Below are positions 1-64,000 of a stretch of 64,000 nt of DNA, one piece after another. A program made the translations under genes and the position numbers. Under the pieces are notes generated by a model. That model searched no databases and had not been told where the DNA came from. It saw only the letters and a list, made by a program, of their open reading frames with translations. Origin of the DNA: Nonomuraea basaltis (GTDB taxonomy: Bacteria > Actinomycetota > Actinomycetes > Streptosporangiales > Streptosporangiaceae); contig NZ_VCJS01000019.1 in assembly GCF_005893125.1 (NCBI RefSeq), positions 1 through 64,000 on the forward strand, read 5' to 3'. How positions within the stretch are numbered: the stretch's first letter is position 1; every line of letters begins with the position of its first letter.

Positions 1-945
1 TCCGCTCGGGCATTCGTCGTCGCCTTAGCGACCGCCCTGGCACTCAGCAGCGCGAACGTGGCCGGCACCCCGGCCTTCGCGCAGGAGGACCCCGCCCTGG
101 CAGCCCTCACCCAGGTGGTCCCCGAGATCGTCGAAGAGGCCAAGACCGCCCCGCCCACCGAGATCCCCGACGGCGACGTCCAGAAGCCCTTCGCCGTCGC
201 GACGGACCCCGACCGCACCCTGGTCGCGACCGTGAGCGAGACCGACATCGGCATCGGCATGCCGGAGGCCGCGGGCAACGGCAACCAGCCGCTGCCCGGC
301 CTGGTCACCTACGCCGCCAAGCAGCCCAGCGTCGCCTTCGCCCACCAGCGCACCGGCCAGATCGCCCGGGCGCTGACCATCATCAAGGACGCCTCGGCGC
401 CCACCGAGTACCGCTTCCCGATCTCCGCCCCCGAGGGCAGCATGCTGGAGGTCGAGGACGACGACGGCACCGTCCTGATCTACCAGGACGACTTCTACAT
501 CGGTGAGATCGACCTTCCGTGGGCCAAGGACGCCAACGGCAACGCGGTCCCGACCTCGTACCGGGTGGAGGGCATGACGCTCATCCAGACGGTCAGCCAC
601 GCGGGCGCCGCCTACCCCGTGGTCGCCGACCCCGCACTCAAGCTGCAGTGCGAGTGGTGGAAGGCCATGTGCCGGCTCATCTTCTCGAAGAAGCTCACCA
701 AGAAGATCTACGGCGCCTGGTTCGTCGCCGGCGTCGCCGGCGCCATCGAGGCGATGAAGGGCGCCTGCGACAAGCTCAAGGGCAAGGCCAAACTGATCTG
801 CAAGATCGCCTACACGGCGGGCGGCGCCTCGGCCATCTACAAGGTCCGGGAAGCCGCCAACAAGAACCAGTGCTTCGCGGTCAGGTTCCAGGCTCCGGGC
901 ATCGTCTGGTACGAGGTCCGCAAGAAGAGCTGCCAGAGCAAGTAG
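1..945 (+). CDS. Secreted six-cysteine protein, copy 1 (5' end off window)
   Basis: Function unknown. The reading frame is open from the first base; alignment with the downstream paralogue shows only its first three codons are missing. It begins inside a signal peptide (hydrophobic stretch ending at the residues AFAQ), followed by a ~190-residue exported carrier region that ends in the motif YPVVADP. The last ~100 residues hold six cysteines and a lysine-rich helical stretch, suggesting a disulphide-bonded module. The first 401 bases are identical to the next gene, including silent sites, while the middle of the Cys-rich module has diverged. I infer, from experience with such secreted actinobacterial proteins, that the carrier presents a variable effector or antimicrobial tail; nothing here proves it. 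Confidence 0.8.
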   Translation, partial: SARAFVVALATALALSSANVAGTPAFAQEDPALAALTQVVPEIVEEAKTAPPTEIPDGDVQKPFAVATDPDRTLVATVSETDIGIGMPEAAGNGNQPLPGLVTYAAKQPSVAFAHQRTGQIARALTIIKDASAPTEYRFPISAPEGSMLEVEDDDGTVLIYQDDFYIGEIDLPWAKDANGNAVPTSYRVEGMTLIQTVSHAGAAYPVVADPALKLQCEWWKAMCRLIFSKKLTKKIYGAWFVAGVAGAIEAMKGACDKLKGKAKLICKIAYTAGGASAIYKVREAANKNQCFAVRFQAPGIVWYEVRKKSCQSK

Positions 946-960
946 CCCCCGCACCATCCT

Positions 961-989
961 GACGCCCCCGCCGACCCTGCGGGGGCGTC
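961..989 (+). terminator. Hairpin terminator after copy 1
   Basis: An 11-bp perfect inverted repeat, GACGCCCCCGC / GCGGGGGCGTC, with a 7-base loop, 15 bases after the stop codon. No U-tract follows, as is common for actinobacterial hairpin terminators. Confidence 0.7.
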
Positions 990-1082
990 GCCGCAGGAGA
1001 ATCGGCGGGGTCGCGGTGGTTACCGTACGTCATCGTGCGAATGAACCCTGGAAGACGGCAAACGTTTACGGATCATCCATGC

Positions 1083-1112
1083 AAGATCACCCGGATGGTC
1101 GCCGGTGATCTT
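1083..1112 (+). promoter_or_regulatory. Inverted repeat upstream of copy 2 (possible operator)
   Basis: AAGATCACCCGG, 7 bases, then CCGGTGATCTT: arms match apart from one extra C. It lies ~50 bases before the ATG of copy 2, next to A/T-rich sequence containing two TTTACG words. It could bind a dimeric regulator or form a leader hairpin. The equivalent region of copy 1 is outside the window. Confidence 0.4.
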
Positions 1113-1163
1113 TACGTTTGCGGCGTTTGTGCAATGCCCCCCACCGCACGTGGAAGGACATCC

Positions 1164-2120
1164 ATGCGCATCTCCGCTCGGGCATTCGTCGTCGCCTTAG
1201 CGACCGCCCTGGCACTCAGCAGCGCGAACGTGGCCGGCACCCCGGCCTTCGCGCAGGAGGACCCCGCCCTGGCAGCCCTCACCCAGGTGGTCCCCGAGAT
1301 CGTCGAAGAGGCCAAGACCGCCCCGCCCACCGAGATCCCCGACGGCGACGTCCAGAAGCCCTTCGCCGTCGCGACGGACCCCGACCGCACCCTGGTCGCG
1401 ACCGTGAGCGAGACCGACATCGGCATCGGCATGCCGGAGGCCGCGGGCAACGGCAACCAGCCGCTGCCCGGCCTGGTCACCTACGCCGCCAAGCAGCCCA
1501 GCGTCGCCTTCGCCCACCAGCGCACCGGCCAGATCGCCCGGGCGCTGACCATCATCAAGGACGCCTCGGCGCCGACGGAGTACCGCTTCCCGATCTCCGC
1601 GCCCGAGGGGAGCATGCTGGAGGTCGAGGAGGACGACGGCACCGTCCTGATCTACAACAACGACTTCTACCTCGCCGAGATCGACCTTCCGTGGGCCAAG
1701 GACGCCAGCGGCAACGCAGTGCCGACCTCGTACCGGGTGGAGGGCATGACGCTCATCCAGACGGTCAGCCACGCGGGCGCCGCCTACCCCGTGGTCGCCG
1801 ACCCCGCACTCAAGCTGCAGTGCGAATGGTGGAAGGCCATGTGCCGGGTGATCTTCTCGAAGAAGCTCACCAAGAAGATCCACAACGCCTGGCTGTACGT
1901 CGGGGCGGCCGCCGCGACCGAGGCGGTCAAGGCCGCCTGCGACAAGGCCAAGGGCAAGATCAAGGTGGCCTGCAGGGCGATCATCGTCGCGGGCGTCGCA
2001 CAGTACATCTACAAGATCAGGGAAGCCGCCAGGAAGAACCAGTGCTTCGCGATCCGCATCCAGATGCCCGGACCCATCTTCTGGGGTGAGGTCCGCAAGA
2101 AGAGCTGCCAGAGCAAGTAG
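1164..2120 (+). CDS. Secreted six-cysteine protein, copy 2
   Basis: Function unknown; 318 residues. The ATG at 1164 is chosen because GGAAGGA sits 5-6 bases upstream and a clear signal peptide starts here (MRISAR, hydrophobic core, cleavage near AFAQ); a GTG at 1035 would add an unlikely N-terminal extension. A carrier region (about 30-215) ends in YPVVADP. The C-terminal module from about 216 keeps all six cysteines of copy 1 (contexts LQC, AMC, AACD, VAC, NQC, KSC) and the ends LQCEWWKAMCR and EVRKKSCQSK. Between them, residues about 240-290 have diverged, unlike the almost invariant N-terminus. The Rhs gene follows 73 bases later on the same strand, but a hairpin separates them. A secreted effector or bacteriocin-like role is only inferred. 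Confidence 0.85.
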   Translation: MRISARAFVVALATALALSSANVAGTPAFAQEDPALAALTQVVPEIVEEAKTAPPTEIPDGDVQKPFAVATDPDRTLVATVSETDIGIGMPEAAGNGNQPLPGLVTYAAKQPSVAFAHQRTGQIARALTIIKDASAPTEYRFPISAPEGSMLEVEEDDGTVLIYNNDFYLAEIDLPWAKDASGNAVPTSYRVEGMTLIQTVSHAGAAYPVVADPALKLQCEWWKAMCRVIFSKKLTKKIHNAWLYVGAAAATEAVKAACDKAKGKIKVACRAIIVAGVAQYIYKIREAARKNQCFAIRIQMPGPIFWGEVRKKSCQSK

Positions 2121-2135
2121 CCCCCGCACCATCCT

Positions 2136-2164
2136 GACGCCCCCGCCGATCCGGCGGGGGCGTC
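2136..2164 (+). terminator. Hairpin terminator after copy 2
   Basis: GACGCCCCCGCCG / CGGCGGGGGCGTC, a 13-bp stem with a 3-base loop, at the same place as the copy 1 terminator but with a longer stem. Confidence 0.7.
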
Positions 2165-2193
2165 GCCCTACGCGCACACCTCCCGGAGTACCC

Positions 2194-5100
2194 ATGCCTG
2201 CCATCACGCCACGGGCCCTCGCCGGTGGCCTCGCCCTCCTGCTTCTCCCCCTGGCCGCGCCCCCGGCACCCGCCGCCGCCGAACCGCCGACCCCGGCCGC
2301 CGTCCCCAGCGCCGCCGCGTCGAAGCCGGGAGACGACCCGAGCGCCCCCGCCAGCCTCGCGGCCGAGCCGAGCGCGCCCGACGAGGCCTCCGCCCGGCTG
2401 TCCGCCCGCCTGACGGGCCGGCGCGTCGAGGTCGCGGACGCCCGTACCGAGACCACCACCACCTACGCCAACCCGGACGGAACGCTCACGGTCGATTCCT
2501 TCGCGGGCCCTGTCAGGTTCCGCCGCGACGGCGAATGGGCCCCGGTGGACATCTCGCTCACCAAGGCTCCGTCGGGCGAGATCGTGACCCGGGGCCACGG
2601 CCGGGCGCTCAGGCTCGGCGGCGGACGCTCCGGGGTGTCCCGGCAGACGTCGTCCGCGCCGACCGACCTGATCACGATCGGCGAGGGCGCCGCCAAGGTG
2701 ACCATGCAGTGGAAGGGCGCGCTGCCCGCACCGCGCCTGTCCGGCGAGACGGCCACGTACCCGGACGTCATGCCGGGCGCCGACCTGGTCGTCACCGCCA
2801 CCAGGACGGGCGCCGAGCAGTTCCTGCTGCTCAAGTCCCGCCCGACCGCGCCGCTGACGTACGCGCTGGGGCTGAAGGCGCCGGGCCTTACGCCGCGCCA
2901 GGCCGCCGACGGCGGCGTGGAGCTGGTCGACGCCAAGGGCAAGGTCGCCGTCACCATCCCCGCGCCGGTCATGTGGGACGCCACCAAGCACCCGGTCTCC
3001 GGCGAGCACCTGCGCCGCGCCCCCGTGGACATGAAGGTCTCCGGCCGGGACCTCGTCCTCACCCCGGACCCGGCCTTCCTGAACGACCCGGCCACGACGT
3101 ATCCCGTCACCGTGGACCCGTCGCTCAACCTGGGCCAGGTCTTCGACACGTTCGTGCAGGAGGGCTACGGCACCGACCAGTCGGGCGCCACCGAGCTCAA
3201 GATCGGCAACAACGGCAGCGGCCAGGTCGCCCGGTCGTTCATCACGTGGAAGACCCCCGGCATCGCGGGCAAGAAGATCCTCTCGGCCACGCTGAAGCTC
3301 TGGAACTACCACTCCTGGTCCTGCAGCGCCCGCTCGTGGGAGGTCTGGTCGGCTGATCGCGCCACGACGGCGTCGCGCTGGCCGGGCCCGCACTCGGCCG
3401 CCAAGTACGCCTCCTCCAGCGAGACGAAGGGCTACGGCAGCGGCTGCGCCGACGGCTGGGTCACCGCCAACGTCACCACGCTGGTGCAGCACTATGCCAC
3501 CCAGGGCTGGAAGGAGTCCGGCATGGGCCTGCGGGCCGCCAGCGAGTCGGACGAGTACGCCTGGAAGCGGTTCCACTCGGGCAACGCCTCGTCGAAGGTG
3601 CCGGTCATCTCGGTGACGTACAACTCCTACCCGAGCGCCCCGGTCTCCACCTGGGTCTCGCCGTTCACCGAGTACGACGGCACCCTCTGGACCAACACGC
3701 TCACCCCGCAGCTGCGCAACCACGTGCGCGACCCCGACGGCGGGAACGTGCGCGGCCTGTTCGACGTGTACGCGGGCTCCACGCTGCTGATCGACAACCT
3801 CTACGGCGGCTACGTGGCCAGCAACGGCTTCTCCGGCGCGAATGTGCCTGCCGGCAAGCTCGCGAACGCCAAGACGTACACGATCCGGTCGTGGGCCAAC
3901 GACGGCTCCCTGACCTCGAAGGCGTACCAGTCGAGGGCGTTCTCCGTCGACACCGCCAAGCCGCCCGCGCCCAAGGTGGCCTCCGCGGACTACCCGAACG
4001 ACGGCGGCTGGCACGGCGACGCCGGCAAGGCGGGCACGTTCACGCTCACCCCGGCGAACACCGACACCGGCTGGATCGCGTACAAGCTCGACAACAGCGC
4101 CACCACGAAGGTGCTCAGCACCGGCGCGGCCGTCACCGCCAAGCTGACGCCGCCCACGACCGGCGCGCACACCCTCAGCGTCCACACCATCGACAAGGCA
4201 GGCAACGCCTCACCGGTCACCGCGTACACCTTCAACGTGGGCTCCGGTGCGGCCGTGGCCTCGCTCGTCGCTCCCGCGGACGGGCTGCGCAGCACCGGCA
4301 GGGTGCCGCTCGCGGTGACGGGCACGGCCTTCACCCAGGCCAGGTTCCAGTACCGGCGCTCCGAGACCGGCACCTGGGCGGACCTGCCGGTCGCGAACGT
4401 CACCGGCGCCGACGGCAAGCCGCTCACCGCCTGGCCCGTGGCGGCCCCCAACGGGGTGTCCGGGCTGGTCTGGGACGCCGCGACCCACCTCGGCGACGCC
4501 GCGGTCCAGGTGCGCGCGCTCGTCTCGGGCTCGTCCGGGACCACGGTGGAGTCCCACCCGGTCGAGGTCGTCGTGGACCGCCGCGCCATCCGGGCCGCCA
4601 CCAGCCAGGTCGGTCCGGGCGTGCTGAACCTGCTCACCGGCGACTACCGCCTCCAGACCGCCACGGGCGGCTCCTTCGGCCTGACGCTCACTCGCACGGC
4701 CTCCTCGCGCGACCCCGGCACCGCGTGGTCGCCCGCGCTGACCGTGCTCAAGGAGACCTCGCCCACCTCCGTCGAGCTCACCCGGGCCGACGGCGCACCG
4801 GTGCAGTTCACCAAGACCAAGGACGGCTGGAAACCGGAGGCCGGCGCCGAGGACCTGACCCTCACCGGCACGTACACGCTCACCGACTCTCGCGGCGAGG
4901 TCACCGCCTTCACCAAACAGGGGGACGTCTACATACCCGCCGGGCACGCCTACGAGCAGGGCCTCCCCAAGTCGATCACCCGGTCGGGACACACGCTGGA
5001 GCTCGGCTACGACGCCGCCGGCCGCCTGGCCACCGTCTCACTCAAGGGAGCGGTGATCGCCCAGTACGGCTACGACGGCGCGGGCCGGCTCTCCGAGGCG

Positions 5101-7401
5101 TGGGACCCGCGGATCAGCCCGCCGCTGAAGACGGTCTACGGGTACGACTCCGCCGGCCGCGTCACCACGCTCACCCCGCCCGGCGAGCTGCCGTGGACCT
5201 TCGGCTACGAGGCGGACGGCCGCCTGCGCTCGCTCACCCGCGCCACGCTCAAGCCCGGCACCGCCGACCAGGTCGCCGGCGAGGCGAAGACCACGATCGT
5301 CTACAACGTGCCGCTCACCAAGGCGGGCGGCGGCCCGGCGGACGTCACGGCCCCGCACGTGACCGCCTGGGGCCAGGCCACGGCGCCCGTCACGGCCACG
5401 GCGGTCCACCCGCCGGGCTCCACGAACCGCCCCACCGTGACCTACCTGGACGCATCGGGCCGTGCGGTCAACGTGCTGACCCCCGGCGGGCACCTGTCCG
5501 CCACCGACTACGACCGGTTCGGCCACGCGGTGCGGGTGCTCACCGCCGCGAACAGGGAGCTGTCGCAGCGGCCGACGACCGACTTCCGGCTCGCCGAGCT
5601 GGCCATCACCGGCTACAGCCCCGACGAGCGCGCCGAGCTGCTGTCCACCCGCTCGGTCTACGACGCCTCCGGCCGCCGCAAACTGGAGGAGCTGAGCCCG
5701 GTCCACATCGTGAACCTGGAGTCCGACGTGGACGGCCTGGGGATCGGGTACGCCATCGGCGCCAGGACCCGCACCGTCAGCACGTACGACGAGGGACGGC
5801 CGGCCTCCGCGACGGCCCGCGACCTGCCGACCACCGTCAAGACCGGCGCCGTGATCGTCGGGCGCGAGTCCAAGCCGGACGTGGACGTCAGGACCACCGC
5901 CACCACCTACGACTGGGCCACCGGCCGCCGGCTCAGGACGGTCCGCGACCCCGGCGGCAGGACGGTCACCGCCGACACCGCCGCACCCGTCCTCTACTCG
6001 GCGACCGGCAGCGCCCCGTGCGGCGGGCGGCCCGAATGGGCAGGCCTGGTGTGCCAGGACGGCGGGCGGACGTACACCTACTACACCGCCTCCGGCCTGC
6101 CGCACACCGTGACCGAGGCAGGCACGGTCACCACGATCAAGCGCGACCAGGCCGGCCGGCCCATCGCGACCCAGTCCGGCGGGGAGGCCGAGATCGGCAT
6201 CGGCTACAGCCCGGCCACCGGCCGGCCCACCGAGCGGTGGCGCGGCACGGAGAAGGTCGTGACGGCCTACGACCGGCTGGGCCGGGTCATCTCCCACACC
6301 GACGCGGACGGCGGCCAGACCCGCACCGACTACGACGACCTCGACCGCCCGGTCAAGGTCGCGGACTCGGCCCCGTCCACCAGGGTTTACGCCTACGACC
6401 ACGCGGCCGAGCCGCGCGGCCTGCCCACCTCGGTCACCGACTCGGTCGCGGGCACCTTCACCGCCCGCTACGACGCCGATGGCCGCCAGATCGAGGGCGA
6501 TCTGCCGGGCGGGCTGCACGTGCAGTCCCCGTACGACGAGCGCGGGCAGAACTACGCCCAGATCTACACCCGGGACGGGCTGGAGGCCCCGGTGATGATC
6601 GACCAGGTCGGCCGGAACGCCCACGGGCAGGAGCTGCTGCGCATGCGCACCGACGCCATGACCGAGCGGCAGCTCGGCTACGACAAGGCGGGCCTGCTCG
6701 CCTCGGCGCTGGAGATGGCGTTCCCGCTGTGCACGCTGCGCCGCTACGGCCACGACGGCGCGGGCAACCGGGTCCGGCTGGCCGTGCAGGCGTCGGACGA
6801 GGACTGCCCGGTGGCCGACGACTCCGCCGCGAGCGTCACGACGTACGCCTACACCTCCGACGGCAGGCTGACCGGCGAGGGCTACGGCTACGACCCGGCG
6901 GGCCGCACCACCTCGCTGCCGGGCGGGCGCACCGTCGGCTACTTCGCCGACGGCCTACCGGCCAAGCAGACCTCCGGCGATCGGAGCCTGACCTGGAAGC
7001 GCGACCCGGCGGGCCGGATCCGGTCGGAGACCACCGAGGCAGGGGCGGTCACCGTCCACCACTACGGCTCCGACGGCGACCGGCCCTCCTGGGCCGCCCA
7101 GAACGGCGCGGTCGTCCGTCACGTGGCCGGCGTCGGCGGCAACCTGGCCGCGCTCACGGACGCGACCGGATCGGTGCGCGTCCAGCTGCTCACCGTCGAG
7201 GGGGACGTGGGCACCGAGCTGGAGCTCGACAGCGGCCTGGCCACCGTGGTCGGGTACGACGAGTTCGGCGTGCCCTCCCAGCCGCGCCGGTACGGCCGGC
7301 TCGGCGGCGCGTTGCACCCGACCACGCTGGACGGGACGGTCCTGGTGTCGGGCCGCCTGTACGACCCGTCGCTCGGCCGCTTCCTCCAGCGGCCGTACTG
7401 A
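2194..7401 (+). CDS. Secreted Rhs/YD-repeat protein lacking a C-terminal toxin
   Basis: A 1735-residue exported protein. The ATG at 2194 follows CGGAG by six bases and opens a signal peptide (MPAITPRALAGG, Leu/Pro/Ala core). A low-complexity Ala/Pro stretch is followed by an N-terminal beta domain (about 80-300), a DNRLRE-like region (about 310-475), Ig-like segments, then YD/Rhs repeats from about 930 (YGYDGAGRL, VYGYDSAGRV, YGYDPAGRTT). Rhs repeats form a hollow cocoon around a C-terminal toxin. The usual core end (YDP..GRFL) is present as YDPSLGRFLQRPY, where the ORF stops and a hairpin follows. The variable toxin and an adjacent immunity gene are therefore absent. It may be a decapped polymorphic toxin, a structural wall protein, or a donor for recombination. 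Confidence 0.9.
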   Translation: MPAITPRALAGGLALLLLPLAAPPAPAAAEPPTPAAVPSAAASKPGDDPSAPASLAAEPSAPDEASARLSARLTGRRVEVADARTETTTTYANPDGTLTVDSFAGPVRFRRDGEWAPVDISLTKAPSGEIVTRGHGRALRLGGGRSGVSRQTSSAPTDLITIGEGAAKVTMQWKGALPAPRLSGETATYPDVMPGADLVVTATRTGAEQFLLLKSRPTAPLTYALGLKAPGLTPRQAADGGVELVDAKGKVAVTIPAPVMWDATKHPVSGEHLRRAPVDMKVSGRDLVLTPDPAFLNDPATTYPVTVDPSLNLGQVFDTFVQEGYGTDQSGATELKIGNNGSGQVARSFITWKTPGIAGKKILSATLKLWNYHSWSCSARSWEVWSADRATTASRWPGPHSAAKYASSSETKGYGSGCADGWVTANVTTLVQHYATQGWKESGMGLRAASESDEYAWKRFHSGNASSKVPVISVTYNSYPSAPVSTWVSPFTEYDGTLWTNTLTPQLRNHVRDPDGGNVRGLFDVYAGSTLLIDNLYGGYVASNGFSGANVPAGKLANAKTYTIRSWANDGSLTSKAYQSRAFSVDTAKPPAPKVASADYPNDGGWHGDAGKAGTFTLTPANTDTGWIAYKLDNSATTKVLSTGAAVTAKLTPPTTGAHTLSVHTIDKAGNASPVTAYTFNVGSGAAVASLVAPADGLRSTGRVPLAVTGTAFTQARFQYRRSETGTWADLPVANVTGADGKPLTAWPVAAPNGVSGLVWDAATHLGDAAVQVRALVSGSSGTTVESHPVEVVVDRRAIRAATSQVGPGVLNLLTGDYRLQTATGGSFGLTLTRTASSRDPGTAWSPALTVLKETSPTSVELTRADGAPVQFTKTKDGWKPEAGAEDLTLTGTYTLTDSRGEVTAFTKQGDVYIPAGHAYEQGLPKSITRSGHTLELGYDAAGRLATVSLKGAVIAQYGYDGAGRLSEAWDPRISPPLKTVYGYDSAGRVTTLTPPGELPWTFGYEADGRLRSLTRATLKPGTADQVAGEAKTTIVYNVPLTKAGGGPADVTAPHVTAWGQATAPVTATAVHPPGSTNRPTVTYLDASGRAVNVLTPGGHLSATDYDRFGHAVRVLTAANRELSQRPTTDFRLAELAITGYSPDERAELLSTRSVYDASGRRKLEELSPVHIVNLESDVDGLGIGYAIGARTRTVSTYDEGRPASATARDLPTTVKTGAVIVGRESKPDVDVRTTATTYDWATGRRLRTVRDPGGRTVTADTAAPVLYSATGSAPCGGRPEWAGLVCQDGGRTYTYYTASGLPHTVTEAGTVTTIKRDQAGRPIATQSGGEAEIGIGYSPATGRPTERWRGTEKVVTAYDRLGRVISHTDADGGQTRTDYDDLDRPVKVADSAPSTRVYAYDHAAEPRGLPTSVTDSVAGTFTARYDADGRQIEGDLPGGLHVQSPYDERGQNYAQIYTRDGLEAPVMIDQVGRNAHGQELLRMRTDAMTERQLGYDKAGLLASALEMAFPLCTLRRYGHDGAGNRVRLAVQASDEDCPVADDSAASVTTYAYTSDGRLTGEGYGYDPAGRTTSLPGGRTVGYFADGLPAKQTSGDRSLTWKRDPAGRIRSETTEAGAVTVHHYGSDGDRPSWAAQNGAVVRHVAGVGGNLAALTDATGSVRVQLLTVEGDVGTELELDSGLATVVGYDEFGVPSQPRRYGRLGGALHPTTLDGTVLVSGRLYDPSLGRFLQRPY

Positions 7402-7409
7402 GCCGGCGC

Positions 7410-7438
7410 GATCCCGCCTGGGTCTCCCAGGCGGGGTC
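7410..7438 (+). terminator. Terminator after the Rhs gene
   Basis: GATCCCGCCTGG / CCAGGCGGGGTC, a 12-bp stem with one G-T pair and a 5-base loop, eight bases after the stop codon. Confidence 0.65.
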
Positions 7439-7463
7439 ACCGGTCAGATCCCCGTCTGGTACG

Positions 7464-7538
7464 TCATGGTCTGGAGGAGTGCGGGACGATCAGCCCGTCC
7501 CATTCGTCCTCGCCGAGCTCGCGCAGGATCGCCTTCAT
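7464..7538 (-). other. Short ORF, possible gene remnant
   Basis: A 24-codon ORF beginning MKAILRELGEDEWDG and ending VPHSSRP lies alone between the Rhs and xylanase terminators. It looks protein-like (charged, tryptophan-containing) but has no convincing ribosome binding site. It may be the tail of a decayed gene. I recognise no family, and chance is possible. Confidence 0.2.
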
Positions 7539-7553
7539 CCGTTCCGCAGGGAG

Positions 7554-7588
7554 AATCCCCTGGGCGGCAGGAGGACGCCCAGGGGATT
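7554..7588 (-). terminator. Terminator after the xylanase
   Basis: AATCCCCTGGGCG / CGCCCAGGGGATT, a perfect 13-bp stem with a 9-base loop, ten bases beyond the xylanase stop codon. Confidence 0.75.
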
Positions 7589-7598
7589 GGCGGAACAC

Positions 7599-9257
7599 TC
7601 AGGCGCACGTGTACCCGGAGGGCGTCTGAGTGTTCCCGTTCGGACGGCTGGCCTGGAACCCGAAGGTGGTGCCGGTGTTCGGGGCCAGGGTGCCGTTGTG
7701 GCCCGCGTTCCTGGCGGTGACGGTCTGCCCGCTCACCGACACGGAGGCGTTCCACGAGCCGGTCAGCGTGTGCCCGGCGGGCAGGGTGAAGGTGACCGTC
7801 CAGCCGCTCATGCTGGACGTGCCGGTGTTGGTGACGGTCACCGGCTGGACGACGTACCCGTTGTTCCACTGCGTCTGCACGGTGCCGGCGGCCGTGCACC
7901 CGCCGCCGCCTTGGCCCGCTGTCGTGGTGAAGGTGACGAGCGGCGAGTTGGCCGACAGGTTCCCGGCCCCGTCCCGTGCCCGCACGTACACCTGGTACTG
8001 GGTCTCGGGGCTCAGGCCGGTCAGCGTGATCGAGTTCGTGGTGCTCTGGCCGAGCGGGTCCGTGGCGCCCTGCTCGCGGTAGACGTTGTATCCGGCCAGC
8101 CCGCTGCCGCCCGAGTCGGTGGAGGCGGTCCAGGTCAGGCCGGCGGAGTTGGAGGTGACGTTGCCCGCCACGGGCGTGCCGGGCGTGGTCGGCGGCGTGG
8201 TGTCGGTGGTCGTGCCACCGGCGAGCGCGTCGTGCACGGCGTTGTACGACGACTTCGGCTGGTAGTTCTCGTCGTAGATCAACGCGGCGCCCTGGCCCTG
8301 GAAGGTGTCCGGCACCCAGGAGTACTTGTCGGTGAAGCCCCAGATGGTGACCCCGGCGCAGGCGGTCACGTTCAGGCAGGCGTTGACGACGTTGCGGTAG
8401 TAGGTGGCCTGCGTGGCGTCCTTGCTCGCGTCCCTGGGCATCTGCATGCGCACATCGAGCTCGGTGATCCGGACCTGGACGCCGAGGTCGGCGAAGCGCT
8501 GCAGGTTCTGCTGGAGGTCGTTGGGGAAGCCGTACTGGATGGCGAGGTGCCCCTGGAAGCCCACGCAGTCGACGGGCACGCCCTGCTGCCGCAGCGACGA
8601 GACCAGGTTGTACATCGCGGTGCTCTTGGCGTTGATCCCCTCGACGTTGTAGTCGTTGATGCACAGCCGCGCGTTGGAGTCGGCGGCGCGGGCGGCGCGG
8701 AAGGCGTCGGCGATGTAGCTCTGGCCGAGCGTGTTGTACCAGAACGAGGTACGCAGGTTGCCGTTGTCGTCGAAGACCTCGTTCACCACGTCCCACGAGA
8801 CCACGGTCGCGTTGCTGGCGTAGCGGCCGACGACCTGGCTGATGTGGTTCTGCATGGCCGAGCGCATCGCGGTGGCGCTGAGGCCCTGCACCCAGCCAGG
8901 CGTCTGGTTGTGCCACACCAGCGTGTGGCCGTGGACCTGCTGGTTGTTCTGGGTGGCGAAGTTGACGATGGCGTCGGCGCCGGAGAAGTTGAACTGGCCC
9001 TGGCTGGGCTCGGTGGCGTCCCACTTCATCGCGTTCTCGGCGGTGACCTGGCTGAACTCGGTGGCCGCGATGTTGCGGTAGGAGGTCTCATTGGACAGCG
9101 GGCTGGTGGCGAGCGCCGCACCGATGAACTTGCCCCGGGCGGACGCGTGCGTACGCAGGGGCGACGACGCGTCGGCCGAGGTGGCGGGCAGGAGGAAGGC
9201 TAAGAGCGTCCCCACCAAGGTGAGGACTCTGACGAGCGAGGACGACAGCACAGGCAT
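7599..9257 (-). CDS. Secreted GH10 endo-1,4-beta-xylanase with FnIII and CBM2
   Basis: Cleaves internal beta-1,4-xylosyl bonds of plant xylan outside the cell. 552 residues. The ATG follows GGAGG, and a signal peptide spans about 1-30 (cleavage near SADA). The GH10 barrel covers about 40-350, with the acid/base Glu at ~160 in SWDVVNEVF and the nucleophile Glu at ~266 in ITELDVRM; HTLVWHNQ at ~111 is a substrate-site motif. A Thr/Pro linker leads to a fibronectin type III domain (about 355-445), a Gly linker, and a C-terminal CBM2 (about 455-552) bounded by Cys residues and containing tryptophans typical of cellulose binding. The gene is monocistronic, with its own terminator and a promoter region carrying two GAAA-N-TTTC palindromes, which suggests sugar-responsive LacI-type control. 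Confidence 0.96.
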   Translation of the reverse strand: MPVLSSSLVRVLTLVGTLLAFLLPATSADASSPLRTHASARGKFIGAALATSPLSNETSYRNIAATEFSQVTAENAMKWDATEPSQGQFNFSGADAIVNFATQNNQQVHGHTLVWHNQTPGWVQGLSATAMRSAMQNHISQVVGRYASNATVVSWDVVNEVFDDNGNLRTSFWYNTLGQSYIADAFRAARAADSNARLCINDYNVEGINAKSTAMYNLVSSLRQQGVPVDCVGFQGHLAIQYGFPNDLQQNLQRFADLGVQVRITELDVRMQMPRDASKDATQATYYRNVVNACLNVTACAGVTIWGFTDKYSWVPDTFQGQGAALIYDENYQPKSSYNAVHDALAGGTTTDTTPPTTPGTPVAGNVTSNSAGLTWTASTDSGGSGLAGYNVYREQGATDPLGQSTTNSITLTGLSPETQYQVYVRARDGAGNLSANSPLVTFTTTAGQGGGGCTAAGTVQTQWNNGYVVQPVTVTNTGTSSMSGWTVTFTLPAGHTLTGSWNASVSVSGQTVTARNAGHNGTLAPNTGTTFGFQASRPNGNTQTPSGYTCA

Positions 9258-9283
9258 CTACCTCCGGAGGCAGGCACTCGATC

Positions 9284-9294
9284 CGAAAGTTTCG
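9284..9294. promoter_or_regulatory. Xylanase operator 1 (CGAAAGTTTCG)
   Basis: A perfect palindrome around one base, in the xylanase 5' leader between the likely -10 and the ATG. GAAA-N-TTTC boxes recur upstream of actinomycete xylanase and cellulase genes as LacI-family repressor sites (established knowledge); binding here is inferred. Confidence 0.6.
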
Positions 9295-9316
9295 ATCCCT
9301 CTGGATCGCATCGCAG

Positions 9317-9345
9317 ACGCTATTGACATGCAAGTGAAGGGTCAA
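9317..9345 (-). promoter_or_regulatory. Probable xylanase promoter
   Basis: On the minus strand TTGACC, 17 bases, then TAGCGT: a good -35 with a weaker -10. Operator 1 lies just downstream and operator 2 about 60 bases upstream, consistent with repression across the promoter. The -35 also belongs to an inverted repeat ATTGAC / GTCAAT (9322-9346). Confidence 0.45.
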
Positions 9346-9405
9346 TGCAGATCTCGAGCAGCCCTTAAAGCAGCAGCTGGGAGCCAGAAACTATCGGCAC
9401 TCAAA

Positions 9406-9416
9406 TGAAACTTTCA
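9406..9416. promoter_or_regulatory. Xylanase operator 2 (TGAAACTTTCA)
   Basis: The second perfect GAAA-N-TTTC palindrome, 122 bases from the first. The stretch 9258-9617 between the divergent xylanase and acyl-CoA ligase genes holds no gene; it contains these boxes, the promoter and the palindrome at 9556. Confidence 0.55.
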
Positions 9417-9555
9417 CGGAGCTTGATCGAAATCCCCGCCTCGGAGACATTGGTGGCAGTCACCGCGAGAAGGGCGGCGCCGATGCCGGACCGGGCTCAT
9501 CCCGCCGGAGTGGAGCCGCCCCCGGGGAGCACCTGTTTCTCCGCCCTAGCGCGAC

Positions 9556-9573
9556 GTACCTACCGGTCGGTAC
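9556..9573. promoter_or_regulatory. TetR-type palindrome before the acyl-CoA ligase
   Basis: GTACCTACCGGTCGGTAC matches its reverse complement at 16 of 18 positions and ends 44 bases before the ligase ATG. ACCGGT-centred palindromes of this size are typical TetR-family operators, often controlling fatty-acid degradation genes. No regulator gene is adjacent, so the binder is unknown. Confidence 0.5.
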
Positions 9574-9617
9574 TGTGATTTATCCAGAATAATCGTCCAC
9601 CGCGGGAGTTCTGCGCA

Positions 9618-11282
9618 ATGTCCCTTTCGCACGACCAGGTCCAGGCCCAGCTCACCGGCCCCGGCCAGCTCTTCGAGATCGAGGAGATCGGCGACACCGG
9701 GGTACGCACGTGGAAGCACGCACCCACCCATTTCCGGGCCCTGCTGGAGATGAGCAGGTTCCACGGCGAGAAGGTCTTCCTCGTGTACGAGGACGAGCAC
9801 GTCACGTTCGAGGACCACTTCCGCCGCGCCGCCACGCTCGCCAACCGGCTGGTCGACGACTACGGCGTGCGCAAGGGCGACCGGGTGGCTGTGGCCATGC
9901 GCAACTACCCGGAATGGGTGATCTCGTTCTCGGCGGTGCTGGCGGCCGGGGCCGTCGCCGTACCGCTCAACGCCTGGTGGACGGAGGCCGAGCTGGCCTA
10001 CGGCGTGAGCGACTCCGGCGCGAAGGTGCTGATCGCCGACGGCGAGCGGGCCGCGCGGCTGGCCTCGGCGGGCGTGCCGATGATCGTCACCAGGGGCGAG
10101 GCGCCGGCGGGGGCGCGCGCGTTCGACGAGATCATGGGCGAGGTCACGGCCGACGTGCAGCTCCCCGCCGTGGAGCTGTCCCCCGAGGACCCGGCCACGA
10201 TCTTCTACACCTCCGGGACGACCGGCAGCCCCAAGGGCGCGCTCGGCAGCCACCGCAACCTCGGCCAGTCCCCCATGACCGTGGCGTACGGGCTCATGCG
10301 CGCGGTCGCGCTGGCGGGCAAGGACCTCGCGGCGGCGGCCGGGACGCGCCGGGTCACGCTGCTGACCGTGCCGCTGTTCCACGTCACGGGCTGCTTCTCG
10401 GCCATGACCACGACGATGTTCGGCGGCGGCGGCATGGTGCTCATGTACAAATGGGACCCCGAGCAGGCGCTGCGCCTGATCGAGCGCGAGCAGGTCTCCA
10501 CCATGATCGGCGTGCCGACCAACGCCTGGCAGCTCATGTCCCACCCCGACTTCGGCAAGTACGACCTGTCGTCCCTGACCACCCTCGGGTACGGCGGCGC
10601 CCCCGCCCCGCCCAAGCTGCTGGAGCGCATCACCGAGAACCTCCCCAACCGCGCCCCCTCCAACGGCTACGGCATGACGGAGACGACCGCCCTGGCCATC
10701 GGCAACGGCGGCGCCGACTACCACGCCAGGCCGGAGAGCATCGGCCTGCCCTCGCCCGTGGTGGACGTGCGCGTGGTGGACCCCATGGGCGCCGAACTGC
10801 CGCCCGGCGAGGTCGGCGAGCTGTGCGTACGCGGCCCGAACGTCATCCTCGGCTACTGGAACAAGCCGGAGGCGACGGCGGAGACCTTCATCGACGGGTG
10901 GGTGCACACCGGCGACCTGGCCAAGATCGACGACGAGGGCTTCGTCTACATCGTGGACCGGGCCAAGGACATGGTGATCAGGGGCGGTGAGAACGTCTAC
11001 TGCGCCGAGGTCGAGGCGGCGCTGTTCGAGCACCCGGCGGTCGACGACGCGGCCGTGATCGGGGTGCCGGACGACGAGCTGGGCGAGGAGGTCGGGGCGG
11101 TCATCCGCGTCGCCCCTGGCACGTCGGTCACGGTGGAGGAGCTCCAGTCGTTCCTGGCGGACCGGATCGCCAAGTTCAAGATCCCGGTCCACGTCTGGTT
11201 CCGCGAGGGCGAGCTGCCCCGCAACCCCGGCGGCAAGATCCTCAAGACGCACCTGCGCCGGGAGATCCTCGGAAAGACTTGA
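9618..11282 (+). CDS. Acyl-CoA synthetase (class I AMP-forming ligase)
   Basis: Activates a carboxylic acid, probably a fatty acid, to acyl-AMP and then acyl-CoA. 554 residues, usual for FadD-type enzymes. The ATP-binding P-loop YTSGTTGSPKG is at about 196-206, the YGMTET motif at about 350, GWVHTGD at about 427, the hinge region near DRAKDMVIRGGENVY, and the catalytic C-terminal lysine in NPGGKILK at about 540, so it should be active. The ATG follows a weak GGGAG. It stands alone, divergent from the xylanase, with a TetR-type palindrome upstream, which fits regulation by fatty acyl-CoA or lipid signals. Chain-length specificity cannot be read from sequence. Confidence 0.92.
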   Translation: MSLSHDQVQAQLTGPGQLFEIEEIGDTGVRTWKHAPTHFRALLEMSRFHGEKVFLVYEDEHVTFEDHFRRAATLANRLVDDYGVRKGDRVAVAMRNYPEWVISFSAVLAAGAVAVPLNAWWTEAELAYGVSDSGAKVLIADGERAARLASAGVPMIVTRGEAPAGARAFDEIMGEVTADVQLPAVELSPEDPATIFYTSGTTGSPKGALGSHRNLGQSPMTVAYGLMRAVALAGKDLAAAAGTRRVTLLTVPLFHVTGCFSAMTTTMFGGGGMVLMYKWDPEQALRLIEREQVSTMIGVPTNAWQLMSHPDFGKYDLSSLTTLGYGGAPAPPKLLERITENLPNRAPSNGYGMTETTALAIGNGGADYHARPESIGLPSPVVDVRVVDPMGAELPPGEVGELCVRGPNVILGYWNKPEATAETFIDGWVHTGDLAKIDDEGFVYIVDRAKDMVIRGGENVYCAEVEAALFEHPAVDDAAVIGVPDDELGEEVGAVIRVAPGTSVTVEELQSFLADRIAKFKIPVHVWFREGELPRNPGGKILKTHLRREILGKT

Positions 11283-11308
11283 TCAGGCTCCCCGGCGCCT
11301 CCTGATCA
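11280..11308 (+). terminator. Inverted repeat at the end of the ligase gene
   Basis: TGATCAGG / CCTGATCA, an 8-bp stem; the left arm starts with the ligase stop codon. A likely terminator, though the loop is 13 bases and no U-tract follows. Confidence 0.4.
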
Positions 11309-11507
11309 TGGTCTTCCCCGCCGGGGGCGACAAGGCCGTCACGTGTCGCAAGCCGACCGGACGACGGTGACCGCCGTCACATTCTGAGCGCGTTACCCCT
11401 GGTCGATCCGGGGGTCTCCGCCCTTGCTTACCTCGCGCGTAATCGCGGCCCCTACGCCGTTGCTGACATCTTTCACATGTCGCAACAAGACATCGAAGGA
11501 GCCCGAT

Positions 11508-11915
11508 ATGACCGCCGTTACCGTCACTGCCGACAAGGCCAAGTTCCTGCGTCTCGCGCTGGCCGCCGATGCCGTCGTCACCGGCGGCAACGGGCTGGTC
11601 TACCTGGCCTTCGCCGGTCCCGTCGGCGACCTCCTCGGCGCGGACGCCGCCCTGCTGCGCGGGATCGGCGTCTTCCTGCTCGTGTACGGCGCCGCGGTCG
11701 GCCTGCTGGCCGGACGCCGCGCGATCAGCCCGGCGGCCACCAAGGCCGTGATCGCCCTGAACATCATCTGGACCCTGGGCAGCGTCGCGGCCGTCGTCAC
11801 CGGGGCCCTGGACCTCACCATGGTCGGCGCGATCTGGGCCATCGCCCAGGCCCTGGCCGTCGCCGGGTTCGCCGAGCTGCAGATCATGGGCCTGCGCAAG
11901 GCCCGCAACCAGTGA
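11508..11915 (+). CDS. Small four-helix integral membrane protein
   Basis: A 135-residue protein of unknown function. The ATG at 11508 has GAAGGAG seven bases upstream; an in-frame TTG at 11424 has no such site. Four hydrophobic segments are visible (about 15-35, 45-65, 75-95 and 105-125), separated by short loops, with few charges inside. It resembles small uncharacterised actinobacterial membrane proteins. The SnoaL-like gene follows after only 17 bases, so the two are probably co-transcribed. No catalytic motif is apparent. Confidence 0.75.
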   Translation: MTAVTVTADKAKFLRLALAADAVVTGGNGLVYLAFAGPVGDLLGADAALLRGIGVFLLVYGAAVGLLAGRRAISPAATKAVIALNIIWTLGSVAAVVTGALDLTMVGAIWAIAQALAVAGFAELQIMGLRKARNQ

Positions 11916-11932
11916 CATCAAAGGGGATGACC

Positions 11933-12289
11933 ATGGACACCACTCTCATCGAACGCTACGTCGCCGCCTGGAACGAGACCGACGCCGACGCCCGCGCCAA
12001 GGCCGTGGCCGAGCTGTGGACCGAGGACGCCACCTACACCGACCCCCTGGCCGACGTCGCCGGGCACGCGGGGATCGCCGCGGTGATCGAAGGGGCGCAG
12101 GGCATGTTCCCCGGCCTCGTGTTCACCCCGGGCGAGGTGTACGACGCCCACCACCACCTCGCCAGGTTCACCTGGCACCTCGGCCCCGCGGGCGGGGAGC
12201 CGGTCGCGGTCGGCTTCGACGTGGTGGAGCTGGCCGAGGACGGCAGGATCCGCAAGGTCCTGGGCTTCCTGGACAAGGTCCCTGCCTGA
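11933..12289 (+). CDS. SnoaL-like (NTF2 fold) protein
   Basis: 118 residues. It has the NTF2-fold pattern of SnoaL-like proteins: helix with IERYVAAWNETDADARAKAV, then LWTEDATYTDPLADVAGHAGI, and strands ending in FDVVELAEDGRIRKVLGF. The family includes polyketide cyclases and many small hydrolases or isomerases; the substrate is unknown. The ATG at 11933 is preferred over the in-frame ATG at 11927 because AAAGGGG gives proper spacing only for the former. It is paired with the small membrane protein upstream and closed by a GC hairpin downstream. Confidence 0.85.
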   Translation: MDTTLIERYVAAWNETDADARAKAVAELWTEDATYTDPLADVAGHAGIAAVIEGAQGMFPGLVFTPGEVYDAHHHLARFTWHLGPAGGEPVAVGFDVVELAEDGRIRKVLGFLDKVPA

Positions 12290-12301
12290 CCCGCCGCATC
12301 C

Positions 12302-12322
12302 GGCCCCGGGTTTCCCGGGGCC
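12302..12322 (+). terminator. Hairpin terminator after the SnoaL-like gene
   Basis: GGCCCCGGG / CCCGGGGCC, a 9-bp stem with a TTT loop, 12 bases after the stop codon. Confidence 0.65.
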
Positions 12323-12385
12323 ATCGGCATGTGCCGGCGAAAACGATTTGCCCCGGCCACGGCCTCCGCCCGACAATCTAACTTC

Positions 12386-13672
12386 GTGCCCGATCGACTA
12401 AAGCGCCTCCTTCGTCACGTTTCCATCGACCTGAGCCCGCTACGTGATTCGCGCGACTATCGCCTGCTGTTCGCGTCCGGGGTCATCACGATGTTCGGCA
12501 CGTTCATCTCCCTGGTGGCGGTGCCGTATCAGATGAAGGAGCTGACGGGCTCCTATCTGGCGGTCGGGCTGGTGAGCCTGGCGGAGTTCGTGCCCATGGT
12601 GGTGTGCGGCCTGTGGGGCGGCGCCATCGCCGACGCCCTCGACCGTCGCAAGATCATCGTACTGAGTGAGCTGGGCCTCCTGATCACCTCGGCCGCGCTC
12701 ATGGTCAACGCCCTGCTGCCGAATCCCCAGATCTGGGTCCTGTACGTGATGGGCGCCGTCTCCACCGGCATCGCCTGCCTGCAGCGCCCCAGCATGGAGG
12801 CGGTGTTCCAGCAGGTCGTCAAGCACGAGCAGCAGGGCGCGGCGGCGGTGCTGTCGAGCCTGCGCTGGAACTTCGGCGCCATCGTGGCTCCGGCCCTGGG
12901 CGGGCTGCTGGTGACCACGTTCGGGGCGGCGGTGGCCTACGGGGTGGACGCGGTGACGTTCGTGCTGTCGCTGGCGCTGCTGTGGCGGATCAGATCCCTG
13001 CCGCCCACCGAGGACGCCGCCCCCGCGTCGCTGAAGTCGCTGGTCGAGGGCGTGCGGTACGCGGTGGGGCGGAGTGACCTGATGGGGACGTACCTGGTGG
13101 ACATCGCCGCCATGGTGTTCGCGATGGCGACGGCCCTGTTCCCGTTCCTGGCCGACGAGCTGCGCGCACCGCACCTGCTCGGGCTGCTGTATTCGGCCGG
13201 CGCGGTGGGCGCCCTGATCGCCTCACTCACCGGCTCCTGGGCGGTCCGGGTGCAGCGGCAGGGCCTGGGGGTGATCGTCGCGGCGGCGCTGTGGGGCGTG
13301 GCGGTGTCGCTGACCGCGCTGGCCCCGAACGTCTGGGTGGTCCTCGTCTGCATCGCACTGGCAGGCGCGGCCGACATGGTCAGCGGCATCTTCCGCATGA
13401 CGATGTGGAACCAGACGATCCCGCGGGAGCTGCGGGGGCGGCTGGCGGGCATCGAGCTCCTGTCGTACGCCAGCGGTCCCATGCTGGGCAACGCCAGGGC
13501 CAGCCTGATGGCCAACTTCGGCGGCACTCGCTTCTCGCTGGGCGCGGGCGGCTTGCTCTGCGTCGCCGCGGTGCTCGCGCTGGGCGCGGCCCTTCCGAAG
13601 TTCCGCCGCTACGACGCGCGGACGGACGAGCACGCCCTGGCGGAGAAGGCCCGCAGGGAGATGGCCACCTAA
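12386..13672 (+). CDS. MFS transporter (EntS-like exporter family)
   Basis: A polytopic membrane transporter of about 428 residues with roughly twelve hydrophobic segments. The N-terminal pattern SRDYRLLFASGVITMFGTF and the loop ADALDRRKIIV (MFS motif A type, between helices 2 and 3) match the MFS_3/EntS-like exporters for siderophores or drugs. The GTG at 12386 is chosen; a start at 12329 would add ~19 polar residues. The gene is convergent with the metallophosphoesterase and their stop codons overlap by three bases (13669-13672), leaving no room for a separate terminator. The substrate is unknown. Confidence 0.88.
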   Translation: MPDRLKRLLRHVSIDLSPLRDSRDYRLLFASGVITMFGTFISLVAVPYQMKELTGSYLAVGLVSLAEFVPMVVCGLWGGAIADALDRRKIIVLSELGLLITSAALMVNALLPNPQIWVLYVMGAVSTGIACLQRPSMEAVFQQVVKHEQQGAAAVLSSLRWNFGAIVAPALGGLLVTTFGAAVAYGVDAVTFVLSLALLWRIRSLPPTEDAAPASLKSLVEGVRYAVGRSDLMGTYLVDIAAMVFAMATALFPFLADELRAPHLLGLLYSAGAVGALIASLTGSWAVRVQRQGLGVIVAAALWGVAVSLTALAPNVWVVLVCIALAGAADMVSGIFRMTMWNQTIPRELRGRLAGIELLSYASGPMLGNARASLMANFGGTRFSLGAGGLLCVAAVLALGAALPKFRRYDARTDEHALAEKARREMAT

Positions 13673-14415
13673 GCCCGGCCTTCCATCTTCGCGAACACCC
13701 GCAACGCCTCGGCGTCGGAGTAGACGCTCGTCACGTACTCCTCCACCCACTCCTTGATCCCCTCGAACCCGCTCTCGGCGACCAGCCGCTCCCCCACCCG
13801 GGCGGCGTCGAGCGGCGTCCACCGTAGGCTGACCGCCCCGCTCTCCCCATCCAGCAACGCCCAGTGCGCCGCCCCGCCCCTCCCGTACGGCATCCCGACC
13901 GACCCCGGGTTGACGATGAGCACCCGATCGGCCAGCCGCACGAACGGCATGTGCGTGTTCCCCAGCACCACGGTCTCGGCCGTCTCCCCCGCCAGCACCT
14001 CGCTCCACCGCTCCAGCGAGCTGTCGACCAGGATCACCTCCTCGTCACTGCGCGGCGTGCCGTGCACGAACAACGTCGCCCCCAGCCGCCCGAGCTCAAC
14101 GACCTGCCGCGCCGGCAACCCGGCCAGCAACTCGACCTGATCGCCCCGCAACCGCTCCCCCGCCCACTGGGTGACCGCACGAGGGCTCTTGTTCCCTCGC
14201 GCCACCTCCACCAGCTCCCTGTCGGCGTTGCCATTGACCCACAGCGCCCGCCCTGCGAGCGCCACGAGCACATCCAAAGTCTCAACCGGCATCGGCCCCG
14301 CCGCCATGTCCCCGGTGAGCACGATGAGGTCGGCGGCGGCCACGTCAGGCTCGGCCAGCACGGCTTCGAGCGCGGGCAGCACTCCATGAACATCGGACAA
14401 CACGGCAACACGCAT
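13669..14415 (-). CDS. Calcineurin-like metallophosphoesterase
   Basis: 248 residues of the YfcE/DNA-repair-exonuclease-like metallophosphoesterase fold. Metal ligands are visible: DVH in VLSDVHGVL near the N-terminus, GDM in VLTGDMAAG, GNAD in WVNGNADREL, the histidine of FVHGTPRSDEE, and GNTH in VVLGNTHMPF, then NPGSVGMPYGRGG. This set is complete, so it should be a soluble dinuclear-metal phosphodiesterase or phosphatase. The ATG starts directly at the first beta strand. It diverges from the Uma2 gene. Confidence 0.9.
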   Translation of the reverse strand: MRVAVLSDVHGVLPALEAVLAEPDVAAADLIVLTGDMAAGPMPVETLDVLVALAGRALWVNGNADRELVEVARGNKSPRAVTQWAGERLRGDQVELLAGLPARQVVELGRLGATLFVHGTPRSDEEVILVDSSLERWSEVLAGETAETVVLGNTHMPFVRLADRVLIVNPGSVGMPYGRGGAAHWALLDGESGAVSLRWTPLDAARVGERLVAESGFEGIKEWVEEYVTSVYSDAEALRVFAKMEGRA

Positions 14416-14511
14416 GCCGCCACTCTCTCCCGATCCAGGCCCCACTGGGAGAGCCGTTCGCGACCAACGAACACCTCCGCGTGTATGCGCATTCACTCGG
14501 CGTGAACGGAT

Positions 14512-14517
14512 TAGATT
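14512..14517 (+). promoter_or_regulatory. Possible -10 element before the Uma2 gene
   Basis: TAGATT lies 14 bases before the ATG in an A/T-richer patch. The ATG has no clear ribosome binding site, so a very short or absent leader is possible. A convincing -35 was not found. Confidence 0.25.
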
Positions 14518-14531
14518 GGTAGCGTTGAACC

Positions 14532-15155
14532 ATGACTGCGACTGCCGAAGCGGAGACCGTTGAGATGACGCCTCCACCCTCACTCCCCGACTGGGTCTTC
14601 CCACCACCGGAAGGCTTCGTCGCAGAAGATCTCGATCACATTCCGGATTTGCCTGCGCACACAGAGTTGATTGATGGAAGCTTGGTCTTCGTGAGCCCCC
14701 AGAGATACTTCCATCAGGCGGTCATCCGCCGGCTGTGTAACAAGCTGGAAGACCTGGCGCCTGCAGATCACGAAGTCGTACAGGAGATGAGCGTCAAGCT
14801 GGCTCCGCAGCAGCGTCCAGAGCCTGACCTCGTCGTCGTGGGACCCGACGCGGTGATCGGCGATGATGTCAGCTGTTTCAAGGGCGAGGACGTGGTCCTC
14901 GCCGTCGAAGTGGTCTCACCGGACTCCGAGGTACGCGACAGAAAGCGCAAGCCTGTCCTCTACGCAGAGGCGGGGATTCCCCACTTCTGGCTGATCGAGA
15001 AGATCAACGGCAAGCCGGTTGTTCACGTCTACGAGCTCGATCTCGTCACGAAGTCCTACGTCGTCACCGGTGTCCATCACGACAGGTTGAAGGTATCGGT
15101 ACCCTTCGACATCGACATCGACCTCACCACGCTCAACAAGAGCAGAACACGATAA
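14532..15155 (+). CDS. Uma2-family protein (PD-(D/E)XK nuclease fold)
   Basis: 207 residues. It shows the Uma2/DUF820 pattern: ELIDGSLVFVSP at about 45-56, a histidine helix (RYFHQAVIRRL), the metal-binding Asp in RPEPDLVVVG (~99), the Glu in LAVEVVSPDS (~126) and a lysine helix RKRKPVLYAEAGIPHFWLIE. The catalytic set looks complete. The family is abundant in actinobacteria and cyanobacteria, but its biological role is unsettled; nuclease activity is inferred from fold. Base composition is visibly less GC-rich than flanking genes (many A/T third positions), suggesting recent acquisition. A tiny acidic-protein gene follows convergently. Confidence 0.85.
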   Translation: MTATAEAETVEMTPPPSLPDWVFPPPEGFVAEDLDHIPDLPAHTELIDGSLVFVSPQRYFHQAVIRRLCNKLEDLAPADHEVVQEMSVKLAPQQRPEPDLVVVGPDAVIGDDVSCFKGEDVVLAVEVVSPDSEVRDRKRKPVLYAEAGIPHFWLIEKINGKPVVHVYELDLVTKSYVVTGVHHDRLKVSVPFDIDIDLTTLNKSRTR

Positions 15156-15162
15156 GGGCGGC

Positions 15163-15396
15163 TCAGCCCGCCTCCCACCACCCCTCATACTGCTCCACCA
15201 ACTCATCCACCTTGGCCAGCGCATCGCGGTCGAGCCCTTCAACGACGACCAGCCACTGCGCGTCCTCAGCGTCGTCCTCCCCGGCGAGCGTCTCCCGCAC
15301 CACCCCCGGCACTCCGAGCTGCGGAAACCACTCGCCCAGCGTCTCAGCGACCTCCTCGGCGTCTGCACGCTCGCCGAACACCAGCAACTGCCTCAT
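15163..15396 (-). CDS. Small acidic hypothetical protein
   Basis: 77 residues, strongly acidic, starting MRQLLVFGERADAEEVAETL and ending YEGWWEAG. The alternating hydrophobic beta strand, Glu-rich helix and WLVVVEG strand look like a small ferredoxin-like alpha/beta domain of the RnlB or ribonuclease-inhibitor sort, but I do not recognise the family. The ATG at 15396 is chosen over an in-frame upstream GTG that would add a Cys-rich tail. It is convergent with Uma2, separated by seven bases. Confidence 0.6.
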   Translation of the reverse strand: MRQLLVFGERADAEEVAETLGEWFPQLGVPGVVRETLAGEDDAEDAQWLVVVEGLDRDALAKVDELVEQYEGWWEAG

Positions 15397-15475
15397 GCAG
15401 TCGCATTCTGCCAGCCGACCACGCACACGCTGAATCGAACACCCTACGCACATCCCGTTACGGCCGCTAACGCGA

Positions 15476-15509
15476 AAGGGCTGGTACGGCGTGCGCCGTG
15501 CCAGCCCTT
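15476..15509 (-). terminator. Terminator after pheT
   Basis: AAGGGCTGGTACGGC and GCCGTGCCAGCCCTT form a 15-bp stem with one mismatch and a GTGC loop, ten bases beyond the pheT stop codon. Confidence 0.7.
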
Positions 15510-15519
15510 CGCAACCGGC

Positions 15520-18083
15520 TCAGCCGCTCCGCAGCTGAGCTCCCACGCGATCGGCCGCCATCGCCACCGCCGCATCCCGCGCCGCCGTAGTCTCCTCCAC
15601 CGTCAACGTACGGTCGGCCGCACGGAACCGCATCGAGTAGGCGAGCGACTTGTTTCCCTCGCCCACCTGCTCCCCGGCATAGACGTCGAACAGCCGGATC
15701 GACTCCAGCAGTTCCCCTGCCCCGTCGCGCAGCGCCGTCTCCACGTCCGCCACCGGCGTGAAGTCGGGCACGATCAGGGCGACGTCCTGCGTGGCCACCG
15801 GATAGGCGGACACCGGAGGCGTCTCGACGGGCCCCGGCATGACCGCCTCGAGCCGCGTCAGCTCCAGCTCCATGGCAGCCGTGCGCGGCGGCAGCCCGTA
15901 CGCCTCGATCACCCGCGGATGCAGCTCGCCCGCATGCCCCACGAGCGTGTCGCCGACGTAGAGGGCGGCGCACCGCCCGGGGTGCCAGGGCTCGTGCTGG
16001 TCGGCGCTGATGGACAGCTCCAGCCGCGACTCGGCCGCCACCAGCCGCGCGGCCTGCACCGCGTCGGCCCATGAAGCCTGCCGGCCGCCGCCCCACCAGC
16101 CGGACCGCTCGAACTCGCCGGCCAGCACGACCGCGACCCGCAGCGGCTGGTCGGGCAGCGAAGCCTCGATCGAGGCCAGCTCGTCGAGGGTCGGCCTGCG
16201 CTCGACGCCGAGCACCGGCGCGACGTCGGGGGCGTTCTCGCGAGGCCGGTAGACCGATCCCGTCTCGAACAGGGCGACGTCCGCGAACCCGCGCCCGACG
16301 TTGCGGACCAGGGTCTTGAGCAGCCCCGGCAGCAGCGTGGTGCGCATCAGCGGCTCGTCCTCCGACAGCGGGTTGGCCAGGCGCATCGCCCGGCGCCGCG
16401 CGTCCTCGGCCGGCAGCAGCAGCCGGTCGAAGTCGTCGGGGCTGATGAACGGGTAGCTGAGCACCTCGACGAAGCCGCCCTCGGCCAGTGCCCGGCCGAC
16501 CCGCCTGTACAGCCGCTGCCTCTCGGTGAGCCCGGCGCCCGCCGGGGCGGCGGGCAGCAGCGAGGGCAGGCTCTCGTAGCCCTGTAGCCGGATGACCTCT
16601 TCGGCCAGGTCGTTGGGGTCGGTGAGGTCGGGCCGCCACGACGGCGGCGTCACCGTGATCATGTCGTCGCCGGTGACGGCCAGCCTGGCCGCCATGGCGC
16701 CGCCGGTCACGACCCCGGTCGGGTCGACGCCGCCCTCGCGGACGGCCGGGTCGGTGCCGTCGACCACGACGCACCCGATCTGCTCCAGCCGGGTGACCAC
16801 GGTGTCCTTCGAGTATGTGACACCGGCCACCGTCGCCGGGTAGCCCGACGGGATCGCGATGCGCGCGGGCGACACCTCGACCTCGGCGTGCGTGACCCCG
16901 GGCTGGATGCTCGCCCCGCCCAGCTCGGCCAGCAACCGCACGGCCCGCCACGATGCGACGAGCGGCAGCTCCCGGTCGACGCCGCGCTCGAACCGCTTGG
17001 ACGCCTCCGACACCAGCCCGTGCCTGCGCGACTCGCGCGAGATGCCGGTGGCGGAGAAGTGTGCGGCTTCGATGACGATGTCGGTCGAGCCGTCGGAGAT
17101 CTCGGTCTCCAGCCCGCCCATGGTGCCGGCCATCGAGATCGGGCCCGACTGGTCGGTGATGAGGATGTCGTCGGGGTCGAGCTCGCGTACGACGTGGTCG
17201 AGCGTCTCCAGGCGCTCGCCCGCCACGGCCCGGCGTACGACGATCTCGCCGGTCAGCTTGTCGCGGTCGAACGCGTGCAGCGGCTGCCCGAGCTCCAGCA
17301 TCAGGTAGTTGGTGATGTCGACGGCCATCGACACCGGCCGCATGCCGGCCCGCGTGAGGCGTACCCGCATCCAGAGCGGGCTCTGGGCGGCGGGGTCGAA
17401 GCCGGTGACCTCGCGCAGCACGAACCGGTCGCAGGCGGTCGGGTCGGCGATCGAGGCCGGCCACGACGGCCCGGTCTCCGCGGGCAGCTCGGCGGAGCTC
17501 GCGTCGGCGGGGTCGCGGAAAGCCACCCCGAAGGCGGTCGCCGCCTCGCGCGCCACGCCCCTGATCGACAGGGCGTAACCGATGTCGGGCGTGATCTCCA
17601 GCTCGATCACGTCGTCGCGCAGGCCGAGCAGCTCGACCACGTCGGCGCCGATGGGCGTGTCCGCGGGCAGCACCATGATGCCGGCCTGCTCGTCGCTCAG
17701 CCCGAGCTCGCGCTCGGAGCAGATCATGCCCTCGGACATCCGCCCGTACGTCTTGCGCGCGCCGACCTCGAACCCGCCCGGCAGCACACCACCGGGCAGC
17801 ACGACGGGCACGCGGTCGCCGGCCGCGAAGTTCGTGGCGCCGCAGACGATCTCGCGCGGCGCGGCCTCGCCCGTCTCGACCTTGCAGTGCCTGATCGGCT
17901 TCTTGAAACCGGTCAGCTCCTCGATCTCGAGCACCTCGCCGACGACGACGTTCTTGACGTCGTGGCCGTGCGAGATGATCGACTCGAGCTTGAGCCCGGC
18001 CGCGGTGAGCTTGTCGGCCACCTCGTGGGCGGTGACCGCCGGGAGATCGACATACTCCCGCAGCCAGGAGAGCGGGACCTTCA

Positions 18084-18084
<1 letters not shown>
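15520..18084 (-). CDS. pheT: Phenylalanyl-tRNA synthetase beta subunit
   Basis: Tetramer partner of PheS; charges tRNA-Phe with phenylalanine in the cytoplasm. 854 residues, normal for bacteria. It starts MKVPLSWLREYVDLP; an EMAP-type tRNA-binding domain lies at about 40-150 (KNVVVGEVLEIEEL), the B3/B4 editing domain at about 215-370, the B5 domain at about 410-480, the degenerate synthetase core after it (RRVGRALAEGGFVEVLSYPFI), and the C-terminal FDX-ACB anticodon-binding domain (PVSAYPVATQDVALIV to the end). Its ATG overlaps the pheS stop as TGATG, so translation is coupled. A strong hairpin closes the operon. Confidence 0.98.
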
Positions 18085-20374
<2,290 letters not shown>

Positions 20375-20424
20375 GACCCCGCCTCCTCCGCCTACAACGC
20401 CGACAATAGCGGGTTTCCAGCCGC

Positions 20425-21228
20425 CTAGGACACTCGCTGCGCCCTAGCGGAGGAGTAAAGGCATACCGCCGCCGCAGTGGCCAGGTTGAGACTTTCAGCC
20501 TGTCCGTAGATGGGCACTCTGACCACATCGTCCGCCTCGGCGAGTATCTCCTCCGGCAGTCCCCAGGCCTCGTTTCCGAAGATCCACGCGGTGGGACCCG
20601 ACAGGTCGACGTCGTCGAGCGTGTGCTTGCCCGCGCCGTCGGCCGCCAGCACGCGCAAGCCGCGCTCCTTCAGTTGACGCACGGCGGCGCCCACCGGTGC
20701 ACCGATGACGACGGGCAGATGAAACAGGCTGCCGGCGCTGGCGCGTACGCACTTGCCGTTGTACGGATCCACGGAGGCGTCGGTGAAGACCACCGCGTCG
20801 GCGCCGGCGGCGTCGGCGGCGCGCATGACGGTGCCGGCGTTGCCCGGGTCGCGCACGTGCGCGAGCAGCGCGACCAGGCGGGGCTCGCCGGTCAGGGCCT
20901 CGTCGAGGGGCACGTGCACGAGCCGGCAGACCGCCAGCAGCCCCTGCGGGGTCACGGTCTGGGACAGCTCGGCCATGACCTCGCCGCTGGCGCGGTGCAC
21001 GGGCACGCCCTTGAGCGTGGCCTCGGTGATCAACTCGGGGTGGCGCAGCTCGGCCTCCGCCGTGCTGAACAGCTCCAGGGTGACGCCGTCGAGCCTGAGC
21101 GCCTCGCGTACCGCCTGCGGGCCCTCGGCCAGGAACTTGCGGTCCTGCTCCCTGAAGGCGCGCTTGGTGAGCCGCCTGGCCGCCTTCACCCGCGGCGACC
21201 TCACGTTGGTCAGCTCGGACCCCGCCAT
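20425..21228 (-). CDS. TrmH/SpoU-family RNA 2'-O-methyltransferase
   Basis: 267 residues. Methylates a ribose 2'-OH in rRNA or tRNA using S-adenosylmethionine. An N-terminal L30e-like RNA-binding part (KAARRLTKRAFREQDRKFLAEG) precedes the SPOUT trefoil-knot domain with the three family motifs: RDPGNAGTVMRAADAAG, WIFGNEAWGL and VPIYGQAESLNLATAAAVCLY. Length and motifs fit 23S rRNA methyltransferases of the RlmB/TsnR group; the exact target cannot be told. The ATG follows GGGGAG. It sits after rplT, as in other actinobacteria, but a terminator intervenes. Confidence 0.94.
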   Translation of the reverse strand: MAGSELTNVRSPRVKAARRLTKRAFREQDRKFLAEGPQAVREALRLDGVTLELFSTAEAELRHPELITEATLKGVPVHRASGEVMAELSQTVTPQGLLAVCRLVHVPLDEALTGEPRLVALLAHVRDPGNAGTVMRAADAAGADAVVFTDASVDPYNGKCVRASAGSLFHLPVVIGAPVGAAVRQLKERGLRVLAADGAGKHTLDDVDLSGPTAWIFGNEAWGLPEEILAEADDVVRVPIYGQAESLNLATAAAVCLYSSARAQRVS

Positions 21229-21260
21229 GCTCTCCCCTTGAATATCAGGAACACAACAAA

Positions 21261-21284
21261 GGGCCCACCGCCATCGGTGGGCCC
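21261..21284 (-). terminator. Terminator of the infC-rpmI-rplT operon
   Basis: A 10-bp stem GGGCCCACCG / CGGTGGGCCC with a 4-base loop; read on the minus strand it is followed by a T-rich tail (TTTGTTGTG), so it is a good intrinsic terminator between rplT and trmH. Confidence 0.8.
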
Positions 21285-21304
21285 CTCGATCAAAGGCAAT
21301 TGCT

Positions 21305-21688
21305 TCAGCTCGCGGCCGGAGCGTTCACGTTCGCCGGGAGCGCCTTCTTGGCGGCCTCGACGAGCGTGGCAAAGGTCTGGCTGTCGTTCACCGCGATGTC
21401 AGCGAGGATCTTGCGGTCGACCTCGATGTTGGCCAGTCGCAGACCCTGGATCAGGCGGTTGTAGGTCATGCCGTTCTGACGGGCGGCGGCGTTGATCCGC
21501 TGGATCCACAGACGGCGGAACGCACCCTTACGGTCCTTGCGGTCCCGGTAGGCGTACGTCATCGAGTGGAGCATCTGCTCCTTGGCCTTGCGGTAAAGCC
21601 GCGACCGCTGGCCACGGTAACCGCTCGCCCTCTCGAGGACGACCTTGCGCTTCTTCTTGGCGTTGAGCGCCCGCTTCACGCGTGCCAT
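21305..21688 (-). CDS. rplT: 50S ribosomal protein L20
   Basis: 127 residues, the normal size. Binds 23S rRNA early in 50S assembly. The sequence shows the L20 signature: [35 protein letters not shown], and [18 protein letters not shown] strong GGGGAG precedes the ATG. It is third in the infC-rpmI-rplT operon, 24 bases after rpmI. Confidence 0.99.
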
Positions 21689-21712
21689 GATTCTTCTCCC
21701 CGGGGGTTCGCG

Positions 21713-21907
21713 CTACTTGGCGAGCAGTTTCTTGATCTTCTTGGAGTCGGCGTCGGAAAGGACGACCTCGTTCTTGAGACGGCGCGTCAGCGTGGACGAC
21801 TTCCACTCGTTGTAGTGCGCGCGATTGGCCCGGCGACGCTTGATCTTGCCAGTGCCGGTGATCCGGAACCGCTTTTTCGCACCGCTGTGCGTCTTCATCT
21901 TCGGCAT
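21713..21907 (-). CDS. rpmI: 50S ribosomal protein L35
   Basis: 64 residues, highly basic. Typical L35: [20 protein letters not shown] at the start and [17 protein letters not shown] in the middle. GGAGAG lies upstream of the ATG. It is the middle gene of the IF3 operon. Confidence 0.99.
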
Positions 21908-22030
21908 GTCGCCGTCTCTCCTCGTTTCGGTCGTGCCGGTGGCCGGGCCGGTGCTGGCCGACCCGGTCGCGGCGTCTTTCGTCTGCCTGTGGCTGCTGGG
22001 GCGCGTTGTAAGGCTAACCCCAACCGCGGG

Positions 22031-22618
22031 TCATCCTTCCTGTAGGGAAGTCTCCTCGCCGCCACGCTGTGCCTTGGCTGCGGCCTTTTCGGCCTTGGCC
22101 TCAGCCTTCTTCTTGTGCGGACCGATCACCATGATCATGTTACGGCCGTCCTGCTTGGCGTGGGACTCCACGAAGCCGAGCTCCTGGACGTCGTCCGCGA
22201 GGCGCTGCAGCAGGCGGAAGCCGAGCTCCGGCCGGGACTGCTCGCGTCCGCGGAACATGATCGTGACTTTGACCTTGTCCCCCGCCTTGAGGAACCGCAC
22301 CACGTGACCCTTCTTGGTCTCGTAGTCGTGCGGGTCGATCTTCGGCCGGAGCTTGATCTCCTTGATGATCGTGTGCGCCTGATTCTTGCGCGCCTCGCGC
22401 GCCTTCATCGCGGACTCGTACTTGAACTTGCCGTAGTCCATGAGCTTGCACACGGGCGGTCGAGCCGTGGCCGCGACCTCGACGAGGTCGAGGTCGGCCT
22501 CCTGGGCGAGCTTCAGCGCGTCGTGAATGGAGACGATGCCGACCTGCTCGCCGTTCGGGCCCACGAGGCGAACCTCGGGAACTCGGATACGCTCGTTGAT
22601 GCGGGGCTCAGTGCTGAT
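22031..22618 (-). CDS. infC: Translation initiation factor IF-3 (probable AUC start)
   Basis: Binds the 30S subunit, prevents 50S joining and proofreads the start codon and initiator tRNA. About 195 residues: N-domain ([19 protein letters not shown]), a basic linker helix, and C-domain ([33 protein letters not shown]), then an Ala/Lys/Glu tail. No in-frame ATG, GTG or TTG exists between the leader terminator and the conserved domain; AGGAGG lies four bases before ATC at 22616-22618, so AUC is the likely start. E. coli infC uses AUU to let IF-3 repress its own synthesis (established); the same logic is inferred here. The operon leader also carries an attenuator-like hairpin. Confidence 0.96.
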
Positions 22619-22681
22619 GGGGCCTCCTAGGTTTGCGATCCCTACGTGCTCGTCGTGCCGAGGCCTCCCGCGCTGAACGCG

Positions 22682-22744
22682 AAAAACCCCGCACGTCGCG
22701 CATGCGGGGCCACTGAGCTCTGTGGCTTTCGTGGCCTCGAGCTC
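22682..22744 (-). promoter_or_regulatory. Attenuator-like leader of infC
   Basis: On the minus strand CCCCGCATG, a 5-base loop, CGTGCGGGG and TTTTT form an intrinsic terminator whose end is about 63 bases before the infC start. Just upstream lie GGCCAC / GTGGCC (22731-22736 with 22708-22713), whose right arm overlaps the terminator stem, and a GAGCTC pair (22739-22744, 22715-22720) that could form another hairpin. Mutually exclusive folds imply conditional read-through. IF3-L35-L20 leaders are autoregulated in other bacteria; the effector here is unknown. Confidence 0.6.
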
Positions 22745-22951
22745 CCCGGAGTAGTCCGGCGTGATCCTGGACCCGGCCACCTTTCGGCGACCCGGGTGGG
22801 AGGGAGACCTCCGCTTGCGCGTCCAGCAAGGCATGCCGGACCGATCAGAGAGCTACATTACCACAACCATCCGGCCCTCCAGAATCATCCCGCCGTCCAA
22901 GGATCCTTTCATCCTGCCTGGCCAAGGATCTCTCCCGGCGGGCCACGCTCG

Positions 22952-23083
22952 GCCCGTCCGGGTGGCCGACCGCCAGAAGATCCTCGTAGATCGGAGGGGG
23001 TCACTCTGAGGATCCCCGGAGGCAACCCGTCGCGCGCGTGCCCGGGTCGGCAGCGGATCAGCCCGTCCGGGTGGCCGACCGCC
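22952..23083 (-). repeat. 23-bp direct repeat copying the aroE 3' end
   Basis: Bases 22952-22974 and 23061-23083 are identical over 23 bases. The second lies inside aroE (last codons, RRSATRTG); the first is in the noncoding gap and is followed by further weak similarity to aroE. The gap 22745-23057 holds no gene; apart from this relic only GATCCTC/GAGGATC words are visible. Confidence 0.7.
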
Positions 23084-23915
23084 TGAGGATCTCCGCCTCG
23101 CCGGCCGCCCGCATCGCCTCGACGGGCACATCCGTCCGGCCCGTCATCAGCTCCACCTGCCGCACCGCCTGATGCAGCAGCATCGCGAACCCGCCGACGA
23201 CGGTGCCGCCCGCCGCCTCTACGGCCGCCGCCGCGCTGGTCGGCCACGGCGAGTAGACCACGTCGAAGAGCGCGGGCACCCGGGCCAGCCGGTCGGCGAA
23301 GGCGTCGGCCGCGCCGCCGGGCAGCGTGGAGATCACCAGGTCCACCCGCGTCAGCGGGTCGAGCTTGTCGAACGTCTCCACCGCCAGCGCCACGCCCAGC
23401 CGCTCGGCCACCTCGACCGTCTCTCCGGCCCGGGTGGGGTCGCGTACCAGCAGGGTGGCCGAGAACAGCCCGAGGTTGCGCAACGCCGCCAGCGCGGAGG
23501 CCGCCGTGGCTCCTCCGCCGAGCACGGTGGCCGATCGCGGCGCCGGCACCCCGGCCTCGGCCAGCGCCTGCTCCATGCCGTAGACGTCGGTGTTGTCGCC
23601 GTGGCGCAGCCCGTCGCGGAACACCACCGTGTTGGCGCCGCCGACCTCGACGGCCGCCTCGGACACGGTGTCGAGCAGCGGCAGCACGGCCCGCTTGAGC
23701 GGCATGGTGAGCGACAGCCCCGCCCAGGGGTCATCGTCGTCCGGCACCTGCCCGCGCACGGGCACCAGCTCCCGCAGCAGCCCCGGCAGCCGCGCCTCGT
23801 CGCACTCGAACGCCTCGTAGCTCCACCCGTCGAGGTCCATCGCCTGATAGGCGGCCCTGTGCAGGTAGGGCGAGAGCGAATGACCGATGGGCGACCCCAT
23901 CACCGCAGCCCGCAT
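23058..23915 (-). CDS. aroE: Shikimate dehydrogenase
   Basis: NADPH-dependent reduction of 3-dehydroshikimate to shikimate in aromatic amino acid synthesis. 285 residues. Substrate-binding N-domain: VMGSPIGHSLSPYLHRAAY with the SxS serines, and MPLKRAV carrying the catalytic lysine; GGANTVVF and HGDNTDVYG supply Asn and Asp. The NADP domain has VLGGGATAASALAAL. The ATG at 23915 has GGAAGGAG five bases upstream; the GTG six bases earlier is too close to it. It ends the alaS-ruvX-mltG-aroE run; its 3' end has been duplicated just downstream. Confidence 0.97.
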   Translation of the reverse strand: MRAAVMGSPIGHSLSPYLHRAAYQAMDLDGWSYEAFECDEARLPGLLRELVPVRGQVPDDDDPWAGLSLTMPLKRAVLPLLDTVSEAAVEVGGANTVVFRDGLRHGDNTDVYGMEQALAEAGVPAPRSATVLGGGATAASALAALRNLGLFSATLLVRDPTRAGETVEVAERLGVALAVETFDKLDPLTRVDLVISTLPGGAADAFADRLARVPALFDVVYSPWPTSAAAAVEAAGGTVVGGFAMLLHQAVRQVELMTGRTDVPVEAMRAAGEAEILRRSATRTG

Positions 23916-24151
23916 CCGCACTCCTTCCCAACGAACACGACGACCCTATCGCCAGCGCCCCGACCTCCCGAACGGCTGGTGCGTCCCCCTTGGACAGCGC
24001 CGTCACGGCGGCGGCTCTCCGGCCCAGCGACCACGTCGGCACGCGGGCAACCCGCTCACCAGCCGCCGCACCAACGCGCCGCGGCGCCTCCGAGAGCCGC
24101 CCGTTGACGTCGGCGCGTGGGCGGCGTCAGGCGGCGGGCCGGCGCGGACGG

Positions 24152-24205
24152 CCGGTCAGCCGCCGCACCGCGGTACGCCGTGCGGCGGCACACCGGTCAG
24201 CCGCC
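24152..24205 (-). repeat. 14-bp repeat at the mltG 3' end, with hairpin
   Basis: CCGGTCAGCCGCCG occurs at 24152-24165 and 24192-24205; the latter contains the mltG stop codon and last glycine codons. Between them GCCGCCGCAC / GTGCGGCGGC (24159-24189) forms a 10-bp stem that could terminate mltG transcription. The rest of the 281-base gap to aroE shows no gene. Confidence 0.5.
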
Positions 24206-25357
24206 GTTGCTTTCGTACTCCGCGAGGAGGGCCTGGCGCTCGGCCTCCGTGGTGGCGAACTTGGTGATGTTGCTCTTGGGGTCGGTGGCGACGAAATAGA
24301 GCCAGTCGCCCTTCTCCGGGTTCAGCGCCGCCTCGATGGCATGGTCGCCGGGGTTGGCGATCGGCCCGGGCGGCAGGCCAGGGTGCGCGTACGTGTTGTA
24401 TCGGCTCTTGATCTTGGTCTCTGGGATGGTGGCGGCGGTGCCGTACTTGCCGAGCGCGTACATCACCGTGCTGTCCATCTCCAGCTTCATCTGCGGCTCG
24501 CGCCCCAACCGGTTGTAGATGACGCGGGCGATCTTCGGCATGTCCTCGGCTCGTCCGGCCTCGGCCTGCACGATGCTGGCGATGATGATGATCTCGTGCG
24601 GCGTGTGCCCGAGGGCCTTGGCGCCGCCTTCGAGGTCGACCTTGTCCGCCGTCTGCTTGAACCGGTCCACCATCGCCGCCAGCATCTGCGTCGGCGTGGT
24701 CTTCGGCTGGAACTCGTACGTGGCGGGGAAGGCGTACCCTTCGAGCCTGCCCTTCGCGTACGGCGGCAGGTCGAGATCGCCGGCGTCCTTGGCCGCGGCG
24801 GTGAACTCCTTGACCGGCTTGCCGGTCTCCTTGGCGAGCGTGGTCAAGGTGTCGGACAGGCGCAGGCCCTCCTTGAGCCGCACCTTGGCGAGCAGCCGGT
24901 TGTCCGGCGTGAGGAGCATCGACACGGCCGTGGTCGCCGGCAGTTGCTTGCGCAGCTTGTACGAGCCCGGCTGCAGCTGGTCGCTCTTGCCCGCGTTGCC
25001 GATCGCGTTGGTGAACGCCCTGGCGCTGGCCACGACCCCCTGCCGCTCCAGCTCTTCTGCCACCTCCGCGGCGCTCTGGCCGTCCTTGATCTCGATGACG
25101 ACCTCGCCGGTGCCCTGACCGGTGTAGTCATCGGGCACGAGGGCGTCACTGAGCCAGAGGTAGCCGTAGTAGCCGCCGCCGCCGATGATGCCCGCGAGCA
25201 CGACGAAGGCGAGCAACGGTGCTATGAATCCGCCCCGGTTGCGGCGCCTGCGCCGCCTGCGGCTGTTGCCGCGTTTGCCGGAGCCCCGGGTGCGGCGCCT
25301 GGGCTGACCTTCGTCGTCCTCGGCGCCGAGCAGCGTGTTCAGATCGAGATCGTTCAT
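24197..25357 (-). CDS. mltG: Endolytic murein transglycosylase MltG, copy 1
   Basis: Cleaves nascent peptidoglycan strands at the membrane and so limits glycan length. 386 residues: an Arg-rich cytosolic tail (GKRGNSRRRRRRR), one transmembrane helix (about 43-68), a LysM-like region (about 80-135), then the YceG/MltG domain. The catalytic Glu is retained at ~266 in IASIVQAEAG, with VIYNRL, MDSTVMYALG, SRYNTY and GLPPGPIANPG. The ATG at 25357 lacks a clear ribosome binding site; a TTG at 25372 is an alternative. It is directly downstream of a second mltG, separated by 211 bases, which is unusual. Confidence 0.95.
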   Translation of the reverse strand: MNDLDLNTLLGAEDDEGQPRRRTRGSGKRGNSRRRRRRRNRGGFIAPLLAFVVLAGIIGGGGYYGYLWLSDALVPDDYTGQGTGEVVIEIKDGQSAAEVAEELERQGVVASARAFTNAIGNAGKSDQLQPGSYKLRKQLPATTAVSMLLTPDNRLLAKVRLKEGLRLSDTLTTLAKETGKPVKEFTAAAKDAGDLDLPPYAKGRLEGYAFPATYEFQPKTTPTQMLAAMVDRFKQTADKVDLEGGAKALGHTPHEIIIIASIVQAEAGRAEDMPKIARVIYNRLGREPQMKLEMDSTVMYALGKYGTAATIPETKIKSRYNTYAHPGLPPGPIANPGDHAIEAALNPEKGDWLYFVATDPKSNITKFATTEAERQALLAEYESNGG

Positions 25358-25568
25358 AGGTTCGCTGGCCAATCTCCCGGTACGGCCGGCCAGGAGTCAA
25401 GCGGATGCGCCCAACCGGCAGGGGTTACCGAGCGGAACTGGGGGGTCCGCCGGGCATGCTCCCATGCCCAGCGGGAATCACTCTGAGTAGCCATGCTAAG
25501 GGATGGAAAGAGGGCGGATGCCCCGTTTTGGGGCTTTCGCGCGGGGACAGAGGCGGTCCCGTCGAACA

Positions 25569-26795
25569 TCAGCTCGTCCCGAGGTTCTTGTTCAACTCTT
25601 CCCGGTATCTCACGAACTCGCTCTCTTTGTTGGTGAATTTGGTGATTCTATGCGCCGGATCCGTCGTTACAAACCAGTGCCAATCACCCTTCGCCGGGTG
25701 CAGGGCCGCCATCAGCGCCTTTTCCCCAGGATTGGCGATGGGTCCCGGCGGCAGTCCTTTGTGGCGATAGGTGTTGTAAGGAGAGTCGACCTTGGTGTCG
25801 CTCTCCGTGACCCTCAGCGTCCGCCGGTTCTGGGCGTACAGGACGGTGCTGTCGATCTCGAGCTTGGTGCCGCGCTCGAGGCGGTTGTAGATCACTCTGG
25901 AGATCTTGGGGTAGTCCTCGTCGGTCCCGCCCTCGGCCTGGATCAGGCTGGCCACCGTGACGGCCTCCAGCGGCTTGAGGTGCACACGGGCAGCCTGCTT
26001 CTCCAGCCCCACCTTCCTGGCCGCCATGCCGAAGCGCTCGACCATCGCCGCCAGCACGTCCACGGCCGTGTCCCCGGGCTCGATCTCGTACGTGGCGGGG
26101 AACAGGAACCCTTCCAGCCCGGGCGCGTACTTGGGCAGGCCGACCAAGGCCTTGTCGACGCTCTGCAGCTCCTTGAGCGGCAGCCCGGTCTGCCGGGCGA
26201 CGCGGCTCAGCACCTCGCTCGTCCGCAGGCCCTCCGGCACGGTGACCCGCCGCACGACCCTGGATGCCGGGCTGAGCAGCAGGTCGAGCGCGGCGCCCGC
26301 CGCCATGCCCTTGCGCAGACGGTAGTGTCCGGGCCGCAGCCGGTCGGCCACCGCGCGGTCCTCCGTCGCGCGCACGAACGACTGCGCGCTCGCCACCACC
26401 CCGGCATCGGCCAGCGCCGAGCCGATGGCCTCCGCGCTGGAGCCGGGCACGATCCGCACGGTCACCGCGCCGGTGCCGGTGCCCTCGAAATCGTCGGGGC
26501 TGAGGTACGGCTTGAGCACCGCGAACGCCCCCACCCCCAGCGCCACCAGGCCCGCGATCAGGCCGGCGGAGATCAGTCCGGCCTTGCGCACGGCCCGCCG
26601 GCGAGGTGTGGGTGCGGGTAGCGGGATGACGTCCGCCTCGGCGTCGTCCTCCGGCGCGGGCCGGGCACCGCTCTCCGCCCCGGCCTCTTCGGGCACGGAG
26701 TCCCCGGCCTGGAACGGAATCACATCGCCGGCGTCCTCGTCCTCGGGAGTGCCGTTCGGCGCGTCGTTGGACGGGTCGTTGGGCGTGCCGCTCAT
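25569..26795 (-). CDS. Endolytic murein transglycosylase MltG, copy 2
   Basis: 408 residues. A long acidic cytosolic tail (about 1-65, rich in Asp, Glu and Pro) replaces the Arg-rich tail of copy 1. One membrane helix (about 72-95) precedes the LysM-like and MltG domains. The catalytic Glu is kept at ~288 in VASLIQAEGG, with VIYNRL, IDSTVLYAQ, SPYNTY and GLPPGPIANPG. The two paralogues are clearly homologous but well diverged, so this is an old duplication and both are probably active. The gap to copy 1 contains short hairpins (GCCCC-TTTT-GGGGC; GGGCATG/CATGCCC) and no gene. ruvX is 61 bases upstream. Confidence 0.93.
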   Translation of the reverse strand: MSGTPNDPSNDAPNGTPEDEDAGDVIPFQAGDSVPEEAGAESGARPAPEDDAEADVIPLPAPTPRRRAVRKAGLISAGLIAGLVALGVGAFAVLKPYLSPDDFEGTGTGAVTVRIVPGSSAEAIGSALADAGVVASAQSFVRATEDRAVADRLRPGHYRLRKGMAAGAALDLLLSPASRVVRRVTVPEGLRTSEVLSRVARQTGLPLKELQSVDKALVGLPKYAPGLEGFLFPATYEIEPGDTAVDVLAAMVERFGMAARKVGLEKQAARVHLKPLEAVTVASLIQAEGGTDEDYPKISRVIYNRLERGTKLEIDSTVLYAQNRRTLRVTESDTKVDSPYNTYRHKGLPPGPIANPGEKALMAALHPAKGDWHWFVTTDPAHRITKFTNKESEFVRYREELNKNLGTS

Positions 26796-26856
26796 GCGAC
26801 CACCCCGCCGGCCATCGGCCCCGCCGCCGTGCTTCCCCGCCCCGTGGACCGCCGGC

Positions 26857-27336
26857 TCATCGGGCAGGTCCGTCGGCCGCTGGGGGCGGTTCGACGGGCC
26901 TGCCTGGTGGTCTCTCTGTGGCGCGCTCGGAGTCGAGCGCGTCCTGCAGCAGCACGACCGCCGCTGCCTGGTCGACGACGCCGCGCTGCTTCTTGGCCTT
27001 CACGCCGCTGGCGCGCAGCCCCTGCTGGGCGGCGACCGTGGTCAGCCGCTCGTCGAACAGCCGCACGGGCGTCGGCGCGAGCCGGGCCGCGAGGTCGGCG
27101 GCGAACCGGCGGGCCAGCGCGGCCGCCTGCCCCTCGCGTCCCGACAACGAGGTGGGCAGCCCCACCACGACCTCGATCGCCTCGTGCTCGGCGACGATCG
27201 CGGCGATGCGGTCGAGGTCGCCCTTGCCCCGCTTGACGGTCTCGACCGGCGTGGCCAGCATGCCTGATGGGTCGCTGCGGGCCACGCCGACGCGTACGGA
27301 GCCGACGTCCACGCCGATCCGTGAACCGAACCTCAT
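26857..27336 (-). CDS. ruvX: YqgF/RuvX RNase H-like nuclease
   Basis: 159 residues. Putative Holliday-junction resolvase, with a role in 16S rRNA 5'-end maturation in some bacteria. RNase H-like motifs: [16 protein letters not shown] at the start (catalytic Asp), [20 protein letters not shown] (catalytic Glu), and [12 protein letters not shown] (catalytic Asp). The ATG lies one base after the alaS stop (TGACATG), so the two are translationally linked. The last ~20 residues form a Pro/Arg-rich tail beyond the usual family end. Confidence 0.93.
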
Positions 27337-27337
27337 G

Positions 27338-30022
27338 TCAGCCGAGCTGCCCAGTGATCTGCGCGGCGATGGCCTCTTCGACCAGGCGCAGCGCGTCGCC
27401 GATCGCCTCCGGTCGTGTGCCTCCGCCTTGTGCGACATCGTCCTTGCCGCCACCGCCACCCCCAAGAGCCTTGGCGGCGACGCCGACCAGCCGTCCGGCC
27501 TTGAGCCCTCGCTCGCGCCCCGCCTCGTTGACCGCGGCAACCACCACCGGCCGGTCGGAGGGGACGCCGGCGATCACGATGACCGCCGGCCGGTCGGCCG
27601 GGAACCTGCCGCGCACATCAAGCGCGAGCTTACGCAGGTCATCGGCGCCGGTGCCATCAGGCGCGCGGTGTGTCACGACGGAGACACCCTGCAGGTCACG
27701 AGCCTGAGACACCAGATCGCCGGCCACCTCGAGCACCTGGGCGGAGCGGAGCCTCTCCAGCTCCTTCTCCGCCGTGCGCAGCCGGGTGACGATGCCGTCG
27801 ATGCGCTCGGGCAGCTCCTCCCGGCGCGCCTTGAGCTGCTCGGTGAGCTGGTGGACCAGCACGCTCTCGCGGGCCAGGAAGCGGAAGGCGTCGATGCCGA
27901 CGAGCGCCTCGACGCGGCGCACGCCTGCGCCGACCGACTGCTCGCCGAGCACCTTGACCAGGCCGAGCTGCCCGGAGCTGTGCACGTGGGTGCCGCCGCA
28001 CAGCTCGCGCGAGTAGTCGCCGATCTCGACCACGCGGACCTCGTCGCCGTATTTCTCGCCGAACATCGCCAGCGCGCCCATCGCCCTGGCCTCGGCCTGC
28101 GAGGTGTAGAAGGCGTTGACCTTGAGGTCGTTGACGAGCACCGCGTTGACCTCGTCCTCGACGTCGCGCAGCACGCTCGCCGGCACCGCGCCCGCCGCGG
28201 TGAAGTCGAAGCGGAAGCGGCCGGGCGAGTTCTCCGAGCCGGCCTGGGCCGCCGTCTCGCCGAGCGCGTTCTTGAAACCGCGGTGGACGAGATGGGTGGC
28301 GCTGTGGCTGCGCGAGATCGCGCGGCGGCGCTCGAGGTCGATCTCCGCCTGCGCCTCGTCGCCGACCTTCAGCTCGCCGCTGCGGATCTTGCCGCGGTGC
28401 ATGACGAGCCCGGGGAGCGGGGACTGCACGTCGACGATCTCGACCTCGGCGCCGCTGGTGCGGATCACGCCCTGGTCGGCGAGCTGGCCGCCGCCCTCGG
28501 CGTAGAACGGGGTGCGCCCGAGCACGACCTCCACGGTCGTGCCCGCGCCCGCCGCCGGGACGGACGCGCCGTCGACGAGGATGCCGACCACGCTCGTGTC
28601 GGCCTCGGTCTGGTCGTAGCCGAGGAACTCGACCTTGCCCGCCGCCTCCAGCAGCTGCCCGAAGACGGAGATGTCGGCGTTGCCGGTCTTCTTCGCCGCC
28701 GCGTCGGCCTTGGCCGCCGTCTTCTGCTCCTTCATGAGGCGGCGGAAGCCCTCCTCGTCGACCTTGAGCCCGTGCTCGGCCGCCATCTCCAGCGTCAGGT
28801 CGATCGGGAAGCCGTAGGTGTCGTGCAGCTTGAACGCCTGGTCGCCGGGCAGCGTGGTGCCGGACTTGCGCTTGGTCTCCTCGACGGCCACGTCGAAGAT
28901 CGCGGTGCCGGTGCGGAGCGTGCCGAGGAAGGACGCCTCCTCGGCGTCGATGATCCCGTGAATCTGCGGCGCGTCGGCCTTGAGCTGGGAGTACTGCTCG
29001 CCCATGACGTTGATCGCGACGTCGGTCAGCTCGTGCATGTAGCGGTCGTCGCCGGAGCCGAGCAGGCGCAGGTTGCGCACGGTCCGGCGCAGGATGCGGC
29101 GCAGGACGTAGCCGCGGCCCTCGTTGCTGGGCATGACGCCGTCGGCGACGAGCATGGTGCCGGTGCGCACGTGGTCGGCGATCACCCGCAGGCTGACGTC
29201 GGCGCGGTGGTCGCGCCCGTAGCGGGTCTTGGTGAGCTCGGCCGCCTTGTCGAGGATCTTGTACGTGGTGTCGATCTCGTAGAGGTTGTCGACGCCCTGC
29301 AGGATCGTCGCCATGCGCTCGAGGCCCATGCCGGTGTCGATGTTCTTGGCGGGCAGCTCGCCGGCGATGTCGAAGTCGACCTTGGTGCGGACCTGGCTGA
29401 GCTGGTACTGCATGAAGACGAGGTTCCACACCTCGAGGTAGCGGTCCTCGTCGGCGACGGGCCCGCCCTCCTTGCCGTATTCGGGGCCGCGGTCGTAGTA
29501 GATCTCCGAGCAGGGGCCGCCGGGACCGGGCACGCCCATGTGCCAGTAGTTGTCCTCCAGGCCGCGGCGCTGAATGCGCTCATCGGGCAGGCCGACGCGG
29601 TTGCGCCAGAGGTCGTAGGCCTCGTCGTCGTCGAGGTAGACCGTCGCCCACAGCCGGTCCTCGGGGAAGCCGAAGCCGCCGTCGGACTCCGACTTGGTGA
29701 GCAGCTCCCACGCGAACGGGATCACCTCGGCCTTGAAGTAGTCGCCGATGGAGAAGTTGCCCAGCATCTGGAAGAACGTGGCGTGCCGCGTGGTCTTGCC
29801 GACCTCTTCGATGTCGGGGGTGCGCACGCACTTCTGCGCGGTGGCCAGCCGTGACGCCGGAGGCGTGCGCTGCCCCAGGAAGTACGGCTTGAACGGCACC
29901 ATACCCGCATTGACCAGGAGAAGCGTTGGGTCCTCAGCGATCAGGCTGGCCGAGGGCACGACCTTGTGCCCACGCTCCTCGAAGAAGCGCAGGAAGCGGC
30001 GGGCGATCTCTGCCGACTCCAT
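27338..30022 (-). CDS. alaS: Alanyl-tRNA synthetase
   Basis: Charges tRNA-Ala and edits Ser/Gly mischarging. 894 residues. The class II core starts at [18 protein letters not shown], with [16 protein letters not shown] and motif 3 regions; the editing domain carries zinc ligands [11 protein letters not shown] (HxxxH) and [10 protein letters not shown]; a C-Ala domain ends the protein. The ATG at 30022 has AAGGA eight bases upstream; the ATG nine bases earlier overlaps that site. It is followed at once by ruvX and preceded by two small membrane genes, the conserved actinobacterial order. Confidence 0.98.
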
Positions 30023-30042
30023 GATGGCCATCCTTTACGTAG

Positions 30043-30273
30043 TCAGTTGTTGTCTTCAGCGTTGTCGAGCTCGAAGCGCGCCCGCAACTCGGTTTCGCGC
30101 TCGGCCGCCTCGCCGAGGGCGTCAGAGGTAAAGTCTCTCACCCTCCGGAGCATGCCCGCCGCGCCGTCGGCGGTCCTGCGGGCCACATGGTTCGGATGCA
30201 GCGCCTGCAGGCGGCGCATCACCCAGAAGGCGAGGAACGCGCCGAGCGACAGGTAGAACAACCTTCTGATCAT
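30043..30273 (-). CDS. Small membrane protein, DUF6167-like
   Basis: 76 residues with one N-terminal hydrophobic segment (RLFYLSLGAFLAFWVM) and a charged helical tail ending AEDNN. It matches by position and shape the DUF6167 proteins found between DUF948 and alaS in actinobacteria. Its ATG overlaps the DUF948 stop by four bases (ATGA), so the two are co-translated. Function unknown; perhaps a partner of the DUF948 protein at the membrane. Confidence 0.8.
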   Translation of the reverse strand: MIRRLFYLSLGAFLAFWVMRRLQALHPNHVARRTADGAAGMLRRVRDFTSDALGEAAERETELRARFELDNAEDNN

Positions 30274-30656
30274 CGCGGCCGCCTCGGCCCGGGCGTGCGC
30301 CTGGGAGGCCGGCGGGCCTCGATGGCGCGCCGCACGCCGTAGCCGAGCGCCGACACCTTGATCAGCGGCCCGGTGAAGATGGTCTGCGTGACCGCGCTGA
30401 GCTTGGCCGCGTGGCCGCTGACCTGCTTGACGTCCCTGGCGATGGCCTCGACGGCGATCAGCTGCCTGTTGGTCTCGTTGACCGTGACGCTCATGTCCTC
30501 GAGCAGCGGCGTCAGGCGGTTGTTCAGGTCGGAGACCGCCTTGGTGGTCTCCGTGAGCAGCCTGGCGAGCTTGACGAGCACCATGGCGAGAACGCAGACC
30601 AGGACTATCCAGCCCGTGGCGGCGATCAGGCCGGCGACCTCTCCAGCGGTAAGCAT
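30270..30656 (-). CDS. DUF948-containing membrane protein
   Basis: 128 residues: a transmembrane helix at about 8-30 (LIAATGWIVLVCVLAMVLV) followed by an amphipathic coiled-coil-like helix (LLTETTKAVSDLNNRLTPLL, SVTVNETNRQLIAVEAIA) and a basic Pro/Arg tail. This is the DUF948 pattern, resembling methyl-accepting helices. Function unknown. Conserved neighbour of alaS; overlaps the DUF6167-like gene. Confidence 0.87.
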   Translation of the reverse strand: MLTAGEVAGLIAATGWIVLVCVLAMVLVKLARLLTETTKAVSDLNNRLTPLLEDMSVTVNETNRQLIAVEAIARDVKQVSGHAAKLSAVTQTIFTGPLIKVSALGYGVRRAIEARRPPRRTPGPRRPR

Positions 30657-30741
30657 CCGCTCATCTCCCTCGTACGCTGGGCCGGAACGGCAAGACCCTA
30701 TCGCGTCCCGGCGACAACGTTACTGAGGAAGCCCAGCCGGA

Positions 30742-31653
30742 TCAGGCCGCCACGTCGGCCCCCGGCACTTCCGAGACCGCCCGCATGAGCCCGCGCGCCG
30801 CTCTGATCTCGGGCGCGACCAGCCGTTCCGGCATGACGGCTGCGGCCGCGCGCAACGCCTTGAGCGCCGCGCCGGCCGCGTGTTCGGCGGCTCTGTTGCC
30901 GCGGCAGCCGTACATCTGCCTGGCCCAGGCGGGCAGCGTCGCGAAGGCGAGCGCGCCGGCGGCGGGCAGCGAGCCGAGCGCGAGCGGCGGCGTGAGGAAC
31001 GCCAGCCGGAACGACAGCCGCGGGCTGACACTGCGGCGCAGCGCGTCGCGGGCCTCGCCGGTGGCGGACAGGTACGGGCGCATGCCGTCGAAGTAGTCGT
31101 TCAGCTCCGCCACGTCGCCGGGCACGTCGTCCACGCCGGCGAGGCGGGCGCTGCGGCGCTGCTCGGCCACGTAGGCGTCCGATTCGGCCCTGGTGAGCGG
31201 CACGCCGGAGCGCAGGGCCAGCTCCAGGTGCGAGGAGGTCTCCGCGCAATGGACCCAGCGCAGGTTCTCCTCCTCGTCCACGCGGAACAGGGTGCCGGTG
31301 CCGGTGTCGAGGCCTATGAGGCGGGCTTGCACGCTGCGTACCCGCTCGGCCGCCCGCTCGGCCTGCTCGCGGGTGCCGAACGTGCGCACGGTGACGAAGT
31401 CGAGCTGCCGCCGCAGGCGGGCGCGGGCGACCTCGGGGTCGTCGAGGAGGCAGTTCTGGGCGATGCCACGGATGGTACGGGGATGCAGGGCCTGCAACTG
31501 GAAAGCGCGCAGCACGGCCGGCCAGCCGAGCGCCTCGGTGTGGACTCGCCAGGTGATCGAGTGGGGACCGAACAGGCCGTCGCCGGGGGTAACCGTCGCC
31601 TTCACACGGTTGTGATTCCCCGTGAACGCCTGTTTAGTACGGCTTTCACACAT
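30742..31653 (-). CDS. Oxygenase MpaB-family (DUF2236) protein
   Basis: 303 residues. The MpaB/DUF2236 family contains haem-dependent oxygenases such as latex-clearing protein relatives. Visible family features: GDGLFGPHSITWRVHTEALGW near the N-terminus, RTFGTREQAERAAERVRSVQ, FRVDEEENLRWVHCAET with the WVH histidine, and RAESDAYVAEQRR, then the C-terminal helices with PAWARQMYG. The substrate is unknown. The ATG at 31653 is close to GGAGGG; a GTG near residue 17 (VKATVTPGDG) is another possible start. It stands between rarA and the DUF948 gene on the same strand. Confidence 0.85.
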   Translation of the reverse strand: MCESRTKQAFTGNHNRVKATVTPGDGLFGPHSITWRVHTEALGWPAVLRAFQLQALHPRTIRGIAQNCLLDDPEVARARLRRQLDFVTVRTFGTREQAERAAERVRSVQARLIGLDTGTGTLFRVDEEENLRWVHCAETSSHLELALRSGVPLTRAESDAYVAEQRRSARLAGVDDVPGDVAELNDYFDGMRPYLSATGEARDALRRSVSPRLSFRLAFLTPPLALGSLPAAGALAFATLPAWARQMYGCRGNRAAEHAAGAALKALRAAAAVMPERLVAPEIRAARGLMRAVSEVPGADVAA

Positions 31654-31819
31654 CGCCCTCCATCGCACCACCCGCCGGCCCGGCGCCGGCAAGGTGTCGG
31701 CACACACCCACTGCCGGCGCGAACGCGTGCCTGTCCGGCGTGCGGCGCGCGCTCCGGCGCCTTCCGTTCACCACTCGTTCCCGGAGGACGGCAACCGTCG
31801 TGGGCGCTCGTGGAGCGGG

Positions 31820-33319
31820 TCAGGAGCCGCGGAGGAAGTCGCGGATCTTGGACCAGCGGTCGGCGACCGGGGCCTCGGCGCCGTGCCGGGTGGGCTCGTA
31901 GTAGCGGCGGTCGCGGACCTGCTCCGGCGCGTAGTCCTGGCGTACGACCCCGTGCTCGAAGTCGTGCGGGTATTTGTAGCCGTCCCCATGGCCCAGCTTG
32001 GCGGCCCCCGGGTAGTGGGCGTCGCGCAGGTGGCCGGGGACCTGGCCGATCAGGCCGCGCCGGACGTCGCCGATCGCGGCCCCGATGGCCTTGACCACGG
32101 CGTTGGACTTGGGCGCCAGCGCGCAGTGGATGACGGCGTGGGCCAGGTTGATCTGGCCCTCGGGCAGGCCGATGAGCTGCACGGCCTGGGCGGCGGCGAC
32201 GGCGGTCTGCAGGCAGGTGGGGTCGGCCATGCCGACGTCCTCGGAGGCGAAGATGACGATCCGGCGGGCGATGAAGCGCGGGTCCTCGCCGGCCTCGATC
32301 ATGCGGGCCAGGTAGTGGAGCGCGGCGTCGGCGTCGGATCCGCGCATCGACTTGATGAACGCGCTGATCACGTCGTAGTGCTGGTCGCCCTGCCGGTCGT
32401 AGCGCACGGCGGCCTTGTCGACGGCCTTCTCGACGACCTCCACCGTGATACGGGGAGCTTGATCCCCGCATCGGACAATCGCCTCTTCCTCGCTTTTCGG
32501 GGGGAACGCGGGGGGAGCTTGCTCCCCCCGCGAGGCAATCGCCTCTTCCTCGCCCTTCGGGGGGAACGCGGGGGGAGCTTGCTCCCCCCGCGAGGCAATC
32601 GCCTCTTCCTCGCCCTTCGGGGGGGACACGGGGGGCATGCCCCCCGTGGGGTCGGCCAGCAGCGCCGCCGCCTCCAGGTAGGTCAGCGACCTGCGCGCGT
32701 CCCCGCCCGCGAGGCGTACGAGATGCTCCAGCGCCTCCGGGGCGAGCGTGGCGCGTCCGCCCAGGCCGCGCGGGTCGGACACGGCCCGCTCCAGCACCAC
32801 CCGGATGTCGTCCTCGGACAGGGACTCCAGCGTGAGCAGCAGCGAGCGCGACAGCAGCGGCGAGATGACCGAGAAGAACGGGTTTTCTGTGGTGGCGCCG
32901 ATGAAGGTGACCCAGCGGTTCTCCACGGCGGGTAGCAGGGCGTCCTGCTGGGCCTTGTTGAAGCGGTGCACCTCGTCCACGAACAGCACGGTCTGGCGGC
33001 CGGTCATGCCCAGCTCGCGCCGGGCGTTGTCGATGGCCGCCCGCACGTCCTTGACGCCCGCGGACACCGCGGAGACCTCGACGAAGCGGCGCTTGGTGAC
33101 GTTGGAGACGACGTACGCGAGCGTGGTCTTGCCGGTGCCCGGCGGCCCCCACAGGAAAAGCGACATGGGAGCCTCGCTCTCGACCAGGCGCCGCAGCGGG
33201 GTGCCGGGGCCGAGCAGGTGCCGCTGGCCGATCACCTCATCGAGGGTGCGCGGGCGCATCCGCACCGCGAGGGGCTGCGGGGTGGCCTCCTCAGCCGCCG
33301 AATCGAACAGACTCTCCAC
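31820..33319 (-). CDS. rarA: Replication-associated recombination protein A, with repeat insertion
   Basis: AAA+ ATPase (RarA/MgsA, relative of eukaryotic WRNIP1) acting at stalled forks. 499 residues, about 50-65 longer than usual. Walker [14 protein letters not shown] at about 57-68, Walker [11 protein letters not shown] at about 111-120, sensor 1 [10 protein letters not shown], then the helical tetramerisation domain ([43 protein letters not shown]). Between the AAA+ lid ([16 protein letters not shown]) and the helical domain ([10 protein letters not shown]) sits a 60-residue insert made of three copies of a 20-residue unit. The frame is kept, so the protein is probably functional. Confidence 0.96.
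32450..32640 (-). repeat. Three 60-bp in-frame repeats inside rarA
   Basis: Three tandem 60-base units, two nearly identical. Each encodes 20 residues around [20 protein letters not shown]. Each unit contains palindromes GGGGGGAGC-TT-GCTCCCCCC and GAGGC-AATC-GCCTC, so the DNA or RNA can form hairpins, like palindromic elements that insert in coding genes of other bacteria. Confidence 0.9.
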
Positions 33320-33328
33320 AACGCGAGA

Positions 33329-33811
33329 TTACACTCCCCATACGGCTCTCGCTCCGGAGTCGCCGGCCTGGAAGACGTAGTAGCCGGCCACGGCGGCCAG
33401 CACCAGCGTCACGCCCGACAGGGTCAGCGTCACGGGACGGCCGAACCGGTCGCGGCCGACGGAGTCGCGGGCCGGGCGGGTGGCGTACACGAGGAGCAGG
33501 GAGGCCACGGCCAGGCCGAGCACCGACAGCAGCAGCGGGTTGGCGAAGCTCTGGTGGGCGGAGATGCGGGTGCCCAGCTCACCGTCCGCGGTGGCGAAGC
33601 GGGCGGCCTTGAGGCTCTCGCCGCTCTGCTTGGCCGCGAAGACGGTCGCGGGGGCGGCCAGGGAGAGCAGGACGACGGCCCAGGCGACGTACGCCCGCCA
33701 GCGCGGCAGCAGCGCGTAGCCGGCCGCCACGGCGACGAGCAGCGGGGTCAGCACGACCGCGAAATGAATGATCAGCGCGTGGGCCGGCAGGCCCAGGATC
33801 TGGTCGAACAT
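33329..33811 (-). CDS. DUF2231 membrane protein
   Basis: 160 residues with four hydrophobic segments (about 10-32, 38-60, 90-110 and 128-150). The N-terminal ILGLPAHALIIHFAVVLTPL with two histidines is the DUF2231 signature, and HQSFANPLLL follows mid-protein; a haem-binding role has been suggested for relatives, not shown here. It ends nine bases before the rarA start on the same strand. Divergent from the cyclophilin gene; the 167-base gap between them must hold both promoters but no convincing boxes were recognised. Confidence 0.85.
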   Translation of the reverse strand: MFDQILGLPAHALIIHFAVVLTPLLVAVAAGYALLPRWRAYVAWAVVLLSLAAPATVFAAKQSGESLKAARFATADGELGTRISAHQSFANPLLLSVLGLAVASLLLVYATRPARDSVGRDRFGRPVTLTLSGVTLVLAAVAGYYVFQAGDSGARAVWGV

Positions 33812-33978
33812 GTGGACTCCTTAGTGCTCATTTCAACTACGTCTGCCAGCACCATAAGGTTCGCGACCTCACTGGCCGCCCTGATAGCTTTCGCCACTTA
33901 CGTCCGGCACATATCCGAGGCCGGTAGCATGCGCGAAGTTGTTTGGTCATGTGTCGGCAAAGATGAAGGAGACATGCG

Positions 33979-34875
33979 GTGAGCGGCGACGACCGCAAGA
34001 ACGAGCTGGCGCGGGAGCACAAGGAGCGGCAGGAGAAGCGCGCAGCAGCCGAGCAGTCCTCCAAGGCGAGGAGGAACACCTTCATCGGCGCAGGCGTGGC
34101 CGTCGTAGTGGTGGCGGGCGGCGTCTTCGCCGCGACCACTCTGGTCGACAAGGACGGCGCCGTGCCCGCCTCAGCGGCGAGCACGCCCTCGGCGTCCGCC
34201 TCCCCCTCCGCCCCCGCGCCGTCGGAGCTCCCGAGCACCACGCCGCCGAAGAAGGCGGGCGACGTGACGTGCACGTACAAGCGTGACGACTCGGTTCCGC
34301 ACAAGTTCGTGGGGCTGCCGGGCAAGAAGCCCAACCTGAAGCTCAGCACGATGACGATCCGCACCAACCACGGCAACGTCGTCATCGAGGTGGACGCGAA
34401 CGCCACCCCGTGCTCGGTCAACTCGATGGCCTTCCTGGCGAAGAAGGGCTTCTACAACAACAACAAGTGCCACCGCCTGGCGACGCTGGAGACGTCCGGC
34501 CTGTTCCTGCTGCAGTGCGGCGACCCGCAGGCCAAGGCCGACGGCAAGAACCCGACCGACGGCCAGGGCACCGCGGGCTACGTGTTCGCGGACGAGGCCG
34601 TGGGCGTCATGCCGTACACGAGGGGCGTGGTGTTCCTGACGCAGCCGCTGGACGCGGCCGGGCAGAACAGCAGCCAGTTCGCCATCTCAATGTCGGACGA
34701 GAACGCCCAGCTCGAGCCGCAGTATTCGGTGCTGGGCATCGTCAAGTCGGGCCTGGAGATCATCGAGAAGGTCGCCAAGGACGGCGTCCTCGTCAACGAG
34801 GGCGACATCACCGGGGACGGCGGCTCCACCGCCCCGAAGACGCCGATCATCATCAAGAGCGTCACGGTCAAGTAA
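33979..34875 (+). CDS. Membrane-anchored cyclophilin-type prolyl isomerase, copy 1
   Basis: 298 residues. The GTG has GAAGGAG upstream. A charged cytosolic tail (RKNELAREHKERQEKRAAAE) is followed by one membrane anchor (about 36-57), a Ser/Pro/Ala linker, and a cyclophilin domain outside the cell (about 110-298): TIRTNHGNVVIEV, KCHRLATLETSGLFLLQCGDP, GTAGYVFADE. Compared with typical cyclophilins the block HRL..F.IQGGD is altered (LFLLQCGDP) and SQFFI reads SQFAIS, so catalytic efficiency may be reduced. A near-identical architecture occurs at 38969, showing paralogy. It is convergent with aspS across a perfect hairpin. Confidence 0.92.
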   Translation: MSGDDRKNELAREHKERQEKRAAAEQSSKARRNTFIGAGVAVVVVAGGVFAATTLVDKDGAVPASAASTPSASASPSAPAPSELPSTTPPKKAGDVTCTYKRDDSVPHKFVGLPGKKPNLKLSTMTIRTNHGNVVIEVDANATPCSVNSMAFLAKKGFYNNNKCHRLATLETSGLFLLQCGDPQAKADGKNPTDGQGTAGYVFADEAVGVMPYTRGVVFLTQPLDAAGQNSSQFAISMSDENAQLEPQYSVLGIVKSGLEIIEKVAKDGVLVNEGDITGDGGSTAPKTPIIIKSVTVK

Positions 34876-34888
34876 CGGCGCGACGTGA

Positions 34889-34918
34889 AACGGCAGGCAC
34901 CGGGCGGTGCCTGCCGTT
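34889..34918. terminator. Bidirectional terminator between cyclophilin and aspS
   Basis: AACGGCAGGCACCG / CGGTGCCTGCCGTT, a perfect 14-bp stem with a 2-base loop, between convergent genes; it can serve both strands. Confidence 0.8.
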
Positions 34919-34934
34919 CGCGTGTGCGCCGCGG

Positions 34935-36686
34935 TTACGCGTCCGTCTTCGGCTGGGCGTCGACGCCCGCCTCCTTGCGCTGGTCGACCGTGATCGGCGT
35001 GGGCGCGCCGGTGAGCGGGTCGAAGCCGGAGGCCGTCTTCGGGAAGGCGATCACGTCGCGGATCGAGTCGCCGCCGGACAGCAGCATGCAGATCCGGTCC
35101 CAGCCGTAGGCGATGCCTCCGTGCGGCGGCGGGCCGTACTTGAACGCCTCCAGCAGGAAGCCGAACTTGCTCTCCGCCTCCTCCTTGGAGATGCCGAGCA
35201 CGTCGAAGACGCGCTGCTGCATCTCGGCCCGGTGGATACGGATCGAACCGCCGCCGATCTCCATGCCGTTGCAGACCATGTCGTAGGCGTAGGCCAGCGC
35301 CTCGCCGGGGTGGTCCTGGAAGTTGTCGGCCCACTCCGGCTTCGGCCCGGTGAACGGGTGGTGCACGGCCGTCCAGCCGATCTCGCGGCCCACCTCGTCG
35401 TGCACGGGCTCGAACATGGGGGCGTCGACCACCCACAGGAACGACCATGCCGACTCGTCGATCAGGCCGCAGCGGCGGCCGATCTCCAAGCGGGCCGCGC
35501 CGAGCAGGTCGCGCGAGGCCTGCCTGGGGCCGGCCGCGAAGAAGACCGCGTCGCCGGGGACGGCGCCGACCTTGGCCGCGAGCCCGGAGGTCTCCTCCTC
35601 CGACAGGTTCTTGGCGACCGGGCCGCCGAGCGTGCCGTCCTCCTGCACCAGCACGTAGGCCAAGCCCTTGGCGCCGCGCGAGCGGGCCCACTCCTGCCAG
35701 CCGTCGAGCTCCTTGCGGGTCTGCGAGGCCCCGCCCGGCATGACGACCGCGCCCACGTATTCGGCCTGGAAGACGCGGAAGGACGTGTTCGCGAAGTAGT
35801 CCGTCATCTCGACCAGCTCCTGGCCGAAGCGCAGGTCGGGCTTGTCGGAGCCGTAGCGGGCCATCGCGTCGGCGTACGTCATGCGCGGCAGCGGCGCCGG
35901 CACCTCGTAACCGGCGATCTCCCGCCACAGCCTGCCGATCAGCTTCTCGCCGACCTCGATGACGTCTTCCTGGTCCACGAAGGACATCTCGACGTCGATC
36001 TGGGTGAACTCCGGCTGACGGTCGGCCCGCAGGTCCTCGTCGCGGTAGCACTTGGCGAGCTGGTAGTAGCGCTCGAGCCCGCCGACCTGCAGCAGCTGCT
36101 TGAACAGCTGGGGCGACTGCGGCAGGGCGTACCAGTTGCCGGGCTGGAGCCGCACCGGCACCAGGAAGTCGCGCGCGCCCTCGGGCGTGGAGCGGGTCAG
36201 CGTCGGCGTCTCGACGTAGACGAAGCCGAGCTCGTGCATCACCTCGTTGGCCAGGTAGGTGGCCTTGGAGCGGGTGCGCATCGCGTCGGCCACCTGCTGG
36301 CGGCGGATGTCGAGGTAGCGGTACTTCAGCCGCGCCTCCTCCGACACGCCCACGTTGCCCTCGACCGGGAACGGCAGCGGCGCCGACTCGCTCAGCACCT
36401 CGACCGTGTCGGCCACCACCTCGATCTTGCCGGTGGGCAGGTCGGGGTTCTCGTTGCCCTCCGGGCGGACGCGGACCTGGCCGACGACCTTCACGCAGTA
36501 TTCGGCGCGCAGGTCGTGGGCGTGGTCCTCCTCGCGGAAGACCACCTGCGCCGAGCCGGAGGCGTCACGCAGGTCGATGAACACCACGCCGCCGTGGTCC
36601 CGGCGGCGGGCCACCCATCCCGCGAGCGTCACCTGCTGCCCGGCGTGCTCCTCGCGGAGCGACCCGGCCGTATGCGTGCGGATCAC
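34935..36686 (-). CDS. aspS: Aspartyl-tRNA synthetase
   Basis: Charges tRNA-Asp (possibly also tRNA-Asn if non-discriminating). 583 residues, bacterial type. An OB-fold anticodon domain ([23 protein letters not shown]) leads to class II motif 1 (YRYLDIRR region), motif 2 ([20 protein letters not shown]), the bacterial GAD insertion (about 290-420), and motif 3 ([16 protein letters not shown]). The GTG start ([14 protein letters not shown]) overlaps the stop of the upstream 23-codon ORF as GTGA, and the spacing from GAAGGG suits it. Expression is therefore linked to hisS through two micro-ORFs. The C-terminal tail after [11 protein letters not shown] is short and variable. Confidence 0.98.
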
Positions 36687-36754
36687 TGCACTTTCCCTTC
36701 GTACGGATAAAGGAAGGGCGGCAGCGACCCGGCGCGTGCTGACTCGCGGATCAC
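36683..36754 (-). CDS. Micro-ORF B between hisS and aspS (23 codons)
   Basis: A GTG-started 23-residue ORF, beginning [12 protein letters not shown] (compare Asp[12 protein letters not shown]) and ending YEGKVQ (compare HisS LKGKVQ). Its stop TGA overlaps the aspS GTG (GTGA) and its GTG overlaps the stop of micro-ORF A. It contains the ribosome binding site of aspS (GAAGGG). Probably a duplication product; it may act as a coupling leader rather than a functional peptide. Confidence 0.55.
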
Positions 36755-36822
36755 TGCACTTTCCCTTCGTACGGATAAAGGAAGGGCGGCAGCGACCCGG
36801 CGCGTGCTGACTCGCGGATCAC
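36751..36822 (-). CDS. Micro-ORF A between hisS and aspS (23 codons)
   Basis: Identical in peptide and DNA to micro-ORF B, 68 bases upstream. Its GTG overlaps the hisS stop codon as GTGA, so hisS, A, B and aspS form an unbroken chain of four-base overlaps. The ribosome binding site is the GAAGGG at the 3' end of hisS. Confidence 0.55.
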
Positions 36823-38075
36823 TGCACTTTGCCCTTCAAGACGTCGACGACCTGGGCCAGCGGCACCTCGGTCTGGTCAGCGGTGGTCAGGTCTTTCACT
36901 TGTACGGCCTCGGCCGCCAGATCACGCTCGCCCAGGATCAGTGCGAAGCGGGCGCCGGAACGGTCGGCACCCTTCATCGCGCCCTTGAGCCCTTTGCCGC
37001 CGAAGGCCATATCCGCGGCGACACCGGCCGCGCGCAGCTCGTTCAGTAGCTTGAACATGGCCCGCGCGGCTTCGTCACCCAGCGCCACACCGTACACCTC
37101 GCACCGGGGCGGGGTGTCGAGCGCGAGGCCTTCCCGCTCCAGGGCGATCACGGTGCGGTCCAGGCCCAGGCCGAAGCCGATGCCGGGCAACGGCGGCCCG
37201 CCGATGGCCTCGGAGAGCCCGTCGTAGCGGCCGCCGCCGCCGATGCCGGACTGCGCGCCCAGCAGCGGGTGGTCGAACTCGAAGGTCGTGCGGGTGTAGT
37301 AGTCGAGTCCGCGCACCAGCCTGGGCGCGTCCTGCCACGGTATGCCGAGGTCGGCCAGGAGCTGCTTGACCCGGTCGTGGTAGGCCTTGCAGTCGGCGCA
37401 GAGGTGGTCGCGGATGAGCGGGGCGCCCTCGAGCTGCGCGCGGACCTCGGGACGCTTGTCGTCGAGCACGCGCAACGGATTGATCTCGATCCGCGCCCTG
37501 GTCGCCTCGTCGAGGTCGAGCGCCCGCAGGAACTCCTGCAGCCGCGCCCGGTAGATCGGCCTGCACTCCTTGCAACCAAGCGAGTTGAGCAGCAACCGCA
37601 CCTGGGTGAGACCGACCGTGGAATACCACTGCCAGGCCAAGGCGATGGTCTCGGCGTCGACGGCCGGGTCCTCGCTGCCGATCGCCTCCAGGTCGAGCTG
37701 GTAGAACTGGCGGTAGCGGCCCTCCTGGGGCGCCTCCGCGCGGAACACCGGCCCGTCGGTCCAGACCTTCACCGGGAGCTGGCCGCGGTGCATGCCGTAT
37801 TCCAGGACCGCGCGCAGCACCCCGGCGGTGAACTCCGGGCGCAGCGTCAGCGACCTGCCGCCGCGGTCGGTGAAGGTGTACATCTCCTTGCTCACGACGT
37901 CGGTGGACTCTCCGACGCCACGGGCGAACAGCTGAGTGTCCTCGAAGACCGCGGTCTCCAGGTAGGAGTATCCCGCGCGCCTGGCCGTCTCCGCGAACGC
38001 TCCGCGGATCGCGTAGAACGTCGACGCCTGTGGTGGAACGTATTCCTTGACGCCCTTGGGTGCTTGGAAGCTCAT
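36819..38075 (-). CDS. hisS: Histidyl-tRNA synthetase
   Basis: Charges tRNA-His. 418 residues. The class II core includes motif 1 region, motif 2 ([28 protein letters not shown] in part), histidine motif 1 [13 protein letters not shown], histidine motif 2 GGGGRYDGL, and motif 3 [16 protein letters not shown]; an anticodon-binding domain ends the protein ([11 protein letters not shown] to KGKVQ). The ATG overlaps the stop of the upstream hydrolase as TAATG. Its stop overlaps micro-ORF A. The RYRQF and REG-type residues for tRNA-His discrimination were not assessed. Confidence 0.98.
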
Positions 38076-38830
38076 TAGATCCCTCGTGTGGGACCGGCGT
38101 GCGGCGCTGCTTCCTTCAAGTATGGGTTGGCAGCGCGCTCGTGGCCGATCGTGGTCTGTGGTCCGTGGCCCGGCAGTACGACCGTATCGTCAGGCAGCGG
38201 CAGACACTTGGTGGCCAGGCTGCGCAGGATCGTCGGGTAGTCGCCCCCGGGAAGGTCAGAGCGTCCGATGGAGCCGGCGAACAGCAGGTCGCCAGAGAAC
38301 AAGATCCCGCGGGGGGCTTCGCGCCCCGAGAACCCCCCAAGGTCAACCGCAAGGTCAACCCCGGAGCCGGCGGCTGCGCCGCCGTCGTCCGTCAACCTGA
38401 AGCTCACCGACCCCCTGGTATGGCCGGGCGTATGGTCGACCACGAGCTCGAGGCCGGCGAGCTTGAGCACGGCGCCGTCGGACAGCTCGCGAACGTCGTC
38501 GGGCTCGCTCAGCGTGAGGCCGCCGAACAGCGAGGCGCTCGTGCCGGACCAGCCCGCGGCCGGGTCGCTCAGCAGGTGGCGGTCCTCGGGGTGGATCCAC
38601 GCGGGCACGTCGCGCGCGCCGCAGACCGGGGCCACCGACCAGACGTGATCGAGGTGGCCGTGGGTGAGCAGGACCGCGACCGGCTTGAGCCGGTGCTCGC
38701 GCAGCAGCTCGTCGACACCGTCGGTCGCGTCCTGACCTGGATCGACGATCACGCACTCCTCGCCGGCGGCAGGCGCGACGACGTAACAATTGGTCTGGAA
38801 GGCCCCTGCGGGGAAGCCTGCGATGAGCAT
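38075..38830 (-). CDS. MBL-fold hydrolase (glyoxalase II-like)
   Basis: 251 residues. Metallo-beta-lactamase fold; zinc ligands THGHLDH at about 56-62, the His in [14 protein letters not shown] (~137), the Asp in [10 protein letters not shown] and the His in VLPGHGPQT. The gene sits directly before hisS (stop/start overlap TAATG), as in many actinobacteria, where it is annotated as a glyoxalase II-type hydrolase of unknown substrate. Residues about 148-175 ([20 protein letters not shown] onward) interrupt the usual short loop between HTPGHTxGSV and LFSGD; the DNA of this insert has a repeated GGTTGACCTT and a GGGG-CCCC hairpin. The ATG at 38830 precedes the conserved [15 protein letters not shown] start. 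Confidence 0.9.
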
Positions 38831-38968
38831 CTGCCTCAGGTGATCTCGTCGAAAAGCCAATGGGAATGTAACCGAAGGGTACCGGTGCGGGTCGCCGGGC
38901 TGCGAATCATTACCCGTTGGCCGATACGATTCGCCCACCTCAGTTGATTCACTATGGGAGGCAAAGCG

Positions 38969-39838
38969 GTGGCCACGGGGAAGGACCGGCAGAAGCAGCT
39001 GGCACGCGAGCACTACGAGCGGCAGCTACAGCGCCGTCTCGAGCGCGAGCAGAAGGCCAAGCGCGCGGCGATCATCGGCTCGACCGTGGGTGTGGTGATC
39101 GTGGTCGGCGGCATCGTCGCCGCGGTCGCGCTCCTGGGCGGCAACGACGGAGGCACGGAGGCGGCCGCATCGCCCTCGGCGTCCCCTGCGGACACCGCCA
39201 CGGCGCCGCCGACCACGGGACCCAAGCCGTACAACGCGGCGACCGGCACGTGCGACTACGTCGCCGACAGCTCCGGCGGACAGGTCAAAGACGTCGGCAC
39301 GCCGCCGACGAAGGTCGAGACCAAGCCCGCCGTGAAGACGATGACGTTCAAGACCAACCTCGGCGACATCGTGGTCGAGCTGAACAACGCCAAGGCGCCC
39401 TGCACGACCAATTCGCTCGAGTTCCTGGCGAAGAAGAAGTACTACGACGGCAGCAAGTGCCACCGGCTCGGCAACGAAAAGTTCCCGATGCTGCAATGCG
39501 GCGACCCGACGGCCAAGGCCGACGGGAAGAGCCAGGACGGCTCGGGCGGCCCCGGCTACGTGATGGCCGAGGAGAACCTCCAGGGCGCCCAGTACAAGCG
39601 CGGCGTGATGGCGATGGCCAAAACGCAGGCGCCAGGCAGCACGGGAAGCCAGTTCTTCCTCGTTTACGGAGACATCGGGCTCACCCCGGATTACACCCCA
39701 GTGGGTACGATCACCAAGGGGCTCGACATCCTCGACAAGGTGAACAAAGCGGGCGTCATCGCCGACATGGGAGATGGGACCGGGGCACCAAAGCAATCCG
39801 TCGAAATCAAAGACGTGACAATCGCCGGCAAGAGCTGA
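38969..39838 (+). CDS. Membrane-anchored cyclophilin-type prolyl isomerase, copy 2
   Basis: 289 residues. The GTG at 38969 has GGGAGG six bases upstream; the in-frame ATG at 38954 overlaps that site. Layout equals copy 1: charged tail (RQKQLAREHYERQLQRRLER), one membrane helix (about 35-57), Ala/Pro linker, then an extracytoplasmic cyclophilin domain. The catalytic region is closer to consensus (KCHRLGNEKFPMLQCGDP, GSTGSQFFLVYGD) than in copy 1. Divergent from the MBL-hisS-aspS group. Probably folds secreted or cell-wall proteins. Confidence 0.93.
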   Translation: MATGKDRQKQLAREHYERQLQRRLEREQKAKRAAIIGSTVGVVIVVGGIVAAVALLGGNDGGTEAAASPSASPADTATAPPTTGPKPYNAATGTCDYVADSSGGQVKDVGTPPTKVETKPAVKTMTFKTNLGDIVVELNNAKAPCTTNSLEFLAKKKYYDGSKCHRLGNEKFPMLQCGDPTAKADGKSQDGSGGPGYVMAEENLQGAQYKRGVMAMAKTQAPGSTGSQFFLVYGDIGLTPDYTPVGTITKGLDILDKVNKAGVIADMGDGTGAPKQSVEIKDVTIAGKS

Positions 39839-39900
39839 CGTAATACAAACTAGGGACGAAGTAGTCCCGAAGGGTCTGATGGATAGTGCGGGAGGACACG

Positions 39901-41130
39901 GTGAGCACCGACCCGTGGGGCCGGGTAGACGACGACGGCACCGTCTACGTGCGTACGGCTGAGGGAGAGCGGGCCGTCGGCTCCTGGCAGGCCGGTGAAC
40001 CCGAAGAGGCACTGGCCTACTTCCATCGCAAATACGACGAGCTGGCGGGCCAGGTTCAGCTGCTCGAGCAGCGGGTCAGAGGCACCGATCTGGCTCCGGC
40101 GCAGGCCGAGGCCAGCATCGCCAAGCTGCGCGAGGCCGTCGCCGACGCCCACGCCATCGGCGACCTGGCCGCGCTGACCGCCCGGCTCGACGGCCTGACG
40201 GAGCTGGTCGCCCAGCGCCGTGAGGAGGTCAAGGCGGCCCGCGAGCAGGCGCGCGCCGAGGCCAGGGAGGTCAAGGAGCGCATCGTCGCCGAGGCCGAGC
40301 GCATCGCCGAGGAGACCACCCACTGGAAGTCGGGCGGTGAGCGGCTGCGCCAGCTGATCGAGGAGTGGAAGGCCGCCGACCGCATCGACCGGGTCACCGA
40401 GGCCGCGCTGTGGAAGCGGCTGTCGGCCGCCCGCACGGCATTCGCCAAGCGGCGCAAGCAGTACTTCGCGGGGCTGGACGAGCAGCGCGAGGGCGTGCGC
40501 GCGGCCAAGGAGCGCATCGTCGCCGAGGCCGAGGCGATCGCCGGCTCGACCGACTGGGGCACGACCGCGGCCATCTACCGCGAGCTGATGCAGCAGTGGA
40601 AGAGCGCGGGCCGGGCCTCGCGCGAGGTCGAGGACGAGCTGTGGACCCGCTTCAAGAGCGCCCAGGACCAGTTCTTCCAGGCCCGCTCCGCGGTCTTCGC
40701 CGAGCGCGACGCCTCGCTGGCGGCCAACGCGCAGGTCAAGGAGGAGCTGCTGGCCGAGGCGGAGAAGATCCTCCCTGTCACCGACGTGCGCACGGCCAGG
40801 GGCGCGCTGCGCCACATCCTGGAGCGGTGGGAGGCCGCCGGTCCCGTGCCGCGCGAGCAGCGCGACCGGCTCGAGGGCGGGCTGCGCAAGGTGGACGAGG
40901 CCGTGCGCAAGGCCGAGGACGCCGAGTGGAAGCGCTCCAACCCCGAGGCCAGGGCCCGTGCGCAGAGCGCGGTCGACCAGCTGCGCACCTCCATCGAGCA
41001 GTTGGAGAAGCGGCTGGCCAAGGCGCAGGCCGCCGGGCGCGCCAAGGACATCAAGGAGACCGAGGAGGCGCTGGACGCCCGCCGCTCCTGGCTGGAGGAG
41101 GCCGAGCGGACGCTGGCCGAGTTCAGCTGA
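39901..41130 (+). CDS. DUF349 repeat coiled-coil protein
   Basis: 409 residues, almost wholly helical and charged. Three DUF349-type repeats are visible, marked by WKSGGERLRQLIEEWKAADR, IYRELMQQWKSAGRASREVE and LRHILERWEAAGPVPREQRD, followed by a C-terminal coiled coil (QLRTSIEQLEKRLAKAQAAG). The GTG at 39901 has GGAGG five bases upstream. Function of the family is unknown; actinobacterial members sit near aspS/hisS or relA as here. A small GGGAC/GTCCC hairpin lies between the cyclophilin gene and this one. Confidence 0.92.
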   Translation: MSTDPWGRVDDDGTVYVRTAEGERAVGSWQAGEPEEALAYFHRKYDELAGQVQLLEQRVRGTDLAPAQAEASIAKLREAVADAHAIGDLAALTARLDGLTELVAQRREEVKAAREQARAEAREVKERIVAEAERIAEETTHWKSGGERLRQLIEEWKAADRIDRVTEAALWKRLSAARTAFAKRRKQYFAGLDEQREGVRAAKERIVAEAEAIAGSTDWGTTAAIYRELMQQWKSAGRASREVEDELWTRFKSAQDQFFQARSAVFAERDASLAANAQVKEELLAEAEKILPVTDVRTARGALRHILERWEAAGPVPREQRDRLEGGLRKVDEAVRKAEDAEWKRSNPEARARAQSAVDQLRTSIEQLEKRLAKAQAAGRAKDIKETEEALDARRSWLEEAERTLAEFS

Positions 41131-41215
41131 GCCGTGGCCCCCTCGCCTGCGCCTTCCCGCCCGATAACGGGGAATCGGGCGGCACGCGCGGGGGCCTGAG
41201 ATCTAGGCTGGCGGC

Positions 41216-42307
41216 ATGGATCCCGTCAGCGTCGCGCGCGCCCTCGTCGAGGAGATGTTCCCGGGGGCCCTGTACGCCTTCGTCGGCGGCAGTGTGCTCA
41301 CCGAGCAGCGCACCAGCACCTCAGATCTCGACGTCGTGGTGGTGCTCGACGGCCTGCCCACTCCCTACCGCGAGTCGCTGCGGTGGCGCGAGTGGCCCGT
41401 CGAGCTGTTCGTGCACAGCGAGACGAGCCTGCACGCCTACCTCGACAAGGACTTCGACCGGCGGCAGCCCAGCCTGGCCCGCATGTGCGCGGATGGCGCG
41501 GTGCTGGCCGACCGGACGGGCGGGCGGGCCAGCGACCTGCAGGCGGCGCTCGGCGAGCGGCTGGCCGCCGGTCCCGGCGGCCTGACGAGCACGGAGGCGG
41601 AGCGGGCCAGATACGCCCTGTCCGACCTGCTGGACGACCTGTCGGGGGCCACGGATCCCGGCGAGCGGACGTTCATCCGCTGGCAGGTCGTGCACGAGAC
41701 GGCCAGGATGGCGCTCGGGCTGGGGCGCAGGTGGCAGGGCAGCGGAAAGTGGCTGCTGCGGGAGCTGCGCGCGCACGACCCGGAGCTCGCCCAGGAACTG
41801 CTCGCCGCGCTCGACGATCCGGCGCGCCTGGCGGCCGTCGCCTCGGACGTGCTTGAGCGGGCGGGAGGGCGCCTCTGGGAGGGCTACAGGGCCGAGGGGG
41901 ACCCCTTCCACCGGCCGCTGCGTCACATCGCCTCAGGGGCGCTCTCGGGCGAGACGGCGCAGAGCTCCGGCATGCGCCGGCTGGCCGCGATCAGCGGCAC
42001 GACCGCCGGGTCGGACCGGCTCTGGATGGGGCAGACGCACGTCGCGCCCGCCACCCGCTCGTCCGACCACCATCACGGGGCGTCGGAGACGGCGATCTAC
42101 GTGGTCAGCGGCACCCCGTCGTTCGTGTTCCTGGAGGGCTCGCAGGAGGTGCGCCTGGACACCAAGCCCGGCGACTACGTCTTCGTGCCGCCGTACGTGC
42201 CGCACCGCGAGGAGAACCCGGACCCGTCGCAGGAGGCGGTGGTCGTGATCGCCCGCAGCACCCAGGAGGCCATCGTGGTCAACCTCCCCGACCTCCGCCC
42301 CCGCTGA
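41216..42307 (+). CDS. Nucleotidyltransferase-cupin fusion protein
   Basis: 363 residues in two parts. The N-terminal half (about 1-235) is a minimal-nucleotidyltransferase-like fold: YAFVGGSVLTEQRTSTSDLDVVVVLD carries the GGS and DxD metal motifs in two pieces, followed by helices with RWQVVHETARMALGLGRRW. The C-terminal half (about 245-363) is a cupin with SDHHHGASETAIYVVSG (three histidines and Glu) and GDYVFVPPYVPHREENP (His). The cupin starts as standalone actinobacterial cupins do, directly after the transferase end, with no linker and no internal start codon seen, so an in-frame fusion or lost stop is likely. Substrates unknown. Confidence 0.85.
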   Translation: MDPVSVARALVEEMFPGALYAFVGGSVLTEQRTSTSDLDVVVVLDGLPTPYRESLRWREWPVELFVHSETSLHAYLDKDFDRRQPSLARMCADGAVLADRTGGRASDLQAALGERLAAGPGGLTSTEAERARYALSDLLDDLSGATDPGERTFIRWQVVHETARMALGLGRRWQGSGKWLLRELRAHDPELAQELLAALDDPARLAAVASDVLERAGGRLWEGYRAEGDPFHRPLRHIASGALSGETAQSSGMRRLAAISGTTAGSDRLWMGQTHVAPATRSSDHHHGASETAIYVVSGTPSFVFLEGSQEVRLDTKPGDYVFVPPYVPHREENPDPSQEAVVVIARSTQEAIVVNLPDLRPR

Positions 42308-42424
42308 CGCGGCACATCGCACCACTGCGCGCGTCACGTGAGCGCTGGTCGTGGCGCGCCGGGCCCTCGGCGGGCGGGCCATCTCGCGACACCGACCGCC
42401 GGGACACGTGCGCGGCGACCGGGG

Positions 42425-44716
42425 TCAGCTGCCCGCGCCGCTGACCCGGTAGACGTCGAAGACCCCCTGGATGCTACGCACGGCCTTGAGCACGTGCCCC
42501 AGGTGCTTCGGGTCGCCCATCTCGAACGTGAACTTGCTGATCGCGACCCGGTCCCGTGACGTCGTGACCGACGCGCTCAGGATGTTGACGTGCTGGTCGG
42601 ACAGCGTCCGGGTGACGTCGGAGAGCAGGCGCGGCCGGTCCAGCGCCTCCACCTGGATGGCCACCAGGAACACGCTGTCGTCGCTCGGCGACCAGCTCAC
42701 CTCGACCAGCCGGTCCGGCTGTGCCTTGAGCTGCTGGATGTTGGTGCAGTCGCCCCGGTGCACGGACACGCCGTGCCCTCGCGTGACGAACCCGACGATC
42801 TCGTCGCCGGGCACCGGGGTGCAGCACTTGGACAGGCGTACCCACACGTCGGCGTCGCCCGCCACGACCACGCCCGCGCCGCCCGCGCCACGGGGACGGC
42901 CGCGCAGCCGGGTCGGCAGCGCGGTCTCGGCGATGTCCTCCTCGGCGCTGTCGACGCCGCCGATCGAGGCCACCAGCTTCTGCACGACGGACTGGGCGGC
43001 GACGTGCCCCTCCCCCACGGCCGCGTAGAGCGCGGACACGTCGGGGTAGCGCAGGTCGCGGGCCAGCGCCAGCAGCGTCTCACCGGACATCAGCCGCTGC
43101 AGCGGCAGCCCCTGCTTGCGCATGGCGCGGCCGATGGCCTCCTTGCCCGCCTCGATCGCGGTCTCGCGGCGCTCCTTGGAGAACCACTGCCGGATCTTGT
43201 TGCGGGCCCGGCCCGACTTGACGAACTTCAGCCAGTCACGCGACGGCCCGGCGTCGGGCGACTTGGAGGTGAAGATCTCGACGGTGTCGCCGTTGCCGAG
43301 CCGCGACTCCAGCGGCACCAGCCGCCCGTTGACGCGGGCCCCGATGCAGCGGTGGCCCACCTCGGTGTGCACGGCGTAGGCGAAGTCGACCGGCGTCGCC
43401 CCCTCGGGCAGGGGGATGACCTGGCCCTTCGGGGTGAACACGTAGACCTCGGACACCGACAGGTCGAACCGCAGCGACTCGAGGAACTCGCCCGGGTCGG
43501 AGGTCTCCTTCTGCCAGTCGAGGAGCTGGCGCAGCCAGGCCATGTCGCTGCCCGGCTTGACCTTGCCGGTGGGGCCCGGGGCGCCGACCTCCTCTTTGTA
43601 CTTCCAGTGCGCGGCCACGCCGTATTCGGCCCGGTGGTGCATCGCGTGGGTGCGGATCTGCAGCTCCACCGGCTTGCCCTCGGGGCCGATCACCGTCGTG
43701 TGTAGCGACTGGTACATGTTGAACTTGGGCATCGCTATGTAGTCTTTGAACCGCCCGGGCACCGGGTTCCACCGGGCGTGGATGGTGCCGAGCGCCGCAT
43801 AGCAGTCGCGCACGCTGTCGACCAGCACGCGGATGCCCACCAGGTCGTAGATGTCGTCGAACGCGACGTCCCTGGCGATCATCTTCTGGTAGACCGAGTA
43901 GTAGTGCTTCGGCCGGCCCTTGACCACCGCGCGGATCTTCGCCTCGCGCAGGTCGCCGGAGACCTTCTCGATGACCTCCTGCAGGAACAGGTCCCGGCGC
44001 GGCGCCCGCTCCGACACCATGCGCGCGATCTCGTCGTAGCGCTTGGGGTAGAGCATGGCGAAGGCGAGATCCTCGAGCTCCCACTTGATCGTGTTCATGC
44101 CCAGGCGGTGGGCCAGCGGGGCGAAGATCTCCAGGGTCTCGCGCGACTTCTGGTGGCGCTTGTGCTCGGGCAGGTAGCGCATGGTGCGCATGTTGTGCAG
44201 CCGGTCGGCCAGCTTGATGATCAGCACGCGGATGTCGCGCGACATGGCGACGACCATCTTGCGCACGGTCTCGGCCTGCGCGGCGTCGCCGAACTTGACC
44301 TTGTCCAGCTTGGTCACGCCGTCGACCAGGGACGCGATGGTCTCGCCGAAGTCGCCGCGCAACTCGTCGAGGCCGTAGGCGGTGTCCTCGACCGTGTCGT
44401 GCAGCAGCGCCGCGCACAACGTCTCGTCGTCGGTGCCCAGCTCGGCAAGGATGGTCGCCACGGCGAGCGGGTGCGTGATGTACGGGTCGCCGGACTTCCG
44501 TTTCTGGTCGCGGTGGTGGTAGGCGGCGACGTCGTAGGCACGCTCGATCACGCGCAGGTCTGCCTTGGGGTGGGTGGCGCGGACCGTGCGGAACAGCGGC
44601 TCCAGCACCGGGTTCATGGCCCCACCCCCAAACCGCCGCCGGCGCGTCGCTGGCACGCCGGACGGCTCGGCACTGCCGGAGTCGGTTACATCGGGCACGA
44701 CCGCATCACGGGGCAC
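42425..44716 (-). CDS. relA: Bifunctional (p)ppGpp synthetase/hydrolase
   Basis: Makes and degrades the alarmone (p)ppGpp in the stringent response. 763 residues. HD hydrolase domain with [10 protein letters not shown] at about 118-127 and [12 protein letters not shown]; synthetase domain with [15 protein letters not shown] and [23 protein letters not shown] domain ([20 protein letters not shown]); zinc-finger/helical region with [21 protein letters not shown]-terminal ACT domain ([20 protein letters not shown]). Both active sites look intact. The GTG at 44716 has GGAG upstream; an ATG at 44617 (MNPVLEPLF) is a shorter alternative. It follows apt, the conserved actinobacterial order. Confidence 0.97.
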
Positions 44717-44821
44717 ACGGACTCCTCCCGCAATGGCTCCTCACGCAATTGGCTCCTCACGTTCGAGTCCAGATCCCTCAGTGTATCCAGGCCGCGAACC
44801 CGGGGCCGTCGCGGGCCGGAC

Positions 44822-45340
44822 TCAGACGATCACCAGGGAGTGCAGGTCCACTCCTGTCAACCGCTCACGTCCCTTGAGAAAGCCCAGCTCCATGAGCACC
44901 GCGATGCCGATGACCTGGGCGCCCGCCCTCTCCACCAGCTCCACGGTCGCCTTCGCCGTGCCGCCCGTGGCCAGCACGTCGTCGACGATGAGAACCCGGT
45001 CACCCGGCGTGAAGGCGTCCCGGTGGACCTCGATGGTCGCGGAGCCGTACTCCAGATCGTAGGACTCTTCCAGGGTCGCGGCGGGCAGTTTCCCCTTCTT
45101 CCGCACCGGCACGAACCCGGCCGCCGCCCGATACGCCACCGGCGCCGCCAGAATGAACCCGCGCGCCTCGATCCCGACGATCTTGTCGGCCTGGTGGAGC
45201 CCGGCCAGCTCGTCCACCACGGCCGCCATCGCCACCGGGTCGGCCAGGAGCGGGGTGATGTCCTTGAACAGGACACCCGGCTTGGGGTAGTCGGGGACGT
45301 CCCTGATCCGCTCCAGGATCAACGTGCTCAGCTCGCTCAT
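44822..45340 (-). CDS. apt: Adenine phosphoribosyltransferase
   Basis: Salvages adenine to AMP with PRPP. 172 residues. The PRPP-binding motif [14 protein letters not shown] is intact; [16 protein letters not shown] and [20 protein letters not shown] are the family loop regions. The ATG has GGGAAG upstream. It lies between secF and relA, separated from secF by a very strong hairpin, so it probably has its own promoter. Confidence 0.97.
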
Positions 45341-45493
45341 GGCGCTTCCCTCGCATCTCTCAACCGGGCCGTGTGCCGGGCTCCATGATGCTGCATCCCG
45401 GCCCCCGTCCGGACCGGCCCGGCCCGGACGGGGGCCTGGACGTCCTCCGGCGCCCGGGACGTCCCCGAGTCCCACCTCGGGCGCCAGCGGCCC

Positions 45494-45551
45494 GCACGCA
45501 CACGACGACGCCCCCGCCCCGGTGAAGGGCGAGGGCGTCGTCCGTGCGTGC
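45494..45551 (-). terminator. Strong hairpin after secF
   Basis: A long inverted repeat centred near 45522, core GACGACGCCC / GGGCGTCGTC with outer CGCACGCA / TGCGTGCG arms, interrupted by small mismatches. It lies just downstream of the secF stop and should end the yajC-secD-secF transcript. Confidence 0.75.
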
Positions 45552-45561
45552 GCCGTCCCGG

Positions 45562-46554
45562 CTACCGCTTGGCTACGGCCGCGCTTTTGGAACCCTTCGC
45601 CCCCTTGCCGCCGCCGGTCGAGGCGAGCCTCTTGGCGATGGCCTGGTACTTCGGCTCCCGCTCCTTGAGCGTGACCAGCAGCGGCGTGGCCACGCACAGC
45701 GAGGAGTACGTACCGACGATCATGCCGACGAACAGGGCCAGCGCCAGGTCCTTCAGCGTGCCCGCGCCGAGCAGCGTGGTGCCGATGAACAGGATCGCCG
45801 CCACCGGCAGGATCGCGACCAGCGACGTGTTCAGCGACCGGATCAGCGTGTGGTTGAGCGCGTTGTTGGCCGCCATCGAGTACGTCTGCTTGGACGTGTG
45901 GCCCAGCTTGGCCGTGACTTCCTTGATCATGTCGAACACCACGACCGCGTCGTAGAGCGAGTAACCGAGGATGGTCAGGAAGCCCAGCAGCGTCGCCGGC
46001 GTGACCTCGAAGCCCGACCAGGCGTAGACGCCGGCGGTGATGACGAGGTCGTGGATGAGCGCGACGATGGCGGCCAGCGCCATCTTCGGCTCGAACGCCA
46101 TCGACAGGTACAAGATGATCGCCAGCATGAACACGCCCAGGCCTATCCAGGCCTTCTGGGACACCTCACCGCCCCAGGACGCGCCGATCGACTGGACGTC
46201 GATCTGGTTGACGGGGGCGTTGAAGTCCTTGGAGATCGCGGTCTGCACCTGGTTGAGGGTGCCTTCCGAGAGGGTCTCCGTGGTGACCCGCCAGCGCTCG
46301 CCGGCGGTCTGCACGATCGGCTGATGCACGCCCTCGTCCTGGAAGGTCTCGCGGATCTGCTCGATGCTCGCGCTCGGCGCGCTGAACGAGAAGACCGAGC
46401 CGCCCTTGAACTCCACACCCAGGTTGAGCCCGTTGATCAGCAGACCGGCGAGCGAGATGACCAGCAGCAGGCCGGACAGGCCGTACCACAGCTTCCAGCG
46501 GCCGACGAAGTCGACGTCGATCTCGCCGCGGTAGAGGCGACGCCCCAGTCCCAT
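45562..46554 (-). CDS. secF: Protein translocase subunit SecF
   Basis: Works with SecD to drive late steps of Sec export using the proton gradient. 330 residues, six membrane helices: one near the N-terminus ([19 protein letters not shown]), a periplasmic P4 domain ([12 protein letters not shown] onward), then five helices with [29 protein letters not shown] and [16 protein letters not shown]. These are the conserved SecF signatures. A single base separates it from secD. The tail is Lys/Gly/Ala-rich. Confidence 0.97.
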
Positions 46555-46555
46555 C

Positions 46556-48322
46556 TCAGGCCTCCTGCGGAGTGGTCGTGCGGGCGGCCGTGCCGGTCTC
46601 GCTCATGCGCTCGGCGTCGAGACCGGACAGCGGGTGCCCCTTGGCGAAGAACTTCAGCTTCGCCAGCATGGCGATGAACGGCTTCGTGAACAGGAACACC
46701 ACCACGACGTCGATCAGCGTGGTCAGGCCCATCGCGAACGCGAAGCCGGCCACACCGCCCACGGCCAGGAAGTAGAGCACGATCGCGGCGATGAACATGA
46801 CGGCGTCGGCGATCAGGATCGTGCGGCGGGCGCGGACCCAGGCCACCTCGATGGCCGCGCGGAGCGACCGCCGTCCTTCCTTCATCTCGTCACGTATGCG
46901 TTCGAAGTAGACGATGAAGGAGTCGGCGGTGATGCCGATCGAGACCACCAGGCCGATGATGTGCGGCAGCGACAGCCGGAAGCCGGCGTTGTGGCCGAGC
47001 ACGACCACCGACGTGTACGTGATGACCGAGGCCACGACGAGGCTCAGCACCGCCACGATGCCCAGGCCCCGGTAGTAGAACAGGCAGTAGAGCACCACGA
47101 GCGCCAGGCCGATGATGCCCGCGATCAGGCCGCCCTCCAGCTGGTCCTGGCCCAGGGTCGAGGACACCGTGTCGATCGAGCTGCGGTTGAACTTCAGCGG
47201 CAGCGCGCCGTACTTCAGCTGGTCGGCCAGGTTGGTGGAGCTGATCTGGTCGAAACCGCCGGTGATCTCGGCGCGGCCGCCGGTGATCGGGCTGATGATG
47301 TTGGGGGCGGTGATGACCACGCCGTCGAGGACGACCGCGACCTTGTTGCGCGGCTCCTGCGAGTTGTAGGCCTGCGTGGTGAGGTCGCCCCAGGCGCCCG
47401 CGCCCTTGCTCTTGAAGTCGAGCTGGACGACCCATTCGGTGGTGCCCTGCTGGATGCCGGCGGTGGCCGTGTCGATGTCGGTGCCGACGACCTTGGCGAC
47501 GTCGAGGACGTACTTGTAGCTGCCGTCGGTCTCGCAGGCGGCGTACTGCTTGGCCGGGTCGTCCTGGACGCCCTGGCCGCGGTTGGCCGGGTCGGCGCAG
47601 TTGAGCTTGTTGAACTGGGCCAGCACCGCCGGGTCGATGCCCTCGGTGTTGATGCCGGCGTTCGGGTCCTCGGCGGGCGGCGGGCCGGCCGACCCGGTCG
47701 GCGACGCGGCCGGCGTGGCCTTGGCGTCCTGCTTCTTGCCCTGGGCGCTCTGCGTGGCCGACGGCTGCGCCGAGGCCGACGCGCTAGGGGTCGGCGCGGT
47801 CAGCGCCGACGACAGCGCCTTGCCCGTCGGCGACGCGCTGGGCGTGCCCGCGGACTGGGACGGCTTGGCCGAGCCCGTCGCGGAAGCGGAGGGCGAGGCG
47901 GTCGGCGTGGGCGCGTTGGTGGCCAGGTTTTGCGGCACCTGCGTGGCCGCCATCGCGAGCACCTGGCGGAAGCGCAGCTCCGCGGTGGTGGCGACCAGCT
48001 TGATGGCCTCGCTCTGCCCGACGCCCGGGATGGAGATGATGATGTTGTCGCCGGACTTGGCGACCTCCGCGTCGGAAATGCCGGTGCCGTTGACTCGGTC
48101 CCGGATGATGTTGACCGCGCGGTCAAGGATCTCCTCGGGCGGAGCCTTGCCGTTCTGAGTCACGGGAGACAGAGTCACCGTCGTGCCGCCGGCGAGGTCG
48201 AGCCCCAGCTTGGGCGTGAACGCCCTCTGCAGGAGCATCGTCCCGCCCAGGGCGAGGATGAGCGCCAGCAGCACCAGGAGCGTTCGCCCCGGTCGGCTGT
48301 GGCGGCTGGTCGGTCGGGCCAC
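46556..48322 (-). CDS. secD: Protein translocase subunit SecD
   Basis: 588 residues. N-terminal membrane helix, then the periplasmic P1 region beginning GLDLAGGTTVTL; GVGQSEAIKLVATTAELRFR is conserved. Residues about 140-230 are a low-complexity Ser/Ala/Pro/Thr stretch with no fold, an expansion common in actinobacterial SecD. The membrane domain has GLVVSIGITADSFIVYFERI with the essential Asp, and GLTTLIDVVVVFLFTKPF. It lies between yajC and secF in the standard operon. The start codon is ATG, and the gap to yajC is 43 bases. Confidence 0.97.
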   Translation of the reverse strand: MARPTSRHSRPGRTLLVLLALILALGGTMLLQRAFTPKLGLDLAGGTTVTLSPVTQNGKAPPEEILDRAVNIIRDRVNGTGISDAEVAKSGDNIIISIPGVGQSEAIKLVATTAELRFRQVLAMAATQVPQNLATNAPTPTASPSASATGSAKPSQSAGTPSASPTGKALSSALTAPTPSASASAQPSATQSAQGKKQDAKATPAASPTGSAGPPPAEDPNAGINTEGIDPAVLAQFNKLNCADPANRGQGVQDDPAKQYAACETDGSYKYVLDVAKVVGTDIDTATAGIQQGTTEWVVQLDFKSKGAGAWGDLTTQAYNSQEPRNKVAVVLDGVVITAPNIISPITGGRAEITGGFDQISSTNLADQLKYGALPLKFNRSSIDTVSSTLGQDQLEGGLIAGIIGLALVVLYCLFYYRGLGIVAVLSLVVASVITYTSVVVLGHNAGFRLSLPHIIGLVVSIGITADSFIVYFERIRDEMKEGRRSLRAAIEVAWVRARRTILIADAVMFIAAIVLYFLAVGGVAGFAFAMGLTTLIDVVVVFLFTKPFIAMLAKLKFFAKGHPLSGLDAERMSETGTAARTTTPQEA

Positions 48323-48365
48323 TGGTCGTCAGTTCTTTCGGATAGAGGTTTGTCGCAGAGCTTAG

Positions 48366-48731
48366 TCAGGACTGCTTGGTGTTGGAGTCCTGGTCTCCGT
48401 TCTGGTCCACGGTGGTCTCGGACTCCTTGTCATCCTCCCCCGCCTCGTCCGTCGCGGAGGCGTCGCCGGGCGTGACGACGCGGCCGATCGCGGCCTTCAC
48501 CCAGCGGGTCTCGATGCCGGGCGCGACCTCGAGAACGACGTCATCATTGTCCACCGCGACCACGGTGGCGAACAGACCTGTCGTCGTCATGACACGCGCG
48601 CCGGGCGCCAAGGAGTTCTGCATCCGGACCGCCTCTTGCTGGCGCTTGCGCTGGGGGCGGATCAGCAGGAAGTAGAACACCACCACCAAAAGAATCAGCG
48701 GCAGGATGCTTCCGAGTTGTCCCATGTCCAT
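48366..48731 (-). CDS. yajC: Preprotein translocase subunit YajC
   Basis: 121 residues. One N-terminal membrane helix (ILPLILLVVVFYFLLI) followed directly by the YajC signature RPQRKRQQEAVRMQNSLAPG and a small beta domain (VMTTTGLFATVVAVDNDDVV), then an acidic tail. Start ATG at 48731, with a second ATG two codons later; AAGG lies upstream. First gene of the yajC-secD-secF operon; a promoter is proposed about 120 bases upstream. Confidence 0.95.
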   Translation of the reverse strand: MDMGQLGSILPLILLVVVFYFLLIRPQRKRQQEAVRMQNSLAPGARVMTTTGLFATVVAVDNDDVVLEVAPGIETRWVKAAIGRVVTPGDASATDEAGEDDKESETTVDQNGDQDSNTKQS

Positions 48732-48850
48732 AAGGGGCGACCTTCCATTGTCGTACAAGGAGTTGACACCGGCCTCGCGCCGGAAATTCCGTGCGTTGCG
48801 TCGGGCCGCGCCGCTCAGCACGTCAGCCTACACAGCCAGCCAAGCCACGG

Positions 48851-48880
48851 AGTGTAGGCGCTTGTTGCGAAACGCGGCAA
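48851..48880 (-). promoter_or_regulatory. Probable promoter of yajC-secD-secF
   Basis: On the minus strand TTGCCG, 18 bases, TACACT: near-consensus housekeeping boxes. The -35 and spacer overlap an inverted repeat CGAAACGC / GCGTTTCG (48868-48895) that could be an operator or the ruvB terminator. The rest of the 211-base gap to ruvB shows no gene. Confidence 0.5.
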
Positions 48881-48942
48881 CGAGGCAGCGTTTCGGCGCG
48901 CGGGGAAGTTCCCGATTTGAAACGGTTGCAACCGATTCGTAA

Positions 48943-49974
48943 TCAGTCGAAAAGCGAGGCTCCGAACGCATCTGGGGGCGGTGTCATGCCGAGGTGGGTC
49001 CACGCGGCCGCGGTCGCGACCCGCCCGCGGGGCGTCCTGGCCAGCAGCCCCTGGCGTACGAGGAACGGCTCGGCCACCACCTCGACGGTCTCCGGCTCCT
49101 CCCCCACCGCCACGGCCAGCGTGGAAAGGCCGACCGGACCACCGCCGAACTTCCTCAGCAGCGCGCCGAGCACCGCGCGGTCGAGCCGGTCGAGCCCTTC
49201 GGCGTCGACCTCGTACAGGTTGAGCGCCGCGGAGGCGATCTCGCGGTCGATCACGCCGCCGGTGCGCACGTCGGCGAAGTCGCGCACGCGGCGCAGCAGC
49301 CGGTTGGCGATGCGGGGCGTGCCCCGCGAACGCCTGGCGATCTCGTGGGCGCCCTCGGCGGGGAGGTCGACACCGAGCAGCTTGGCCGACCGGTAGAGCA
49401 CCTGCTCCAGCTCGCCGACCTCGTAGAAGTCCATGTGCGCGGTGAAGCCGAACCTGTCGCGCAGCGGCGCCGGCAGCAGCCCGGCCCGCGTGGTGGCCCC
49501 GACCAGCGTGAACGCCGCGATGTCGAGCGGGATCGCGGTGGCGCCCGGGCCCTTGCCCACGATGATGTCGACCCGGAAGTCCTCCATGGCGAGGTAGAGC
49601 ATCTCCTCGGCGGGCCTGGCCATCCGGTGGATCTCGTCGATGAACAGCACCTCGCCCTCGGCCAGCGTGGACAGGATGGCCGCGAGGTCGCCGGCCCGCT
49701 CCAGCGCGGGGCCGGAGGTGATCCTGAGGGGCGCGTTCAGCTCCGCCGCTATGATCATCGCCAGGGTGGTCTTGCCGAGTCCCGGGGAGCCGCTCATCAG
49801 CACGTGGTCCGGCGGCCGCTGCCGGCGCAGGGCGCTCTCGAGCACGAGCGACAGCTGCTCGCGCACGCGGCCCTGGCCGATGAACTCGCCGAGCCGCTTG
49901 GGCCGCAGCGCCGCCTCGATCTGCAGCTCGTCGCCGGCGGCATCGGGCGACACGAGCTCTCGCTCAACCCCCAC
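48943..49974 (-). CDS. ruvB: Holliday junction helicase RuvB
   Basis: AAA+ motor that drives branch migration with RuvA. About 343 residues. [20 protein letters not shown], Walker [16 protein letters not shown], Walker [12 protein letters not shown], sensor 1 [21 protein letters not shown], and the C-terminal winged helix ([17 protein letters not shown]). The GTG at 49974 is favoured because GAGGAGG lies ten bases upstream; the GTG at 49983 is only one base from it. A 207-base gap separates it from ruvA, wider than the usual overlap, and contains TGATAACTT, possibly a -10 for a separate promoter. Confidence 0.97.
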
Positions 49975-50190
49975 GCCGACCACGCCTCCTCACCCGGACC
50001 ACACCATTACCGCCCTGCCCCAAACCGCCCGGCGTCAGCAGCATCCCACGCCGAGCCCACAGAGCGCCGCGCTCTCCCGCGCCGCCGCAGGACCGAACCG
50101 CGGGGTCCGAAGTTATCACCGCGCCGCGACGGTGGGAGGCGGTGCAGCGGGGCGCGGCACGACCCGGACGGTGCCCGGCCGGGACCGTGC

Positions 50191-50811
50191 TCATCGGACG
50201 CTCAAGGCGCGCAGAGCCGCCTTGAGCAGGGCGGCGACCTGCGGCTGGCGGCCGGCGACGAGCTCGGCGTCGGCGTCGGGCTCCACGATGGCGATCGCCT
50301 CGTCGGCGTCCTTGCCGGAGTAGCCCAGCCCGACCAGCCCCGAGTGGACCTGCTCCCGCCACGCCGCCATCCGCCGCTGCCCGTTGAGCGCGGCGTTGAC
50401 GGCCTCCTCGGGCGTGCCGAGCCGGTCTTTGAGCTCCAGCACGATGCGCTGGGCGCCTTTCTGCCCGATGCCCGGCACCTGCGTGAGCGCCTTGAGGTCC
50501 GCACTGGCCATGGCGACGCGCAGCGCATTGGGCGTGTGCACGGCGAGCATGGCGAGGGCCAGCTTGGGCCCGACGCCGCTGGCCGTCTGCAGCAGCTCGA
50601 ACACGGCGCGCTCGTCGTCGGCGGCGAACCCGTAGAGGGTGAGCGACTCCTCGCGCACCACCAGCGACGTGGCCAGGCGCGCCTCCTCGCCGACGCGCAG
50701 CGTGGCGAGCGTGCCCGGGGTGCAGTGGATGAGCATGCCGACGCCGCCGACCTCGATCACGGCCCCGTCCGGGGCGATCGCCGCCACCTTCCCGGCCACC
50801 GAGGCGATCAC
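50191..50811 (-). CDS. ruvA: Holliday junction DNA-binding protein RuvA
   Basis: 206 residues. OB-fold N-domain (MIASVAGKVAAIAPDGAVIE, HVREE-type loop), tandem helix-hairpin-helix motifs (LLQTASGVGPKLALAMLAVH, LTQVPGIGQKGAQRIVLELK), acidic linker, and a small C-domain that contacts RuvB (LVGLGYSGKDADEAI). The GTG start overlaps the stop of the upstream micro-ORFs (GTGA). Its own 5' end is the template for the 29-bp repeats in front of it. Confidence 0.96.
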   Translation of the reverse strand: MIASVAGKVAAIAPDGAVIEVGGVGMLIHCTPGTLATLRVGEEARLATSLVVREESLTLYGFAADDERAVFELLQTASGVGPKLALAMLAVHTPNALRVAMASADLKALTQVPGIGQKGAQRIVLELKDRLGTPEEAVNAALNGQRRMAAWREQVHSGLVGLGYSGKDADEAIAIVEPDADAELVAGRQPQVAALLKAALRALSVR

Positions 50812-50840
50812 AGCTCCACCTCGGCCACTGACGCGATCAC
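50808..50840 (-). CDS. Micro-ORF before ruvA (10 codons), unit 2
   Basis: GTG-started peptide MIASVAEVEL, a copy of the RuvA start (MIASVAGKV). Its stop overlaps the ruvA GTG as GTGA and its GTG overlaps the stop of the preceding unit. Likely a coupling leader made by duplication. Confidence 0.4.
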   Translation of the reverse strand: MIASVAEVEL

Positions 50841-50869
50841 AGCTCGACCCCGGTCACTGACGCGATCAC
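50837..50869 (-). CDS. Micro-ORF before ruvA (10 codons), unit 1
   Basis: GTG-started peptide MIASVTGVEL, again like the RuvA N-terminus, overlapping unit 2 by GTGA. A longer ATG-started frame of 26 codons (50808-50888) also begins at the ruvC stop (ATGA overlap) and ends at the same TGA before ruvA, so ribosomes leaving ruvC can reach ruvA by either route. Confidence 0.4.
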   Translation of the reverse strand: MIASVTGVEL

Positions 50870-50884
50870 AGCTCGACCCCGCGA

Positions 50885-51415
50885 TCATCGCTTGACGTCC
50901 TTTCGTGTGGCCTTGGCCAGCGCCTCGGCGAGGCGGCTCTGCGCGCCGCCGCGCCACACGTGGCAGATGGCCAGAGCGAGCGCGTCGGCGGCGTCGGCGG
51001 GCTTGGGCATCTCGGTCAGCCGCAGCAGGCGCGTGACCATGGCGCCGATCTGCTTCTTGTCGGCGGTGCCGCTGCCGGTGATGGCGGCCTTGACCTCGGA
51101 CGGCGTGTGCAGCGCCACAGGTAGCCCGCGCCTGGCCGCGCACAGCACGGCGATGCCGGCGGCCTGCGCGGTGCCCATGACGGTGCGTACGTTGTGCTGG
51201 CTGAAGACCCGCTCGACCGCGACCGCGTCAGGCCGGACGTCGTCGAGCCACTGCTCGATCCCGGCCTCGATGCCGACGAGCCGCGCGCCGAGCTCCTCGT
51301 CCGCGCCGGTGCGCACCACTCCGACGGCCACCAGCGTCAGCGGCGCGCCCGGACGCCCCTCGACGGCACCCAGGCCGCACCGGGTCAGCCCCGGATCGAC
51401 GCCCATCACCCGCAC
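50885..51415 (-). CDS. ruvC: Holliday junction resolvase RuvC
   Basis: Nuclease that cuts Holliday junctions. 176 residues. Catalytic acids visible: Asp in [12 protein letters not shown], Glu in [10 protein letters not shown], and two Asp in [14 protein letters not shown]. The GTG at 51415 (MRVMGVDPG) gives the usual family N-terminus. It is first of ruvC-ruvA-ruvB; its stop is embedded in the duplicated start-codon region of ruvA. Confidence 0.97.
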
Positions 51416-51537
51416 CTGGCCTGCCCCTCTCCGACACCGCCGCCGAACACCTGTTCGGCACGAGACTCTACCCCGGCCGACGTGGCCGCGCACCGTGAAA
51501 CGCGCAGGCGGTCGGGCCTGGCTTGGCGTAAAGCCTG

Positions 51538-52695
51538 TCAGAAGTAGTCGAGCATGTACGGCTTCGCGGCGAAGGCCATGTCGAGGGCCTCGTCGTAGCG
51601 CTCGTCGCCGGACATGAGCCCGGTGACCCGCAGCGTGGCCGTCGGGATCCCGGCGTACAGGGCGGACAGGCCGTTCACGCTGAGCACCGCGCCGGGCGCG
51701 CCGGCCCCGGACTCCCCGATCGGCGTGGCCGCGCCCGAGCCGCCGGAGAACTCAAGCCGCCAGGTGCCGCCGCCCCGCACCGGGTCGTCCACGGTGACGA
51801 CGGCGTCGCAGGCCACGGGAGCCGGGTAGCCCCTGCGCTCGATCGCGGAGGCCACGTCCAGCACCCTGAACATCCACCGGACCTGCTTGACCTGCTCCTT
51901 CGACCGCTCAGGCAGCAGCCACAGCACCGGGTCGTCGGGCGCCACGGGGGCGGTCACGTGCTGGGCGATCGAGGAGGAGGTGCCGACCAGGGACCACAGC
52001 GCCCTGGCGGTCTCGGCGGATCCGGCGACGAGGGTGCCGATCTGGATGTCCTCACCCTGCCACCGGTAGATCACGAAGCCGTCGTCGGCGAGGTAGCGGA
52101 AGTCGTCTTCGTCGTCCAGCCACAGGCTCCAGGTGCGCGCGTCGAAGGAGACGGGCCCGCTCGCGCGGGCGGCGCCGTGTACGCGGTGGAGCACGGAGAC
52201 GAGCTCGGCGGCGTCGCCGGGGCCCATCCTGCGCAGCTTGACCTGCCCGGACGGCCGGATCCTGCGCAGCGCGCCGGCGGGGAGCCGCACGTTGTTCTGG
52301 GCTCCGGCGTGCTCGTAGCCGAGGGCGCGGTAGATGGGCGTGGTGGCCGGATAGAGCGCGGACACCGCGTCGCCGAGCGCGGCGGCCCGGTCGATGACGG
52401 CCCTCATGATCTGCGTGCCGACGCCGCGGCCTCGGTCCTCGGGGTTGACGGTGACCCCCGCGATCCCGGCCATGGGCTGCGGCCTGCCGTGCCACCACTG
52501 CGTGAACCGCCGCAGCCGGGCGGCGGCGGTGAGCCTGGAACCGTCGAACGCGCCCAGGTAGCGGCCCTCACCGAGGATGGAGCCCGCCGCTTGGCACCAC
52601 CGCTCCGTGTCGGATGCGGACAGCAGCCCGAACGAGCGCTTGCGGAGGTCGAGGACGTCGTCGAGGTCGCCGGCAGTCAGATCGCGAATTTCCAC
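51538..52695 (-). CDS. Eis-like GNAT N-acetyltransferase
   Basis: 385 residues: two GNAT halves and a C-terminal sterol-carrier-like domain, the Eis layout (Eis acetylates aminoglycosides and other amines). The first half has [20 protein letters not shown] and the acetyl-CoA loop [37 protein letters not shown] follows; the protein ends in YMLDYF, whose terminal carboxylate is catalytic in the Eis family. The GTG at 52695 lies 11 bases after the double-permease stop codon, so they form an operon. Whether it confers drug resistance is not predictable. Confidence 0.9.
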
Positions 52696-52706
52696 AACGG
52701 CCAAAC

Positions 52707-54359
52707 CTATGCAGCGGGCGTACGGGACCGCGAGCCATTTGTGGTGACCGCGAGCCTGTCGAGGTAGAGCACTTGAGCGGCCACGACGGCGACCAGCGCG
52801 ACGGCGACCACGAGCAGCGGCGTGGCCGCGCCGACGTCGGGCGCGCCGGTGGCGTAGCCGCCGAGCTGGTTCATCTGGGCGAGCGGGGCGGTGAACATGG
52901 CGGGCTCCTGGGCGATCAGCAGGGGCCAGAGCAGGTCCTGGGCGTTCACCAGCGCGACGGCGCCGGTCAGGATGCCGGCCATGGGCAGCGAGGGCATGAC
53001 GACGCCGCTGAAGAAATCCCGGCCGTTGCGCTCGGCCAGTCCCTTGCACAGCAGGGTGAGCACGAAGAGCGCGGGCACGCTCACCAGCAGGGGCGGGAAG
53101 AGGGCGACGAAGGTATTGATCAGGCCGAGGTTGCGCATGTTCTGCCAGTTCGCGACCCCGAGGGGGCCGGTGCTGACGAACAGCCAGGGCGCGAACAGCA
53201 GCAGCAGCCACTCGCTCCCGCGCCCGAGCGGCCGCAGGCCGCCGATGCCGAGCGCGGCCAGGTAGGCGACCCCGACCGACACGAACGCTCCCGCGACGGC
53301 GGGCACCCACGTGTTGACCTGCGTCTGCAGGCCCGCCGCCGCGGTGCCGGGCGAGGTGAGCACGCCGAAGATCCACGGCCAGGCCAGCAGCGCGCCGGCG
53401 GCCACGAAGATGACCAGCGCCGACACCCCGACGACCACCCCGGCGGCCGTCGGCTGACGGCTGGAGCCAGCAGACGCGGAGCCGGAAGGCGGCACCGCAC
53501 CCGGCGGCACAGAGCCGGAGGGTGCGGAGGCCCGGGTGAGCGTGATGCGCATCCGGGAGAGGACGGCGATGAGGGTCGCGGCGACGCCGAGCACGCCGAG
53601 GATCACCCCTGTGAGGGCCGCAACGGACGCCCCAGAGCCGAATTTGGCCAATCTGAAGGCGTAGTCGAACTGGAGGCCCGCGAGCGTCTCCGTGGAGCGC
53701 TCAGGCCCTCCCCTGGTGAGCACCAGGCCGATCGAGAAGGTCTGCAGGCCCACGGCGACCGTGGCGAGCGCCACGAGCGCGCCGACGACGAACATGGCGG
53801 GCCTGACGGTGCCGCCGCGCAAAGCCGGCAGGAACGCGGTGACCGCCAGCGCGCACACCACGCCGAACGTGGCGGCGGCGACGATCAGCCGCAGCACACC
53901 CGGCGCCGTGTCAGGAGCGCGCAGCCCCTCGGCCAGCGCGCTCACGCCGGAGGCGTCCGGCGTCAGCCAGTACAACCAGGCCGCCGCCACGCCCACCGGG
54001 GAGAACGTGACGATCGCCAGGGACAGCACGATCCGCCCGGCCCGGCGCGGCCAGGTGCCCGCCCGGTCGAGGGCCAGCGCCAGCAGCGGCCCCACCACCA
54101 CGGCCACGAGCAGCGGTATGACCGTCAGCGAGAACGTGAATCCCAGCGCCTGCCAGAACAGCTCGTCGCCCAGCAGCTTGAGGTAGTTCGCCGTCCCCAC
54201 GAAGGTGCTCTCCTTGAAGACACCGCCGCTCTGGAGGCTGAACCAGATCGTCTGCGCCGTCGGCAGCACCAGCGTGATGAGGGTGCCGAGGAGCGCCGGC
54301 ACGGCCAGCAGCCAGCCGATCGCCCGGTAGGTGGGCTTTGGTTGGTTGGGGGAAGTCAC
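52707..54359 (-). CDS. Double (fused) sugar-type ABC transporter permease
   Basis: 550 residues with about twelve hydrophobic helices. The first half (about 1-280) aligns by pattern with MalF/UgpA-type permeases: YRAIGWLLAVPALLGTLITL, GTANYLKLLGDELFWQALGF, and LTRGGPERSTETLAGLQFDY. The second half (about 320-540) resembles MalG/UgpE types: WPWIFGVLTSPGT, and GLAERNGRDFFSGVVMPSLP where the EAA loop should be. The EAA loop of the first half is degenerate (FLPALRGGTVRP). A Ser/Pro/Gly linker (about 290-320) joins them. No binding protein or ATPase gene is adjacent, so it must share an ATPase made elsewhere. The GTG start precedes TSPNQPKPTYR; the substrate is unknown. Confidence 0.82.
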   Translation of the reverse strand: MTSPNQPKPTYRAIGWLLAVPALLGTLITLVLPTAQTIWFSLQSGGVFKESTFVGTANYLKLLGDELFWQALGFTFSLTVIPLLVAVVVGPLLALALDRAGTWPRRAGRIVLSLAIVTFSPVGVAAAWLYWLTPDASGVSALAEGLRAPDTAPGVLRLIVAAATFGVVCALAVTAFLPALRGGTVRPAMFVVGALVALATVAVGLQTFSIGLVLTRGGPERSTETLAGLQFDYAFRLAKFGSGASVAALTGVILGVLGVAATLIAVLSRMRITLTRASAPSGSVPPGAVPPSGSASAGSSRQPTAAGVVVGVSALVIFVAAGALLAWPWIFGVLTSPGTAAAGLQTQVNTWVPAVAGAFVSVGVAYLAALGIGGLRPLGRGSEWLLLLFAPWLFVSTGPLGVANWQNMRNLGLINTFVALFPPLLVSVPALFVLTLLCKGLAERNGRDFFSGVVMPSLPMAGILTGAVALVNAQDLLWPLLIAQEPAMFTAPLAQMNQLGGYATGAPDVGAATPLLVVAVALVAVVAAQVLYLDRLAVTTNGSRSRTPAA

Positions 54360-54441
54360 GTCGCCCGACCCTACGCCGCTCCGAGCCCTCCACGCACGCG
54401 AAGAAACCAACGGAACGAGGGTCGTCAGGCATGCATGAGCA

Positions 54442-54463
54442 GGGCCCGGCGCGAACCGGGCCC
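54442..54463 (-). terminator. Terminator after yebC
   Basis: GGGCCCGG / CCGGGCCC, an 8-bp stem with a 6-base loop, about 50 bases past the yebC stop codon and before the permease gene. Confidence 0.6.
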
Positions 54464-54514
54464 TTGCGGAGAACCGAACCTTGAGCAGCGGGAACCAGCC
54501 CGTTGAGCGAACGC

Positions 54515-55270
54515 CTACTCGGCGCCCAGGCGCTCCAGGACGGCGTCGCTGACGTCGAAGTTGGCGAAGACGTTCTGCACGTCGTCGCTGTCCTCCAGCG
54601 CGTCGATGAGGCGGAACACCTTCTTGGCGCCCTCCTCGTCGAGCGGCACGCTCATCGTCGGCAGGAAGCCCGACTCGGCCGAGTCGTAGTCGATCCCGGC
54701 CTCCTGCAGCGCCTTGCGCACCGGCACCAGGTCCCCCGCCTCGGAGACGACCTCGAAGGAGTCGCCCAGGTCGTTGACCTCCTCGGCACCCGCCTCCAGC
54801 ACGGCCATCAGCACGGTGTCCTCGTCGAGCCCGTCCTTGGGCACGATCACGACGCCCTTGCGGTTGAACATGTAGGAGACGGACCCGGGGTCGGCCAGGG
54901 AGCCGCCGTTGCGGGTCAGCGCGACGCGCACTTCGGAGGCGGCGCGGTTGCGGTTGTCGGTGAGGCACTCGATGAGGACCGCGACGCCGCCGGGCGCGTA
55001 GCCCTCGTACATGATGGTCTGCCAGTCGGCGCCGCCGGCCTCCAGGCCGCCGCCCCGCTTGCGCGCCCGCTCGATGTTGTCGTTGGGCACGGAGTTCTTC
55101 TTCGCCTTGAAGATGGCGTCGAAGAGGGTGGGGTTGGCGTCCGGGTCAGGGCCACCGGTCCGGGCCGCCACTTCGATGTTCTTGATGAGCTTGGCGAACA
55201 GCTTGCCCCGCTTGGCGTCGAGCGCGGCCTTCTTGTGCTTCGTCGTCGCCCATTTGGAGTGGCCGGACAT
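54515..55270 (-). CDS. YebC/PmpR-family protein
   Basis: 251 residues. The family was described as transcriptional regulators and more recently linked to relief of ribosome stalling. The signature [20 protein letters not shown] opens the protein, followed by [49 protein letters not shown] and [12 protein letters not shown]. Full length. It starts three bases after the pdxT stop and is followed in gene order by ruvCAB, as in most actinobacteria, although two genes (permease, acetyltransferase) intervene here. Confidence 0.96.
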
Positions 55271-55273
55271 TAC

Positions 55274-55852
55274 TTAGAGCTCCCTAACCATGTCTACGAA
55301 GTAACGGTGCACGCGAGTGTCCCCGGTCAGTTCGGGGTGGAACGAGGTCGCGAGCAACGGACCTTGACGGACCGCGACGATCCTATCCCCAGGCTCGCAC
55401 CGGCCCAGAACTTCGACGTCGTCGCCGAGGGATTCGACCCAGGGAGCGCGGATGAACACCGCGTGCACCCGCTCGCCGGCGAAGTCCAGATCCTCCTCGA
55501 ACGAGTCCACCTGGCGGCCGAACGCGTTGCGCCTGACCACCATGTCGATGCCGCCGATCGTCTGCTGCCCGGCGGCGCCGTCCTCGATCCTGTCGGCCAG
55601 CATGATCATGCCGGCGCAGGAGCCGTAGGCGGGCATGCCCTCCTTGACCCGCATCCGCAGCGGCTGGAGCATGTCGAAGGTCTCGGCGAGCTTCCACATG
55701 GTGGTCGACTCCCCGCCGGGGATGACCAGTCCGTCGACCGCGTCCAGCTCGGCGGGCCTGCGTACGGCGACGGCCGACGCGCCTGCCTCCTGAAGCATGC
55801 GCACATGCTCGCGCACGTCTCCCTGGAGAGCGAGTACACCGATCGTGGGCAC
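55274..55852 (-). CDS. pdxT: Pyridoxal 5'-phosphate synthase glutaminase subunit
   Basis: Releases ammonia from glutamine for PdxS in vitamin B6 synthesis. 192 residues. Glutaminase triad visible: nucleophile Cys in [13 protein letters not shown], and His/Glu in [11 protein letters not shown]; also [12 protein letters not shown]. The GTG at 55852 has GAAGGA six bases upstream. pdxS usually sits immediately upstream; here a 2.9-kb segment with two hydrolase genes intervenes, so pdxT must be transcribed from within or after that segment. Confidence 0.97.
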
Positions 55853-55915
55853 AGTCGATCCTTCCGTCTGGGTGCGGGTTCCGTCCATTCAACACCAGGA
55901 TGGCGTGGCATCTTC

Positions 55916-56779
55916 CTATAGAGCCGTCTTGACGTAGACGGGCTGGTGGTCGGACAGGGTCACGCTGTGCTCGACGTGGCAGCGCCGCACCGTGCCCTTG
56001 GGGGCGAACAGGTAGTCGATCTTCCTGCTCTCGCGGGTCCGGCGTCCGGTACGCCGCGCGCCGCGCTGGTCGCACTCCTGGTACGCCCGGTAGACCGGCG
56101 CGATGGCGCGGCGGCCCGCGGCGCTGCCGTACCCGCTGTCCGGGGGCGCGACGTTGAGGTCGCCGCCGACGATCGTCCGGTGCCCGGGCTTGACCGCGAT
56201 CTCGAGCAGCCGCTTGATCTGCCTGGTCCGGTAGGGGGCGCCGGGCTGGCGGTCGTCGTACTGCGCGCCGGAGGACAGGTGGGTGCCGCAGGCGTGGACC
56301 TTCCTGGCGGGGATGGTCGCGCAGAGGGCGGCGCGCTTGACGAACCAGGGCGGCGCGGGCAGCGGATGGGTCTCGAACGTCGCCGCGTCGCCGGCCACCG
56401 CGACGGCGATGCTCTGCGCGCCGCGCGGGCGGCCGAGGCGGTCGGGGTGGCATGCGTACGGGGTGCCGTCGTGGGAGACCAGGTCCCACGAGCCGATCGT
56501 CCATTTCCGGCCGGTGCGCTGCTCCAGCCAGAGTTCGAGCGTGCCGGCCGCGCCCGTGCAGAACTCCTGCAGAAAGATCACGTCGGGTTTGACGGGCTGG
56601 TTGAGCGCGTACGTGCCGATGTTCCCGGCCAGTTCGACGGCGCCGGCGCGGTAGAGGCGGCAGGCGGAGTTGGTGCCCGTGCAGACGTTCCAGGTCATCA
56701 CCGACAGGCCGGCAGCCGCCGGAGCCGCGGGCGCTCCGGCGGCGAATACTCCGGCCGCGAGTAACACGTGTCCCACCAT
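55916..56779 (-). CDS. Secreted endonuclease/exonuclease/phosphatase-family protein
   Basis: 287 residues with a signal peptide (MVGHVLLAAGVFAAGAPAAP). EEP-fold motifs are complete: VMTWNVCTG (Asn), VIFLQEFCTG (Glu), GTHLSSGAQ, IVGGDLNVAP (Asp, Asn) and TLSDHQPVY (Asp-His). Such exported enzymes include DNases, sphingomyelinases and inositol phosphatases; the exact substrate is unclear. It lies directly downstream of phoD on the same strand, suggesting a joint role in scavenging extracellular phosphate. The ATG at 56779 is preferred to the upstream GTG because the signal peptide begins there. Confidence 0.85.
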   Translation of the reverse strand: MVGHVLLAAGVFAAGAPAAPAAAGLSVMTWNVCTGTNSACRLYRAGAVELAGNIGTYALNQPVKPDVIFLQEFCTGAAGTLELWLEQRTGRKWTIGSWDLVSHDGTPYACHPDRLGRPRGAQSIAVAVAGDAATFETHPLPAPPWFVKRAALCATIPARKVHACGTHLSSGAQYDDRQPGAPYRTRQIKRLLEIAVKPGHRTIVGGDLNVAPPDSGYGSAAGRRAIAPVYRAYQECDQRGARRTGRRTRESRKIDYLFAPKGTVRRCHVEHSVTLSDHQPVYVKTAL

Positions 56780-56870
56780 GGTCGGAAATCCAACCACACG
56801 GCGTCGTACGCGGCCTTGTACAGGCGGAACCCCGGGACCGGGCGGGTGACCGGGTCCCGGGGTTCACGGG

Positions 56871-58556
56871 TCAGGGGCGCTCGGTCTCCAGGCGGACCGT
56901 CTCCTCCACCGTCATCTGCTGCGGGCTGCGCAGCGCCGGGTCGAGCGGCCTCAGGTACGTCTGCTGCACCCCGGGCACCCGGTCCTCGACGACGAACGTG
57001 GCCCGGGTGTAGACCTCGGCCCCCGGCTCGGAGACCCGGGGCACCACCTTGAAGTCGGCCGACAGCTGCTCGCGCTCGATCTTCGTCAGCACGTACCCGC
57101 GCTGGTTGTTGTAGAACTTCAGATGCGGGTTGATCTTCAGGAACGGATGCGTCGCCGGGTCGGAGTCGGTCCCGTTCCCGCCGGTGGAGATCGAGGTGGC
57201 CACCAGCTCCGAGCCCACGGACGGCCCGGTCGGGTCGTCGTAGTCGAGCTTGAGGTCGCTGGCCCAGTGGGCGTGCACGTCGCCGGTCAGCACCACGGGG
57301 TTGCGCACCTTGGCGTCCAGCCAGCCCTGGGTGATGCGGCGGCGGGAGGCGACGTAGCCGTCCCAGGCGTCCTGGCTGGTGACCTTGGCGGGCCCGGCGT
57401 TGTTGTCGCGCTGGGCGAAGAACACCTGCTGGCCGAGGATGTCCCACTGCGCCCGCGAGTGGCGGAACCCGTCCAGCAGCCAGGCCTCCTGCTCGCCGCC
57501 GGTGATCGAGCGGGCCGGGTCGATCGAGGCCGGGCAGTCCTTGTAGCCGTCGCCGCAGCCCTGGTCGTCACGGTACTGGCGGGTGTCGAGCATGTGGAAG
57601 GTGGCCATCCGGCCCCACCGGATGCGGCGGTAGAGCTGCATGTCGACGCCGCGCGGGATGGAGCTGCGGCGCAGCGGCATGTTCTCGTAGTAGGCGCGGA
57701 AGGCGGCCTCGCGCCTGGACAGGAAGTTCGGCTGGGGGACCTCGGGCTTCTCCGGCACCTCGTCGGCCCAGTTGTTGTCCAGCTCATGGTCGTCCCACAC
57801 GACCAGCCACGGCGCTGCGGCGTGCGCGGCCTGCAGGTCGGGGTCGGCCTTGTACTGGGCGTGGCGCTGGCGGTAGTTGGCCAGGGTCTCGGTCTCGGGA
57901 CCCTCGTGGTGGCGGATGTTGCCGCCGGGGATGTTGTAGGTGTTCTTGGTGTACTCGTACTGGTAGTCGCCCAGGTGCAGGATCAGGTCGGGGTGCTCAT
58001 CGGCCAGCCGGCGGTAGGACGTGAAGTAGCCGTGCTCGAACTGGGCGCAGGAGACGAACGCCATGGCCAGCGCGCCGCCGTACGAGAGGGGGTGCGGGGC
58101 GGTGCGGGCGCGGCCGATCGGGGAGACGTACGGGCCGACGCGGAAGCGGTACCAGTATTCGCGGTCGGAGCCGAGGTTCTGGACCTCGACGTGGACGCTG
58201 TGGCCCCACTCGGGCGCGGCCACGCTCACGCCGGAGCGGACGACGCGGCGGCCGCGCTCGTCGGCGTACACCTGCCACAGCACCGGGAACGGCCGCTGCG
58301 GCATGCCGCCGAGCCCATCCTCGGCGAGAGGCTCCTGGGCGAGCCTGGTCCACAGCACGAAGCCCTCGTGGTCGGGGTCGCCGGAGGCGACGCCGAGCGT
58401 GAACGGGTCGGTACGCAGCCCGCGCGAGGCCAGGCTCTGGGCAGTCTCGGCGGCGGGGTCCGGTTCGTCGGCGCGCGCGGCGGTGGCCGGGATGGCCGCG
58501 GCCGCGCCTGCCGCTAATCCTGTGACGAGGAAATGCCGGCGGTTCAGCTTGGACAC
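56871..58556 (-). CDS. phoD: Alkaline phosphatase D (Tat-exported)
   Basis: 561 residues. Hydrolyses phosphate mono- or diesters outside the cell with Fe/Ca metals. A twin-arginine signal (NRRHFLVTGLAAGAAAA) starts the protein; the PhoD_N domain covers about 55-150 (LGVASGDPDHEGFVLWTRLA) and the catalytic domain about 160-530: FVSCAQFEHGYFTSYR, LILHLGDYQYEY, VVWDDHELDNNW, ILGQQVFFAQRD and LTGDVHAHWASDL supply the metal ligands. Intact. PhoD genes are usually under PhoP control; no clear PHO box was recognised in the gap after the pdxS terminator. Confidence 0.95.
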   Translation of the reverse strand: MSKLNRRHFLVTGLAAGAAAAIPATAARADEPDPAAETAQSLASRGLRTDPFTLGVASGDPDHEGFVLWTRLAQEPLAEDGLGGMPQRPFPVLWQVYADERGRRVVRSGVSVAAPEWGHSVHVEVQNLGSDREYWYRFRVGPYVSPIGRARTAPHPLSYGGALAMAFVSCAQFEHGYFTSYRRLADEHPDLILHLGDYQYEYTKNTYNIPGGNIRHHEGPETETLANYRQRHAQYKADPDLQAAHAAAPWLVVWDDHELDNNWADEVPEKPEVPQPNFLSRREAAFRAYYENMPLRRSSIPRGVDMQLYRRIRWGRMATFHMLDTRQYRDDQGCGDGYKDCPASIDPARSITGGEQEAWLLDGFRHSRAQWDILGQQVFFAQRDNNAGPAKVTSQDAWDGYVASRRRITQGWLDAKVRNPVVLTGDVHAHWASDLKLDYDDPTGPSVGSELVATSISTGGNGTDSDPATHPFLKINPHLKFYNNQRGYVLTKIEREQLSADFKVVPRVSEPGAEVYTRATFVVEDRVPGVQQTYLRPLDPALRSPQQMTVEETVRLETERP

Positions 58557-58641
58557 GGGTGACTCCTGGGAAGATCAAGCGTGCGGGACGGGACGTAGCT
58601 TGACTCAGGATCATGACTGCGTGGTGAACACCACACAACAC

Positions 58642-58672
58642 AAAAAAGGCGACATCTTTCGCGGATGCCGCC
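58642..58672 (-). terminator. Intrinsic terminator of pdxS
   Basis: On the minus strand GGCGGCATC, 7 bases, GATGTCGCC and a run of six T: a classic rho-independent terminator with one mismatch in the stem. It shows that pdxS transcription normally ends before phoD and pdxT. Confidence 0.85.
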
Positions 58673-58783
58673 TCTTTCGGAAATTTCCGTCGTCACATCA
58701 TGACGCCCTCACCGGGCGCGTCCCGTCCGCCTCAGATGATCATGTCACCCGATCAGGCCCCGTGACCTGCGACGACACGCCGC

Positions 58784-59692
<909 letters not shown>

Positions 59693-59813
59693 GGTCATCC
59701 TCACGGCTCTCACGGCGGTCGGTAAGTTATCAAGCCCATCGTAGGTCCTGAAGGACCGCTCCCCCGACATGCCAAGATGTCAGGATTTGCCCCCCAGCTT
59801 GTACACGTAGGAC

Positions 59814-60824
59814 CTAGGGGATGACGGGCTTGCGGCTGGCGAGGGCCACCCAGACCTGGCCGGGCGCGAAGTTCATCGGCTCGCCGCTCTCCGTGGTGAA
59901 CGTCGTGCCGTCCTTCTCCGATTCCCGCTCCCAGTTCGCCTTGAAAGCTTTACCGTCGCGCAGCACGATCGCGGTGCCCTTGCCCGTGGTGTGCACGAGC
60001 GGCGTGTAGCTGTCGTTCTTGTCGTGGAACTGCGAGCGCTCGGTCTTGGTGTACTGGATGACGATCGTCGGCGCGCCGAGCTGGCCGCCCTCGGCGGCCA
60101 GGTTCTTCTTGCCGTCCTGCCAGATCATCCACTTGTTGCGCTGCCCCGACCAGGCGAAGGTGAAGCGCGCGGCGGGCCACTTGACGGTGTACGCCTTCCG
60201 TTCCACGCCGCCCTCCGGGGCGTCGCCGAAGGTGAAGCCGATGTCCTTGGCCTTGCTCGCCTTGGGGGCCTTGGCCAGCAGCTGCTTGGTGCCGGCGAAC
60301 AGGTTGTACGGGGCGAAGCGGCCCGGCTGCCGGAAGTACGCGCCGGGGTTGCGGGTGTCGCCCACGTCGAACAGCGACGCCTCCGCGATCAGCGGCAGCA
60401 TCTTGGTCTGCGCGCCCGAGTAGGAGAAGGCCGGCTTGCCGAACTGCGGCGCGATGTGCAGGTCGGAGACGCGGGCGCTGCGCACCGGGCCCACCTTGGC
60501 GGGCAGCTTGGAGGAGAATATGACCATGAGCCGGGTCAGTCCGGCCTCGACCTGCTCGATGTAGACGATGTCCGCGCTCTTCAGCCCGAGTTGTGGCTTC
60601 CCTGCCGCGGTGTTCTCGATCTTCACGGCGAGCACCGGCTTGAGCTTGTCGTACGGCTCGCCGGTGAACGGGTGCTCCGGGGCCTCGGCGGGCTCCTCGC
60701 TGGGCGCGACCGTGGCTGCCTGCGGCGCCTTACCCGGTGCGGGTTCGTCCGAGGAACAGGCCGCGACAGGCAGCAGGACGGCCGCTCCGGCCAGCGTGAC
60801 CGTGATGATCCGGGGTAGCCGCAC
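59814..60824 (-). CDS. DUF3048 (YerB-like) lipoprotein
   Basis: 336 residues. A lipoprotein signal ends in the lipobox LPVAAC, followed by an acidic/Pro linker. The DUF3048 core is recognisable: KLKPVLAVKIENTAAGKPQLG, ADIVYIEQVEAGLTRLMVIF, VGPVRSARVSDLHIAPQF, and the C-terminal part with LVHTTGKGTAIVLRDGKAF and FAPGQVWVALASRKPVIP. Function unknown; in Bacillus the relative is YerB. It is transcribed in the same direction as pdxS, 121 bases upstream of it, with no terminator recognised between them. Confidence 0.92.
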   Translation of the reverse strand: MRLPRIITVTLAGAAVLLPVAACSSDEPAPGKAPQAATVAPSEEPAEAPEHPFTGEPYDKLKPVLAVKIENTAAGKPQLGLKSADIVYIEQVEAGLTRLMVIFSSKLPAKVGPVRSARVSDLHIAPQFGKPAFSYSGAQTKMLPLIAEASLFDVGDTRNPGAYFRQPGRFAPYNLFAGTKQLLAKAPKASKAKDIGFTFGDAPEGGVERKAYTVKWPAARFTFAWSGQRNKWMIWQDGKKNLAAEGGQLGAPTIVIQYTKTERSQFHDKNDSYTPLVHTTGKGTAIVLRDGKAFKANWERESEKDGTTFTTESGEPMNFAPGQVWVALASRKPVIP

Positions 60825-60886
60825 GTGTAACTCTCCTCGCTTCAGCCCGAAAACGGGATGAAGCTTACTGGTTTCCCCAAATCAGG

Positions 60887-61429
60887 TCATTCAGTTGCCA
60901 TAGTCGCCGGCGGATTGTCATCAATTTCGAAGAATTGGGGGTATTCCGTGTGCCCCGCCAGGCGCAGGGTCCGGGCCAGCCAGCGGCGCTGCGCCGTACG
61001 CGTGACCGACACGGCGTTGTTGTAGAAGCGGCGCGAGTAGACGACCTTGGCCACCGCCGTGTCGAGCTCCTCCAGCAGGTCGCCCCCGCCGGGCGCCTCC
61101 GACAGCTTCTCCCTGAACCGCTCCTGGTCCACGGCCGCGCGCAGGGCCCGCGACAGGTCGCTCTCGGCGTGCTCGCGCTCCTCCGGCCCGGCGATCCTGG
61201 CCTCGTGGGCGGCGGCGGCCAGCACCAGCGACGTGGCCGGGTCGAGCAGGCGCGCGCCGGCCAGCTCCAGCACCACCGCCCGGCGCCGCATCAGCGCCGC
61301 CTCCAGCGACTCGCGGGCCAGCTCCAGGCGGATGTGCAGGCGGTCGAGCCGGCCCGCGCGCCAGGAGACGTAGACGGCCATGAGCACCACGACGATGCCC
61401 ACGATCAGCACGATCATGGTGGATGTCAC
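60887..61429 (-). CDS. Single-pass membrane protein with LemA-like helices
   Basis: 180 residues: one N-terminal membrane helix (MIVLIVGIVVVLMAVYVSW) followed by long charged helices (RLDRLHIRLELARESLEAAL, YSRRFYNNAVSVTRTAQRRW). The second half VVYSRRFYNNAV recalls LemA-family proteins (typical YN..V), but I would not assign the family firmly. Its start overlaps the pimA stop (ATGA), so it belongs to the PIM operon and may act in phospholipid or envelope biology. Confidence 0.75.
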   Translation of the reverse strand: MTSTMIVLIVGIVVVLMAVYVSWRAGRLDRLHIRLELARESLEAALMRRRAVVLELAGARLLDPATSLVLAAAAHEARIAGPEEREHAESDLSRALRAAVDQERFREKLSEAPGGGDLLEELDTAVAKVVYSRRFYNNAVSVTRTAQRRWLARTLRLAGHTEYPQFFEIDDNPPATMATE

Positions 61430-62556
61430 AGGTCTTCCTCCACCCGCCCGGCACCGCTGGTGGTAACCGTCTCGTAGACGCGTACGACGTCCCGCGCCAC
61501 CGTGGACCAGTCGTACTTCCTGACCGCCACCAGCGCCTCCGCCGCCAGCTTGGCCCGCCGCTCCGGCGCGTCGAGCAGCGCGGCCGCCTCGCGCGCCAGC
61601 GAGCCGGGGTCGCCGTTGGCGAACAGCGCGCCCGCCTGCCCCTCGCCGAGCACCTTGCGGAAGGCGGGGATGTCGCTGGCCAGCACCGTGGCCCCGGACG
61701 CCATGGCCTCGGCCAGCACGATGCCGAAGCTCTCCCCGCGCGTGTTGGGCGCGCAGAACACGTCGACCGAGTGGTACGCGCGGATCTTGTCGGCCTCGCT
61801 GACCATGCCGAGCACCGTCACCCGGTCGTGGAAGCGCTTCGGCACCTGCTCGTAGACGTCCTTGGCGTCACCCGGCCCGGCGATGAGCAGCTTCACGCCG
61901 GGCCGCTCGGCCGCCAGCGTGCCGAACGCGTCGAGCAGGATCGGCAGGCCCTTGCGCTCCTCGTCCATCCGGCCCAGGAAGCCGAGCGTGGCGCCGTCGG
62001 GCCCCCACCCGTCGAGGGGCTCGGCCTCGGTGTAGCGGGAGACGGTCACGCCGTTCGGGATGAGCACCGCGTCGCCGCCGAACTGCTCGACCAGGCTCTT
62101 ACGGGCCGCGTCGGAGACCGCGATGCGGCCGCTGAGCTTCTCCAGCGCGCTGCGCAGCAGCGGCTCGGCCACCGCGATCGCCCGCGAGCGGGACCACGAC
62201 GCGTGGAACGTGGCCACGATCGGCCCCTTCGCCGCCCAGCACGCCAGCACGCCCAGGCTCGGGATCAGCGGCTCGTGGATGTGCAGCACGTCGAACTCGC
62301 CCGTGCGCACCCACCGCCGCACCCGCGCCGCCGACAGGAAGCCGAACGACATCCTGGCCACCGCCCCGTTGTACGGCACCGGCACCGCCCGGCCCGCACC
62401 CGTCACATACGGCGGCAGCTCGACGTCGTCCGCCGCCGGCGCGATCACCGACACGTGGTGCCCCTGCACCATCAGCGCCTGGGCCAGGTCGTCGATGTGC
62501 TGCTTGACCCCGCCCGGCATGTCCCACGAGTAGGGACACACGATGCCGACCCTCAT
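61426..62556 (-). CDS. pimA: Phosphatidyl-myo-inositol alpha-mannosyltransferase
   Basis: GT4-family enzyme that adds the first mannose to phosphatidylinositol on the inner membrane face. 376 residues. The N-domain starts MRVGIVCPYSWDMPGGVKQH (Gly-rich loop of PimA), with LHIHEPLIPSLGVLA and ATFHASWSRSRA; the GDP-mannose domain has LGFLGRMDEERKGLPILLDA and the EX7E motif in GESFGIVLAEAMASG. Identification as PimA rests on these and on its neighbours patA and pgsA, with which it overlaps or abuts (ATGA overlap with patA). Confidence 0.95.
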   Translation of the reverse strand: MRVGIVCPYSWDMPGGVKQHIDDLAQALMVQGHHVSVIAPAADDVELPPYVTGAGRAVPVPYNGAVARMSFGFLSAARVRRWVRTGEFDVLHIHEPLIPSLGVLACWAAKGPIVATFHASWSRSRAIAVAEPLLRSALEKLSGRIAVSDAARKSLVEQFGGDAVLIPNGVTVSRYTEAEPLDGWGPDGATLGFLGRMDEERKGLPILLDAFGTLAAERPGVKLLIAGPGDAKDVYEQVPKRFHDRVTVLGMVSEADKIRAYHSVDVFCAPNTRGESFGIVLAEAMASGATVLASDIPAFRKVLGEGQAGALFANGDPGSLAREAAALLDAPERRAKLAAEALVAVRKYDWSTVARDVVRVYETVTTSGAGRVEEDL

Positions 62557-63461
62557 CGCGGCAGGTCCTCCAGCCAGAGCCGCTGCAACATGTGCCAGTC
62601 CTCCGGATGCTCGGAGATGCCCTTCTCGAACACGTCGGCCAGCCGCTGCGCCACCACCGCGACCTTCTCCTGCCGGGTGCCCTCCTGCGGCACCGGGACC
62701 TCCTCGTGGATGTGGATGCCCCAGTCGTCGCCCACGAAGTAGACGGTCGCCGGCAGCAGCGCGGCCCCCGTCTGCACGGCCAGCAGCGGCGGCCCCGCGG
62801 GCACCTTCGTGGTGGCGCCGAAGAAGCGCACCTCGATGCCGCTCTTGGTCAGGTCGCGCTCGGCGGGCAGGCACACCACGCCGCCCTTGCGCACCCGCAT
62901 GGCCAGGGTGCCGAAGTTGTGCCCGTCGCCGCCGGTCAGCGGCAGCACCTCCATGCCGAGCCCCTCGCGGAAGGCCACGTAGCGGCGGAAGAGCGACTCG
63001 GGCCTGAGCCGCTCGGCCACGGTCGTGAACGGATGGCCCACGCCCACCAGCCACGCCCCGGCCTGGTCCCAGTTGCCCATGTGCGGCAGCGCCAGCACCA
63101 CGCCCCGCCCTGCCGCCACGTTGTCGTGCACGTGCTCGGCGCCGATGACATGGGTGCGGCGCACGATCTCCTCGGTCCTCATGGACGGCAACCGGAAGAT
63201 CTCGTGGAAGTAGCGGAGGTAGGAGCGCATGCCCGCCCTGCTGAGCTCGCGCAGCTCACGGCTGTCCGCGTCCATGCCGGTCACCCGCGCCAGGTTGGAC
63301 TCCAGCCGGCGCACGGACTTGCCGCGTTTCGCCCACACCCGGTCGGCGAGGAGGCGGAAGACCGCCGCCGTGGGGCGCTCGGGCAGCAGCGGCACGAGCT
63401 TCCAGCCGGCTGCGAAGCCCGCGGCCACGACGCGATCGCCGAATGACGCGTTATCGCTCAT
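62553..63461 (-). CDS. patA: Phosphatidylinositol mannoside acyltransferase
   Basis: LpxL/HtrB-like lysophospholipid acyltransferase fold; acylates the mannose of PIM. 302 residues. The catalytic HX4D motif is in VLALPHMGNWDQAGAW; VVCLPAERDLTKSGIEVRFF and KVPAGPPLLAVQTGAALLPA are substrate-loop regions. The ATG follows GAGGAG and overlaps a seven-codon micro-ORF; its 3' end overlaps pimA. Order pgsA-patA-pimA is the conserved PIM cluster. Confidence 0.94.
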   Translation of the reverse strand: MSDNASFGDRVVAAGFAAGWKLVPLLPERPTAAVFRLLADRVWAKRGKSVRRLESNLARVTGMDADSRELRELSRAGMRSYLRYFHEIFRLPSMRTEEIVRRTHVIGAEHVHDNVAAGRGVVLALPHMGNWDQAGAWLVGVGHPFTTVAERLRPESLFRRYVAFREGLGMEVLPLTGGDGHNFGTLAMRVRKGGVVCLPAERDLTKSGIEVRFFGATTKVPAGPPLLAVQTGAALLPATVYFVGDDWGIHIHEEVPVPQEGTRQEKVAVVAQRLADVFEKGISEHPEDWHMLQRLWLEDLPR

Positions 63462-63478
63462 TTCTCCTCATCGCTCAT
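63458..63478 (-). other. Six-residue micro-ORF between pgsA and patA
   Basis: ATGAGCGATGAGGAGAAATGA encodes MSDEEK and stops inside the patA start (ATGA). Its first nine bases repeat the first nine of patA (ATGAGCGAT), so it looks like a small start-codon duplication; the patA ribosome binding site lies within it. Chance cannot be excluded. Confidence 0.25.
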
Positions 63479-64000
63479 CGCTCCTCGTCTGCTCGTACAC
63501 CCGCTTCACCCGCTGTCCCACGGTGATCACGCTGGCCGCCGCGAGCAGCCACATCCCCGCGGGCAGGACGTACGGCACGCCGAGCCCCGAGAAACAGGTC
63601 GCGACCAGCGCCACGACCAGCCGCTCCGGCCGCTCGGCCAGCCCGACGTCGGCGGTGAGCCCGAGCCCCTCCGCCCTGGCCTTGGCATAGGAGACCAGAG
63701 CACCCGCGATCAGGCACACCAGCGTCACCGCGGCCATCAGGGTGTCGTCTCTGGAGATGAAATACAAGATCAGGCCCGCGAAGATGGCGGCGTCGGCCAC
63801 CCGGTCGAGCGTCGAGTCGAGGAACGCGCCCCAGGTGCTGCCCCCCTTGCCGCCGAGCCGGGCGACCAGGCCGTCCAGCAGGTCGAACAGCACGAAGACA
63901 GTGATCACGAGGGCTCCCCAGGTCAGCAGTCCCAGGGGGAAGAAGGTCAGGGCGGACACGACGGTGCCGAGGGTGCCGATCGCCGTGACGGCGTTCGGGC
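63468..64000 (-). CDS. pgsA: CDP-alcohol phosphatidyltransferase, likely PI-phosphate synthase (5' end off window)
   Basis: Transfers a phosphatidyl group from CDP-diacylglycerol to an alcohol; beside patA and pimA it is probably phosphatidylinositol-phosphate synthase. 177 codons are visible, entering as PNAVTAIGTLGTVVSALTF; the true start lies beyond the window, and the GTG at 63959 is internal. The family motif is complete: DLLDGLVARLGGKGGSTWG then FLDSTLD, that is DX2DGX2AR...GX3DX3D. Several membrane helices follow. The stop is six bases before patA. Confidence 0.93.
   Translation of the reverse strand, partial: PNAVTAIGTLGTVVSALTFFPLGLLTWGALVITVFVLFDLLDGLVARLGGKGGSTWGAFLDSTLDRVADAAIFAGLILYFISRDDTLMAAVTLVCLIAGALVSYAKARAEGLGLTADVGLAERPERLVVALVATCFSGLGVPYVLPAGMWLLAAASVITVGQRVKRVYEQTRSDER

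Follow-up and report, generated by a model that had tools for sequence, protein, structure and literature searches.

At the junction between ruvC and ruvA of Nonomuraea basaltis, a tandem array of 29-bp units carries an open reading frame (ORF) that opens on the ruvC stop codon and ends exactly on the ruvA start codon, and we propose that such relay ORFs probably maintain termination-reinitiation between neighbouring genes, the array having been seeded by duplications whose length is 2 mod 3. If so, the ruvC-ruvA, ruvA-ruvB and hisS-aspS junctions of related genomes would amount to an experiment on translational coupling that evolution has run and replicated, with dozens of spacers that differ in length and sequence and nearly all lie in the frame that would deliver ribosomes to the next gene.

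Anatomy and arithmetic of the ruvC-ruvA array

The window, the whole stretch of 64,000 nucleotides that was analysed, is part of a 14.3-Mb draft genome whose RuvA is most similar, among named relatives, to that of Nonomuraea turkmeniaca (93% identical). Tandem Repeats Finder reports an array at 50791-50881 (period 29, 3.1 copies, 90% matches, score 147), and this score is far above chance outside a gene, since just 182 arrays of period at least 10 reach a score of 50 in 1.5 Mb. As described in the first-pass annotation, two full 29-bp units and a partial one copy the ruvA start. On the minus strand the successive starts are ATG at 50888, GTG at 50869, GTG at 50840 and finally the ruvA GTG at 50811, so that the start-to-start distances from the ruvC stop to ruvA are 19, 29 and 29 bp (50888-50812), the first unit being 10 bp shorter than the other two. 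By eye, roughly 20 nt of each unit come from ruvA, and the other 9 or so look like the end of ruvC. The two 10-codon ORFs ending in GTGA overlaps are present as claimed, reading VIASVTGVEL* and VIASVAEVEL* with GTG as first codon. We judge an assembly error unlikely, because the copies differ by about 10% and the array is short (91 bp).

If the G of one start codon is numbered 0 and the following start lies at L, the stop within the NTGA of that following start falls at L+1 and is in frame only if L = 2 mod 3. Since 29 = 2 mod 3, each 29-bp unit has the TGA of the next GTGA in frame, and since 19+29+29 = 77 is also 2 mod 3, the ATG at 50888 on the ruvC stop opens one 26-codon ORF that crosses all three units and ends exactly at the ruvA GTGA (Table 1). 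The recurrence of this pattern at a second junction, which had also been pointed out, is real as well: a 68-bp repeat (36678-36837), its length again 2 mod 3, lies between two genes that we take to be hisS and aspS (names as in the first-pass annotation), and its two 23-codon ORFs are chained like the ruvC-ruvA mini-ORFs.

Table 1. Features of the window discussed in the text (all on the minus strand)
Feature	Position	Strand	Basis and remarks
ruvC	50885..51406, start 51406 or 51415	-	Pfam PF02075, E 1.3e-50; stop TGA 50887-50885 overlaps ATG 50888
First partial unit, 19 bp, lacking 10 bp of the 29-bp unit	50870..50888	-	Sequence
29-bp unit, copy of ruvA start	50841..50869	-	Tandem Repeats Finder and sequence
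29-bp unit, copy of ruvA start	50812..50840	-	Tandem Repeats Finder and sequence
10-codon mini-ORF, ends at next GTGA	50837..50869	-	ORF translation
10-codon mini-ORF, ends at ruvA GTGA	50808..50840	-	ORF translation
Putative relay ORF 1, 26 codons, ruvC-stop ATGA to ruvA-start GTGA	50808..50888	-	Sequence; no Pfam match
ruvA	50191..50811	-	Pfam PF01330, PF07499; stop overlaps ATG (ATGA)
Putative relay ORF 2, 76 codons, ruvA-stop ATGA to TGA 8 nt inside ruvB	49964..50194	-	Sequence; no Pfam match
ruvB	48943..49974	-	Codon 3 is GTT here, its T forming the TGA at +8
hisS (presumed)	36819..38075	-	Similarity match in 54/54 genomes
Mini-ORF, 23 codons, first 68-bp unit, hisS-stop overlap to next GTGA	36751..36822	-	
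Mini-ORF, 23 codons, second 68-bp unit, ends at aspS GTGA	36683..36754	-	
aspS (presumed)	34935..36686	-	Similarity match in 54/54 genomes

We propose an ordinary tandem duplication as the origin of the array: the segment copied would have included the 4-nt stop-start overlap of ruvC and ruvA. Such a duplication would leave the RuvC and RuvA proteins unchanged and, when its length is 2 mod 3, would make of the extra copy a mini-ORF leading from the upstream stop to the downstream start, by which ribosomes could still move from ruvC to ruvA through termination-reinitiation. Later, the spacers at ruvC-ruvA, ruvA-ruvB and hisS-aspS would be free to grow, shrink and change, also through other repeats, the sole demand being that the reading path comes to its end at the next start codon or close to it. 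The ORFs in between would act as translational relays, with reading frame and end point selected and the peptide not. Stops and starts here overlap or lie a few nucleotides apart, as they do in termination-reinitiation pairs. In six NTGA-overlap pairs tested in one study, a distance of about 20 nt almost abolished coupling (PMC10666635), and this would account for the need to bridge a spacer. With reinitiation declining over so short a distance in the tested pairs, the spacer best tolerated between coupled genes of an operon would be one that is itself an ORF joining both, and overlap duplications of length 2 mod 3 would make that ORF at once, which would explain the array at ruvC-ruvA.

Spacers and bridging ORFs in related genomes

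Junctions were compared in two sets that overlap in species: 80 named loci, of which 79 have ruvC and ruvA together and one has no detectable ruvC, and 54 genus genomes for the aspS-ruvC block (this one, 48 found by location and 5 from the search loci). In 53 of the 79 named loci, ruvC and ruvA share a plain 4-nt overlap; most outgroups are among them, including Streptosporangium, Planobispora, Acrocarpospora, Actinomadura and Streptomyces. The same overlap is found in 23 of 53 genus genomes, the other 30 holding spacers of 29-715 bp. The plain overlap is therefore the likely ancestral state as judged from its distribution, and it supports the earlier proposal that a segment spanning the stop and start was duplicated. 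When ruvC-ruvA junctions were compared in relatives, as the first-pass annotation had suggested, the closest named one, N. turkmeniaca (L003), was found to hold exactly one decayed 29-bp unit, and a ruvA-start copy at 29-bp spacing is seen in L003, L005, L006 and L007 (14-15/22 matches). Other Nonomuraea have ruvC-ruvA spacers of up to 715 bp, many with different tandem repeats. The idea that decayed 29-bp copies were the source of all long spacers was rejected, as no period of 29 bp stands out clearly in the pooled spacer autocorrelation (z 1.8 at lag 29, z 2.3 at lag 30); most long spacers appear to have other origins. At hisS-aspS, 36/54 genomes show a plain overlap, and the spacers of the remaining 18 (47-261 bp) are of recognisably related sequence with differing unit counts. 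In L036 and L026 the C-terminal tail of ruvC, not a spacer, appears by eye to hold in-frame repeats; the ruvC-ruvA junction of L036 is a plain overlap and that of L026 is truncated.

To score bridging, an ORF was opened at the NTGA of the upstream stop and allowed to restart on further NTGA stops; by the exact rule it had to end on the next start, and by a wide rule between -6 and +14 of the ruvB start, a limit chosen after the ends were seen to cluster at +8. At ruvC-ruvA, an ORF or ORF chain from the ruvC stop ends exactly at the ruvA start in 27 of 30 spacers, the other three comprising two broken paths and one spacer without NTGA (G021, G052, G047). These spacers have 28 distinct lengths, 25 of them bridged and 21 of them 2 mod 3; if CTG is also counted as a start, there are 21 single ORFs, 7 chains and 2 failures. 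In the named loci 24/26 ruvC-ruvA spacers are bridged, and at hisS-aspS 17/18 are bridged exactly (exception G012). Bridging is not limited to one genus, since Planotetraspora spacers of 200 bp (four species), 131 bp and 349 bp are bridged too. Exceptions in the named set are L015 (apparently the same genome as G052), L056 and, at ruvA-ruvB, L045.

The ruvA-ruvB junction has its own geometry. Forty-nine genomes have ruvA and ruvB on one piece, and in every one of them ruvA stops in ATGA; the two genes overlap directly in one genome and are separated by a spacer of 20-1243 bp in the other 48. By the exact rule (end at +1), no more than 12/48 spacers are bridged; by the wide rule, 44/48 are (28 at +8, 12 at +1, 2 at +14, 1 at +5 and 1 at -6), and in the remaining four the ORF is in frame with ruvB and runs into it. 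Among the 76 named loci left after four without a usable match were removed, 57 end at the ruvB start, 14 are direct overlaps, 1 passes the start and 4 lack an NTGA stop; with the frame shifted, 17/58 end near the start, 26 enter the ruvB frame, 8 pass and 7 break. The longest relay ORF, in one genome, has 417 codons. In Sinosporangium siamense (L056), the 556-bp ruvA-ruvB spacer holds five GTGA-chained ORFs, the last of which ends at the ruvB start. A programmed frameshift that would carry ribosomes out of the relay ORF and into ruvB was also considered, but by eye the +1 class, with its GTGAGC start, has no evident slippery site, and the idea was not retained.

Four control junctions in the same genomes (ruvB-yajC, yajC-secD, secF-apt and apt-relA) have no overlaps and spacer lengths spread over all three frames; there, 0/183 spacers are bridged by the exact rule, 1/183 by the wide rule and 17/183 when any type of upstream stop is allowed. 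Of two further junctions of the block, secD-secF has no spacer in 46 genomes, and the one between hisS and the gene at 38075 shows, in 54 genomes, 2 overlaps and 4 gaps of 14 bp without NTGA. Within N. basaltis itself, exact bridging is found in 21 of 493 co-directional spacers of 20-800 bp, and three of these 21 lie in the window; the 21 come from 57 spacers with suitable codons at both ends, close to the one third expected by chance. Nor is there a clear genome-wide excess: 29/159 NTGA junctions end near the next start vs 19/159 with a shifted frame. Bridging thus appears, on these counts, to be special to the ruv and hisS-aspS junctions and not a property of high-GC sequence, and what recurs would be a filter, by which spacers keep a reading path that ends at the next start. 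One co-directional pair of the window (25568-27336) has a 65-bp spacer bridged by a single ORF that ends at the ATGA of the next gene.

Constraint on the spacers and rival explanations

Length changes give a first measure of constraint. In phylogenetically independent pairs, differences divisible by three number 8/13, 13/23 and 4/6 at the three junctions, and 4/17, 1/12, 9/21 and 2/18 at the control junctions; for differences above 8 bp the counts are 25/39 vs 12/26 in controls. Frame-preserving length change is only moderately enriched, and the test was dropped as sole proof, so that we rely on the end point, the controls and the ruvB codon described below. Pairwise spacer alignments hold 57 indels that are multiples of three and 148 that are not, a noisy count from 25 chosen, partly overlapping pairs, and the frame thus seems to be kept on balance and not indel by indel.

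Stop codons are rarer in the relay frame of ruvA-ruvB spacers (21/4275 codons vs 78/4313 and 58/4284 in the other two frames, p 1.7e-8), only weakly so at ruvC-ruvA (20/2018 vs 43/2044 and 25/2040, p 0.04) and not at hisS-aspS. The sharpest trace lies inside ruvB, whose codon 3 ends in T in 28 of the 31 genomes that need it for the TGA at +8 vs 1/17 others, an association resting on only three independent contrasts, all three in the expected direction. This codon has the most T-rich third position of 343 codons (mean 3%) and is among just 9 of 3252 codons, from eight genes, with at least 80% T. Its amino acid varies (mostly Phe; also Leu, Ile, Val and Ser) while the T persists, and TTT makes up only 386 of 12,098 Phe codons in the sample of the genome.

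The relay ORFs themselves behave otherwise. Over 25 chosen close-species pairs, some genomes being used repeatedly, their substitutions fall evenly on codon positions 1, 2 and 3 (119, 144, 115), unlike those of the flanking genes in similar pairs (ruvA 86, 51, 325; ruvB 84, 43, 484; aspS 85, 77, 400). GC at the three positions is 0.76, 0.726 and 0.728 in ruvC-ruvA relay ORFs and 0.755, 0.737 and 0.765 in those of ruvA-ruvB, with no clear coding bias; in the short hisS-aspS ORFs, GC3 (0.736) exceeds GC1 (0.672) and GC2 (0.643) and is the highest in 11/18. None of six relay ORFs tested matched a Pfam family above the cut-off, the one weak match being DUF3640 (E 0.011). Judged as ordinary genes, the relay ORFs thus show neither codon-position bias nor selection on amino acids. 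Since substitutions ignore codon position, unlike in the flanking genes, the peptides look unselected, the frame and end point kept. The relay ORFs are probably translated, and selection would then act on coupling. By eye, Shine-Dalgarno-like motifs precede many ruvA and ruvB starts, so independent initiation at these genes is also possible.

These observations bear on several other readings. It is very improbable that the spacer ORFs are new protein-coding genes with selected peptides: they reach 417 codons with the frame kept, some encode in-frame peptide repeats and GC3 lies somewhat above GC1 and GC2 in the short hisS-aspS ORFs, as such genes might, but the even spread of substitutions, the unclear GC bias at both ruv junctions and the absence of Pfam families above the cut-off in the six ORFs tested speak against it. 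Neutral tandem repeats, produced by a mutational process at overlapping junctions and carrying coupled mini-ORFs as a by-product of unit length, are an unlikely account. They would sit well with duplications that span an overlap and alter neither protein, with an array count in this genome that fits the intergenic background (see below), with the 127 of 142 genic arrays whose period is a multiple of three, the outcome to be expected if harmful arrays are lost, and with the many spacer indels that are not multiples of three; left unexplained are the right frame in 25/28 spacer lengths, the ATGA stop of ruvA in 49/49 genomes and the persistence of a rare T-ending codon in ruvB.

Long untranslated stretches inside an operon are exposed to Rho, and the ORFs could in principle serve to keep the spacer translated against Rho-dependent polarity, their ending on a start codon being secondary. 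The depletion of stops along ruvA-ruvB spacers agrees with this. Yet protection from polarity predicts that passing the next start out of frame is tolerated, which at ruvA-ruvB is seen in 0/48 genomes and 1/76 named loci, and the kept TGA at +8 points to the end point, so we hold this reading to be distinctly unlikely. Hardly credible, finally, is that the units are mobile elements of the type of mycobacterial interspersed repetitive units (MIRU), inserted at the start codon: the shared architecture, in which 4-nt overlaps couple the ORFs of successive tandem units, would favour it, as would unit lengths and a possible promoter role discussed in the next section, but neither unit is dispersed in its own genome (best other matches E 0.0079 and 0.074) and, by eye, the unit ends resemble the flanking genes.

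Related systems and other arrays in the genome

The closest described counterpart of the arrays is MIRU, a sequence family dispersed over many genomic loci. They are described as short repeats in many mycobacteria, apparently mobile, whose internal ORF is coupled to the following gene at -4 spacing (PMC12548453), and unit lengths of 77 and 53 bp are reported at senX3-regX3 (PMC2453075, PMC4213456), both 2 mod 3 like the units here; spacer repeats of this kind may double as promoters, as reported for senX3-regX3 (PMC4213456). As in MIRU, our units lie between co-directional genes and contain an ORF that shares 4 nt with the stop before it and with the start after it. Unlike MIRU, the 29-bp and 68-bp units are private to their junctions, matching strongly only at their own place in their own genome, and are built from the flanking genes, and the same coupled arrangement is retained in spacers whose sequences are unrelated. 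The hisS-aspS spacer varies in length among species (0 to 261 bp), but its units derive from the local genes. By analogy, the array would work like a MIRU array and not belong to that family, since its units are not dispersed. The relay reading would also account for unit lengths of 2 mod 3, both in these arrays and in the reported senX3-regX3 MIRU.

Termination-reinitiation at 4-nt overlaps shares the NTGA overlaps with our junctions; in the reviewed cases a gene is coupled either to its immediate neighbour or to a short ORF ahead of it, whereas here an ORF of unconstrained sequence separates genes that in other species share a direct overlap. A further parallel is mgtQ of Salmonella, an intergenic small ORF that promotes mgtB translation (PMC8092293): in both cases a short ORF between two operon genes serves downstream translation (as proposed here), but specific acidic residues and stem-loops appear to matter for mgtQ, while relay ORFs lack sequence constraint. 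In the open-access literature we found no report of such ORFs in the ruv operon. More tentatively, and with somewhat less than even confidence, relay ORFs may form a class of genes in which only frame and end point are selected, born by a 2 mod 3 duplication or insertion at an overlap, retained for passing ribosomes on from ruvC to ruvA and from there to ruvB, and able to grow to hundreds of codons. If this were true, some bacterial 'hypothetical proteins' would be conduits without a selected product, and relay ORFs would offer an entry point to de novo gene birth, by a route in bacteria that needs no initial peptide function.

The first-pass annotation had taken the two junctions as signs of a general mutational process acting on overlapping gene junctions, and had named as evidence against it a genome-wide search in which repeats prove no more frequent at stop/start overlaps than at other intergenic sites. 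This is what we find in about 10% of the genome: 80 stretches were drawn, of which the 72 longer than 5 kb were kept together with the window (1,496,915 bp), and a simple codon-usage caller assigned 1345 genes (83% coding), with 160 plain 4-nt overlaps among 800 co-directional junctions. Tandem Repeats Finder returned 182 arrays (period at least 10, score at least 50), 142 of them genic (127 with a period divisible by three), 22 at co-directional junctions, 9 at divergent and 2 at convergent ones, and 7 elsewhere; over this 1.5 Mb, arrays are not enriched at stop/start overlaps. Only two span a stop and a start at the same unit position, both in the window, that of ruvC-ruvA being so counted after allowing for the 10 bp absent from its first unit. 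By our arithmetic, the intergenic density of the sample (40 non-genic arrays over some 250 kb) would give about one such array, so that two are close to the expected count, and a general mutational hot spot at overlaps was rejected on this sample of about 10% of the genome. Two other arrays, in stretch L146 and at 44722 in the window, fit the arithmetic but are too short to contain both codons; in L088, an array with a 15-bp in-frame unit touches a plain overlap. The one at 44722-44761 consists of 2.6 copies of a 16-bp unit and lies in the spacer that precedes a relA-like gene. The window also holds, at 32452-32635 within an ORF at 31820-33319 (minus strand), a 60-bp (20-codon) repeat in three in-frame copies with the palindrome GGGGAGCAAGCTCCCC.
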